Source of the DNA: an uncultured Bacteroidales bacterium
Lineage (GTDB): Bacteria > Bacteroidota > Bacteroidia > Bacteroidales > Bacteroidaceae
Direction of reading: 5' to 3'
DNA: 43,996 nt
Assembly: GCA_902774005.1 (NCBI GenBank)
Contig: CACYGK010000033.1
Span: forward strand, 1 to 43,996
Of the stretch, positions 1 to 43,996 are shown piece by piece. Both the position numbers and the translations under genes were made by a program. The notes beneath the pieces were generated by a model, which was not told the DNA's origin, did not search any database, and saw only the letters and a list, made by a program, of their open reading frames with translations. Each line of letters begins with the position of its first letter. The stretch's first letter is position 1.

Positions 1-1
1 G

Positions 2-881
2 AGTTTTATTCATCTTGAGTATTTCAATTTCAGAAACGATTCGATTGCGGGTCTGCTGTTCAATCTGCTTGCTGAGAAAGCAAAGCATGGTGTGAAGGTG
101 CGTGCGCTGTATGATGCTTTCGGCAATTCGTCGAACAACAAGCCTATAAAGCATGCTATGCATGACAGTATACGTGCCTTGGGTATCGACCTGGTGCTGT
201 TTGACCCTATCAGATTTCCGTGGGTGAACCATATCATTCCACGTGACCATAGGAAGATTGTGGTGATTGACGGCAAGGTGGCTTATACCGGTGGCATGAA
301 TGTGGCAGATTACTATATCGAGGGTATTCCGGGTATAGGTCCGTGGCACGATCTGCACATGAGGATTGAAGGAGAGGCTGTGGATGACCTGAACGAGATT
401 TTCGCCTCGATATGGAAGAAGGTGACGAAGGAGGAGGTAAGAGGTATCAATTATTTCCCACGCAGGTACGGTGTGCAGATGGAGCATGGAGATGATGACC
501 TGATTATCGTGGACAGGAACGCAGGAAAGACTTCAGACGCCATACGCGATTTGTTCGCAACGATGATTGAGAGTGCGAGGAAGAGCGTCAAACTGATAAA
601 TCCATATTTCGTACCTACTCACAGGGTGCGACAGGCTCTGAAGAGGGCTGTGGACCGGGGCATCGATGTACAGATTATGCTGTCGGCATGCAAGAAGTCT
701 GAGATGCGACTACGAAGTGAATACCCTGATTCTGTCGCCGACGCTGACGAAGGAGATGGTGGACCTGTTCGAGGCACAGAAACTGAGTGCAAGGGAGATA
801 AAGAAGGGCTACTGGCGCACAAGGCCGAAATGGAAACAGTTTGTGGGATGGTTCGGAAACCTGCTGACGCCAGTGATGTAG
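2..881 (+). pseudogene. Cardiolipin synthase / phospholipase D family protein, 5'-partial and disrupted
   Basis: This is the C-terminal part of a cardiolipin synthase-type PLD protein, which joins phospholipids into cardiolipin at the inner membrane. The gene enters from the left edge, in frame from base 2 (reading HLEYFNFRNDSIAGLL). The first HKD motif is intact (HRKIVVIDG, about bases 251-277) and is followed by GGMNVADYY. At about base 688, after QIMLSA, the frame breaks: the expected stretch holding the second HKD motif (HSKIMMVD-like) is absent, and the family C-terminus (RSLRCDYEVNTLILSP to VGWFGNLLTPVM) continues in the +1 frame to the stop at 879-881. About 50 codons appear lost. Read without a shift, the frame runs to 889 with non-family residues. 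PLD enzymes need both HKD motifs, so the product should be inactive if the sequence is right. An assembly error is equally possible. Confidence 0.85.
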
Positions 882-903
882 GAGCCTAAAATTAATAAGA
901 AGA

Positions 904-2394
904 ATGAGAAATTTAAAAAATATATTATTGTTATTGCTGCTGACGGTGTCGGTGGCTGCTGTGGCTCAGAACCCGAAGAGGGAATTCCGTGGAGCATGGA
1001 TTCAGTGTGTGAATGGTCAGTATCTTGGCAAGTCGATGGCTGAACTGAGACAGATGTTGTCGAGTCAGCTGGATGTGTTGCAGGGTGCAGGCATCAATGC
1101 TATCATGTTTCAGGTGAGAGCTGAGGGCGATGCTCTGTATAATTCAGCTTATGAACCATGGTCTCGTTACTTGACAGGACAGCAGGGTAGGGCTCCGCAG
1201 GACGGATGGGACCCTCTGGCATGGATGATAGAGGAATGTCATAAGCGTTGCATGGAATGTCATGCATGGATCAATCCGTACAGAGCAAAGACGAAGGGTA
1301 CGACACAGATGGCTGTGAGTCATGCTGCCGTAGAGCATCCGGAGAGGGTGTTCCAGTATGGCGACCTGCTCATCTTCAATCCGGCACTGGCTTCAAACCG
1401 TATATATACATGTATGGTGGTGGAGGATATTCTGACAAAGTATGACGTGGACGGAATACATATGGATGATTATTTCTATCCGTATCCGGCTGCGGGTGTA
1501 GCGATTCCGGATGCAGGATATTACAATGCTGACAGTCGTGGTATAAGCAATATCGAGGACTGGCGACGCGATAACGTGAATATGCTGATTGAGGACCTTC
1601 ACGAACTGATTCGCTCTACTAAGCCATGGGTGAAGTTCGGTATCTCTCCGTTCGGCATTTACAGAAACAATCCTGACGGTTATAACTCGGCACGAGGCAG
1701 TGCGACATCGGGTTTGCAGAACTACGACGATTTGTATGCTGACATCGTGCTGTGGACTAAGAAGGGATGGATTGACTATACTATTCCGCAGATTTACTGG
1801 AACCTGGGTACGAAGGCAGCAGACTATGATGTGCTGTGCCGCTGGTGGAACGACTACTGCGGAGAGCGTCCGGTGTTCGTAGGTCAGGATGTGGAGCGCA
1901 CGGTGAAGGGCACAGACCCGATGCGTCCCGGACAGCACCAGATGCAGGCTAAGTACGAACTGCAGCGTTCGCTCCCGAATATAAAGGGTAGCTGTCAGTG
2001 GTATGCCGCTGCTGTGGTGAACAACCCGGGCAATTACCGCACGATGCTGGAGAGGGTGTATCACAATACTCCTGCCTTGCAGCCGCAGATGAAGTTTATC
2101 GATAAGAAAGCCCCGAAGAAACCGAAGAGTGTGAAGATTGAGGTGATCGGCAACGATATCTACCTCACTTGGAATGCTCCGAGAGGGAAGAAGGAGATGG
2201 ACAAGGCTGTGCAGTATGTGGTATATCGCTTCGAACAGGGCGAAAAACTGAATACCGAACTGGCAAGCAAGATTTACGGAACGACCCGAGACACGAAGAT
2301 AAAACTCACAGGTAATCAGATGGGCTGCACGTTCGTAGTGACTGCTCTGGACCGTCTGCATAACGAGTCGAAGGGAGTGAAGGTGAAGTTGTAG
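904..2394 (+). CDS. GHL10 family glycosidase (DigH/YngK-like), exported
   Basis: The 496-residue protein starts with a clear signal peptide (MRNLKNILLLLLLTVSVAAVAQ, cleaved after about residue 21). A glycosyl-hydrolase-like GHL10 TIM barrel follows (residues about 25-370). Recognisable family blocks are REFRGAWIQCVNGQYLG, INAIMFQVRAEGDALY, CHAWINPYRAKTKG, VDGIHMDDYFYPYP, WVKFGISPFGIYRN and WIDYTIPQIYWNLG. The C-terminal 90 residues look like a fibronectin type III domain (PKSVKIEVIGNDIYLTWNAP). The E. coli family member DigH (YddW) cuts peptidoglycan glycan strands stripped of stem peptides, so a periplasmic or envelope role in cell-wall turnover is inferred. The gene lies 14 bp after the broken PLD gene and 13 bp before the next gene, consistent with one transcript. 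The start is the first ATG and gives a complete signal peptide. Confidence 0.88.
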   Translation: MRNLKNILLLLLLTVSVAAVAQNPKREFRGAWIQCVNGQYLGKSMAELRQMLSSQLDVLQGAGINAIMFQVRAEGDALYNSAYEPWSRYLTGQQGRAPQDGWDPLAWMIEECHKRCMECHAWINPYRAKTKGTTQMAVSHAAVEHPERVFQYGDLLIFNPALASNRIYTCMVVEDILTKYDVDGIHMDDYFYPYPAAGVAIPDAGYYNADSRGISNIEDWRRDNVNMLIEDLHELIRSTKPWVKFGISPFGIYRNNPDGYNSARGSATSGLQNYDDLYADIVLWTKKGWIDYTIPQIYWNLGTKAADYDVLCRWWNDYCGERPVFVGQDVERTVKGTDPMRPGQHQMQAKYELQRSLPNIKGSCQWYAAAVVNNPGNYRTMLERVYHNTPALQPQMKFIDKKAPKKPKSVKIEVIGNDIYLTWNAPRGKKEMDKAVQYVVYRFEQGEKLNTELASKIYGTTRDTKIKLTGNQMGCTFVVTALDRLHNESKGVKVKL

Positions 2395-2407
2395 TTTACG
2401 GTTTAGA

Positions 2408-5041
2408 ATGAAAATAACAAAGACATATTTATTATTACTATTGCTGCTGATGTCGGCTGTGTCGGCACTGGGACAGGTGACGGGACGAGTCATTGACTCG
2501 AAGACCCGGGAACCGCTGGACTACGTGAGTGTGTATTACGACAAGACGGGCATCGGAGAGCAGACGGACGAAAAGGGACGCTTCGTATTGAAGGAGGACT
2601 CGATACACAGGGAGGTTACGGTATCCACGATGGGATATGTGACTCAAGTGATCAAACTGAAGGCGTTCGGAAGTAATAAGAACCTGCAGATCCGTCTGGA
2701 ACCGGAGGCACGACTGCTGGAGGGTGTGACGGTGCAGGCAAAGAAGACAAAGTATTCGAGGAAGAATAACCCGGCAGTGGACTTGATGAGGAACGTGATT
2801 GCTCATAAGTGGCAGACGAACCTGAAAGAGAAAGACTATTATTCGTTCCAGAAGTATGAGAAGATGACGTTCTCGCTCAATGAGTTTACGGAGAGGGTGT
2901 TTGAGGACGGAGAGTTCAAGACACTGGCATTCCTGAAAGACCATGTGGAGCGATGTCCGGAAACGGGAAAGCTCATACTGCCGGTGATAGTGCAGGAGAT
3001 GGTGTCGGATAACTTCTACAGGAAGTCGCCGCACAGCGAGAAACGACTTATAAAGGCTCAGAGCGACAAGGGTGTGAACGAACTGATAAACACGGGTGAG
3101 ATTCTGACTACGATGCTGAAGGATGTGTTTACGGACGTTGACATTTACGACAACGAATGCCGACTGCTGCAATATCCGTTCAAGTCGCCCATAGCAGATA
3201 ATGCCATCAGCTTCTACCGCTATTATCTGCAAGACACATTGAAGATTGAGAACGACTCGGTCATAGATGTGGGATTCCTGCCGAACAATCAGCAGGATTT
3301 CGGTTTTTCAGGACATGTGTATATCATGAAGGATTCGACATACGCCGTTCGCCGTGTGGAACTGAATATTCCGAGACGTTCGGATGTGAACTTCGTGGAG
3401 AACATGATTATTCATCAGGACCTGGTGCAGTTGCCCACAGGTGAGAGGGTATGTACGGTGAACGACATGATTGTGGAACTGAAGATTGCGAGCAAGATTC
3501 AGAAACTGATGGTGCAGAGGACAACACGTCATTTTGACTATTCGTTCGAACCTATTCCCGACAAGGTGTTCAAGAGCATTAAGGGTCCGTCGAAGACTGA
3601 ACCGGATGCGAAGATGAAGTCGGAGGAGTACTGGTCGGAGTTCAGACAGGTGGAACTGACTGAGTCGGAGAGCAAGATGGGTTCGTTCATGGAGAAACTG
3701 CAGAACATAAAGGGTTTCAAATGGATTATGTTCGGACTGAAAGCCCTGATTGAGAACTATATCGAAACGGCTTCGTCGACAGATAAGAATAAGTTTGACT
3801 TCGGTCCTATCAATACTATCATTTCGAAGAACCACTACGACTCGTGGCGTTTCCGTATATCGGGATTCACAACGGCTCATCTGAATCCGCATCTTTTCTT
3901 CGACGGATATGTGGCTTACGGTACGAAGACAAAGAATGTATATGGAATGGCGAAGGGAACTTATTCGTTCAACAAGAAGGCATATCTGCATCGTGAGTTC
4001 CCGAGGAACAACATTCAGTTCATTTATTACAACGATATCACCAGCCCTTATACGAAGTTCATGACTACGGATAAGGATAATATGTTCATGGCGTTCAAGT
4101 CGTCGAAGGTGGACCAGTATTACCACACCAAGTCGTTCAAACTGGTGTACGACAAGGAATGGGAAGCTGGTATGAAGTTCTATGCTCATATCGACCGCAC
4201 TCAGAACGACGCCGTTGACGAACTGTTCTTCCAGCATCTGGGAACGGGTGCGCAAGACCCTGCTACGGGTGCTTACCTTCCGGTGAACGATGAGAAGTTC
4301 TGGGATAACCGCATGAGGACTACCGAACTGAAGGCAACTATCACGTTCGAACCGGGTGCCACATATATCAACACGAAGCAGCGACGACTGAAAATCAATC
4401 TGGATGCTCCGGTGTTCTTCGTATCACATACGATGGGTGTCAAGGGACTGCTCGGAGGTGAGTATAACTACCACGTGACGGAAGCCGGTGTGTACAAACG
4501 GTTCTGGATGGGTTCGTGGGGTAAGATTGATACGGACATCAAGGCTGGAGCACAGTGGAGCAAGGTGCCATATCCGTTGCTTATCCACCCAGTAGCCAAC
4601 GATACGTATATCCTGCAGGATTATAACTTCAACTTGATTAATATCTGGGAATTCCTGAACGACCGCTATGCTTCGTTTATGATCAGCTGGGATATGAACG
4701 GAAAGATTCTGAATCGTATTCCGCTGCTGAAGAAGCTGAAGTGGAGAGAGTGGATCGGTATAAATGTGCTGTGGGGAACGCTGACTAACAAGAATAATCC
4801 GGCAGCAAGCAATTTCTCGGATTATGACCTGTTCTTCTTCCCCGGACGATTCGATGCAGAAGGAAAATATATTTCGAACACTTACAAGATGGACCCGAAG
4901 CGTCCGTACATAGAGGCAGTTGTCGGTGTACATAACATCTTCAAACTGTTCCATGTGGTGTATGTAAGACGTCTGACGTATCTGGATCACCCGGACATCA
5001 ATAAGTGGGGTTTCCGATTCATTTTCAGAACGACATTCTAA
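2408..5041 (+). CDS. DUF5686 / carboxypeptidase-regulatory-like outer-membrane protein
   Basis: This 877-residue exported protein has a signal peptide (residues 1-22, ending SALG). A carboxypeptidase D regulatory-like domain follows (about 23-110; GRVIDSKTREPLDYVSVYY, then DEKGRFVL), a plug-type module common on Bacteroidetes outer-membrane proteins. The remainder matches the DUF5686 family and is rich in alternating aromatic beta-strand segments. It ends in Phe (RFIFRTTF), the usual last residue of an outer-membrane beta-barrel recognised by the Bam complex. The substrate is unknown. It is placed between a cell-wall hydrolase and a PurF-like gene, with gaps of only 13 bp on both sides, so co-transcription is likely. 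Membership is judged by eye; the outer-membrane location is an inference from the C-terminal strand. Confidence 0.82.
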   Translation: MKITKTYLLLLLLLMSAVSALGQVTGRVIDSKTREPLDYVSVYYDKTGIGEQTDEKGRFVLKEDSIHREVTVSTMGYVTQVIKLKAFGSNKNLQIRLEPEARLLEGVTVQAKKTKYSRKNNPAVDLMRNVIAHKWQTNLKEKDYYSFQKYEKMTFSLNEFTERVFEDGEFKTLAFLKDHVERCPETGKLILPVIVQEMVSDNFYRKSPHSEKRLIKAQSDKGVNELINTGEILTTMLKDVFTDVDIYDNECRLLQYPFKSPIADNAISFYRYYLQDTLKIENDSVIDVGFLPNNQQDFGFSGHVYIMKDSTYAVRRVELNIPRRSDVNFVENMIIHQDLVQLPTGERVCTVNDMIVELKIASKIQKLMVQRTTRHFDYSFEPIPDKVFKSIKGPSKTEPDAKMKSEEYWSEFRQVELTESESKMGSFMEKLQNIKGFKWIMFGLKALIENYIETASSTDKNKFDFGPINTIISKNHYDSWRFRISGFTTAHLNPHLFFDGYVAYGTKTKNVYGMAKGTYSFNKKAYLHREFPRNNIQFIYYNDITSPYTKFMTTDKDNMFMAFKSSKVDQYYHTKSFKLVYDKEWEAGMKFYAHIDRTQNDAVDELFFQHLGTGAQDPATGAYLPVNDEKFWDNRMRTTELKATITFEPGATYINTKQRRLKINLDAPVFFVSHTMGVKGLLGGEYNYHVTEAGVYKRFWMGSWGKIDTDIKAGAQWSKVPYPLLIHPVANDTYILQDYNFNLINIWEFLNDRYASFMISWDMNGKILNRIPLLKKLKWREWIGINVLWGTLTNKNNPAASNFSDYDLFFFPGRFDAEGKYISNTYKMDPKRPYIEAVVGVHNIFKLFHVVYVRRLTYLDHPDINKWGFRFIFRTTF

Positions 5042-5054
5042 AAATTTTAAATAT

Positions 5055-6554
5055 ATGGGAGGTTTTTTTGGGGTAGTTTCGACTAAGAAATGTGTTACAG
5101 ACCTGTTCTACGGAACAGACTATCAGTCGCATCTCGGTACAAAGAGAGGTGGTATGGCTACTTACAGTGAGGAAGGCGGTTTCTTCCGCAGCATCCATAA
5201 TCTGGAGAGTTCGTATTTCCGTACACGTTTCGAAGCCGAACTGGATAAGTTCAAGGGTAACTCAGGCATCGGTATAATCAGTGACACTGATGCCCAGCCA
5301 CTGTTGATGAATTCGCACCTCGGCAGGTTTGCCCTGGTGACGGTGGCAAAGATTAACAACATGGAAGAGATTGCAGAGAAACTGCTGAACGAGAATATGG
5401 TGCTGAGTGAGTTCTCTTCCGGTAAAATCAATCAGACGGAACTTGTAGGTCTGCTCATTATCCGTGGTAAGACATTCGTTGACGGAATTGAGAAGGTATT
5501 CAAGACTATAAAGGGCTCGTGCTCGATTCTGCTGCTGACAGAAGACGGTATCATTGCAGCCCGAGACTCATGGGGCAGAACCCCGATTGTACTCGGAAAG
5601 AGAGACGATGCGATGGCTGCTACGAGTGAGTCGTCATCATTCCCTAATCTCGGATTCGATACTACGTATTATCTCGGTCCGGGAGAAATCGTAAGACTGC
5701 GTCCCGACGGTTTTGAACAACTCAGAAAGCCTAACAGCGGTTGTCAGATTTGTTCGTTCCTGTGGATTTACTACGGTTTCCCGACATCGAGTTATGAAGG
5801 TAAGACTGTAGAGACGGTACGCTACGAGACCGGACGTATCATGGGAGAAGAGGATAAGACTGAGGTGGATGTAGTAGGTGGTATTCCAGACTCCGGAATC
5901 GGTATGGCTATCGGTTATTCTGCCGGACATAATTCGCCTTACTTCCGTGGTATCTCAAAATATACACCGACATGGCCACGTTCGTTTATGCCTGTAAATC
6001 AGGAAACACGTAATCTGGTGGCAAAGATGAAACTGATTCCGAACGAGGCAATGATAAAAGATAAGCGTTGTCTGTTCTGCGACGACTCGATTGTGAGAGG
6101 TACTCAGTTGCGTAATAATGCCAAGAAGATGAAGGAACTGGGTGCGAAGGAGGTACATATGCGTATTGCCTGTCCACCACTGGTTCATTCTTGTCCGTTC
6201 GTGAATTTCTCTGCAAGCAAGAGTGACCTCGAACTCATTGCACGTCGTGTAATCATGGACCTGGAACAGGGAAATGAGAAGGCTACGCTGCTCGACGAAG
6301 CAAATACCGTGGAGAGTGTGGAAGTGCCGATGGAGCGTCTGCAGGCATATACGAAGACCGGTTCGCCAGAGTATAAGAAGATGGTGGCTGAGATTGCACG
6401 ACGACTGAATCTCGATTCACTGATGTTCTCGAAACTGGAAACGATAGTAGATGCTATCGGTATTGACAAGAGCCGTATCTGTACCCACTGCTTCGACGGT
6501 AGTTCGGCATATACACTTGAGACAAGAAATGATGAAGCTCCAAGACTATTTTAG
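5055..6554 (+). CDS. PurF-like amidophosphoribosyltransferase paralogue with a degenerate glutaminase domain
   Basis: The 499-residue protein is built like PurF: an N-terminal Ntn-hydrolase glutaminase fold (about 1-230) and a C-terminal phosphoribosyltransferase domain. The PRPP-binding loop is canonical (RCLFCDDSIVRGTQLRNN, near residue 340). Cysteines matching the Fe-S ligands of Bacillus-type PurF are present (CQICSF near 230, HSCPF near 380, ICTHCFDG near 480). The glutaminase site is gone: the N-terminal nucleophile Cys is Gly (MGGFFGV), the Arg of the usual GHVRYST block is missing (SGIGIISDTDAQP), the oxyanion HNGN segment is VTVAKINN, and the Asp of the DSE block is replaced (NQTE). 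It therefore cannot release ammonia from glutamine by the known mechanism. It may use free ammonia, take it from a partner or act in regulation. Annotation pipelines would probably call it purF, but a catalytic purF should exist elsewhere. Confidence 0.85.
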   Translation: MGGFFGVVSTKKCVTDLFYGTDYQSHLGTKRGGMATYSEEGGFFRSIHNLESSYFRTRFEAELDKFKGNSGIGIISDTDAQPLLMNSHLGRFALVTVAKINNMEEIAEKLLNENMVLSEFSSGKINQTELVGLLIIRGKTFVDGIEKVFKTIKGSCSILLLTEDGIIAARDSWGRTPIVLGKRDDAMAATSESSSFPNLGFDTTYYLGPGEIVRLRPDGFEQLRKPNSGCQICSFLWIYYGFPTSSYEGKTVETVRYETGRIMGEEDKTEVDVVGGIPDSGIGMAIGYSAGHNSPYFRGISKYTPTWPRSFMPVNQETRNLVAKMKLIPNEAMIKDKRCLFCDDSIVRGTQLRNNAKKMKELGAKEVHMRIACPPLVHSCPFVNFSASKSDLELIARRVIMDLEQGNEKATLLDEANTVESVEVPMERLQAYTKTGSPEYKKMVAEIARRLNLDSLMFSKLETIVDAIGIDKSRICTHCFDGSSAYTLETRNDEAPRLF

Positions 6555-6563
6555 TTGGGTTTG

Positions 6564-6590
6564 AGATTTGAGGTTTGAGATTTGAGGTTT
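6564..6590. repeat. Left arm of a perfect 27-bp inverted repeat built of GAGATTTGAGGTTT units
   Basis: Just after the stop of the PurF-like gene, the 14-bp unit GAGATTTGAGGTTT occurs about two and a half times (6558-6592). Bases 6564-6590 are the exact reverse complement of 7762-7788. The two arms enclose DUF4494 and yggS. The sequence is directly readable; function is unknown. Confidence 0.9.
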
Positions 6591-6612
6591 TTAAACGATA
6601 AACTATACTATT

Positions 6613-7059
6613 ATGATAATGAATAACTGGTTCGAATGTAAGGTTCGAATAGAGAAGGTGCTTGAAGGCGGTGCAACAAAGAAAGTAGTGGAACCATACC
6701 TGGTTGATGCACTGAACTTCACTGAGGCTGAGGCACGTATTATTGAAGAGGTATCTCCATACTGCAACGGACATATGGAGGTGGCTGACATAAAGCGTGC
6801 AAAATACTGTGAGATGTTTACTGCAGAGGAAGAGAACTGCGATAAGTGGTATAAGGTGAAGTGTGTGTTCGTGACTCTGGACGAGAAGACTCAGACTGAA
6901 AAACGTACTTCGCAGATGATGCTGGTTCAGGCAAGTGACCTGAGAGATGCTGTGAAACGTTTTGACGAGGGAATGAAGAGTTCGATGATTGATTACGAGA
7001 TTGCAGCAGTAACCGAAACTCCGCTGCTCGATGTATTTCCATATAAACAGAAAGATTGA
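6613..7059 (+). CDS. DUF4494 domain-containing protein
   Basis: This small cytoplasmic protein (148 residues) has no signal peptide and matches the Bacteroidetes family DUF4494, whose function is unknown. Recognisable segments are NWFECKVRIEKVLEGG near the start, YLVDALNFTEAEARI in the middle and the final DVFPYK. Starts are possible at 6613 and at 6619 (MNNWFECK); family members usually begin close to the NWFECK motif, so 6619 is a fair alternative. It lies directly upstream of yggS with only a short repeat tract between, and the pair is bracketed by the 27-bp inverted repeat. Both genes probably share a transcript with the PurF-like gene. The neighbourhood might hint at cofactor or nucleotide metabolism, but that is guilt by association only. 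Confidence 0.8.
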   Translation: MIMNNWFECKVRIEKVLEGGATKKVVEPYLVDALNFTEAEARIIEEVSPYCNGHMEVADIKRAKYCEMFTAEEENCDKWYKVKCVFVTLDEKTQTEKRTSQMMLVQASDLRDAVKRFDEGMKSSMIDYEIAAVTETPLLDVFPYKQKD

Positions 7060-7060
7060 T

Positions 7061-7080
7061 AGTTTACAGTTTACAGTTTA
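7061..7080. repeat. AGTTTAC 7-bp tandem tract after DUF4494 stop
   Basis: Immediately after the DUF4494 stop codon the heptamer AGTTTAC is repeated 2.9 times, filling almost the whole gap to the yggS start. It belongs to the same class of stop-anchored intergenic repeats seen elsewhere in the window. Confidence 0.8.
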
Positions 7081-7087
7081 TTATTCA

Positions 7088-7756
7088 ATGATCAAAGAGA
7101 ATCTAAATAAGGTACTTTCGACGATTAAGCCTGGAGTCAGACTTGTTGCCGTATCGAAGTTTCACCCTGTGGAGATGCTGCAGGAGGCATACGATGCCGG
7201 ACAACGGATATTCGGTGAGAGTCATGTGCAGGAGATGGTGGAGAAGGAGGCACAGTTGCCGAAGGATATCGAATGGCATTTCATTGGACATCTGCAGACG
7301 AACAAGGTAAAGTATATGGCTCCATTCGTGTCTCTTATCCATGCTGTCGATTCACTGAAACTGATGCGTGAGATTGATAAGCAGGCTGTGCGCTGTGACA
7401 GGGTAATCAATTGTCTGTTGCAGATTCATATTGCAAAGGAAGAGACGAAGTTCGGTTTTTCACCCGACGAACTGCATCAGATGTTGCAGCAGGGGGAGTG
7501 GAAAGAACTGAAGAACGTGAGAATCTGTGGTCTGATGTGTATGGCAACGAATACCGATGATGAGGGTCAGATTGAGGAGGAATTTAAGTATGCCCGCAGT
7601 ATTTACGAAGAAATAAAGAAAACGTATTTCCCAGATGATGAGAGTTTCAAGGAACTGTCGATGGGTATGAGTGGTGACTATATGATTGCCCAAAGGTGCG
7701 GTTCGACGATGATCAGAGTGGGAACAATGATTTTCGGGGAACGTGATTATCATTAA
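7088..7756 (+). CDS. yggS: YggS family pyridoxal phosphate homeostasis protein
   Basis: The 222-residue product belongs to the YggS/PROSC (PLPHP) family, cytoplasmic PLP carriers folded like the N-terminal barrel of alanine racemase. The PLP-binding Lys lies in RLVAVSKFHPVE near residue 20. Family blocks follow: RIFGESHVQEMVEK, IEWHFIGHLQTNKVKYM, CLLQIHIAKEETKFGF, ICGLMCMATNT, and the phosphate-binding end with LSMGMSGDYMIAQRCGSTMIRVGTMIFGER. The frame is open from 7031, but the ATG at 7088 gives the family-typical start (MIKENLNKVL) and avoids overlap with DUF4494. The gene is complete. Its role is to buffer free PLP and affect amino-acid homeostasis. It is followed by the right arm of the 27-bp inverted repeat. 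Confidence 0.95.
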   Translation: MIKENLNKVLSTIKPGVRLVAVSKFHPVEMLQEAYDAGQRIFGESHVQEMVEKEAQLPKDIEWHFIGHLQTNKVKYMAPFVSLIHAVDSLKLMREIDKQAVRCDRVINCLLQIHIAKEETKFGFSPDELHQMLQQGEWKELKNVRICGLMCMATNTDDEGQIEEEFKYARSIYEEIKKTYFPDDESFKELSMGMSGDYMIAQRCGSTMIRVGTMIFGERDYH

Positions 7757-7761
7757 ACCTT

Positions 7762-7788
7762 AAACCTCAAATCTCAAACCTCAAATCT
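7762..7788. repeat. Right arm of the 27-bp inverted repeat
   Basis: Bases 7762-7788 are the exact reverse complement of 6564-6590 and fill the gap between yggS and the Crp-like gene. The loop between the arms is 1171 bp and holds two complete genes. In the upstream direction the tract continues as CATTAAACCTTAAACC beginning at the yggS stop codon. Confidence 0.9.
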
Positions 7789-7792
7789 TACC

Positions 7793-8395
7793 ATGCTAAA
7801 GTTTGACAAACCAAAGGACATTGCAAAGGAGATATGTACGCTGCAAGGCGTGAATATGAGCAATGACAACCTGAAACGACTTGCCGATATTCTCGAACCG
7901 ATAAAACTGATTCGGGGAAAAAAGCCGGTGCAGGAGGGTGAGGTGTGCAAAAACATCTTTTATGTGAAACACGGACTCTTGGTGCAGACTTACAAGAAGA
8001 ATGGAGTGAAGGTGACGGAGAGTTTTGCTCACGAAGGGGATTTCGCTGTGAGTATAGAGAGTTATTTCCGCCAGGAACCGTCGCAGTTGGAGATACAGAC
8101 TCTGGAACCGTCGATATTGTATGGCATACCGTACGACAAACTGATGGAACTGGCACATAGTTCGTTCGAGATATGTAATCTGATTTTTGCCATCGAACGT
8201 AATATGCTTTACATCCTTCAGCAACGTGCAGATGCCATGAGGTTTGAATCGGCAAAAGACAAGTATCTGCGTCTGACAAAGACAAAACCGGAGATTGTAC
8301 GTCGAGCACCGATGCACCTCATTGCTTCGTTCCTGCAGATAACACCGGAAACGCTGAGTAGAGTCAGGACGCAAGTCAACTCAGAAGAGAAGTAA
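7793..8395 (+). CDS. Crp/Fnr family transcriptional regulator
   Basis: A 200-residue one-component regulator. Residues about 25-130 form the cyclic-nucleotide-binding-type jelly roll (EGEVCKNIFYVKHGLLVQTY, then FAHEGDFAVSIESYF and LEPSILYGIPYDKL). A helical linker follows, and a C-terminal winged helix-turn-helix covers residues about 165-195 (RRAPMHLIASFLQITPETLSRVRTQ). This is the common short Bacteroidetes version; it lacks the Arg/Ser phosphate-cassette of E. coli Crp, so cAMP binding is not implied. It lies 16 bp upstream of the large kinase gene and probably belongs to the same regulatory block. The start at 7793 is immediately downstream of the repeat arm. The effector and target genes cannot be read from the sequence. 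Confidence 0.9.
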   Translation: MLKFDKPKDIAKEICTLQGVNMSNDNLKRLADILEPIKLIRGKKPVQEGEVCKNIFYVKHGLLVQTYKKNGVKVTESFAHEGDFAVSIESYFRQEPSQLEIQTLEPSILYGIPYDKLMELAHSSFEICNLIFAIERNMLYILQQRADAMRFESAKDKYLRLTKTKPEIVRRAPMHLIASFLQITPETLSRVRTQVNSEEK

Positions 8396-8411
8396 TCAGC
8401 AACTGAACACC

Positions 8412-11400
8412 ATGAAACATATCGTAATCCATATCATTTCAATTCTTCTGCTATGCATCTTGTTTACCGGATGTATAGGAGGAAGTGAGGAAGATGACCG
8501 CATGAAAGCCCTGCTTGACAGTGCCCGTACGGAGATGCTGGTGAATATGGACTACAACAAATCAGAGATGCTCTATAAGGAGGTTATCGGGTCGACCCGC
8601 AATAAACTTCTGAGACTATGGGCTGATGAGGGTATGATGCAGTTGTGTCAGATCCGTTCGCTCAACAAGAGATATTATGATTATCGTTCGGATGCTCAGC
8701 AGATTCTGCGTGAATTCAAGACTGCCGAACGGCATATCGATGCTGAGAACGATTCTCTGCTGAAACGTGCAAGAAGACATTTCTACCGGGTGTCGGCTGT
8801 CTATTATATTACGCTCCGTGATGTGGAACGAATGTCTGAGATGATTGACAGTATGCATATCGAACCACTAGCCAAGAAGGAGTTTCTTGCAAGATATCTG
8901 GGTAGGGAAAGTATGTATTACAAGTCGCTGAAGAAGGTATGGAGTGCTGAGGACCTGACCGACGAAGGCAGGTATGACGAGGCTCTGGACAGTCTTGCCG
9001 CAGCACTGCACTTCATTAATCTGCATCATCAGAGGTACAGTTTCAACGGAATGGAAGACACATTATCTATATATAAGGAGTCTGCCGATACGATTTCGAC
9101 TGAGATGCGATGGATACATAATCCGGACTGTGTATGTGTGCCCGACTGGATGGCAACGGTACGCGAACAACTCAGTATCACGTTCGGTGCAATGGGAAAT
9201 AAGGAGGCTTCAGACTATAATCATAATATCTATTTCGATATTCTTGATGCTACAAGGCAGGACCGTCAACTCGAACAGCAGATGGACCGTCTGCTAGAAC
9301 ATGAAAGCAGTCTGAACATTTATCTGATTATCACTTCTGTAGCTGCACTGCTGATGCTAGTTGTCGGTATCCGACTGTATAACAGGAAGAAACATGGCAG
9401 TATCAGACAGCAGGAAAAACTGCGTGAGGAAACAGAACATAATATCAGTACTCTGCTGGAACGCTGGCTCAAGGAAAAAGGTGGTTCGATTTCAAAGATT
9501 CAGGATGAGATGGAATATGCCGATGACGAACGAAAGGCTGCTGAAATGAAGGTAGAGGAGAATAAACGCAGTTATATCGATAAGGCAACAAGTATGTCGA
9601 TTGCAAACGGAATAGTTCCGTTCCTAGACCGTGCTATTCGTGAAGTTGACGGTAAGAACTGCGATGTGACTTATCTTGCCGAACTCATTGACAAGATAAA
9701 TGACTATAACGATATACTGGGTCATTGGGTAAAGATAAGACAAGGCAGTGTGTCGCTACATATCGAGAGTTTTCCGCTTGACTCACTTTTCGAGGTAGCA
9801 AGGAAAGCTCAGAAGATGTACGAAACAGAGGGACTCAGTCTGGAAGTGACAGCTACCGATGCTGTTGTCAAAGCTGATAAGGCTCTGACTCTGTTCATGA
9901 TAAACACACTGATGGACAATGCCCGTAAGTTCACTCCACAGGGTGGTTCGGTAAAGGTATATGCCGAACAGACTCCCGACTATGTGGAAATCTCGGTGAA
10001 GGATACGGGTTATGGAATGTCGGAGGATGACAGCAGGGAAGTGATTACTGCAAGGAAGGGATATGGATTCGGACTGCTGAACTGTCGTGGTATCATTGAG
10101 AAATACAAGAAGACGAACCGTCTGTTCTCCGTATGTCATTTCGGAGTGGAAAGCAAGATAGGAGAGGGTAGCAGGTTTTTCTTCCGACTACCGACAAAGA
10201 TAATCGCTATCCTGGCACTGCTGATGATGCCGTTCACTATGCTTTCGGCACAGGAACCTGATGAGGGAATACGGCAGGCTAGGGCGTTTGCCGACAGTGT
10301 GTATGAATGCAATATGAATGGTAATTATGCAAGAGCTATTGAATTTGGTGACTCTGTCATTACATCACTCAATATGCATTATATTGCAGTTACAGGACAG
10401 ACAGACAAACTGCTGAAGCTTGACGGTGAACTGAGAGACATGCCAGAAGTCAAACTTTGGCAGGACGGTTTCGATACTGATTACGATGTGATTATAAGTG
10501 TGAGAAACGAAATAGCAATTGCGGCTCTTGCCATGAACCGAAAACATCTCTACCGCTATAACGGTGATGTGTTTACTCGGCTCTATCAGTATATATCTCA
10601 GGACAAGGAAATGGTTGACGATGTAGCAAGACTGGAACGCATGAACAACAATAAGGTTCTTATTCTGAACCTCTCGATACTTCTCATTTTCCTCATTATC
10701 ATCATTACGGTACTGTATTATTATCATCAGTATATACTGCCGTTGTCGAATCTGAAAGAGGTAAACGAACTGGATGAACAGCTTCTTGACAGCGAGGAGG
10801 ATAAGATTCTGCAAATTGTAAAACGAACTATAAACGACATAATCACAATTGACGATATAAAGATTCTGCCAGTCGGTACTTCGGTGGTTGACCGTCAGAA
10901 TAGTACACTTACCATACCTCTGACACTGGATGTAGATGGTGAACAACTTGACATCGGACTGCTTGCTATATGGCTTCATGCTAATGTAACACCATCGGTG
11001 GATAAGTCAAACGAAAAACTGCTTGGAATGATTGCTTCATATCTTGCAATAGCTCTGTATTGCACTTCTACAAAGATTGATGAGATGCGTCAGCAGTTGG
11101 AGATAAAACAGGACGAGCAGCATCGGGCTGAAGCAGACAGGAACAGAATACATGTGCAGAATATGATTCTTGACAACTGTCTGTCGGCTATCAAACACGA
11201 AACAATGTATTACCCGACCAGAATCAAACAACTGATTCCGACAAATAAAGACGGTAAGAAGGAGATGGATAAGGGTGCGATATCCGAACTGCTCCACTAC
11301 TATAAGGAAATATTCACGGTACTCAGTGAATGTGCCATGAAGCAACTGGAACAGACTGCATTCAAACGGCGAACGGTAACGGCTGACAGTCTGGTAGAAG

Positions 11401-11825
11401 GTATAAAACGAATGGCTGAGGATAATCATAAGTCTACGACACGGACTCTTGATATCAGAAATGAAGTACCGGAGACAACCCGGATCATCTGTGACCCTAT
11501 CATGGTACAGTATATGTTCGATGCACTGCTTTCAGCTATTCCTGAGAATACAGAGACGACGTTTGCAGTAGATATAAAGAGGGAAGGGGACTTCTGTGTA
11601 TTCAATATCACAGACTCAAGCAGACACTGGACCATCGAACAGACTAAGTCTCTGTTCTATGCTGACAGCATGACTTACGATGCAGAAAACGACCAGCTGC
11701 AGGGTGGGGAGTATATACTCTGCCGTCAGATTATAAGAGAACATGATGATCATTGTGGAGTGCGTGGTTGCAGGATTTATGCTGAATCTCCAAACAGACT
11801 GACATTCACTCTGCCTTGCCGTTAA
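8412..11825 (+). CDS. Two-module membrane histidine kinase (DUF5112/DUF5113 type)
   Basis: A single 1137-residue chain holding two kinase-like modules. Module 1 has a lipoprotein-type signal (LLLCILFTGC, Cys21), an alpha-helical TPR-like sensor (30-300), a transmembrane helix (303-322), a coiled coil and a good HATPase domain: N-box NTLMDNARKFTP (498-509), G1 DTGYGM (531-536), G2 KGYGFGLLN (549-557). No histidine sits in the expected dimerisation helix (about 390-410). Module 2 begins with a signal-peptide-like hydrophobic stretch (597-613, ending MLSAQEP), a second helical sensor region, a transmembrane helix (749-771), a GAF-like domain (790-890), a coiled coil and an H-box-like IKHETMYYP with His929. 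Its ATPase domain is degenerate (ICDPIMVQYMFDALLSAI kept; NITDSS in place of G1). Predicted topology is periplasm-cytoplasm-periplasm-cytoplasm. The response regulator follows after 30 bp. The DUF names are from memory. Confidence 0.82.
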   Translation: MKHIVIHIISILLLCILFTGCIGGSEEDDRMKALLDSARTEMLVNMDYNKSEMLYKEVIGSTRNKLLRLWADEGMMQLCQIRSLNKRYYDYRSDAQQILREFKTAERHIDAENDSLLKRARRHFYRVSAVYYITLRDVERMSEMIDSMHIEPLAKKEFLARYLGRESMYYKSLKKVWSAEDLTDEGRYDEALDSLAAALHFINLHHQRYSFNGMEDTLSIYKESADTISTEMRWIHNPDCVCVPDWMATVREQLSITFGAMGNKEASDYNHNIYFDILDATRQDRQLEQQMDRLLEHESSLNIYLIITSVAALLMLVVGIRLYNRKKHGSIRQQEKLREETEHNISTLLERWLKEKGGSISKIQDEMEYADDERKAAEMKVEENKRSYIDKATSMSIANGIVPFLDRAIREVDGKNCDVTYLAELIDKINDYNDILGHWVKIRQGSVSLHIESFPLDSLFEVARKAQKMYETEGLSLEVTATDAVVKADKALTLFMINTLMDNARKFTPQGGSVKVYAEQTPDYVEISVKDTGYGMSEDDSREVITARKGYGFGLLNCRGIIEKYKKTNRLFSVCHFGVESKIGEGSRFFFRLPTKIIAILALLMMPFTMLSAQEPDEGIRQARAFADSVYECNMNGNYARAIEFGDSVITSLNMHYIAVTGQTDKLLKLDGELRDMPEVKLWQDGFDTDYDVIISVRNEIAIAALAMNRKHLYRYNGDVFTRLYQYISQDKEMVDDVARLERMNNNKVLILNLSILLIFLIIIITVLYYYHQYILPLSNLKEVNELDEQLLDSEEDKILQIVKRTINDIITIDDIKILPVGTSVVDRQNSTLTIPLTLDVDGEQLDIGLLAIWLHANVTPSVDKSNEKLLGMIASYLAIALYCTSTKIDEMRQQLEIKQDEQHRAEADRNRIHVQNMILDNCLSAIKHETMYYPTRIKQLIPTNKDGKKEMDKGAISELLHYYKEIFTVLSECAMKQLEQTAFKRRTVTADSLVEGIKRMAEDNHKSTTRTLDIRNEVPETTRIICDPIMVQYMFDALLSAIPENTETTFAVDIKREGDFCVFNITDSSRHWTIEQTKSLFYADSMTYDAENDQLQGGEYILCRQIIREHDDHCGVRGCRIYAESPNRLTFTLPCR

Positions 11826-11855
11826 ATAATAAGAACAACAAAACAATCATACGAT

Positions 11856-12572
11856 ATGAATCCATTCAAAGTAATAATCGTTGAAGACGTAAAACTCGAA
11901 CTCAAGGGTACGGAACAGATATTCCGTAATGAAATACCCGAGGCTGAAATCGTCGGAACTGCCATGACTGAAGAACAGTTGTGGCCGTTAATGCATAATA
12001 ATACTCCCGACCTCGTTCTGCTTGACCTCGGACTGGCAGGAAGTACGACTGCAGGTATCGATGTATGCAAACAACTGCGACGTCGCTATCCTAATGTTCA
12101 TATACTTATCTTTACAGGTGAGATTCTGAATGAACGTCTGTGGGTAGATGCACTTGATGCCGGTGCTGACGGAATTGTACTGAAGACTGGCGAACTGCTT
12201 ACTCCCGACCTGGTATACAGTGTGATGAACGGCAACAAACTGGTGTTCAACCAACCGATTCTGCAGAAGATAGTACAGCGTTTCCGCAGTGTCATACTTT
12301 CAGAGAGTCAACGTTCGGAGGCAATGCTAGAATATGACATAGATGAATATGACGAACGGTTCCTGAGACATCTTGCATTGGGATATACAAAGGATATGAT
12401 TGCTAACCTGCGTACTATGCCGTTCGGTGTCAAGTCGCTTGAAAAACGTCAGGCAGACCTCACACGTCGTCTATTCAGCGAGGATGCAACGGGTGTGAAT
12501 GCAACCCGTCTTGTAACCAAAGCTCTACAACTCAACATCATCAATCTCGATAATCTGACTCCGGATGCATAA
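11856..12572 (+). CDS. Response regulator with REC domain and LuxR-like C-terminal region
   Basis: The 238-residue protein has a receiver domain (residues 4-125) with all key residues: acidic pair E10/D11, phosphoacceptor D57 (LVLLDLGLAG), T87 (ILIFTGE) and K110 (GIVLKTG). After a linker, residues about 165-215 (DERFLRHLALGYTKDMIANL, then VKSLEKRQADLTRRLF) resemble a LuxR/NarL-type four-helix DNA-binding domain, though the match is weaker than in typical members. It follows the two-module kinase by 30 bp and is the obvious partner. The 3' end overlaps the next gene by 8 bp, implying translational coupling. Targets are unknown. Confidence 0.88.
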   Translation: MNPFKVIIVEDVKLELKGTEQIFRNEIPEAEIVGTAMTEEQLWPLMHNNTPDLVLLDLGLAGSTTAGIDVCKQLRRRYPNVHILIFTGEILNERLWVDALDAGADGIVLKTGELLTPDLVYSVMNGNKLVFNQPILQKIVQRFRSVILSESQRSEAMLEYDIDEYDERFLRHLALGYTKDMIANLRTMPFGVKSLEKRQADLTRRLFSEDATGVNATRLVTKALQLNIINLDNLTPDA

Positions 12573-13161
12573 ACTGTTGAAATCACTGCTCATTGCGGAA
12601 TTGCTGCTGCTTCCAATCATTGCAATTGTATCATGGATTTGCAGCGTTTACACACCGTCGGTACGTAGTCTGCTCGCTCCGTTGGGACTGCGTTGGATTA
12701 CCACGAGTTTCGTCAGTAATTTCACACGATTGCCGATTGCCGAATGTGTACTTTGTCTCATTCTGCTATCACTGATTTCATCACTCGACCTTCGTTCCAC
12801 ACTGCGTGGAAGGATTTCACAGAAAGAGAAACGGGCACTGTTCTTTTCATTTATTGTGTTCCTTATAAACATAGCGGCAATTGCAGCACTCACTTTCTTT
12901 CCACCATATATTCTTCTTAATTTCTTCGGTACGTTCTCATCTTCACCACTTACCGACAGTATACCGGGTTTCATTTTCATCACACTTGAAACCACTTGCT
13001 GCACTTATGCCTATACATCGGGAAAGATGACTACTATGCAGGATTTCTCCGTAGCCCATTCATGGCTTATCGTAAAATTCAGTCCATTCTTCATCCACCT
13101 GTTTGTAATTGCACAGATAATCGGATGGTTGGGCTTTTCAAGACTCCTGTCACTTATATAA
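12565..13161 (+). CDS. Five-helix inner-membrane protein, AbgT-like
   Basis: This 198-residue hydrophobic protein has about five predicted transmembrane helices (residues roughly 5-28, 45-74, 88-115, 130-150 and 165-196). The segment SLLAPLGLRWITTSFVSNFT resembles the N-terminal motif of AbgT-type p-aminobenzoyl-glutamate transporters, as I remember that family, but the protein is less than half the usual length, so transport function is not assured. Its ATG lies inside the last codons of the response regulator (8-bp overlap). It may be an output of, or accessory to, the upstream signalling genes. The 3' end overlaps the convergent alpha/beta hydrolase gene by 12 bp. Confidence 0.6.
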   Translation: MHKLLKSLLIAELLLLPIIAIVSWICSVYTPSVRSLLAPLGLRWITTSFVSNFTRLPIAECVLCLILLSLISSLDLRSTLRGRISQKEKRALFFSFIVFLINIAAIAALTFFPPYILLNFFGTFSSSPLTDSIPGFIFITLETTCCTYAYTSGKMTTMQDFSVAHSWLIVKFSPFFIHLFVIAQIIGWLGFSRLLSLI

Positions 13162-14082
13162 ATAAGAATTCACGAATGCCTTCACCTGCTGAGTATATTC
13201 ACGGGGATAGTCGTGATATGAACGGGCATGACGAGCATTCGGTGCTTCCCAGATAAACTTATTTCTCGGTTTGGCTTTATAGAGTTCATGTACCATTTCG
13301 TATGGTACATAATGGTCGTTCTGTCCGTGAATGAACAGCATCGGTTTTTCAGCTTTCTTAATCTGTTCGATAGCTGATGCCTCATGCATATCGAAACCAT
13401 ACATCCATTTGCTTATCCTGTTTGCTAAATGCATGAATGGGAAAGTAGGGCAGTGGTAACGTGTATTGGCAACGTAGCTGAATGCATCCCATGCCGAAGT
13501 GAATCCGCAGTCCTCTACGAAACAGATTACACAATCAGGAGTCTTATCTCCGGCAAGCATCATCGTAGTAGCAGCTCCCATCGATATACCATGAACCACT
13601 ATCTTCAGTGAGTCGTTATTGAAAATACGGGGAGCTTCCGCTATCCAACGCTGGATATCTTTACGGTCTTCCCATCCCATACCGATATGATCACCCTCAC
13701 TTCCGCCGTGAGCCCTCAGTTCAGGTAAAAGCACATTGAAATGCAGGTTCTTACTATACATATAAGCAATGTGTAGCATACCGACGGCACAGTTCTTGTG
13801 TCCGTGAATGACGATGGCAGTATTGTTTGTTGGTTTATCGGCAGGAATGAAATAACCATGCAACTTCAGACTGTCGTCCGACCATATATACGTTTCCGAA
13901 AGCTGCTGATTGCTATTCAGTCTGCGTACCCACTGCTTTAAGTGTGGGTACTCGCTGTACATATAATCATAGGTTTCTTTCTCGTTACGATCGGAGGGTG
14001 AAAGTCCCCAATGCACAATATAGTAACTGATTCCGAAGGTTATGAGCAACAGTAATATGACGGTGAACAACAGAATGAACAT
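13150..14082 (-). CDS. Membrane-anchored alpha/beta hydrolase
   Basis: The protein (310 residues from the start chosen here) carries an N-terminal transmembrane anchor (MFILLFTVILLLLITFGISY) and an alpha/beta hydrolase domain. The HG motif of the oxyanion region is VIHGHKNCAVG, the nucleophile elbow is HGISMGAATT (Ser), an Asp follows in FVEDCGFTSA or in the FIHGQNDHYVPYE segment, and the catalytic His is near the C-terminus (NARHARSYHDYP). It resembles YqkD/Bem46-like serine hydrolases of unknown substrate. The open frame extends to 14310, but that part overlaps aroE and is a Ser/Arg/Lys-rich shadow. The ATG at 14082 lies 11 bp after the aroE stop. A start slightly upstream, giving KKTAMFILL, cannot be excluded, because a positive charge before the helix would be usual. 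It is the last gene of the minus-strand operon. Confidence 0.82.
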   Translation of the reverse strand: MFILLFTVILLLLITFGISYYIVHWGLSPSDRNEKETYDYMYSEYPHLKQWVRRLNSNQQLSETYIWSDDSLKLHGYFIPADKPTNNTAIVIHGHKNCAVGMLHIAYMYSKNLHFNVLLPELRAHGGSEGDHIGMGWEDRKDIQRWIAEAPRIFNNDSLKIVVHGISMGAATTMMLAGDKTPDCVICFVEDCGFTSAWDAFSYVANTRYHCPTFPFMHLANRISKWMYGFDMHEASAIEQIKKAEKPMLFIHGQNDHYVPYEMVHELYKAKPRNKFIWEAPNARHARSYHDYPREYTQQVKAFVNSYLYK

Positions 14083-14093
14083 TGCAGTTTTCT

Positions 14094-14882
14094 TTAACAG
14101 TCTTCTGCACCATTCCAGAAATCCCAACTTGCTTTTGCTTGAAGATGAAGCATTTCCAGTCCGTTCTTTACTATGGCTCCCCGTTCTTTTCCTCGTTGCA
14201 TGAACTGAGTTGTTTCCGGATTGTACACGAGATCGTACAGAAGATGTTTTTCTGTCAGCAGATGATATGGTATCTGTGGACTTTCGTCCGTGTGTGGATG
14301 CATTCCGCATGGTGTGCAGTTTACTATTATATTGTATCGTTCGATAATGTCGGCATTCAGTTCGCCATATGTCAGCATATTAACTCCATCAGATGCCTTT
14401 CGGCTTACCAGTATTACGTCTTCCACTCTGAGTTTTGCTTTCAGTCCATAGACAACGGCTTTAGATGCACCTCCTGTACCAAGTACAAGTGCACGTTTAT
14501 GATGAGGTTTAAGCAGAGGACGTATACTCTCAACAAAACCTATGACATCGGAATTATATCCTTTCAGATATCTCTTTCCGTCCTTCCAACTTACCTTTAC
14601 CACGTTCACGGCACCAATGGCAGCAGCTTCAGCCGACAGTTCGTCGAGTAGTGGAATAATCTGCTGCTTATAAGGTATCGTTACGTTATGTCCTCGGAGG
14701 GTAGGGTACTGGTCTATTGTCTCCAGATACTGATTGAGCGAGGGCAATTCAAAGTTCAGATATCTGGCTTTGATATGCTCTCGTTCAAATTTCTCCGTGA
14801 AGAATCCTCTCGAAAAACTGTGTCCCAGGGGGTAACCCAGCAGTCCGTAGATTGACTCTTCATTATTCTTTATCTGACTCAT
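14094..14882 (-). CDS. aroE: Shikimate dehydrogenase
   Basis: This 262-residue enzyme reduces 3-dehydroshikimate to shikimate with NADPH in the aromatic amino-acid pathway. Substrate-binding residues are visible: GHSFS (20-24), NVTIPYK with the catalytic Lys72, and GYNSD with Asp112. The nucleotide-binding GTGGAS motif is at 135-140, followed by NCTPCGM and YDLVYNPETT. The start codon shares one base with the purC stop (TGATG), a classical coupling arrangement. The length is normal for the family. It is part of the hpt-to-hydrolase run. Confidence 0.96.
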   Translation of the reverse strand: MSQIKNNEESIYGLLGYPLGHSFSRGFFTEKFEREHIKARYLNFELPSLNQYLETIDQYPTLRGHNVTIPYKQQIIPLLDELSAEAAAIGAVNVVKVSWKDGKRYLKGYNSDVIGFVESIRPLLKPHHKRALVLGTGGASKAVVYGLKAKLRVEDVILVSRKASDGVNMLTYGELNADIIERYNIIVNCTPCGMHPHTDESPQIPYHLLTEKHLLYDLVYNPETTQFMQRGKERGAIVKNGLEMLHLQAKASWDFWNGAEDC

Positions 14883-15829
14883 CAGAGACTTTTCAGATAG
14901 TTAGTTACGTTCTCTTCGATGCGCTTTGCGAGGTCCTGACTTGCAGGTGCAGGTTGGAACTTCTCACCGATGATATGCTCATAGAGTTCGATGTAACGTG
15001 CCGAAACACTCTCCGCATATTCATCAGTAATCTCTGGCATAACCTGTCCGGGCTGATTCATGAAGTTATGATCGATGAGCCACTGACGAACAAACTCCTT
15101 AGAGAGTTGTTTCTGCGGTTCACCTTTCTCAAACTTCTCCTTGTAACCTTCAGCATAGAAGTAACGGCTTGAGTCAGGGGTATGTACCTCGTCGATAAGG
15201 TAAACCTTACCGTCACGCTTTCCGAATTCATATTTTGTATCAACAAGAATAAGTCCCTGCTGTGCAGCAATCTTGGTACCAAGTTCGAACAGAGCATAAG
15301 TGTACTTCTCCATCTGCTCGTAGTCTTCCTTCGATACGATGCCCTGACTTATGATTTCCTCTTTCGAGATATTCTCATCATGACCCTCATCTGCCTTTGT
15401 AGTAGGAGTGATGATTGGGGTAGGAAACTTCTGGTTTTCCTTCATGCCGTCAGGCAGTTTGATGCCACAAAGCATACGGTTGCCAGCCTTGTATTCTCTC
15501 CAAGCCGAACCGGTAAGATAACCACGGATTATCATCTCTACACGGAATCCTTCACACTTCAGACCCACAGTCACCATCGGGTCGGGAGTAGCCAGTTTCC
15601 AGTTAGGAACAATGTCAGCACTTGCATCCAGAAATTTTGCAGCAATCTGGTTGAGCACCTGACCTTTGAATGGGATACCTTTTGGCAGAACAACGTCGAA
15701 TGCAGAGATTCTATCAGTTGCAACCATAACCATTAAATCATCGTTGATGTTATATACATCACGAACCTTTCCGTGGTACACACTTTTCTGTCCAGGAAAA
15801 TTGAAATCAGTTCTTGTTAAAGCGTTCAT
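14882..15829 (-). CDS. purC: Phosphoribosylaminoimidazole-succinocarboxamide synthase (SAICAR synthetase)
   Basis: The 315-residue enzyme ligates aspartate to CAIR in de novo purine synthesis with ATP. Family blocks include [73 protein letters not shown] and [14 protein letters not shown]. The frame is open upstream to 15856, but the ATG at 15829 ([14 protein letters not shown]) is the family-typical start. That start lies 23 bp inside the end of phoH. The protein is of the longer eukaryote-like type usual in Bacteroidetes. It is complete. Confidence 0.96.
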
Positions 15830-16766
15830 TTTCTTTCTCGTATTTAGTATAAGCATTTACAATTCTTGTCACCAGTTTGTGGCGTACTATATCTTTATCA
15901 CCAAGTTCCACGAATCCGATACCTTTGATACCCTTCAGTATTTCGCGAGCTTCCTTCAGTCCACTTCTTATGGCATGGGGGAGGTCTATCTGAGTCATGT
16001 CACCATTGATAATCATCTTCGTGTTCTGTCCCATTCGCGTCAGGAACATCTTTATCTGTTGGGTAGTCGTGTTCTGAGCCTCGTCAAGAATCACTATTGC
16101 ATCGTTCAGTGTTCTGCCTCGCATAAATGCCAACGGAGCAATCTGAATGATGTTCTGTTCCATGTACTCGTTGAGTTTTTGTGCCGGAATCATATCCTGC
16201 AGAGCATCGTACAGCGGTTGCAGATATGGATCAATCTTCTCTTTCATATCACCGGGAAGGAATCCAAGTTTTTCTCCTGCTTCCACTGCCGGACGAGACA
16301 GTATGATTCTGCGTATCTCCTTATTCTTCAAGGCTCTTACAGCCAGGGCAATACTCAGGTAAGTCTTTCCACTTCCAGCCGGACCGATAGCAAAAAGCAT
16401 GTCGTTCTGGTTGAAAAGTGTTACGAGTGTCTTTTGATTCTCCGACCTCGGACTGATTGCCTTTCCCGTTACCGAATAGCATATCACGTCACCTTCATTC
16501 TGCGGTTTACGTGTATTGCCTTTTATGATGTCGAGAATGGCATCTTCACTCAGTGAATTATACATTGCACAATGCTGCTGCATCTTTTCAATGTTTTCCT
16601 CAAACGCACACATCTCCTCCTCGTCACCCATCACTTTAATGACATTACCACGAGCCACAATCCTCAGTTTCGGATACAGTGCCTTGATCATCTGCAAATG
16701 GATATTCTTGACTCCGTAGAATGCTACCAAGTCAATATCCTCAAGTACTATGTGTTTCTCTATCAA
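15807..16766 (-). CDS. phoH: PhoH-like ATPase
   Basis: The protein has 319 residues with an N-terminal KH-like region (about 10-65) and a PhoH P-loop domain. Walker A is GPAGSGKT (128-135) and Walker B is [10 protein letters not shown] (224-233). Other family blocks are [43 protein letters not shown] and [18 protein letters not shown]. PhoH-like proteins are cytoplasmic ATPases linked to RNA metabolism and often lie next to ybeY; their exact reaction is unsettled. The start overlaps the pgeF stop by 4 bp (ATGA), and the end overlaps purC by 23 bp, so translation of the three is probably coupled. Confidence 0.93.
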
Positions 16767-17443
16767 TTTCTTAAAAATATTCCATTAATAATTCTTCCGT
16801 CACACACCTTCATCCTTCGTGCCGAGTAGAAATTCTCATTCGTCAGAGTATCAACTCCGGCAATATGGATATTCTCTTTTTTCAGTCCCTTACCGACGAG
16901 TTGCAGTCGGTTAGCCTCCCAAAGGTCTATATGCCATTTAGCATATATCCTTGCAATCTGCTCCATAGGGAATCCTGCCTTCTCAAATTCCTCATACACT
17001 TCGTTTCCTACTTCGAAACTCTCCAGACTGATTCCAGGACCAATCACCGCCTTCAGATTCTCCGGTTTGATGCCGTAATGCTCTTTCAGTACATCGATAT
17101 TTTTCTCAACAATTCTCTGTACTGTACCTTTCCATCCTGCATGAACGGCAGCAATAACACCCATCCTTTCTTCGTATATCAAAACAGGGATGCAATCGGC
17201 AGTCTTAACACCGATACAGACATTCTTTAAGTCGGTTGTCAAAGCATCCACACCGTGAAGCATCAGAATCTGTTCCAGTTGAGTCATTTCCATGAACTCC
17301 CTGTCGATAATCTGAGTCTTCGTACCGTGAATCTGGTGACTTGGCAACAGTACAGGTACATTGACTTCTATTTCTGACAGACAGTCTCTTGTGGTTGAAA
17401 ATGCAACTATATTATCACTCGTCGGATGTATCAACATATTCAA
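16763..17443 (-). CDS. pgeF: Peptidoglycan editing factor PgeF (YfiH/laccase-domain), shortened N-terminal region
   Basis: This 226-residue protein belongs to the YfiH/PgeF family, which removes wrongly incorporated L-Ser from peptidoglycan precursors. Metal/catalytic residues are present: H39 (SHQIHGTK), C84 (KTADCIPV) and H101 (AVHAGWKG). The family is usually about 250-270 residues. Between FSTTR (14-18) and CLSEIEVNVPVLLPSHQ the expected GG-x-S-x-G-x-Y-x-S-x-N...GD block of about 35-40 residues is absent, pointing to an in-frame deletion near base 17386. The start at 17443 overlaps obg by 29 bp; the ATG at 17437 is an alternative. The stop overlaps phoH by 4 bp. Function after such a loss is uncertain. 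Confidence 0.85.
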   Translation of the reverse strand: MNMLIHPTSDNIVAFSTTRDCLSEIEVNVPVLLPSHQIHGTKTQIIDREFMEMTQLEQILMLHGVDALTTDLKNVCIGVKTADCIPVLIYEERMGVIAAVHAGWKGTVQRIVEKNIDVLKEHYGIKPENLKAVIGPGISLESFEVGNEVYEEFEKAGFPMEQIARIYAKWHIDLWEANRLQLVGKGLKKENIHIAGVDTLTNENFYSARRMKVCDGRIINGIFLRN

Positions 17444-18629
17444 AAGCGTCGTCGTCTAAATCTTCAATATCATCTTCGTCAAGCATCTCGAAGTCTTCGT
17501 TCTCCTCTTCGATGAACTCATCCTCCCATCCTGCATCGTCTTCATCCTCATATACATAACTGAATTTAGTCAGGTCCTTCTTAGTCTTCAGGATATTCTC
17601 AGTCGAAGTAACAGCAGCAATGCGGTTTTCTTCTTTATTCATCTCCTTCCACAGTATGTCCTTCAGTTGCTGGATATTATATCCCGAGACAGACGAGATG
17701 AACACAGTAGGAATATCATCTGGCAGTCCCACACTCAGCATATCAATCAGTTCCTTATCCTCACCGATGATGTCACACTTTGTGATGGCAAGTACCCTCT
17801 GTTTCTCAAGCAGTTCAGGATTATACTGTCGCAGTTCGTTCAACAAAGTGTCATATTCCTTACGTATATCATCAGTGTCGGCACTTACCATGAACAGCAG
17901 AAGTGAATTGCGTTCGATATGTCTCAGAAACCTTAGTCCCAGTCCACGTCCTTCGCTAGCACCTTCGATGATTCCTGGTATGTCGGCAATCACAAACGAG
18001 CGGTTATCTCTATACGGCACGACACCAACAGATGGTTCCAGAGTCGTAAACGGATAATTTCCGATTTTAGGTTTTGCAGACGATAAGGTATTAACCAGAG
18101 TAGATTTACCTGCATTCGGAAAACCGACAAGTCCTACATCTGCCAGCATCTTCAACTCAAGAATAACTGTCAGTTCCTGCATCGGTTCACCGGGCTGAGC
18201 ATATCTCGGAGCCTGATTAGTCGGAGTGGCAAAATTAAAGTTTCCAAGTCCACCTCTTCCACCTTTCAGTAGCGTAAACTCTTGTCCGTGTTCATTGATA
18301 TCGCAGATGTAGTCACCCGTTTCAGCATTATACACCACAGTACCTACAGGTACTTCGATATACTTATCCTCACCCTGATGACCAGTTGATTTATCCTTCG
18401 AACCGTTTCCTCCGTGCCCTGCCTGTATATGTCGGTCGTAGCGCAGATGGAGCAGTGTCCAGTAATTTCTGTTACCACGCAGAATCACATGTCCACCCCT
18501 GCCACCGTTACCTCCGTCGGGGCCACCCTTAGGGATATACTTAGCCCTGTGCATATGGGTCGAACCACGTCCTCCGCGACCCGACCTGCAATAAATCTTT
18601 ACGTAATCAATGAAATTACTTTCAGCCAT
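17415..18629 (-). CDS. obg: Obg (CgtA) family GTPase
   Basis: This 404-residue GTPase acts in late 50S ribosome assembly and stress control. The glycine-rich Obg fold covers residues 1-160 (GGPDGGNGGRGGHVILRG). The G domain has G1 GFPNAGKST (169-177), G3 in VIADIPGIIEGASEGRGLG, G4 as TKCD rather than NKxD, and G5 in ISSVSG. Instead of an OCT domain it carries a strongly acidic tail (about 358-404) with repeated Asp/Glu. The start overlaps the end of adk by 8 bp and the end overlaps pgeF by 29 bp. The gene is complete and presumably essential. Confidence 0.96.
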   Translation of the reverse strand: MAESNFIDYVKIYCRSGRGGRGSTHMHRAKYIPKGGPDGGNGGRGGHVILRGNRNYWTLLHLRYDRHIQAGHGGNGSKDKSTGHQGEDKYIEVPVGTVVYNAETGDYICDINEHGQEFTLLKGGRGGLGNFNFATPTNQAPRYAQPGEPMQELTVILELKMLADVGLVGFPNAGKSTLVNTLSSAKPKIGNYPFTTLEPSVGVVPYRDNRSFVIADIPGIIEGASEGRGLGLRFLRHIERNSLLLFMVSADTDDIRKEYDTLLNELRQYNPELLEKQRVLAITKCDIIGEDKELIDMLSVGLPDDIPTVFISSVSGYNIQQLKDILWKEMNKEENRIAAVTSTENILKTKKDLTKFSYVYEDEDDAGWEDEFIEEENEDFEMLDEDDIEDLDDDAFEYVDTSDE

Positions 18630-19197
18630 TCACTTTATCCAAGAAATCAAATATCTCGCCGATCATCACGTCCTTCGAACCCTTCCATGTGAAAGTGTTG
18701 CGGATACCCTCCTTCTCAAACCATGCAGAGAGTGGGGCAGTCTGATTGTGATAAACCTCGAAGCGTTTTTTGATAGTCACCTCATTATCATCGGCACGTC
18801 CCTGTTCCTTGGCACGGTTCAGCAATCGAGCCAGCAAAGTCTCCTCATCGACAATCAGTTCAATCATCAGACCCATATCATGCTTTCTCTCAGCCAGCAT
18901 CTTCTTCAGAGCCTCTGCCTGAGCAATAGTACGTGGAAAACCATCGAAGATAACACCCTTACCAGCCGGCATACTGTCGTAAGTCTTAGCCAGGATGTCA
19001 ATCATCAGTTCGTCAGGAATCAACTGACCATTATCGATATATCCCTGAGCAATCTTTCCCAGTTCAGTACCGCCTTTGATTTCAGCACGCAGCACATCAC
19101 CTGTCGAGATGTGACCCATGTTATAACGCTTTACTATCTCATCACTGTAAGTGCCCTTGCCAGAACCTGGAGCACCGAAAATAATAATATTCTTCAT
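18622..19197 (-). CDS. adk: Adenylate kinase
   Basis: This 191-residue enzyme interconverts ATP+AMP and 2 ADP. The P-loop GAPGSGKGT is at residues 8-16. The AMP-binding region includes STGDVLRAEI and GFPRTIAQAEAL. The LID is the short type, with no zinc-binding cysteines (LLNRAKEQGRADDNE). It ends inside the start of obg (8-bp overlap). The gap upstream to hpt is 58 bp and is almost entirely short repeats. The family and length are normal. Confidence 0.96.
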   Translation of the reverse strand: MKNIIIFGAPGSGKGTYSDEIVKRYNMGHISTGDVLRAEIKGGTELGKIAQGYIDNGQLIPDELMIDILAKTYDSMPAGKGVIFDGFPRTIAQAEALKKMLAERKHDMGLMIELIVDEETLLARLLNRAKEQGRADDNEVTIKKRFEVYHNQTAPLSAWFEKEGIRNTFTWKGSKDVMIGEIFDFLDKVNG

Positions 19198-19200
19198 ATG

Positions 19201-19262
19201 TTTAGTTTTAAGTTTTTAGTCTTTAGTTTTTAGTTTAATATTCAATGGTCAATGGTCAATGG
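19201..19262. repeat. TTTAG-type tract and TCAATGG heptamer array between hpt and adk
   Basis: The gap holds two simple tracts. Bases 19201-19235 are an irregular TTTAGTTTT repeat. Bases 19242-19262 are three perfect copies of TCAATGG (CCATTGA on the coding strand), and a fourth, degenerate copy (19263-19269) lies within the last codons of hpt. The hpt stop codon (19256-19258) is inside the array. The same heptamer recurs at the maf start near 27450. Confidence 0.9.
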
Positions 19263-19789
19263 TCAATGACCTTATAAATATCTTTAAATTGTCTTCCTTT
19301 ATTGTTGTAATCCAATCCGTAACCGAGAATGAATGCATCAGGAATCTCCATTCCGCAGTACTTCAAATCAAGCTTCACTTTCAGCTTATCCGGCTTTACA
19401 ATCAGTGAGCATACCTCCACCGACTTCACAGCCTGTGCCATGAACGAATCCAACAGGTGACTCATAGTAATACCCGTATCCACAATATCCTCTACGATAA
19501 TAACATCACGTCCTGTCAATGGAATATCAACCCCCAACAACTTCTTCACCACACCAGTCGATTCCGTACCCGAGTAACTTGCCACCTTCGCAAAGTGAAT
19601 CTCGTGATCAATCGTCAACTCCCTCACCAGGTCGGCAGCAAAGATGAACGAACCGTTCAAAATAGCAACCAGAACAGGACATTTTCCTTCATAGTCCTTG
19701 TTAATCTTCGCAGCTATTTTCTTTACCGTCTGCTTCACCTCAGCCTCTGGAATGAAGGTCTCGAACTGTAAATTACCTATCGTAATCAT
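19256..19789 (-). CDS. hpt: Hypoxanthine phosphoribosyltransferase
   Basis: The 177-residue purine-salvage enzyme makes IMP/GMP from hypoxanthine/guanine and PRPP. The PRPP-binding motif is VIIVEDIVDTGITMSHL (about residues 93-109). Other family signatures are PVLVAILNGSFIFAADL, FAKVASYSGT and the C-terminal PDAFILGYGLDYN. It appears to be the first gene of the minus-strand operon, transcribed from the divergent promoter region at 19811-19849. Its last codons and stop fall within the TCAATGG heptamer array, so the C-terminal residues VIDH are encoded by the repeat. Confidence 0.95.
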   Translation of the reverse strand: MITIGNLQFETFIPEAEVKQTVKKIAAKINKDYEGKCPVLVAILNGSFIFAADLVRELTIDHEIHFAKVASYSGTESTGVVKKLLGVDIPLTGRDVIIVEDIVDTGITMSHLLDSFMAQAVKSVEVCSLIVKPDKLKVKLDLKYCGMEIPDAFILGYGLDYNNKGRQFKDIYKVIDH

Positions 19790-19810
19790 TTTGATTGAAA
19801 ATTTGTGTGG

Positions 19811-19849
19811 GCGAAGTTACGAAAAAAGAAAATATCTTACTAACTTCGC
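19811..19849. promoter_or_regulatory. Symmetric divergent promoter region between hpt and the alcohol dehydrogenase gene
   Basis: Bases 19811-19819 (gcgaagtta) and 19841-19849 (taacttcgc) are a perfect 9-bp inverted repeat with a 21-bp spacer. Read outward, each arm is TAACTTCGC, one mismatch from the Bacteroidetes -7 element TAnnTTTG, about 22-32 bases before each start codon. The -33 regions of the two promoters would then overlap. Alternatively the pair is an operator. No clear -33 TTTG is visible on either side. Confidence 0.45.
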
Positions 19850-19870
19850 ACCCAAATAAATTACATAACT

Positions 19871-21039
19871 ATGAAAGATTTTAATTTCTACGCACCCACA
19901 GAGGTAGTCTTTGGTAAAGAAAGTGAACAACAGATTTCAAGTCTTGTACGCAAATATGGCGGCAGTCGGGTACTCCTGCACTATGGTGGAGAGAGTGCCC
20001 GTCGCAGCGGACTGCTTGACTTTGTCAAGCAACAACTCACTTCCGACGGAATACAGTTTACGGAATTGGGTGGGGTAGTGCCCAATCCACAACTTTCAAA
20101 AGTATATGAAGGAATAGATATAGTTCGTCGCGATTCATTAGATTTCATTCTTGCCATCGGTGGCGGTTCCGTCATCGACTCAGCCAAAGCCATCGGCTAC
20201 GGCGTACCCTACGACGGCGACGTATGGGATTTCTACTCAGGGCGTGCCCAGGCAAAGACATGCATGCCTATCGGATGCGTACTCACCATACCGGCAGCAG
20301 GCAGCGAGATGTCCTACGGATGCGTCATCACCAACGACCTCGTTTCGCCACCACTCAAATGGTCGTACAACTGCGACCTCGGACGTATGCGCTTTGCAGT
20401 CATGAACCCCCTGCGCACATATACTCTGCCGCCATATCAGACAGCTGCCGGAGTCACCGACATCATGATGCACACTATGGAGCGTTATTTCTCTCATCAT
20501 ACCGACATGCTCCTCACTGATGCTATTGCCGAGGCTCTCCTGCGAACAGTCAAGGAATGTGGCGAACGAGTACTCAGCGACCCTGAGAACTACCAGCTTC
20601 GTGCCCAGATTATGTGGGGCGGTTCGCTTGCACACAACAACCTCACCGAATGCGGACTTCAGAAAGACTTTGCAACACACGGACTCGAACACGAACTCTC
20701 AGCCCTTTACGGAGTCACCCATGGAGCCGGACTTGCAGCCCTCTGGGGCAGTTGGGCACGTTACGTCATGAACGACAACATCAACCGCTTTGCACAGTTC
20801 GCCGTTAACGTATGCGGTGTTCGCAACGACTTCTCCGACCCCGCCTCCACAGCCCTTGCCGGCATCCGGGCAATGGAAGACTTCTAATTCCCGAACTCCT
20901 CGGCAGAAAGCTCTCCGACGAAGAACTTCGCATCCTAGCCGAGCGCTGCAGCCGCGGAAAAACCATTGCCATCGGCAACTTCCGCCGTCTTCACTACGAC
21001 GACATGCTAGTTATCTACACCATGGCTAATGAAAGATAA
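19871..21039 (+). pseudogene. Iron-containing alcohol dehydrogenase (BdhA/YqhD-like), frameshifted
   Basis: This is a group III, iron-dependent alcohol dehydrogenase of the butanol dehydrogenase/YqhD type, reducing aldehydes with NAD(P)H. The first frame encodes 338 residues to a stop at 20885-20887: GGGS (97-100) binds the cofactor, and metal ligands D197, H201 (GVTDIMMHTMERYF), H270 and H284 (FATHGLEHELSALYGVTHG) are intact. The family C-terminus (IPELLGRKLSDEELRILAER, then TIAIGNFRRLHYDDMLVIY) continues in another frame from about 20887 to the stop at 21037-21039. About 9 codons, usually like YxxIGMPTS, are missing at the junction, with loss of frame. A natural mutation or a consensus error would both fit. 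All metal ligands lie before the break. Confidence 0.88.
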
Positions 21040-21655
21040 AAGATGTGGAATGACGCTAAAGGAGTACATAGAAGGGATGATATTGCCGCAATATGACGGG
21101 TTTGACGGTGGGCATAATCGGGATCATACCGAGAGTGTGATACGTGAGAGTATGATACTGGCTCGAGAGCATGGTGCTGATGAGCGGATGGCGTATGTCA
21201 TTGCGGCTTATCATGACTTGGGACTGAAGTATGACAGGGAACGGCATCATATACATTCAGGGGAGATTCTGATGACAGACAGTAATCTGCGGGAGTGGTT
21301 CACGGAGGAGCAGCTGATGACGATGCGTGATGCGGTGGTAGATCACAGGGCAAGCGGGAAGAATCCGCCACGAACCATATACGGAGCTATCGTGGCTGAA
21401 GCTGACCGGCAGATTGACCCGCAAAGTATCATAGAACGCACTATGGCTTTCAGTAGGAAGATGTTTCCGGACGGAGATTTCGAAACGCTTTATCAGCGCA
21501 GCAAGTCTCACCTCTTGGAGAAGTATGCAGAAGGGGGATATATGCGTCTATGGCTGAACAGTGAACGAAACGTGAAGGGACTTGAGGCTCTGCGAGATAT
21601 AATTCGCGATGAAACACGATTAAGAAAAATTTGTGAGCTAATATATTATAAATAA
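21029..21655 (+). CDS. HD domain-containing hydrolase
   Basis: A 208-residue cytoplasmic protein with a compact HD-type metal-dependent phosphohydrolase domain. Visible ligands are HNRDHTESVI (His/Asp near residue 30), AAYHDLGL (the HD pair near 62) and VDHRASG near 108. The substrate cannot be told; related Bacteroidetes proteins are annotated only as HD domain proteins. The ATG at 21029 overlaps the end of the alcohol dehydrogenase's shifted frame by 11 bp; the ATG at 21050 (MTLKEYIEG) is an equally good start and matches what I remember of family N-termini. The stop is just before the GNAT gene, so the two probably share a transcript. Confidence 0.82.
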   Translation: MKDKRCGMTLKEYIEGMILPQYDGFDGGHNRDHTESVIRESMILAREHGADERMAYVIAAYHDLGLKYDRERHHIHSGEILMTDSNLREWFTEEQLMTMRDAVVDHRASGKNPPRTIYGAIVAEADRQIDPQSIIERTMAFSRKMFPDGDFETLYQRSKSHLLEKYAEGGYMRLWLNSERNVKGLEALRDIIRDETRLRKICELIYYK

Positions 21656-21665
21656 TGTGGAGAAT

Positions 21666-22175
21666 ATGAAAATAAGAAATGCAAAGATAGAGGACTCGGA
21701 GGCTCTGTTGAGGATTTACGGTCCGTATGTGAAGGAAACAGCCATTTCGTTTGAGTATGAGGTGCCGAGCAAGGAGGAGTTTGAGGAGAGGATGAGGACG
21801 TTCGGTTCGAAATATCCGTACTTGGTGGCAGAGGATGAGGATGGTAACATAATGGGGTATGCGTATGCTCATGCTTTTCATGGTCGTCCGGGATACCGGT
21901 TCTGTGTGGAGACAACGGTGTATATTGATCGTAACCAGAGACGGAGCGGGGTAGGACACAGGCTATATGAGGCTCTTGAGGAGGCTTTGCGGAAGCAGGG
22001 AATAAGGAATATGTATGCGTGCATTGCGTATACGGAGAAGGAGGACGGGGTTCTGACGCATGACAGCATCTGTTTTCATGAGAAGATGGGGTTCAAAGAG
22101 GTGGCGCATCTGCATAAGTGTGGCTTTAAGTTTAACAGATGGTTTGATATTGTGTGGATGGAAAAACTGCTGTAA
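21666..22175 (+). CDS. GNAT family N-acetyltransferase (phosphinothricin acetyltransferase-like)
   Basis: A 169-residue GNAT enzyme beginning MKIRNAKIEDSEALLRIY. The acetyl-CoA pyrophosphate loop is RNQRRSGVGHRLYEAL. The pattern SFEYEVPSKEEFEERM, YAYAHAFHGRPGYRFCVETTVYI, ACIAYTEKEDGVLTHDSICFHEKMGF and FKFNRWFDIVWMEK is that of the Pat/MnaT subgroup, which acetylates the amino group of phosphinothricin, methionine sulfoximine or related amino acids. The frame is open from a GTG at 21657, but the ATG at 21666 is the normal start. It lies 10 bp after the HD gene. Confidence 0.9.
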   Translation: MKIRNAKIEDSEALLRIYGPYVKETAISFEYEVPSKEEFEERMRTFGSKYPYLVAEDEDGNIMGYAYAHAFHGRPGYRFCVETTVYIDRNQRRSGVGHRLYEALEEALRKQGIRNMYACIAYTEKEDGVLTHDSICFHEKMGFKEVAHLHKCGFKFNRWFDIVWMEKLL

Positions 22176-22310
22176 TTTGCGTTGTAATGAAAGTTGTGAT
22201 GTGTATCGAGGGGGTGTCGAACGGAAAAGAAAAATGCAGCAGAGAGGAAATTTGATGGCTTTTTAGCGATTTTTAATGTTTCAGATGCTTGCAATTCTGT
22301 TTTTTTGATG

Positions 22311-22319
22311 TATATTTGC
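22311..22319 (+). promoter_or_regulatory. Predicted gyrA promoter, -7 element
   Basis: TATATTTGC at 22311-22319 is an exact match to the Bacteroidetes -7 consensus TAnnTTTG. A CTTG at 22288-22291 sits 19 bp upstream, the right distance for the -33 element. The gyrA start codon follows about 40 bases downstream. Confidence 0.65.
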
Positions 22320-22357
22320 AACGTTAATGAAAATTCAAATAGACATTATTAATTTAA

Positions 22358-24958
22358 ATGGAAAATCAAGACAGAATTATTAAAGTTGACATCAATGAGA
22401 CGATGAAGCAGTCGTTTATCGACTATTCAATGTCAGTAATCGTGGCTCGTGCTCTCCCTGATGTGCGTGATGGATTTAAACCTGTACACCGTCGTATTCT
22501 GTTCTCAATGGACAAGAACGGTATTACTTCGGACAAACCAACAAGAAAATGTGCCCGTATCGTAGGTGATGTGCTCGGTCACTTGCACCCGCACGGTGAC
22601 AGCTCTGTTTATGGAGCACTCGTTCGTCTGGCTCAGCCGTGGGCTATGCGCTACACTCTGGTTGACGGACAGGGTAACTTCGGTTCGGTGGACGGTGACG
22701 GTGCTGCTGCGATGCGTTATACTGAGGCAAGACTTTCGAAGATTGGTGAGTCTATGCTGCAGGATATCGATAAGGAGACTGTGGACATGGAGAACAACTT
22801 CGATGATTCGGAGAAGGAACCAACTGTGCTGCCTACAAGAATACCTAACTTGCTGGTGAACGGTGCGACTGGTATCGCCGTAGGTATGGCTACGAATATA
22901 CCTACTCATAATCTGGGTGAGGTGATTGACGGATGTGTGGCTTTCATCGATAATCCGGAGATGACTACTCTGGAACTGATGCAGTATATCAAGGGACCGG
23001 ACTTCCCGACAGGTGGTATCATCTGTGGTATTGACGGAGTGAAGGAGGCTTACGAGACCGGTCGCGGACGTATCATCGTACGTAGTAAGACAGAGATTGA
23101 AAGCGACGGAAATCACGATAAGATTATCGTAAACGAGATACCTTATAACGTAAACAAGTCGGAACTCATCAAGAAAATTGCCGACCTGGTAAATGAGAAG
23201 AAGATTGACGGTATCAGCAATGTGAACGATGAGTCGGACCGTGAAGGTATGCGTATCGTTATCGATGTGAAGAGGGAGGCTAATGCCAATGTAATCCTGA
23301 ACAAGCTGTACAAGATGACTGAACTGCAGTCGAGTTTCCCTGTAAACAGCATCGCCATCGTGAAGAAACGTCCGAAGTTGCTGTCGCTGCGTGACTGTAT
23401 CAGATATTTCGTTGAGCACCGTCACGATGTGACGATTCGTCGCACGGAATATGACAAACGCAAGGCTGAGGAGCGTGCTCACCTGTTGGAGGCTCTTATC
23501 GTAGCATCTGACAATATCGATGAGGTAGTACAGATTATCAAGTCGTCGAAGGAACCTACTGATGCTATTCAGCGACTGATGGACCGCTTTGGATTTGACG
23601 AACCGCAGGCTAAGTTCGTGGTTGAGATGCGTCTGCGTCAGCTCACCGGTCTGCAGCAGGAGGCTCTGCATGCTGAATATGACGAACTTCAGAAACTCAT
23701 CACTTACCTGCAACAGATTCTGGACGATCCCGAACTCTGCAAGAAAGTAATGAAAGACGACCTGTTGGAAGTAAAGGAGAAGTTCGGCGACGAGCGTCGC
23801 ACAATGATTGACTATACAGCAAGCGAGAACTTCAACCCTGAGGATTTCTATCCGAACGTACCGGTGGTAATCACAGTAAGTCACCTCGGATACATCAAGC
23901 GTACTCCGCTGAATGAGTTCCGTGCTCAAGGCAGAGGCGGCATAGGTGTGAAGGGTGGAACAAGTCGTGACGGCGACTTCATTGAGAATATCTACACCGC
24001 ATATACTCATAATACTCTGCTGTTCTTCACTCAGAAGGGACGTTGTTTCTGGATGAAGGGTTACGAGGTACCGGAAGGTGAACGCAGCGGAAAGGGTAGG
24101 GCTATTCAGAACCTGCTGAATATCGAGAGTGATGATAAGGTGACTGCTATCCTCTGTGTAAGGAAGTTCAACGACCCAGAGTACGTAGCTTCACGCAATA
24201 TCATATTCTGTACGAAGAACGGTGTAGTGAAGAAGACTAGTCTGCAAGACTATTCACGTCCACGTTCGAATGGACTGAATGCCATCAATATCAACGATGG
24301 CGACCGCGTAATCGAGGTACTGCTTACAAACGGTTCGGACGAAATCATCATCGCAAGTCGCAGCGGTAGAGCTATCCGATTCAACGAACAGACAGTACGT
24401 AATATGGGTAGAAATGCAACCGGTGTACGTGCCATCAGACTGGAAGAGGACGGCGAGGACGAGGTAGTAGGTATGATTTCTATCAGAAAGCCAGAAGGAT
24501 TTGACGAGGCAATGGCTGAAATTGAAGCTATCGAGAACGACGAGGAACGTGAGGCTGCACTTGAGGCTAAGCAGGCTGAATGGCCAGAGATGCCGACGAT
24601 ACTTGTACTGTCGGAGAAGGGTGTGGGCAAACGTTCGGCTCTGGACACTTACCGCATCACGAACCGTAACGGAAAGGGTGTAAAGACCATAGCCGTAACG
24701 GAGAAGACAGGTAAACTGATAGCTATAAAGAGTGTAACTCTCGACCAGGATATCATGATTATCAACAAGTCAGGTATCACGATACGTATAGCCGTTGCTG
24801 ACATCAAGCAGTCGGGTCGTCTGACTCAGGGTGTGAAGATCATCGACATACAGAAGAGAAACGATGTTATCTCAAGTGTATGTGTGGTTGAACACGAAGA
24901 GGAGGAAGAAAACGTTAACGATGACGTTAATCTTAACGATAACGATAACGAGCAATAA
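22358..24958 (+). CDS. gyrA: DNA gyrase subunit A
   Basis: This 866-residue type II topoisomerase subunit cleaves and rejoins DNA to introduce negative supercoils with GyrB. The active-site Tyr is Y121 (AMRYTEARL). The quinolone region reads HPHGDSSVYGALV, with Ser82 kept. The C-terminal beta-propeller includes the GyrA box in FRAQGRGGIGVKG. Between propeller blades (about residues 710-742) is a charged insertion rich in Glu/Ala (IEAIENDEEREAALEAKQAE). The last 20 residues are a low-complexity Asn/Asp/Glu tail. A good promoter lies at 22311. The gene is complete. Confidence 0.97.
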   Translation: MENQDRIIKVDINETMKQSFIDYSMSVIVARALPDVRDGFKPVHRRILFSMDKNGITSDKPTRKCARIVGDVLGHLHPHGDSSVYGALVRLAQPWAMRYTLVDGQGNFGSVDGDGAAAMRYTEARLSKIGESMLQDIDKETVDMENNFDDSEKEPTVLPTRIPNLLVNGATGIAVGMATNIPTHNLGEVIDGCVAFIDNPEMTTLELMQYIKGPDFPTGGIICGIDGVKEAYETGRGRIIVRSKTEIESDGNHDKIIVNEIPYNVNKSELIKKIADLVNEKKIDGISNVNDESDREGMRIVIDVKREANANVILNKLYKMTELQSSFPVNSIAIVKKRPKLLSLRDCIRYFVEHRHDVTIRRTEYDKRKAEERAHLLEALIVASDNIDEVVQIIKSSKEPTDAIQRLMDRFGFDEPQAKFVVEMRLRQLTGLQQEALHAEYDELQKLITYLQQILDDPELCKKVMKDDLLEVKEKFGDERRTMIDYTASENFNPEDFYPNVPVVITVSHLGYIKRTPLNEFRAQGRGGIGVKGGTSRDGDFIENIYTAYTHNTLLFFTQKGRCFWMKGYEVPEGERSGKGRAIQNLLNIESDDKVTAILCVRKFNDPEYVASRNIIFCTKNGVVKKTSLQDYSRPRSNGLNAININDGDRVIEVLLTNGSDEIIIASRSGRAIRFNEQTVRNMGRNATGVRAIRLEEDGEDEVVGMISIRKPEGFDEAMAEIEAIENDEEREAALEAKQAEWPEMPTILVLSEKGVGKRSALDTYRITNRNGKGVKTIAVTEKTGKLIAIKSVTLDQDIMIINKSGITIRIAVADIKQSGRLTQGVKIIDIQKRNDVISSVCVVEHEEEEENVNDDVNLNDNDNEQ

Positions 24959-24983
24959 ACTATTAAGCTATTAAACTATTAAC
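24956..24983. repeat. 8-bp CTATTAA-type tract overlapping the gyrA stop
   Basis: Starting at the gyrA stop codon, the pattern TAAACTAT / TAAGCTAT / TAAACTAT / TAA repeats with an 8-bp period, placing TAA in successive frames. It is another stop-anchored tandem tract. Confidence 0.75.
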
Positions 24984-25001
24984 CCAATAATCTACACAGT
25001 C

Positions 25002-26216
25002 ATGAAGAAAATTATCATTGCATGTGCACTTTTGGTTGCAATGGCTGCCAATGCACAAAAACCACTGAACAACAAGAGTCAGATGACAAAGGCTGAATCA
25101 ACTTTGACAGAGGCTCTGAAAGACCCGAAGAATATAAACTATGAGAAACTCTCAGAGGCAGAAACACTCATCGCTCCATGTCTGACTGAGGGTGTTGCTA
25201 AGGATATGCCAAAGACCTGGTTCATTGCAGGACGTATCGAGACTATCAAGATGAGCAAGATGCTCGCTGACCGTGCAGCAAACGGCGGACAGATGGACTA
25301 CGATGCATTCTTCGAGAATCAGTACAAGATTGTGAAGTACTTCGCTGAGTGCGACCGTTTGGAACATACTCCGGATGCAAAGGGTAAGTTGCCTAAGGAA
25401 GAGTATCGTCCACAGATTCAGCAGACTGCAAAGCAGTGTCGTGCCAACCTGCGTATTGCCGGTGGACAGAACGCTGTAAAGAATCCTGAGAAGGCTATCT
25501 TCTACATCAACGAGTATAAAAACTCTGCCGGTTACACTATCTTCGAAGGAATAGAAGACGTAAAGCCTGAAAACGACAAGGATATGCCAGACGTATCTTA
25601 CTTCCTGGCTACAGCATTGAAAGCAAAGGGTGACCCGGATGCAGCAGTACCCGAACTGGAGAAAGCTCTTGCTTCACAGCAGTATGGCAAAGGTGCACTC
25701 GGTGAACTTGCTACATACTACCAGCAGAAGGGTGATAAGAAGACTGCTCTGAAGTACTATCAGCAGGGTTGGGAAAAGTATCCGGACGAACCAATCTTCG
25801 GACGTATGCTGCTCTCTACTCAGTTCAATCTTGATGACCTCGACGGCGCACTTGCTACTGCAAAGGCACTTCAGGAGAGATTCCCGGATGACGACTTCGC
25901 ATACACTACAGAAGGTCATATCCTCTTCAAAAACAAGAAGTATGCTGAGGCAAAGGAAGCTTATCTGAAAGCTCACAAACTGAATCCTGTACCTACAAAC
26001 AATATTCAGGGTGCTGCTCAGTCTTCTTGGATGCAGCTCACCACCGACGAGAAGAACAAGGAACTGCAGCAGGAGACACTTGAACTGTACAAGCTGTATG
26101 AAAGTGATGCTCCGGATGATTTTGCAATCTGGGGTGACGCACTCTACATTCTCTATACCAATGCTCAGCAGCCTGAAAAAGCAAAGGCTTACAAGAAGTA
26201 TCACGGTGGTAAGTAA
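25002..26216 (+). CDS. Exported tetratricopeptide-repeat protein
   Basis: The 404-residue protein begins with a clean signal peptide (MKKIIIACALLVAMAANAQ). The rest is helical with TPR motifs, clearest from residue 200 on: SYFLATALKAKGDPDAAVPE, GALGELATYYQQKGDKKTAL, PIFGRMLLSTQFNLDDLDGA and HILFKNKKYAEAKEAYLKAH. It is probably periplasmic or attached to the envelope as a protein-interaction scaffold. No enzymatic motif is visible. It follows gyrA after a 43-bp gap containing a repeat tract and is followed by a terminator hairpin. Confidence 0.85.
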   Translation: MKKIIIACALLVAMAANAQKPLNNKSQMTKAESTLTEALKDPKNINYEKLSEAETLIAPCLTEGVAKDMPKTWFIAGRIETIKMSKMLADRAANGGQMDYDAFFENQYKIVKYFAECDRLEHTPDAKGKLPKEEYRPQIQQTAKQCRANLRIAGGQNAVKNPEKAIFYINEYKNSAGYTIFEGIEDVKPENDKDMPDVSYFLATALKAKGDPDAAVPELEKALASQQYGKGALGELATYYQQKGDKKTALKYYQQGWEKYPDEPIFGRMLLSTQFNLDDLDGALATAKALQERFPDDDFAYTTEGHILFKNKKYAEAKEAYLKAHKLNPVPTNNIQGAAQSSWMQLTTDEKNKELQQETLELYKLYESDAPDDFAIWGDALYILYTNAQQPEKAKAYKKYHGGK

Positions 26217-26245
26217 ACAAGCAGTTAAATAAAACAAAACAGAAA

Positions 26246-26287
26246 GCCAACGACTATCACCTGCAAAAGGGTGATAAGTCGTTTGGC
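26246..26287 (+). terminator. Probable transcription terminator hairpin
   Basis: Arms gccaacgactatcacc (26246-26261) and ggtgataagtcgtttggc (26270-26287) pair over most of their length with two small bulges, around an 8-base loop. A weak T-rich tail (GTTTC) follows. It lies between the TPR gene and the nitroreductase gene. Confidence 0.6.
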
Positions 26288-26309
26288 GTTTCATAATAAC
26301 ATATCGAAT

Positions 26310-26837
26310 ATGGATTTCAAGGATCTTGTACAGAAACGACGCAGCATACGTAAGTTCACCGACGAGGAGATAAGCAGCGAACAGTTGCAACTGATTCTTC
26401 GGGCTGCACTTATGTCTCCCACAAGCAAGGGAACAAGAGCATGGCACTTCATCGTGGTAGATGATAAGGATATGCTTGAGAAGATGTCGAACGTAAGAGA
26501 GATGGGTAGTCAGTTCGTTGCCGGAGCAGCTGTGGCTATCGTGGTGCTAGGTGACAGGGATGTTACCGACGCATGGGTGGAAGATGCAGCACTTGCTGCT
26601 GTGACTATGCAGTATCAGGCTGCAGAACTCGGACTGGGCAGTTGCTGGTGTCATATCAGAAACCGATTCTCTGCCGTTCAGGAACCAGCCGACAATCTGT
26701 TGCGCTTCCTGCTGAAGTATCCTGAAAATCTTACTGCCGAATGTATTATCGGAATCGGACATCCTGCTATTGAGCGTAAGTTACAGGACGAGGACGGACT
26801 GAAGTGGGAGAATGTCAGTATCTACAAAAAAGATTAA
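26310..26837 (+). CDS. Nitroreductase family protein
   Basis: This 175-residue flavin-dependent oxidoreductase is of the small nitroreductase type. FMN-binding features are visible: RRSIRKFTDEEIS near residue 10, MSPTSKGTRAWHFIVV near 40, and AAVTMQYQAAELGLGSCWCHI near 110, followed by IIGIGHP. The substrate is not predictable. The frame is open from a GTG at 26271 inside the terminator hairpin; the ATG at 26310 (MDFKDLVQKRRS) is typical of the family. It is 3 bp from the following phosphatase gene, so co-translation is likely. Confidence 0.92.
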   Translation: MDFKDLVQKRRSIRKFTDEEISSEQLQLILRAALMSPTSKGTRAWHFIVVDDKDMLEKMSNVREMGSQFVAGAAVAIVVLGDRDVTDAWVEDAALAAVTMQYQAAELGLGSCWCHIRNRFSAVQEPADNLLRFLLKYPENLTAECIIGIGHPAIERKLQDEDGLKWENVSIYKKD

Positions 26838-26840
26838 ACG

Positions 26841-27359
26841 ATGATTAACTACGACCTGACAAAGATAAAGGCTCTGTTCTTTGACGTTGACGGTGTACTG
26901 TCGGCAGAAACTATAGGAATGCATCCTAACGGCGAACCTATGCGCACAGTCAATATCAAGGACGGCTATGCCCTGCAGCATGCCGTGAAGTGCGGACTGA
27001 TTATTGCCATCATTACCGGAGGTAAGACTGAAAGTATCAGAAAACGCTATGGGGGTCTGGGCATTAAGGAAGTGCATCTGGGTGTGGCTGTGAAGATAAA
27101 GATGTATGACGAACTGAAAGAGAAGTACGGACTGAAGGACGAAGAGATTCTTTATATGGGTGACGATGTACCCGACTACGAGGTTATGAAACAATGCGGA
27201 CTGCCTTGCTGTCCTGCCGATGCTGCTCCTGAAATAAAGGAGATATCAACATATATATCGCAGAAACGCGGTGGTATGGGATGTGGAAGAGATGTTTTGG
27301 AACAAATACTGAAGGCTCAGGGATTGTGGATGCACAATTCAAAAGCTTTCGGATGGTGA
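26841..27359 (+). CDS. kdsC: KdsC-like 3-deoxy-D-manno-octulosonate 8-phosphate phosphatase
   Basis: A 172-residue HAD-superfamily C0-type phosphatase. Motif I is FFDVDGVL (Asp15 nucleophile, Asp17), motif II is AIITGG, and motif III/IV is [11 protein letters not shown]. The size and the short capless build match KdsC, which removes phosphate from KDO 8-P in the synthesis of the lipopolysaccharide inner core; C0-type HADs act as tetramers. NeuNAc/KDN-9-phosphatases are a less likely alternative. It is followed by the longest heptamer array of the window. Confidence 0.9.
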
Positions 27360-27367
27360 TGAGATAA

Positions 27368-27463
27368 GGGTTAAGGGTTAAAGGTTAAAGGTTAAAGGTT
27401 AAGGGTTAAAGGTTATAGAGCTTACGGCTTACAAGCTTACGGTTAATGGTCAATGGTCAATGG
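27368..27463. repeat. Seven-copy GGTTAA(A/G) heptamer array plus three-copy TCAATGG array
   Basis: Bases 27368-27416 are seven tandem 7-bp units of the form (A/G)GGTTAA, differing at one position (last unit AGGTTAT). A short linker with two cttacgg/acttacgg-like pieces follows. Bases 27443-27463 are TCAATGG units (first degenerate), which contain the maf start codon. The tract fills the gap between kdsC and maf. Confidence 0.92.
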
Positions 27464-28028
27464 AAATTATAAGATAATATTGGCATCGAATTCTCCAAGG
27501 AGAAAAGAACTGCTTGCTGGTTTGGGACTCCCTTTCGAGGTGAGGACCAAGAGTGGAATTGACGAGAGTTACCCGGAGGGATTGAGCGGAGAAGAGATTG
27601 CCTTGTATATTTCGAACAAGAAAGCCGAGGCATACAAGGTGGATATGGCAGATGACGAACTGATCATAACAGCCGACACAATTGTGTATGTTGAGGGAGA
27701 AGTATTGGGCAAGCCCAAGGACAAAGAGGATGCACGACGTATGTTCCACCTGATGAGGGGTAGGGAACACCAGGTAATAACCGGAGTGTGCATCGTAACA
27801 AAGGAAAAGACGGTTCAGTTTGCAAGTGTGACAGATGTCACCTTCGCCTGGCTGACTGACGAAGAGATAGATTACTATATCGACAAGTACAAACCATTTG
27901 ACAAGGCCGGTGCATACGGCATTCAGGAATGGATTGGATATGTCGGCATTACAGGCATAAATGGTTCGTACTACAATGTAGTGGGACTGCCTGTACAAAG
28001 ACTTTATACAGCGTTGAAAAGTTTTTAG
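27453..28028 (+). CDS. maf: Maf-like nucleoside triphosphate pyrophosphatase
   Basis: The 191-residue product is of the Maf/YhdE type, which hydrolyses dTTP/UTP or modified NTPs to monophosphates. Motifs are KIILASNSPRRKELL near the start (substrate-binding SxSPRR), LIITADTIVYVEGEVLGKP in the middle, and DKAGAYGIQEW with YYNVVGLPV near the end. The start codon at 27453 lies in the middle TCAATGG unit of the repeat array. The other two ATGs of the array (27446 and 27460) are in the other two frames. The C-terminus is complete. Confidence 0.93.
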   Translation: MVNGNYKIILASNSPRRKELLAGLGLPFEVRTKSGIDESYPEGLSGEEIALYISNKKAEAYKVDMADDELIITADTIVYVEGEVLGKPKDKEDARRMFHLMRGREHQVITGVCIVTKEKTVQFASVTDVTFAWLTDEEIDYYIDKYKPFDKAGAYGIQEWIGYVGITGINGSYYNVVGLPVQRLYTALKSF

Positions 28029-28039
28029 TTTTAGTAGAA

Positions 28040-29251
28040 ATGGAAAAGAGTATTTTTAGGATTATAATTGTTCTCATACTGCTGGCTCATGGAGTGGGGA
28101 GTATGGGACAGACTCCGTATAAGCGTTCCTCTTTGATAAGGGAACTGAAGTACAACATCAAGGACGGAGAATATAAGAAAGCTATTGATAACGTAAAACG
28201 TGCATTCGAGCAATATCCGGAAGAGACACGCCAGGATGCAGACTATTATTATTATAATGTGTTGGCAAACCATAATCTGGGTCTGGAAGAGGCAAAGAAG
28301 ATGTATCTGCAGGACAAGCCCGACACTACTAAGTATTTCGGTTTTGTGTACACGACGGTTGTCAATGCACTTACTTGTGACAGTCTGGGTATGATACCGA
28401 ACGGGAAGGGTAGGGTGAGCAACAAATATCATAAGGACATGCAGAATATCCTTGGTGTGAATGTTCCAAAACTGCCTGCCGCATCAAAGTATTTTTTCCA
28501 GAAACAGGATTACGGTAAGGCTTATGATTTTGCTGATTTGTATATCAGTATAAACGATTCGGTAAATGAGGAGGTTTGTACTGTAGCAGCAGTAGCTGTA
28601 TTATCAGCTTATGCCAAGAATGAATATAAGAAAGCTGTAAAACACGACAGGACTGCTCTGATGGACAGCAACCGTCATGAACAACTGCTTGAAGTGGTAT
28701 GTCTGTGTTATGAACAGTTGAAAGATACTGTCAACTATGAACAAAGACTTGAAGAAGGTACACATAAGTACCCCAAGAACAAGTACTTCTATGCTTCGCT
28801 TGCAAATCTGTATAATTCGCAACATAAATACAATAAGGCTCTAGAGACAATCAAGGAAGTGATAAAAGCAGACTGCTGCAACAGAGACCTTTGGTATATT
28901 AAAGGTACGGAAGAGATGCACCTGAGCGAAAGGGACAGCGCACTCTGTTCGTTCATCAGGGCTACAGAGATACAGGAAGATGATGCAGAGTCGCATTCCC
29001 GTATCGGGAATATATACCTGATAAAGTCGCATGATATATACGAACAACAGAAGACAGCTAAGGGTAAGGAACTGAAAATGCTGAAAGAACAGCTGAACAG
29101 TACGTATAAGAATGCAAAGGCTGCTTACGAACAGGCTCGCAGGTATGCAGAAGAGAGGACTGAATTGTGGCTATTGGGACTGAAAGAAGTTTACTACAAA
29201 CTCAATATGGGTAAGGAACTCATGTTGCTCGAAAAGAAATATCCGCAATAA
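28040..29251 (+). CDS. Exported TPR-repeat protein
   Basis: This 403-residue protein has a signal peptide (MEKSIFRIIIVLILLAHGVG, ending SMGQ). It is followed by tandem TPR helices from about residue 25 to the end, for example LIRELKYNIKDGEYKKAI, YFYASLANLYNSQHKYNKAL and CSFIRATEIQEDDAESHSRI. No catalytic motif is visible. A scaffold role in the periplasm is inferred. The frame is open from 27929 within maf, but the ATG at 28040, 12 bp after the maf stop, gives the complete signal peptide. It is similar in build to the TPR gene downstream of gyrA but not an obvious recent duplicate. Confidence 0.82.
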   Translation: MEKSIFRIIIVLILLAHGVGSMGQTPYKRSSLIRELKYNIKDGEYKKAIDNVKRAFEQYPEETRQDADYYYYNVLANHNLGLEEAKKMYLQDKPDTTKYFGFVYTTVVNALTCDSLGMIPNGKGRVSNKYHKDMQNILGVNVPKLPAASKYFFQKQDYGKAYDFADLYISINDSVNEEVCTVAAVAVLSAYAKNEYKKAVKHDRTALMDSNRHEQLLEVVCLCYEQLKDTVNYEQRLEEGTHKYPKNKYFYASLANLYNSQHKYNKALETIKEVIKADCCNRDLWYIKGTEEMHLSERDSALCSFIRATEIQEDDAESHSRIGNIYLIKSHDIYEQQKTAKGKELKMLKEQLNSTYKNAKAAYEQARRYAEERTELWLLGLKEVYYKLNMGKELMLLEKKYPQ

Positions 29252-29285
29252 ATTTTCGTTTATAATTAAAATCATCCCCAAACAA

Positions 29286-30116
29286 ATGATTCTTTTCCCC
29301 AATGCAAAAATAAATATCGGTCTGAATGTAGTGGAACGTCGTCCTGACGGCTACCATAATCTGGAGAGTATTTTCTATCCGATAAACATTTACGACCGTC
29401 TGCAGATTGAACCCGATACGGAAAAGGTGTCGGGGGTATGCAGCGTGGAATTGTCAGGAATTGCAATCCAGGGAGCCGTTGAGGATAATCTTGTCGTCAA
29501 GGCATATAATCTGATTTGGGAGAAGTATCATATACCAGCCGTAAAAGTTAAGTTGAACAAACTCATTCCGATGGGTGCCGGACTGGGTGGAGGATCGAGC
29601 GATGCTGCATATATGCTGAAAGGACTCAATGAGTTATTCGCTCTGAATATTCCCGAAGAGGAACTGGAACAGATGGCTGCCCGACTGGGTGCCGACTGTG
29701 CCATATTCATAAAGAACAGACCTGTTTATGCTACAGGAATCGGAAATATCTTCCATTACGACGTGAATATTCCTCCTCTGACCGGTAAGTATCTGCTACT
29801 CGTAAAACCGGAAGTATTCGTATCGACACGCGATGCTTATTCCATGATTCATCCCGGACAGCCGCAATACAGTCTGACAGAGAGTATATGCATGCCAATA
29901 TCTCAATGGAAAGAAAGAATTGTGAACGACTTCGAAAAGAGCGTCTTTGCAAAGTTCCCGCTTATTCGTCAGGTAAAAGACACCCTGTACGATATGGGAG
30001 CAGAATATGCAAGCATGTCAGGCAGCGGATCGTCTGTTTTCGGTATCTTCAACACTCCTGTTGAAGGCTTTGAGGAGAAGTTCGACGGCATGTTCTCAGT
30101 ACAAATAAAAATGTAA
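29286..30116 (+). CDS. ispE: 4-diphosphocytidyl-2-C-methyl-D-erythritol kinase
   Basis: The 276-residue GHMP kinase phosphorylates CDP-methylerythritol in the non-mevalonate isoprenoid pathway. Signatures are FPNAKINIGLNVVERRPDGYH at the start (substrate binding), the ATP loop IPMGAGLGGGSSDAAYML (about 94-111) and the C-terminal YASMSGSGSSVFGIF. The gene is of normal length and sits 4 bp before the aminotransferase gene. It should be essential where the pathway is the only source of isoprenoids. Confidence 0.96.
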   Translation: MILFPNAKINIGLNVVERRPDGYHNLESIFYPINIYDRLQIEPDTEKVSGVCSVELSGIAIQGAVEDNLVVKAYNLIWEKYHIPAVKVKLNKLIPMGAGLGGGSSDAAYMLKGLNELFALNIPEEELEQMAARLGADCAIFIKNRPVYATGIGNIFHYDVNIPPLTGKYLLLVKPEVFVSTRDAYSMIHPGQPQYSLTESICMPISQWKERIVNDFEKSVFAKFPLIRQVKDTLYDMGAEYASMSGSGSSVFGIFNTPVEGFEEKFDGMFSVQIKM

Positions 30117-30120
30117 GACT

Positions 30121-31233
30121 ATGAACGTTAAATTCCTTGATTTACAGGCAATAAACCAGTCGTTCGGAAAAGAACTCACAGCCGCCGCCGATGGTGTAAT
30201 CAGTTCCGGGTGGTATCTGAGAAGCTCCCAAACAGAGGCATTCGAAGCAGAGTGGGGGACTTACTGCAATGCCAAATATGCCGTAGGGGTAGGTAACGGA
30301 CTCGATGCGCTGCGCCTTGTACTGATGGCATGGAAGATAATGTACGGTTGGAAGTATGGAGATGAGGTCATAGTACCGGCTAACACCTTCATTGCTACAG
30401 CCTTAGCCGTGTCACAAGCAGGTCTGAAACCCGTTTTTTGTGATGTAAATCAGGAAGATGCGTTGATATGTACGGATGAAAACTATCTGAAAACACTTTT
30501 AACTCCAAAAACCAGATGTGTCATTCCTGTACATCTTTACGGACAGGTTGCAAATCTGAATAAGCTGCATGAATTTACTGAAAGTCAAGGACTTATGGTA
30601 CTTGAAGATGCTTGTCAGAGTCATGGAGCAAAAACCGATTACAAGGGGAATCGTACATGTGCATACAGTTTCTATCCGGGCAAGAATCTCGGTGCCTTGG
30701 GTGATGGTGGTTGCGTGACAACAGACGACAAGGAATTGGCAACGTTGGTACGTAATCTAGCCAATTATGGTCAGACAGTAAAATATCTGCACGATTATCA
30801 AGGACTGAATTCCCGTCTTGACGAAATTCAGGCAGCAATTCTCAGAGTAAAACTCCGCAGACTGGATACCGATAACCGGCGACGTATTGAAATAGCAAAA
30901 TATTACTACAGCGAAATTTCTTCAGAATTTGCAAACTCAAATGTAAGTCAGTTGAATTTCGTTGCTGACGGAAGTCATGTTTATCACATTTTCCCATATA
31001 TATGTGAGAACCGTCAGAAAACGCAGCAATTTTTGAAAGAAAACGGAATTGAAACGCAAATTCATTATCCAGTACCATGTCATAAGCAGAAAGCATATAA
31101 TTCGTATAAAGATGTCAGTTTGAAAAATGCAGAGTATCTGGCAGAACACGAATTATCGTTACCGATTTCACCAGTAATGACAGACGAAGCTGTGGAATAC
31201 GTTATCAGAAATCTGAAAAGCTTAAGAAACTAG
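30121..31233 (+). CDS. DegT/DnrJ/EryC1/StrS family sugar aminotransferase
   Basis: This 370-residue PLP enzyme transfers an amino group to a nucleotide-linked keto-sugar, as in O-antigen or capsule precursor synthesis. The catalytic lysine is K188 in SFYPGKNLGALGDGG. The N-terminal VKFLDLQAINQSF and EVIVPANTFIATALAV, the central EDACQSHGA and the substrate-binding GLNSRLDEIQAAIL are family typical. It resembles FdtB-type 3-amino transaminases, but the sugar cannot be assigned. No other nucleotide-sugar genes are nearby. It follows ispE by 4 bp and ends in a CTAG-rich tract. Confidence 0.88.
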   Translation: MNVKFLDLQAINQSFGKELTAAADGVISSGWYLRSSQTEAFEAEWGTYCNAKYAVGVGNGLDALRLVLMAWKIMYGWKYGDEVIVPANTFIATALAVSQAGLKPVFCDVNQEDALICTDENYLKTLLTPKTRCVIPVHLYGQVANLNKLHEFTESQGLMVLEDACQSHGAKTDYKGNRTCAYSFYPGKNLGALGDGGCVTTDDKELATLVRNLANYGQTVKYLHDYQGLNSRLDEIQAAILRVKLRRLDTDNRRRIEIAKYYYSEISSEFANSNVSQLNFVADGSHVYHIFPYICENRQKTQQFLKENGIETQIHYPVPCHKQKAYNSYKDVSLKNAEYLAEHELSLPISPVMTDEAVEYVIRNLKSLRN

Positions 31234-31304
31234 ATTACTAGAAGAACAACTAGAACAACTAGAAGAATTACTAGAATTACTAGAAGAACAAGAAAGACTA
31301 GGGA
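31230..31304. repeat. CTAG-rich tract anchored on the aminotransferase stop codon
   Basis: From the stop codon (TAG at 31231-31233) the tetramer CTAG occurs seven times in about 72 bp, in units such as ACTAGAA, ATTACTAGAA and CAACTAGAA with irregular 8-, 9- and 12-bp spacing. CTAG is usually rare in bacterial DNA, so the cluster is not expected by chance. Confidence 0.85.
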
Positions 31305-31565
31305 AACTTTAAAAGAGAATAGAGCATAAGCCCTAAAATAGCTATTTAACATAATCGTCATTCAAGTAAAAAAGCGCAACAAGAAAAATACGTGTCATTT
31401 TTTGGAGAAAATGGACAATACTATATAAATGTTGGGCGATTTTGGGGAATTTAAGTTTTTTTAAAACATTTCTTTGGAAGATTATTCATGGATAACGAAA
31501 AAAAAACGTTTTCTTTGCATGAAGAAATACAACCTTTAAAAACCAATTACAAAACTAAAAATATT
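31305..31565. other. Non-coding leader region upstream of galM
   Basis: The 330-bp gap from 31234 contains the CTAG tract, a perfect 12-bp palindrome AAATAGCTATTT (31336-31347) and AT-rich DNA with several T and A runs. A galM-operon promoter is expected here, but I could not fix a convincing TAnnTTTG element. An in-frame ATG at 31488 would extend GalM by 26 residues of atypical sequence. Confidence 0.5.
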
Positions 31566-32648
31566 ATGAGCACAGTTCAACCAAAACTAAGTGGATTGAA
31601 GCCAGAGAATTTCCAGAAGGAAATCAATGGCAAAAAGACAGATCTTTATACGTTAGTAAACAATGATGGCTACGAAGTATCAATAACCAATTATGGTGGT
31701 GCTATCGTAGCTATTATGGTTCCTGACAAGGACGGAAAAGTTGCAAATGTCATTCAGGGACATGATAACATCGATGATGTTGTCAATTCTCCCGAGCCAT
31801 ATCTGTCAACTCTTATCGGTCGTTTCGGAAACCGTATCTGCAAGGGAAAATTCCAACTGAACGGTAAAGAATACAATCTGGCTATCAACAATGGTCCAAA
31901 CGCACTTCATGGTGGTCCTACAGGTCTGCACGCACAGGTTTGGGAAGCATATCAGACAGGCAATCAGAGTCTGACTCTCAACATCGTTCTCCCATACGGA
32001 CATGAAGGTTTCTCAGGTGAAGTAAAGATTTCAGTAGAATTCACTTGGACAGATGATAATGAGTTAGTTATCGAATATCTTGCCACAACAAACAAGAAGA
32101 CAATCATCAACCTGACTCATCATGCATTCTTCTCTCTGCAAGGTATTGCAAATCCAACTCCAAGCATCGATGATCAGATTCTGGAAATGAACTGCGATTT
32201 CTTCATTCCAATTGACGATACAAGCATTCCTACAGGCGAAATTCTTAGTGTTAAGGGTACTCCGTTCGACTTTACTTCTCCAAAGCCTGTCGGCAAGGAT
32301 ATCGATGCTGACGACCAGCAGATCAAGAATGGTGCCGGCTACGACCACTGCTGGGTTTGTAACAAGAAGGAAGTTGGCGAACTCACATTCGTAGGACGTC
32401 TGACAGAACCGAAGTCTGCACGTACTCTGGAGATTTATACAACAGAACCAGGCGTACAGATTTACACCGACAACTGGGCTACAGGCTACCCTATCCAGTT
32501 TGGTGCCACTGCCCCACGCCGTTCAAGCATCTGTTTCGAATGTCAGCACTTCCCCGATTCTCCAAACCGTCCATACTTCCCGTCTACTGTTCTGAAGCCG
32601 GGTGAGAAGTACACTCAGAAGACTATCTATAAGTTTGGAGTGAAATAG
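31566..32648 (+). CDS. galM: Aldose 1-epimerase (galactose mutarotase)
   Basis: The 360-residue enzyme interconverts alpha and beta anomers of galactose/glucose. Signatures are VSITNYGGAIVAIMVPD, LIGRFGNRICKGKFQL, NNGPNALHGGPTGLHAQVWE, the catalytic His in INLTHHAFFSL, DHCW and the catalytic Glu in TTEPGVQIYTDNW. There is no signal peptide in the version starting at 31566, so it is cytoplasmic, unlike many secreted Bacteroidetes homologues. The upstream ATG at 31488 adds a poorly conserved stretch and is not preferred. It leads a galM-transporter-galK operon with gaps of 46 and 31 bp. Confidence 0.94.
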   Translation: MSTVQPKLSGLKPENFQKEINGKKTDLYTLVNNDGYEVSITNYGGAIVAIMVPDKDGKVANVIQGHDNIDDVVNSPEPYLSTLIGRFGNRICKGKFQLNGKEYNLAINNGPNALHGGPTGLHAQVWEAYQTGNQSLTLNIVLPYGHEGFSGEVKISVEFTWTDDNELVIEYLATTNKKTIINLTHHAFFSLQGIANPTPSIDDQILEMNCDFFIPIDDTSIPTGEILSVKGTPFDFTSPKPVGKDIDADDQQIKNGAGYDHCWVCNKKEVGELTFVGRLTEPKSARTLEIYTTEPGVQIYTDNWATGYPIQFGATAPRRSSICFECQHFPDSPNRPYFPSTVLKPGEKYTQKTIYKFGVK

Positions 32649-32694
32649 GCTCTACCCTACTCTATAGACGTAAATCCCTAAATATTAATAAATT

Positions 32695-33927
32695 ATGGCA
32701 CAAAACAAACCGAATTATCTATTTCCTCTGATCATCGTGTTCATTGTGTGTTTCCTCATCGGATTTATCACTACGATGAACAACTCAATGATTGAATTCT
32801 GTAAAGAAGCATTCAAACTGACTGATACGCAAGGACAGTTGGTCAACACCTTCTTCTACGGAGCTTATTTCTTCTCTATCCCCTTTGCTATGATGATGAG
32901 CAAAATCGGTTACAAGGCAACTCTTGTACTCGGTCTGACAGTCGTAGGTATCGGATTTATTGCAAACAACCTTGGTGTTACGGCAGCCCTCGGTACAACG
33001 AGTGTTTATACAGTATTCCTTTGCTGTATGAGTATCGTAGCCCTTGGTGTTGTAATGCTTCAGTTGGTAGCAAATCCTTACGTAATGGTACTTGGAGCTC
33101 CTGAAAGCGGTGCTTTTCGTATGACGCTCTCTCAGGCTCTGAACTCTGTAGCAACTACAGTTGCCCCAATCTTCATTACTTATGTGATTATCGCCGGCAA
33201 ACCAAAGCTTCCTGAGAACGTGCCTGGTCCGTTCCTCATGCTTGGTATCTTTGCAATCGTCATTGCAGCAATTCTGTTCTTCATCAAGTTGCCAGATCCC
33301 GATAAGGATAAGGCTGCTGAGGCAGAAGTAGATTCAGCTGCTGACCTGAAGCAGTATAAGAGCAGCGTATTCAAGTATCCGCACGTATGGTTCGGAGCAC
33401 TTGCAATCGCAATGTACATGGGTCTTGAGATTGGTATCCCATCGATGCTTCCTGCATATTGGAAGGCAGACCCTTCACTTCCAGGCTCTGCAACTGACTA
33501 TCTGCCATTGTACTGGGGCGGTATGATGGTAGGCCGTTTCTTGGGTTCTGCAATCCTTGCCAAGTTCAAGGCTCGCACGCTGCTTTCATGCTGTCTGATT
33601 CTCGGAGCTGCCTGTGTAGGTATCTCATTCTTCCTTCCAGGCATGTACGCAGTATATGCAATGCTTGCAGCAGGTCTGTTCCACTCAGTCATGTGGCCAC
33701 TCATCTTCAACCTCGGACTCCAGGAGCTCGGTCCTCACACAAAGAACGCATCCGGACTTATCAACATGGGTGTTCTTGGTGGTGCCACTCTCCCACTCCT
33801 CATGGGTACGGTCGTTGACAACCCGTCACTCGGCGTTGGTGTTGCCATCATGATGATGTTCGTTTACTATGCATACGTATTCTGGTTCTGCAACTTCGGC
33901 AGCAAGATTGGAATCAATGTAAAATAA
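32695..33927 (+). CDS. gluP: Sugar:H+ symporter of the FucP/GluP family (glucose/galactose transporter)
   Basis: This 410-residue protein of the major facilitator superfamily has about 12 transmembrane helices, with a charged cytoplasmic loop in the middle (PDPDKDKAAEAEVDSAADLK). The N-terminal block FLIGFITTMNNSMIEFCKEAF and VNTFFYGAYFFSIPFAMMM, the block VVMLQLVANPYVMVLGAPE and the ASGLINMGVLGGATLPLLMG block are typical of the GluP/FucP group. Its position between galM and galK makes galactose (possibly glucose) the likely substrate. It lies in the inner membrane. Confidence 0.93.
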   Translation: MAQNKPNYLFPLIIVFIVCFLIGFITTMNNSMIEFCKEAFKLTDTQGQLVNTFFYGAYFFSIPFAMMMSKIGYKATLVLGLTVVGIGFIANNLGVTAALGTTSVYTVFLCCMSIVALGVVMLQLVANPYVMVLGAPESGAFRMTLSQALNSVATTVAPIFITYVIIAGKPKLPENVPGPFLMLGIFAIVIAAILFFIKLPDPDKDKAAEAEVDSAADLKQYKSSVFKYPHVWFGALAIAMYMGLEIGIPSMLPAYWKADPSLPGSATDYLPLYWGGMMVGRFLGSAILAKFKARTLLSCCLILGAACVGISFFLPGMYAVYAMLAAGLFHSVMWPLIFNLGLQELGPHTKNASGLINMGVLGGATLPLLMGTVVDNPSLGVGVAIMMMFVYYAYVFWFCNFGSKIGINVK

Positions 33928-33958
33928 TAATAACCTCAAACAAAAAAAATTTAAGACT

Positions 33959-35125
33959 ATGAGACTGAAAATTGACGACGTACGCAGTCGTTTCCTGAAG
34001 CATCTTGGTGGCGAACCAGGCTCAGTTTATGCCTCACCAGGTCGTATCAACCTCATTGGTGAGCACACAGATTATAACGGTGGATTTGTATTCCCAGGTG
34101 CAGTTGAACAGGGAATGATTGCAGAGATCCGTCCGAACGGAACCCGTACCATCAAGGCTTACTCTATCGACCTTAAGGACTATGACGAGTTCTCACTCGA
34201 CGACCCTAAGGGACCAAAGGCAAGTCACTTCCGCTATCTCTACGGAGTAGCAAAGGAGATGGAGAAGCTGGGCGTTCCTGTAATGGGATTTGATACAGCA
34301 TTTGCAGGCGACGTGCCACTCGGTGCAGGTATGTCTTCATCTGCCGCACTCGAGTCAACATACGCATTTGCAATCAACGACCTCTTCGGCGACAACAAGA
34401 TTAGCAAGATGGACCTTGCAAAGGTAGGTCAGGCTACAGAGCACAACTACCTCGGACTCAACTGCGGTATCATGGACCAGTTCGCATCTGTTCACGGAAA
34501 GAAGGGCAACCTCATGCGTCTCGACTGCCGTAGCGGCGAATTTGAGTACTTCCCATGGAATCCGAAGGGATACAGACTCGTTCTCATCAACTCTTGTGTA
34601 AAGCACGAGTTGGCTGGTAGTCCGTACAACGACCGTCGTAACTCTTGTGAAAACTGCGTGAAAGCTATCAAGGCTCTCCACCCGGATAAGGAAATCACTA
34701 CCCTTCGCGAAGCTACTTGGGAAGAACTCAAGGAAATCGAAGGCAAGGTTTCAGCAGAAGACATCAAACGTGCTAAATTCGTCCTTGGCGAAAAAGACCG
34801 CGTGCTTGCAGTCTGCGACGCTCTAGAAAAGGGCGACTACGAGACAGTAGGTCAGAAGATGTACGAGACCCACTACGGACTCTCTAAAGAGTATGAAGTA
34901 TCATGCGAAGAACTTGACTTCCTCAACGACATCGCAAAGGAATGCTCCGTAACCGGTTCACGTATCATGGGTGGTGGCTTCGGCGGTTGTACAATCAACC
35001 TCGTTGCCGACGAACTCTACGACAACTTCGTAAAGACAGCAGTCAAGAAGTTCGAAGAGAAGTACGGCAAGAAGCCAATCGTTATCGATGTAGTCATCGG
35101 CGACGGCTCTCGCAAACTCTGCTAA
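33959..35125 (+). CDS. galK: Galactokinase
   Basis: The 388-residue GHMP-family kinase phosphorylates alpha-galactose at C1, the first step of the Leloir pathway after GalM. The galactokinase signature GRINLIGEHTDYNGGFVFPG is near residue 24, the ATP loop GDVPLGAGMSSSAALE near 117, the catalytic Asp in NCGIMDQFAS near 178, and the C-terminal GSRIMGGGFGGCTINLV near 335. galT and galE are not in this window. The gene is complete and ends 26 bp before a hairpin. Confidence 0.96.
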   Translation: MRLKIDDVRSRFLKHLGGEPGSVYASPGRINLIGEHTDYNGGFVFPGAVEQGMIAEIRPNGTRTIKAYSIDLKDYDEFSLDDPKGPKASHFRYLYGVAKEMEKLGVPVMGFDTAFAGDVPLGAGMSSSAALESTYAFAINDLFGDNKISKMDLAKVGQATEHNYLGLNCGIMDQFASVHGKKGNLMRLDCRSGEFEYFPWNPKGYRLVLINSCVKHELAGSPYNDRRNSCENCVKAIKALHPDKEITTLREATWEELKEIEGKVSAEDIKRAKFVLGEKDRVLAVCDALEKGDYETVGQKMYETHYGLSKEYEVSCEELDFLNDIAKECSVTGSRIMGGGFGGCTINLVADELYDNFVKTAVKKFEEKYGKKPIVIDVVIGDGSRKLC

Positions 35126-35150
35126 CACATTATTTATAATATGCGAAAGT

Positions 35151-35177
35151 GAGGTGGATTCTTCATGGATCCACCTC
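35151..35177 (+). terminator. Hairpin between galK and the DUF4421 gene
   Basis: Perfect 9-bp arms gaggtggat (35151-35159) and atccacctc (35169-35177) enclose a 9-base loop. No T-run follows, so it is at best a weak intrinsic terminator. It ends 12 bases before the next start codon and could instead affect translation of that gene or protect the galK mRNA end. Confidence 0.5.
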
Positions 35178-35189
35178 CTCGTATGTGTA

Positions 35190-36245
35190 ATGAAGATAAT
35201 TATCAGAACACTAATATCAGTAATCCTGCTATTCACAGCTACAATCGGGACAGATGCGCAGTCGGTCTCCTCTGACGGCATGCTTACCGACTCCGTTGCA
35301 GCACCCGCATCCAAACCCGGTCTGGGAAAACGGTTAGACAATAAACTGACCGACATCTACTTCAAACTGAGATACGACACCACCTATGTCGCCAGACCAA
35401 AGCAAAAGTGGCTGCTCAGACTGCTTGGCAACTATGCAGGCAACTATATTCATGCCAAAGGTACGGTGAACAACGTATGGTCCAAGTACGACCTGCACAC
35501 CCGCCGTAACACCACCATCGGTCTCGAAGTGAACTACTGCGACCTTGTCGCAACGCTGTCAATAAACCCCGACAAACTTCGTGGCGTATACGATGACTTC
35601 GAACTCAACCTGGAATATCACAGCAGCATGTTCAGCATCGACTTCAGCTATCAGCATTCCACCTCGCTTTCAGGCAATATAAAACTGGAAAACATGGACC
35701 ACCTGAACGAGGACGGACTGAACATGCGCGTAATCAACTTTGCGGGCTACTACACCTTCAACCATCGCCGGTTCTCCTTCCCTGCAGCCCTCTATCAGAA
35801 CTACTACCAGCGACGCTCGGCAGGTTCGTGGCTGGCAGGTCTCAGCTTCCAAGGTGGCAACATCAAGACTACGGAAGAACTGAAGGAAAGAAGTCCTCAA
35901 GCCCCCGAAGTACAGATCACCTTCAATAACTTCGCCCTCGGCGGCGGTTATGGCTACAACTTCGTATTCGGCAAACGTGCGCAATGGCTCCTCCACCTCT
36001 CTGCCCTACCCTCCGTCGTCGTTTACAAACACAATAAACTCATATTGAATCAGAATGAGAAACGCGACCACGGACTGAGTCTCAACATGATATTCAACGA
36101 ACGTGCCGCCCTTGTCTATCACTTCTCCCCCCGCTACTTTATCGGCACATCCGTCATCATAAGCAACTCCATCTTCGACAACGAAAATATAACAGTAAAC
36201 CAGAACAAATGGTTTTCCCGCATCTTCTTCGGTTTCCGCTTGTAA
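35190..36245 (+). CDS. DUF4421 domain-containing exported protein
   Basis: This 351-residue protein has a signal peptide (MKIIIRTLISVILLFTATIG, ending TDAQS). The body is rich in beta-strands with alternating aromatic residues and ends in RIFFGFRL, consistent with an outer-membrane beta-barrel. Segments such as DIYFKLRYDTTYVARPKQKW, YNFVFGKRAQWLLHLSALPS and HFSPRYFIGTSVI match DUF4421, a Bacteroidetes family of unknown function. The frame is open from 35154 within the hairpin, but the ATG at 35190 gives the natural signal peptide. The link to the galactose operon upstream is positional only. Confidence 0.82.
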   Translation: MKIIIRTLISVILLFTATIGTDAQSVSSDGMLTDSVAAPASKPGLGKRLDNKLTDIYFKLRYDTTYVARPKQKWLLRLLGNYAGNYIHAKGTVNNVWSKYDLHTRRNTTIGLEVNYCDLVATLSINPDKLRGVYDDFELNLEYHSSMFSIDFSYQHSTSLSGNIKLENMDHLNEDGLNMRVINFAGYYTFNHRRFSFPAALYQNYYQRRSAGSWLAGLSFQGGNIKTTEELKERSPQAPEVQITFNNFALGGGYGYNFVFGKRAQWLLHLSALPSVVVYKHNKLILNQNEKRDHGLSLNMIFNERAALVYHFSPRYFIGTSVIISNSIFDNENITVNQNKWFSRIFFGFRL

Positions 36246-36274
36246 AGATGGTTCTACTGCCCCGCTCGAGTCAT

Positions 36275-36355
36275 GAGGCTGCAGCGTTCGGAACATGAGC
36301 CTGCCGCTTCATGAGCGTGAGCCTGCCTCTTCATGAGCATGAGCCTGCCTCTTCG
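36275..36355. repeat. 22-bp tandem repeat, about 3.7 units
   Basis: Units begin at 36275, 36297, 36319 and 36341. Units 2 and 3 differ at only two positions (consensus GAGCCTGCCTCTTCATGAGCAT without the last two bases is best conserved); unit 1 is degenerate and unit 4 is cut after GAGCCTGCCTCTTC. The period of 22 is not a multiple of 3, so it is unlikely to be coding. Confidence 0.8.
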
Positions 36356-36608
36356 CATCGCGTTAGTAGTGTGGTGTGTGAGGGGCAAGAACACATGTAG
36401 ACCTCACGCTTTTGTCGAGATTTTTGCGTATCAAGTGCAATTCCACCTCGTCTCTGCCAAGGTCGAAAAAGGCAGGGGACTCAAACGTTTAAGGCGCTGA
36501 ACCCAAACGTTTGCAGCAGGCTCACGGCGTGAGTGCGGCAGGGAAGGGGGCTTACCACTTAAACATCTCACTCTTGAACCCTCTTTATAGCAGAATTTTC
36601 TATATTAC

Positions 36609-36734
36609 CCTCACTTACTCACTCAATCATGCTCTAGCCCTTTACCCATCGAGGCTGTAGCGAGTGACCCTTCCATGAAAAGGGTCACTTATGGGTCACT
36701 CATCGGTTCTTCTAGTGAGGTTCTGTAAGTGAGG
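36609..36734. repeat. Nested inverted repeats
   Basis: Outer arms cctcacttac (36609-36618) and gtaagtgagg (36725-36734) are exact complements. Inside them is a perfect 10-bp stem, agtgaccctt (36663-36672) with aagggtcact (36680-36689), and a further gggtcact copy begins at 36693. The layout could fold as an RNA or mark a recombination site. Confidence 0.7.
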
Positions 36735-37100
36735 TTAGAATCGAAAATTCCTCAAAAATCAAAAAAACTCCTTTGTAATTTTGTAAAGAGAAAGAAAATG
36801 TCAGAAATCTGTTCCCCGGCATGCTGTTTTCTGCGCTATAAGCTGTCAAATCAGCCTGCTTACCGCATATTTCGAACCATTGACCCGGGGATAATGAAAT
36901 TTTGCCTGACTAATTTGGAAGCCTTATAAAGAAGAAAGTTTGGACAGAAGTGTCGTATTTATGTCATGAATGGTCTGAAAAAGCAATAAATTGATGCATT
37001 CTGTACCTTTACTGAGGTTAAGTATGACTGGTATTATTGACCTTGTAATATCTGCTTTATGCTAATAATCAATAGTTTACGATGATGAATTTGGGTTTCG

Positions 37101-37250
37101 CGTTTCAGCGTTTCAGCGTTTCAGTGGGTTTTTGAGGGGTGTACAAACTCTTCCTTATATATATAACTTATTAATTATTAATTAGTTATAAGATTTAAGA
37201 GGGGATGTGTGATACCTTTTTTTGAGTGAAACGGCTGAAACGCTGAAACG
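37101..37250. repeat. Inverted arrays of CGTTTCAG octamers
   Basis: CGTTTCAG is repeated three times at 37101-37124. Its complement CTGAAACG occurs twice at 37235-37250, preceded by a degenerate copy at 37227-37234. The arms enclose 102 bp of very AT-rich DNA. This could form a long cruciform or hairpin, and marks the left side of the AT-rich gene cluster. Confidence 0.85.
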
Positions 37251-37464
37251 CTTCAGCCTGTAGATGCTTACTCTTCCTTTACAAGGCCATCATTTCCCAT
37301 ATATCTTCGTTAAATTGTGGCAAGATACTACTGCTCAAAAAAAATGAATTTATTTTGTTCTGTGTTCGCTTAATCGTATCGTTGACTTCGCCTAAGATAC
37401 TATCAATCGGAAGAGCAAAAATGAAAAAATTCTTTTTTCTTTTTGTTCTTCTCTCACTAATCCG

Positions 37465-37472
37465 TATTTTTG
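37465..37472 (+). promoter_or_regulatory. Predicted promoter of the MNT-domain gene
   Basis: TATTTTTG (37465-37472) matches TAnnTTTG exactly. TTTG at 37442-37445 lies 19 bp upstream, the same spacing as in the gyrA promoter. The start codon is 24 bases downstream of the -7 element. Confidence 0.6.
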
Positions 37473-37495
37473 CAGCGAATAAATATGTCTTTATT

Positions 37496-37792
37496 ATGAC
37501 CAAGAAAGTAATGATTCGTAAAATAGCCGATTATTTCAAAAATAAGCCTGTAAAGAAAGCATGGCTTTTCGGTTCGTATTCCAGAGGAGAAGAAACTCCT
37601 GGAAGCGACGTTGATATATTGGTTGTTTTAGATAATTCCAAACCTGTCGGCATGGAATTCTTTGGCATGTATGAAGATCTGAAGGAACTGTTAGGACGCA
37701 ATGTTGATTTGGTAACAGAGCGTTCACTTGCTCCATTCGCAAGAAATAGCGTCGAACGTGATAGACAACTGATTTATGAGAGAGCTAATTAG
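37496..37792 (+). CDS. Nucleotidyltransferase domain protein (MNT-type antitoxin)
   Basis: A 98-residue minimal nucleotidyltransferase. The fold signature GSYSRGEETPGSDVDILVV contains GS (26-27) and the metal-binding Asp38 and Asp40. Such MntA-like proteins are antitoxins that modify or neutralise HEPN ribonucleases encoded next to them. The frame is open from 37355, but the ATG at 37496 is family typical and has a good promoter upstream. It overlaps by 17 bp the start of a HEPN-like frame that is cut short, so the pair is incomplete in this sequence. Confidence 0.88.
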   Translation: MTKKVMIRKIADYFKNKPVKKAWLFGSYSRGEETPGSDVDILVVLDNSKPVGMEFFGMYEDLKELLGRNVDLVTERSLAPFARNSVERDRQLIYERAN

Positions 37793-37886
37793 AGATCGTG
37801 AACGTCTCTCGCACATGCTTGTTGCTATAGAACGCATTGAGCGATATACATCAAGAAATGGATTGAAGATGAAATTATACAATTGA
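37776..37886 (+). pseudogene. HEPN (DUF86-like) toxin fragment
   Basis: From the ATG at 37776, overlapping the MNT gene by 17 bp, a frame reads MRELIRDRERLSHMLVAIER and stops at 37884 after 36 codons. The start resembles HEPN/DUF86 partners of MNT proteins (MRExIRDxxRLxHMLxAIxxI). The usual remainder of about 75 residues, with the Rx4-6H ribonuclease motif, is missing. The sequence appears to join into an unrelated frame near 37841-37855. It is too short to be a functional toxin. Confidence 0.65.
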
Positions 37887-38128
37887 AAAACGAATTGGTT
37901 GTTCATAATAAGACAAAATATTGGGATATTGCAACATTCATCGAACTTGTCAGAAGATATGAACACATTGTTCCAAATTCAGTTCCAATATTACGTGGTT
38001 TTGTTGATATTCATTGCAAAAGTGCCATGATAAGAATCATTGAGAGTATATATAGTAAACCACATATTAATCTAAGAAAAAAAGGCGATATTATATGGAA
38101 CTACATAAAGGACTATCATCTAAATTAA
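37841..38128 (+). pseudogene. N-terminally truncated fragment of unknown protein
   Basis: This frame is open from just after a stop at 37838-37840 to 38128 (about 95 codons) without any ATG; TTG at 37883 is the only plausible start. It reads IKKWIEDEIIQLKNELVVHN and ends DIIWNYIKDYHLN. I do not recognise a family. Codon use is AT-rich like the next gene. It looks like the 3' remnant of a gene fused by a deletion to the HEPN start. Confidence 0.5.
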
Positions 38129-38182
38129 AAATATACAAACTAAGGATGATTTCATATTACCAAACTTCACAAATCTGAAAGT

Positions 38183-40261
38183 ATGAAAAAGATAGGATAT
38201 ATATATCGCTATAGCGAAGAGCAAAAAAAAGGTATATTGGTGTATGGAGCAAATCCGTATATTTATGGCCTTCCAGCTTTTTATGACAATAATCATAATG
38301 ATAAGCCAATTTTGTTTTCTGAAGATAATTGTATATCAGAAGTTAAGACAGGACAACTGGTATATTTCAAACTAAATACTGATTTACATGCATCACAAAT
38401 AGAGAGAGCCTCATTATCTAATTTTAAAAGGAATATTGTAAGGGGGATTATATCACAATTTATAGAAGATGAGAATTGTATTTCTAGCCTATCTGTTATA
38501 CGTTTTGAGAACCTTAACTCAATCCAATGGGATTGTTCAAAATGCCTAATGAAATGTGAAAAAGCTGGAAGGAAATTATGTTATGATGATAATGAATGTA
38601 GTAAATATGATGACAATGGGTTGCCAAATTCTATTGAAGAGTTGTACACATTATTTGGGAATAGATATCATGATTCTTTGAGTGGTTGGTATGAAATTGA
38701 TAGTGGTTATATATCAATAGACATTTTTGATGTTTCATATTGGATTGACAAAAATATAATTGGAAGTAGAGATTTTTATGGAAGAACAACCAAGCAATTT
38801 ATTAATTTGTTCGAAAATTTTTATTTGTACAGATGCCGAATGTTAAACTGGCATTATTGTAAAATCCATGAATTACAGAAAATTTCCAAAGGGTGGATGG
38901 ATTTGTTATTAAATTTTTCTGATAAAGAGTTAAGTGTAATATTAGGAAAATTTCCTATGCTACAGCCTGCATTACCAGAAAAATATTGTTTCAAATATTT
39001 GGAAAACCTATCAGATGATTATAATTTTCCATCGCTTGACATTTGTGAGGCATATTTTCTTTACCAAATAAATAACACCTTTAAAACAACTAAATATTTA
39101 TATTTGTGTGATGTTTTAAACAAAGTTCAAAACGATAAAGATAGGGAGCAGATATGGGAAAAGAAAAGTTACAATATTTCAGATTTGAATATAGAAGTCA
39201 TACACAAATTTACGAATTTACTGGAATGTAAATTTCATGATGTGGTTCTTATCAATCTTCCAGATAAACTATCCATAATTAGCAACTATTTATACGACGG
39301 CAAGGAAGAAATTAATAGGCATATTTTGAACGACAGAAAATCTTATTTAATAAAATTAGGGAAATATGTGGATGCGTATGAAGATGCTTCATATCTTAAT
39401 TATGAAGCAATTGAAAATTTAGTCTCAGCATATGATGCTATGTCGGATAAAGACAAGGAGGTTTTTGCCTATTCAATAAGGAAAAAAGCAAATGAGTGTG
39501 CTTTACAAATGGTTGAAGATACTTCATATATAAATGATATTTCCCAAATGAGGAAAGTACTAGAATATATTAAAGATTTCTTGGATATATCCACATATGA
39601 AAAAATAAGAAGTAGTACTAATTTGGATTTATCAAAATTAAATAGATTAGACGAATTAAAAATGGCGTTTTCAGTAAACCTGATTTCGGAAGTACAATTT
39701 CTAGAACAATATAAGCATTTGACATTAAATTTTAGTTTAAGTGAATTAACAAAACAGATAGAAGGTATATCATGGTACACAACAATACCATTATCAGTAC
39801 AAAAATATCTAATATATGAGATATTTGAAAAATTTGAATTTAACGGAATAAATACAGAAAAATCTGCAACAACATACTTTGAATGCATATGGAGTATGGA
39901 AGATTTAATAAATTGGCTAAATCGTCAATGTCATGGAAATTTAGATTCAGAATTGGTTAAAAGTATAATTATTGAAAAGACTGCCACATTAAATGAAGAA
40001 GATAGGAGGAGGTTGTTCAAAGATGAGAATATTTCGTCTCAATCACATAGAAAACAGCGATCTACCGATGAAGTTTTTGATGATGATGATGGTGAAAGCT
40101 ATGATAATTGTAACAATAATGATGATTATAGTTGTTATGAGGGAAAACCAACTTATGAACGATATGGTGGTTCGTATGCACAAGACGTTGAAGGATATAG
40201 TGATGATGACATAGATACAATATTTGATGGGGATCCTTCGGCATATTGGAACATAGATTAG
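38183..40261 (+). CDS. 692-residue protein of unknown function, cold-shock-like N-terminus and acidic tail
   Basis: I do not recognise a characterised family. Residues 4-65 (IGYIYRYSEEQKKGILVYG, then PILFSEDNC and VKTGQLVYFKLN) have the spacing of a cold-shock/S1-like OB fold, which would suggest nucleic-acid binding. A cysteine cluster follows (C118, C121, C125, C133, C139), a possible zinc site. Residues 150-620 are predominantly helical, without an obvious catalytic motif. The last 60 residues are low-complexity Asp/Asn followed by a distinctive tail ending SDDDIDTIFDGDPSAYWNID. I believe similar tails occur on other Bacteroidales proteins, but this needs a search. Base composition is far more AT-rich than the housekeeping genes, indicating horizontal acquisition. 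It starts 54 bp after the truncated fragment. A defence or stress role is only a guess. Confidence 0.7.
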   Translation: MKKIGYIYRYSEEQKKGILVYGANPYIYGLPAFYDNNHNDKPILFSEDNCISEVKTGQLVYFKLNTDLHASQIERASLSNFKRNIVRGIISQFIEDENCISSLSVIRFENLNSIQWDCSKCLMKCEKAGRKLCYDDNECSKYDDNGLPNSIEELYTLFGNRYHDSLSGWYEIDSGYISIDIFDVSYWIDKNIIGSRDFYGRTTKQFINLFENFYLYRCRMLNWHYCKIHELQKISKGWMDLLLNFSDKELSVILGKFPMLQPALPEKYCFKYLENLSDDYNFPSLDICEAYFLYQINNTFKTTKYLYLCDVLNKVQNDKDREQIWEKKSYNISDLNIEVIHKFTNLLECKFHDVVLINLPDKLSIISNYLYDGKEEINRHILNDRKSYLIKLGKYVDAYEDASYLNYEAIENLVSAYDAMSDKDKEVFAYSIRKKANECALQMVEDTSYINDISQMRKVLEYIKDFLDISTYEKIRSSTNLDLSKLNRLDELKMAFSVNLISEVQFLEQYKHLTLNFSLSELTKQIEGISWYTTIPLSVQKYLIYEIFEKFEFNGINTEKSATTYFECIWSMEDLINWLNRQCHGNLDSELVKSIIIEKTATLNEEDRRRLFKDENISSQSHRKQRSTDEVFDDDDGESYDNCNNNDDYSCYEGKPTYERYGGSYAQDVEGYSDDDIDTIFDGDPSAYWNID

Positions 40262-40290
40262 ATATCTTTTTTTCTTATATTAGCATACTT

Positions 40291-40704
40291 ATGAAAGAGA
40301 TAATACATATCAACAAGGAGAATTACAAGGATTACATGAATCTTGATATAATAGCATTTTCTTTTGCTTTTGGTGGAGCACAAGGTAGTCCTGGCGAGAT
40401 TATTGTCGTTACAAAGGATGCCCAATTATATGATATGAATTACTGTTATGATAACATAACAATTGAGATGTGTTATGAGGTCTGTCCTCCATTGAAAGGT
40501 TGTTCTTTTGGTATGTTTGAAGTGGAGAAAACACCTATCGGATGGGAAGGTATAAGTTTAGGTGCAGGGAATTTCCTTGTTCTGGCTGAACCCTTATATG
40601 ATCAACTCATACAAGAAATGTCCGAGATTCCTCCTTATATTCTATATGGTAGATGGATTAACATGGTAATAAATAAGATTAATACCCAAGAGACAAGTAA
40701 CTAA
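40291..40704 (+). CDS. Unknown 137-residue protein (possible immunity-type)
   Basis: The small soluble protein has no signal peptide or membrane helix. It starts MKEIIHINKENYKDYMNLD and contains AFSFAFGGAQGSPGEIIVVT, an acidic central part and a C-terminal LYGRWINMVINK. The frame is open from 40246 within the previous gene's end; the ATG at 40291 is preferred. Its size, solubility and place next to a large unknown gene resemble immunity proteins of contact-dependent or polymorphic toxin systems, but no toxin domain is visible nearby, so function is unassigned. It lies 29 bp after the 692-residue gene and has the same AT-rich composition. Confidence 0.65.
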   Translation: MKEIIHINKENYKDYMNLDIIAFSFAFGGAQGSPGEIIVVTKDAQLYDMNYCYDNITIEMCYEVCPPLKGCSFGMFEVEKTPIGWEGISLGAGNFLVLAEPLYDQLIQEMSEIPPYILYGRWINMVINKINTQETSN

Positions 40705-40759
40705 AAGAAAATGGATGGGATTAATACACAATAATGATTTTATAGTACAAAATTAAGGC

Positions 40760-41407
40760 ATGAACATACTTTATAAATCCATCTTATTCCTTTCATTCAT
40801 TCTATTGATAGGATGTAATGGAAGAAATCAAGGAGCAAGAACAGATATTTCTTCTGATTCAGCAAAAATACGAACTGATTCTGTTGAGGAGAATGCCAGG
40901 TTGGACGAGATTGACACATCTATGAATGATACTATTGTAGGAGTTTTTGATGGGAAGAGAAAGGACACTTTAATAGCAGAATTGATGGAAGAGAGGACTT
41001 CTGGGGATTGTGTCGTAAGAAACTGGAGAATTGTATCGAAATCCAACTCCATTAAACCAATGATATTACAAAACCGTTATAGTGTACGTTTTGTTGAGGA
41101 AGGAGATTTAGACGGAAATGGAACGGATGAATTTGGAATAAGAGTTGAGGGTGATGTTGGCATGTGGAATTCATACATCGTTTATTCCTGCATAAATGGA
41201 GAATGGAAGGTGCTGCTTGATTCTATTTTTACATACAGTCCGCATTTTTACGAGGAACTGAATAATGGTAAAGATATTGTTCAGACAACTGTAAAGAAGG
41301 GCTTTTTGAGAATTAGGTTTAGCGATGTAAGAAATGATGAAATTTGCATCGTTGATACGATTGTAAGGATAAAAGATCTATCCTTACAATCTGTTATCAA
41401 GGAATAA
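40760..41407 (+). CDS. Predicted lipoprotein of unknown function
   Basis: The 215-residue protein has a lipoprotein signal peptide with lipobox LLIGC (Cys19), so it should be lipid-anchored in the envelope. After a Ser/Asp-rich linker (about 20-60), the body contains EEGDLDGNGTDEFGIRVEG, a DxDxNGxDE loop like those of calcium-binding or FG-GAP-type repeats, then a beta-rich region (WNSYIVYSCINGEWKVLLDS). No family is recognised. It is the last gene of the AT-rich island and is followed by a hairpin at 41440-41471. Confidence 0.72.
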   Translation: MNILYKSILFLSFILLIGCNGRNQGARTDISSDSAKIRTDSVEENARLDEIDTSMNDTIVGVFDGKRKDTLIAELMEERTSGDCVVRNWRIVSKSNSIKPMILQNRYSVRFVEEGDLDGNGTDEFGIRVEGDVGMWNSYIVYSCINGEWKVLLDSIFTYSPHFYEELNNGKDIVQTTVKKGFLRIRFSDVRNDEICIVDTIVRIKDLSLQSVIKE

Positions 41408-41439
41408 AGGTTTTTATATACATCCAATACACAAGAAAT

Positions 41440-41471
41440 CACTCGCATCGGGAATCATCCTGGTGCGAGTG
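41440..41471 (+). terminator. Hairpin downstream of the lipoprotein gene
   Basis: Arms CACTCGCATCGGGA (41440-41453) and TCCTGGTGCGAGTG (41458-41471) pair with two mismatches around a 4-base loop. No clear T-run follows. The position, 33 bp after the lipoprotein stop and before the nadE promoter, suits a terminator. Confidence 0.55.
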
Positions 41472-41563
41472 CTGTATATATTAATAATGTGTAGGGAAAT
41501 GGGTGTTTTTCCGGAAAAGTGAAAAATGTTCAGAAAAAAGTGTCGGAAGTGGGATATATTTAG

Positions 41564-41572
41564 TACTTTTGC
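41564..41572 (+). promoter_or_regulatory. Predicted nadE promoter, -7 element
   Basis: TACTTTTGC exactly matches the Bacteroidetes -7 consensus. No strong -33 element is visible. The downstream leader (41587-41627) holds three purine-rich direct repeats of the form GGAAGTTAAAAA. Confidence 0.6.
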
Positions 41573-41637
41573 ACGAAATAAATTAAAAGGGAAGTAAAAA
41601 AAAGAAGTTAAAAAGGAAGTTAAAAAGCCAATTAATC

Positions 41638-43505
41638 ATGAACTACGGATTTGTAAAAGTAGCATCGGCTATACCTAGTGTGCGAGTTGCCGATTGCAAC
41701 TATAATGAACAACATATCGAGAGTCTTGTGCTTCAGGCAGAAGGCAAGGGTGTTGAAATCATCTGTTTTCCGGAACTTAGTATATGCGGATATACGTGTG
41801 CCGACCTGTTTGGTCAGCAACTCGTGCTCGACAGCTGTCAGGAAGCCCTGTTCCGTCTGCTCGACGTTACCCGCTCACTCAATATCATAAGTATAATAGG
41901 CATGCCTGTACAGTATAACGGTATGCTCTTTAATGCCGCTGTAGTGGTGCAGGGCGGAAAGATTCTCGGAATAGTACCTAAGACTTATCTTCCCAACTAT
42001 CGTGAATTCTACGAGAAGCGCTGGTTCACCTCGGCTCTCGCCATAGATACCGTGGAGACTCACCTCTGCGGACAGGCAGTCACGATGGGACGCAACCTCA
42101 TATTCAACGCGTCGAGCTGTAATTTTGCCATCGAGCTGTGCGAGGACGTATGGGCACCTATACCTCCAAGCACGAACCTTGCAATGCAGGGAGCTGAAAT
42201 CATATTCAACCTGAGTGCGTCGAACGAAGTAATCGGTAAACACAGTTACCTCACTTCCCTACTCTCTCAGCAGTCGGCACGCTGCATCTGCGGTTATGTG
42301 TATTCTTCGTCGGGTTATGGAGAATCAACCCAGGACCTTGTTTTTGCAGGTAATGCCCTGATTTATGAAAACGGTACGCTGCTTGCAAGGAGTGACCGCT
42401 TCTCGCTTAGCGAACAGATGGTAATAAGTGAGATTGACGTAGAGCGTCTGAATACGGAGCGCCGCATCAATACTACCTTTGCAGATAATATCCGAAATAA
42501 TGAGGGTTCGATCAAGGAAATAGTGGCACAGACCGTCACTCCGAATTACGATTTCCAACTCACCCGCTGGGTCAACCCGCATCCTTTCGTTCCGTCGGGC
42601 GACGAACTGAAAAACCGTTGCGAGGAGATATTTGCAATTCAGGTGGAAGGACTTGCAAAACGTATCGAACACACTAATGCACAATCGATTGTCATTGGTA
42701 TAAGTGGCGGACTTGACTCTACGCTGGCTCTCCTCGTCTGTGTGAAGACTATGGATAAGCTGCAACGTCCACGAGGCGAGATTATCGGAGTGACTATGCC
42801 TGGATTCGGTACTACAGACCGCACATACCATAATGCCATGACCCTCATGAAGACTCTTGGCATTACCATCAAGGAGATAAGCATCAAGGAGGCTTGCATA
42901 CAGCATTTCAAGGATATTCAGCACGACATGAAGAATCATGACGTGACATACGAGAATGCTCAGGCACGCGAACGTACTCAGATTCTGATGGACGTAGCAA
43001 ACAAGTACGGAGGTTTCGTAATAGGTACGGGTGACCTGTCGGAACTGGCACTCGGATGGTGTACCTATAATGCCGACCACATGTCGAACTACGGAGTGAA
43101 CTGCTCTATTCCGAAGACTCTGGTGAAGTACCTCGTAGCATGGGTGGCACATACAAATATCGACCCGGAAGCAAAAGAGACTCTGCTCGACGTTGTAGAT
43201 ACTCCTATCTCGCCCGTCTGGGATTCAGTCCGAAGAAGATATACTTCCTTGCAAAGCAGGCATTTATCAATCAGGACAATCCTACCACGGAGGGCGACTT
43301 CCCAGTGACCAAATACGACGAGACAACTATACGTCTGTGGCTCACCACATTCTGTCACCGTTTCTTCACGCAGCAGTTCAAACGCAGCTGTCTGCCTGAC
43401 GGTCCGAAGGTGGGTAGCGTCAGTCTGTCGCCTCGCGGCGACTGGCGAATGCCGAGCGATGCAAGCTATTCTATATGGTTGAAGGAATGTGAGAGTCTGA
43501 AATAA
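41638..43505 (+). pseudogene. nadE: Glutamine-dependent NAD+ synthetase, frameshifted near the 3' end
   Basis: The enzyme amidates nicotinic acid adenine dinucleotide to NAD+, the last step of NAD synthesis. The N-terminal nitrilase-type glutaminase has its triad E46 (FPELSICGY), K115 (VPKTYLPNYREFYEKRWF) and C168 (IELCEDVW). The synthetase domain has the ATP loop SGGLDST (356-362) and [17 protein letters not shown]. After DVVDTPISP at about 43213 the frame breaks: the usual block of about 35 residues, including a QKTEDLVGPYELHDFFL-like stretch, is missing, and the family C-terminus ([17 protein letters not shown], then [16 protein letters not shown]) continues in the other frame to 43505. 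Read straight, the first frame ends at 43308. Since nadE is normally essential, an assembly error is the likeliest explanation. Confidence 0.9.
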
Positions 43506-43996
43506 ACAGAAAGACCGCTTTCAAGAGTGTCGATCCCTGTGGTGTGGTATATCAGCTGATGGAATATACCGACGACCAGCTGGACATCGAACTCGGAGCA
43601 TTGTTTGTGGCAATGATAAGTTGGGGAACGCGCAAGGTGTTCCGTCCGATTGCTCTCCGCATGATGCGTGATGAGATGGGATGGCACCCGGCTCAGTTCA
43701 TACGGATGGGAGCATACGAGCATGCATACATGAACGCAAAGAACGGATGTGTATATCGCACTCTCAATGTCGATACATTCCGCTGCGTATGCCGCAACCT
43801 GCAATGTGCAATACAAGGTGTCAATACACTTGAGGAGCTGTTCGCACAAAGACCTACGATAGAGGTTATTGACATCATATCCAACTGGTTGGCTCCGGCA
43901 CGTGTAGGTACCATAGGCAAAAGTGCATGCAAGCGAATCTGCATGTATATCCGATGGATGACACGTCAGTCGGCTCCTGACATGAACATCTGGAAA
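43505..43996 (+). pseudogene. DUF2400 (TIGR02757) family protein, N-terminus missing, cut by window end
   Basis: The frame encodes NRKTAFKSVDPCGVVYQLME, then ELGALFVAMISWGTRKVF near its start and SACKRICMYIRWMTRQSAPD near the window end. These are hallmarks of the TIGR02757/DUF2400 family of Bacteroidetes, whose function is unknown. In-frame upstream there is a TGA (43490-43492) and no ATG; the first ATG (43559) would delete conserved sequence. About 15-20 N-terminal residues and the intergenic gap seem to be missing, so that the frame abuts the nadE stop codon. The 3' end lies outside the window. Confidence 0.72.

What the first reader, a model, noticed from the sequence alone, without database searches (positions are those of the whole stretch)
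8412..11825. Histidine kinase with its ATP-binding half and phosphoacceptor half in two different modules of one chain
Seen: module 1 (residues 1-595) has intact N, G1 and G2 ATP-binding boxes but no histidine in the dimerisation helix. Module 2 (597-1137) has an H-box-like IKHETMYYP (His929) but a broken ATP-binding domain. The join at 597-613 looks like a leftover signal peptide. Inference: two tandem kinases fused, each losing the complementary part, so phosphorylation would occur between modules or protomers. This would be an unusual architecture with two periplasmic sensors feeding one histidine.
Basis: partly seen in the sequence, partly recalled or inferred. Interest (0 to 1): 0.7.

Follow-up and report, generated by a model that had tools for sequence, protein, structure and literature searches.

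The report
Sensor kinase split across two modules
A bacterial sensor protein carries two copies of a signalling enzyme in one chain, one copy keeping only the energy-binding site and the other only the phosphate-accepting site, and the seam between them looks like a signal at which the chain might be cut in two.

Summary
The 1137-aa frame at 8412-11825 holds two paralogous modules. Module 1 (sensor, TM, DHp1, CA1) keeps every ATP-binding box but no H-box histidine. Module 2 (sensor, TM, DHp2, CA2) keeps an H-box (KHETMYYP, His929) but has lost N, G1 and G2. In 72 of 72 aligned homologues, window included, N503, D531, G533, G535, G552, G554, H929 and E930 are invariant; no module 2 keeps the N-box Asn or both glycines of G1 or G2. 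In the family, 233 of 301 genomes (25 of 30 genera) have DUF5113, mostly twice in one frame. A response regulator follows in 70 of 71 loci by rule, and in the last on inspection. A single-module kinase from another family, also beside a DUF5932 regulator, keeps His, N, G1 and G2 together. This fits duplication with complementary loss. The seam (595-613) resembles a signal peptide of type I in some lineages and a lipobox in others, so the boldest open reading is a polyprotein cut into an obligate heterodimeric kinase. Neither phosphotransfer nor cleavage is shown; structure prediction was off.

The parts
8412..11825 (+). Two-module sensor kinase frame, 1137 aa
   Evidence: alignment of 72 homologues
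8412..8474 (+). N-terminal lipoprotein-type signal (ends ...LFTGC21)
   Evidence: sequence; lipobox pattern at the N-terminus of 53 of 70 homologues; C21 invariant in the 16 rows of A1
8535..8867 (+). DUF5112, periplasmic sensor of module 1
8946..9377 (+). DUF5113 copy 1, end of the sensor of module 1 (includes TM1)
   Evidence: paralogous to copy 2
9318..9371 (+). TM1 (residues 303-320)
   Evidence: hydropathy
9525..9761 (+). DHp1, H-box without histidine (A398, N399 = nt 9603-9608)
9774..10193 (+). CA1, intact ATPase domain: N503 (9918-9920), G1 D531-G535 (10002-10016), G2 G550-G554 (10059-10073)
   Evidence: Pfam HATPase_c; invariance 72/72 (G550 68/72)
10194..10250 (+). Internal signal-peptide-like segment, residues 595-613, ...TMLSA|Q
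10269..10721 (+). DUF5113 copy 2, periplasmic sensor of module 2 (includes most of TM2)
10671..10724 (+). TM2 (residues 754-771)
   Evidence: hydropathy
11109..11366 (+). DHp2 with H-box K928-H929-E930-TMYY-P935 (H929 = 11196-11198)
   Evidence: H929, E930, K928, Y934, P935 72/72
11358..11822 (+). CA2, degenerate ATPase domain without N, G1, G2 boxes
   Evidence: hhalign to CA1; columns; Pfam
11856..12572 (+). Response regulator, receiver (D57 = 12024-12026, T87, K110) plus DUF5932
12565..13161 (+). Small membrane protein (AbgT-family Pfam hit, 5.5e-9, to part of the profile) following the regulator, role unknown

Best explanation
This is a two-component sensor kinase whose catalytic and phosphoacceptor functions were partitioned between two paralogous modules of one frame. 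Two periplasmic sensors (DUF5112/5113 and DUF5113) lie on the two modules. CA1 binds ATP and phosphorylates His929 in DHp2. That phosphate passes to D57 of the DUF5932 response regulator encoded just downstream. DHp1 and CA2 are kept as structural and regulatory partners, so that DHp1-DHp2 replaces the usual homodimer. It arose from a single-module kinase by duplication and complementary loss. SHOWN: the anatomy, invariance, paralogy of CA and sensor, linkage to the regulator, and a single-module relative with all boxes. INFERRED: CA1-to-H929 transfer, DHp1-DHp2 pairing, and the route of origin. INFERRED with about 0.55 confidence: the internal signal peptide is cut by signal peptidase I or II, giving two membrane subunits in a 1:1 ratio.
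For: 72/72 invariance of ATP boxes in CA1 and of H929/E930 in DHp2, with no conserved His in DHp1. CA2 is homologous to CA1 but 0 of 72 keep the N-box Asn or both glycines of G1 or of G2. Each module forms its own clade, 72 and 72 tips. The regulator lies directly downstream, 61-99% identical, in 70 of 71 loci by rule and in L132 on inspection; D57 is present in 70 of 71 aligned rows, the other being a gap, T87 and K110 in 71 of 71. In a sample of 384 genomes of the order, DUF5932 occurs in 7: five of this family (own included) and two of f101. In f101 the adjacent single-module kinase carries H, N, G1 and G2 together, and also the HDD..RGCKI stretch typical of module 2. Seam: hydrophobic run median 15 against 20 and 22 for the two TMs; lipobox 17/72 against 1/72 and 2/71; strict SPI site 27/72 against 5/72 and 0/71. 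The run starts a median of 5 residues after P594, the last CA1 residue.
Against: No biochemistry exists here, and no structure could be predicted. Five of 72 relatives have a His at the paralogous DHp1 column. DHp2 has Tyr, not Asn/Thr, four residues after the His, so it lacks the usual phosphatase motif. The DHp1-DHp2 profile match alone is not significant (0.8%). The module 1 stem in the rooted tree has support 0.14. Eleven of 72 seams fit neither cleavage pattern as I wrote it, and some lipobox matches (such as L087, L088, L138) lie inside the hydrophobic run. The loose SPI pattern also occurs in 18/72 and 15/71 TMs. Counts ignore shared ancestry, apart from the 32-representative repeat. 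The 72 frames were chosen for length (950 aa or more), so split-gene forms would have been missed among them.
Confidence: 0.75

Rival explanations
1. The chain stays uncut: a covalent pseudo-dimer in which CA1 phosphorylates H929 of its own or a neighbouring chain, the internal segment serving only as a signal anchor.
For: Every DUF5113 match over cut-off that was listed for the family lies in a frame of 956 aa or more (the list is capped), so no separate-gene form was seen. The window segment has a 17-residue run free of D, E, K, R, N, Q and H, near the lower bound for a membrane helix. Positive charge before it fits an anchor too.
Against: Seams are shorter and less hydrophobic than the TMs of the same proteins and end in lipobox or A-x-A sites more often. 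CA1 ends a median of 5 residues before the segment, which would tie CA1 close to the membrane.
Confidence: 0.4
2. One half is a pseudokinase: CA1 binds ATP only as an allosteric switch, and H929 is phosphorylated by another kinase or serves as a relay or phosphatase site.
For: Kinase-like proteins that act without phosphotransfer are known (DivL, recalled); DivL is the top PDB hit of the frame, E 1.2e-5. DHp2 departs from the HisKA motif at position +4.
Against: All ATP boxes and H-E are co-conserved in one frame in 72/72, and the single-module relative has both sets together.
Confidence: 0.15
3. Degenerating or mis-assembled gene.
For: The cytoplasmic part of module 2 is less conserved than that of module 1 (mean column identity 44% against 58% in 27 rows each); one named relative, L088, has the start of its module 1 sensor in a separate frame.
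Against: The intact two-module frame recurs in many assemblies and genera; invariant residues; regulator kept at 61-99% identity.
Confidence: 0.02

Closest known systems
Split kinase CheA3/CheA4 of Rhodobacter sphaeroides (PMC3591291, passages read)
   Same: ATP site and phosphoacceptor His reside in different units that work only together
   Different: Separate proteins with a P1 phosphoacceptor domain, cytoplasmic chemotaxis kinases; here two DHp/CA modules with periplasmic sensors in one frame
Pfam DUF5112 / DUF5113 proteins of Bacteroidaceae
   Same: The window frame is a member: both families match above cut-off
   Different: Pfam records only domains of unknown function; no paper in the searched library holds either name
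   Same: Lipoprotein-type N-terminus, sensor, TM, DHp, CA, neighbouring DUF5932 regulator
   Different: One module carrying both His and the ATP boxes; no DUF5112 or DUF5113 hit in Pfam (part of the frame)
Mammalian transmembrane adenylyl cyclases (recalled)
   Same: Tandem duplicated catalytic modules in one chain, complementary loss giving one active site
   Different: Unrelated fold and chemistry
Bradyrhizobium fbcH cytochrome b/c1 polyprotein (recalled; searches found no paper on it)
   Same: Precedent, from memory, for one bacterial frame cut at an internal signal peptide
   Different: Respiratory complex, no kinase; here processing is only predicted

Membership tests
Sensor histidine kinase | H-box with His and acidic neighbour | tested here: met
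   H929-E930 72/72, module 2
Sensor histidine kinase | N, G1, G2 ATP boxes | tested here: met
   CA1, 72/72; not met in CA2, 0/72
Sensor histidine kinase | Both sets in one DHp-CA module | tested here: not met
   His and ATP boxes lie in different modules
Sensor histidine kinase | Cognate response regulator | tested here: met
   Adjacent receiver with D57, T87, K110; 70 of 71 loci by rule, the 71st on inspection
Split histidine kinase (CheA3/CheA4 kind) | Kinase and phosphoacceptor on separate genes | tested here: not met
   Both in one frame in the 72 aligned homologues (frames chosen for length)
Split histidine kinase (CheA3/CheA4 kind) | Trans-phosphorylation only in the mixture | not testable with these tools
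   needs biochemistry
Split bifunctional kinase (HE/DxxN/T phosphatase motif) | Asn or Thr at His+4 | tested here: not met
   Position 933 is Tyr 71/72, Trp 1/72
DUF5113 proteins | Pfam match above cut-off | tested here: met
   (two copies)
Signal peptide at the seam | Positive n-region, short hydrophobic core, cleavage site | tested here: met
   Net charge +2.9 before the core, median run 15, site enrichment over both TMs; 11 of 72 fit neither site pattern
Polyprotein cut by signal peptidase | Two mature products | not testable with these tools
   needs blotting or N-terminal peptides

The most novel reading that the evidence does not exclude
The gene encodes a histidine kinase polyprotein: signal peptidase I or, in other lineages, the lipoprotein peptidase cuts it at the internal signal peptide, releasing two membrane sensor subunits in fixed 1:1 ratio that form an obligate heterodimer, one supplying ATP catalysis and the other the phosphorylated histidine, so that two periplasmic inputs converge on one regulator.
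Probability: 0.5. Interest if true: 0.82.

Novelty: new variant of a known kind. Interest (0 to 1): 0.66.

Why it matters
Histidine kinases are normally homodimers of identical modules. One bacterial family (25 of 30 sampled genera) appears to have fixed an asymmetric kinase in one gene, with two sensors and one active site. That makes cis or trans phosphorylation, two-input logic and the origin of obligate heteromers directly testable in cultured gut Bacteroides. If the seam is cut, it would add a signal-peptidase-processed polyprotein to bacterial signalling, and would mean that annotated one-chain proteins of this family are really two proteins.

Tried and rejected
Sequencing or assembly fusion: rejected, the same frame occurs in many genomes. 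Internal translation start making module 2 separately: a Met between P594 and the last charged residue before the core of the seam occurs in only 12 of 72, not in the window; Met residues inside the hydrophobic run were not counted, so this is unlikely rather than excluded. New function for the conserved REHD..RGC stretch of CA2: not favoured, because the single-module relative has the same stretch. G1 in CA2: 8 of 72 have a DxGxG string, but by my reading of the alignment it lies in the loop near the C-terminus. Literature: no paper under DUF5112/DUF5113; searches for tandem or degenerate kinases in Bacteroides gave none or two papers that I saw only as listings. A search for EspA/EspC gave none. 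FimS/FimR of Porphyromonas was considered as kin of the single-module relative (listing only); not tested, not claimed. Searching module 2 outside the family gave, after the f101 pair, weaker matches that mostly start past the H-box, as generic ATPase domains would (capped list). L161 as query gave outside f101 matches mostly limited to the CA end (capped list). Rooting the module tree with L161 alone left the module 1 stem weakly supported (0.14), so in-place duplication versus fusion of two older paralogues is open.

Rows dropped: 8 loci (L052, L076-L080, L083, L084) as duplicates of contigs already in the set, before the 72-row counts. Frames were taken at 1000 aa or more for the first 51 and 950 or more for the next 20 (988-1557 aa in fact). 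L046 is cut by a contig end and L088 enters only with its longer frame.

Full report
OBSERVATION. The frame 8412-11825 is a single open frame of 1137 aa. Pfam places DUF5112 at 42-152, HATPase_c at 496-596 and DUF5113 at 621-770. A whole-genome search finds DUF5113 twice in this frame, at nt 8946-9377 and 10269-10721.

CONSERVATION. In the nearest genomes, own and 23 of 24 same-genus genomes match DUF5113 over cut-off; outside the genus 1 of 16 matches, below cut-off. In the family, 233 of 301 genomes and 25 of 30 genera match. In an order-wide sample 14 of 393 match at E 0.001 and 7 over the cut-off: six of the family and one other, G144, whose frame is a TPR protein. I aligned 52 and then 72 homologues, window included, after dropping 8 duplicates. 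They are 28-92% identical to the window, median 35%, and fall into 68, 55 and 32 clusters at 90, 70 and 50% identity. In all 72, N503, K506, D531, G533, G535, G552 and G554 of CA1 are invariant, and so are K928, H929, E930, Y934 and P935 of DHp2. The H-box column of DHp1 by the usual His-to-Pro spacing (recalled), 398, is V63, A8, L1. By alignment to module 2 the column is 399: N40, T7, Y6, H5. The five His-bearing sequences (L033, L130, L137, L151, L152) have G, S or N next, not an acidic residue; they count mildly against a strict statement that module 1 can never be phosphorylated. The named relatives are Bacteroidaceae and Prevotella-like records, many from ruminant guts (titles); that f1 is Bacteroidaceae is my reading of these titles.

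PARALOGY. Profile comparison joins CA1 and CA2 (probability 98.8, E 8e-17), the cytoplasmic halves (E 6e-17) and the end of sensor 1 with sensor 2 (E 1.5e-12); DHp1 and DHp2 alone do not match significantly. In the joint alignment, 0 of 72 module 2 sequences have Asn at the N503 column, 0 of 72 keep both glycines of G1, and 0 of 72 both of G2; D531 and G552 alone are each kept in 50 of 72. Pfam still recognises HATPase_c in module 2 of L119 (1.1e-8), but not convincingly in the window (0.084). A tree of 144 modules plus one outgroup puts the 72 module 1 and the 72 module 2 sequences in separate clades; support is 1.0 at the stem of module 2 and 0.14 at that of module 1.

SINGLE-MODULE RELATIVE. 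Outside the family, the best match to module 2 was a 718-aa frame in two genomes of family f101. It starts with a lipoprotein-type signal, has a sensor and one TM, and carries in one module FRHD, NLINNALRYT, DTGCG and HGFGLM, followed by IIKKHDDETRRGCKIW. It thus has the His and acidic pair of module 2, the ATP boxes of module 1, and the HD..RGC stretch of module 2. The gene after it encodes a regulator with DUF5932 (1.2e-5, over cut-off). In 384 genomes of the order DUF5932 was found in seven: five of this family, own included, and these two. This is the form expected before duplication and complementary loss. It is an inference from two closely related genomes, not a reconstruction; its sensor shows no DUF5112 or DUF5113 hit.

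REGULATOR. A receiver plus DUF5932 protein follows the kinase in 70 of 71 loci by my distance rule. In the 71st (L132, 68% identical) its frame begins before the rule's limit but, by the printed offsets, ends 737 nt after the kinase. Identity to the window is 61-99%. In the alignment of 71 rows (window plus 70 loci, L132 not included) D57 is present in 70, the other (L126) being a gap, and T87 and K110 in 71.

SEAM. After P594, the last CA1 residue, a median of 5 residues (range 1-23; exactly 5 in 57 of 72) lead into a hydrophobic run. The run has median length 15, against 20 and 22 for the two TMs, and 19-residue hydropathy of 1.77 against 2.89 and 2.83. A lipobox pattern follows in 17 of 72, against 1 of 72 and 2 of 71 for the TMs; a strict signal-peptidase-I site in 27 of 72, against 5 of 72 and 0 of 71; a loose one in 52 of 72, against 18 of 72 and 15 of 71. 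Among 32 representatives at 50% identity, lipobox and strict site are 12 and 11 of 32, against 1 and 3 of 32 for TM1, and 1 and 0 of 31 for TM2. Net charge before the core is +2.9. The true N-termini show a lipobox in 53 of 70. Eleven seams met neither pattern; several of them end in forms such as MKAE or MSAQ that my pattern excluded at position -3. A Met between P594 and the last charged residue before the core exists in 12 of 72. A plain anchor would not be expected to keep cleavage sites, switch between type I and lipobox, or stay short. Hence I hold cleavage slightly more likely than not.

MECHANISM. Most likely CA1 phosphorylates H929, and the phosphate goes to D57 of the regulator. Whether this occurs within a cut or uncut pair, or between chains, is undecided. 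The position four after H929 is Tyr in 71 and Trp in 1 of 72, so the HE/DxxN/T phosphatase motif described in PMC3591291 (passages) is not met.

KNOWN AND NEW. Split kinases are known (CheA3/CheA4), and the same paper counts 1556 of 42417 HisKA proteins without a HATPase domain, 711 of them with the phosphatase motif. What I did not find in print is complementary loss between two whole modules of one frame. That absence is limited to the open-access library and the words searched. I therefore file it as a new variant of a known kind, with the polyprotein reading as the bold case.

Noticed in passing
window 8412-11825: The window form is short: of six relatives compared, two long ones (L119, L085) have 83-88 extra residues after residue 155, 58-90 after 342 and 20-21 in the ATP lid after 548.
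   Followed up: partly
window 7793-8395: A Crp-like regulator sits just upstream; among the 71 loci compared it was found only in L073-L075 (not every locus reaches far upstream).
   Followed up: partly
window 12565-13161: A small membrane protein with an AbgT-family hit follows the regulator; a relative was found in 51 of 71 loci. Role unknown.
   Followed up: no
L088 5751-9356: In Hoylesella pleuritidis the start of the sensor of module 1 and the rest lie in two frames; frameshift or assembly error, not resolved.
   Followed up: no
window residue 438: His438 in the second DHp1 helix is present in 42 of 72 homologues and in all 16 rows of A1; meaning unknown.
   Followed up: partly
genera g212, g216, g217, g218, g229: Five of 30 sampled genera of the family show no DUF5113 match; the genera named are those visible in the capped list. 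Lineage loss is possible.
   Followed up: no
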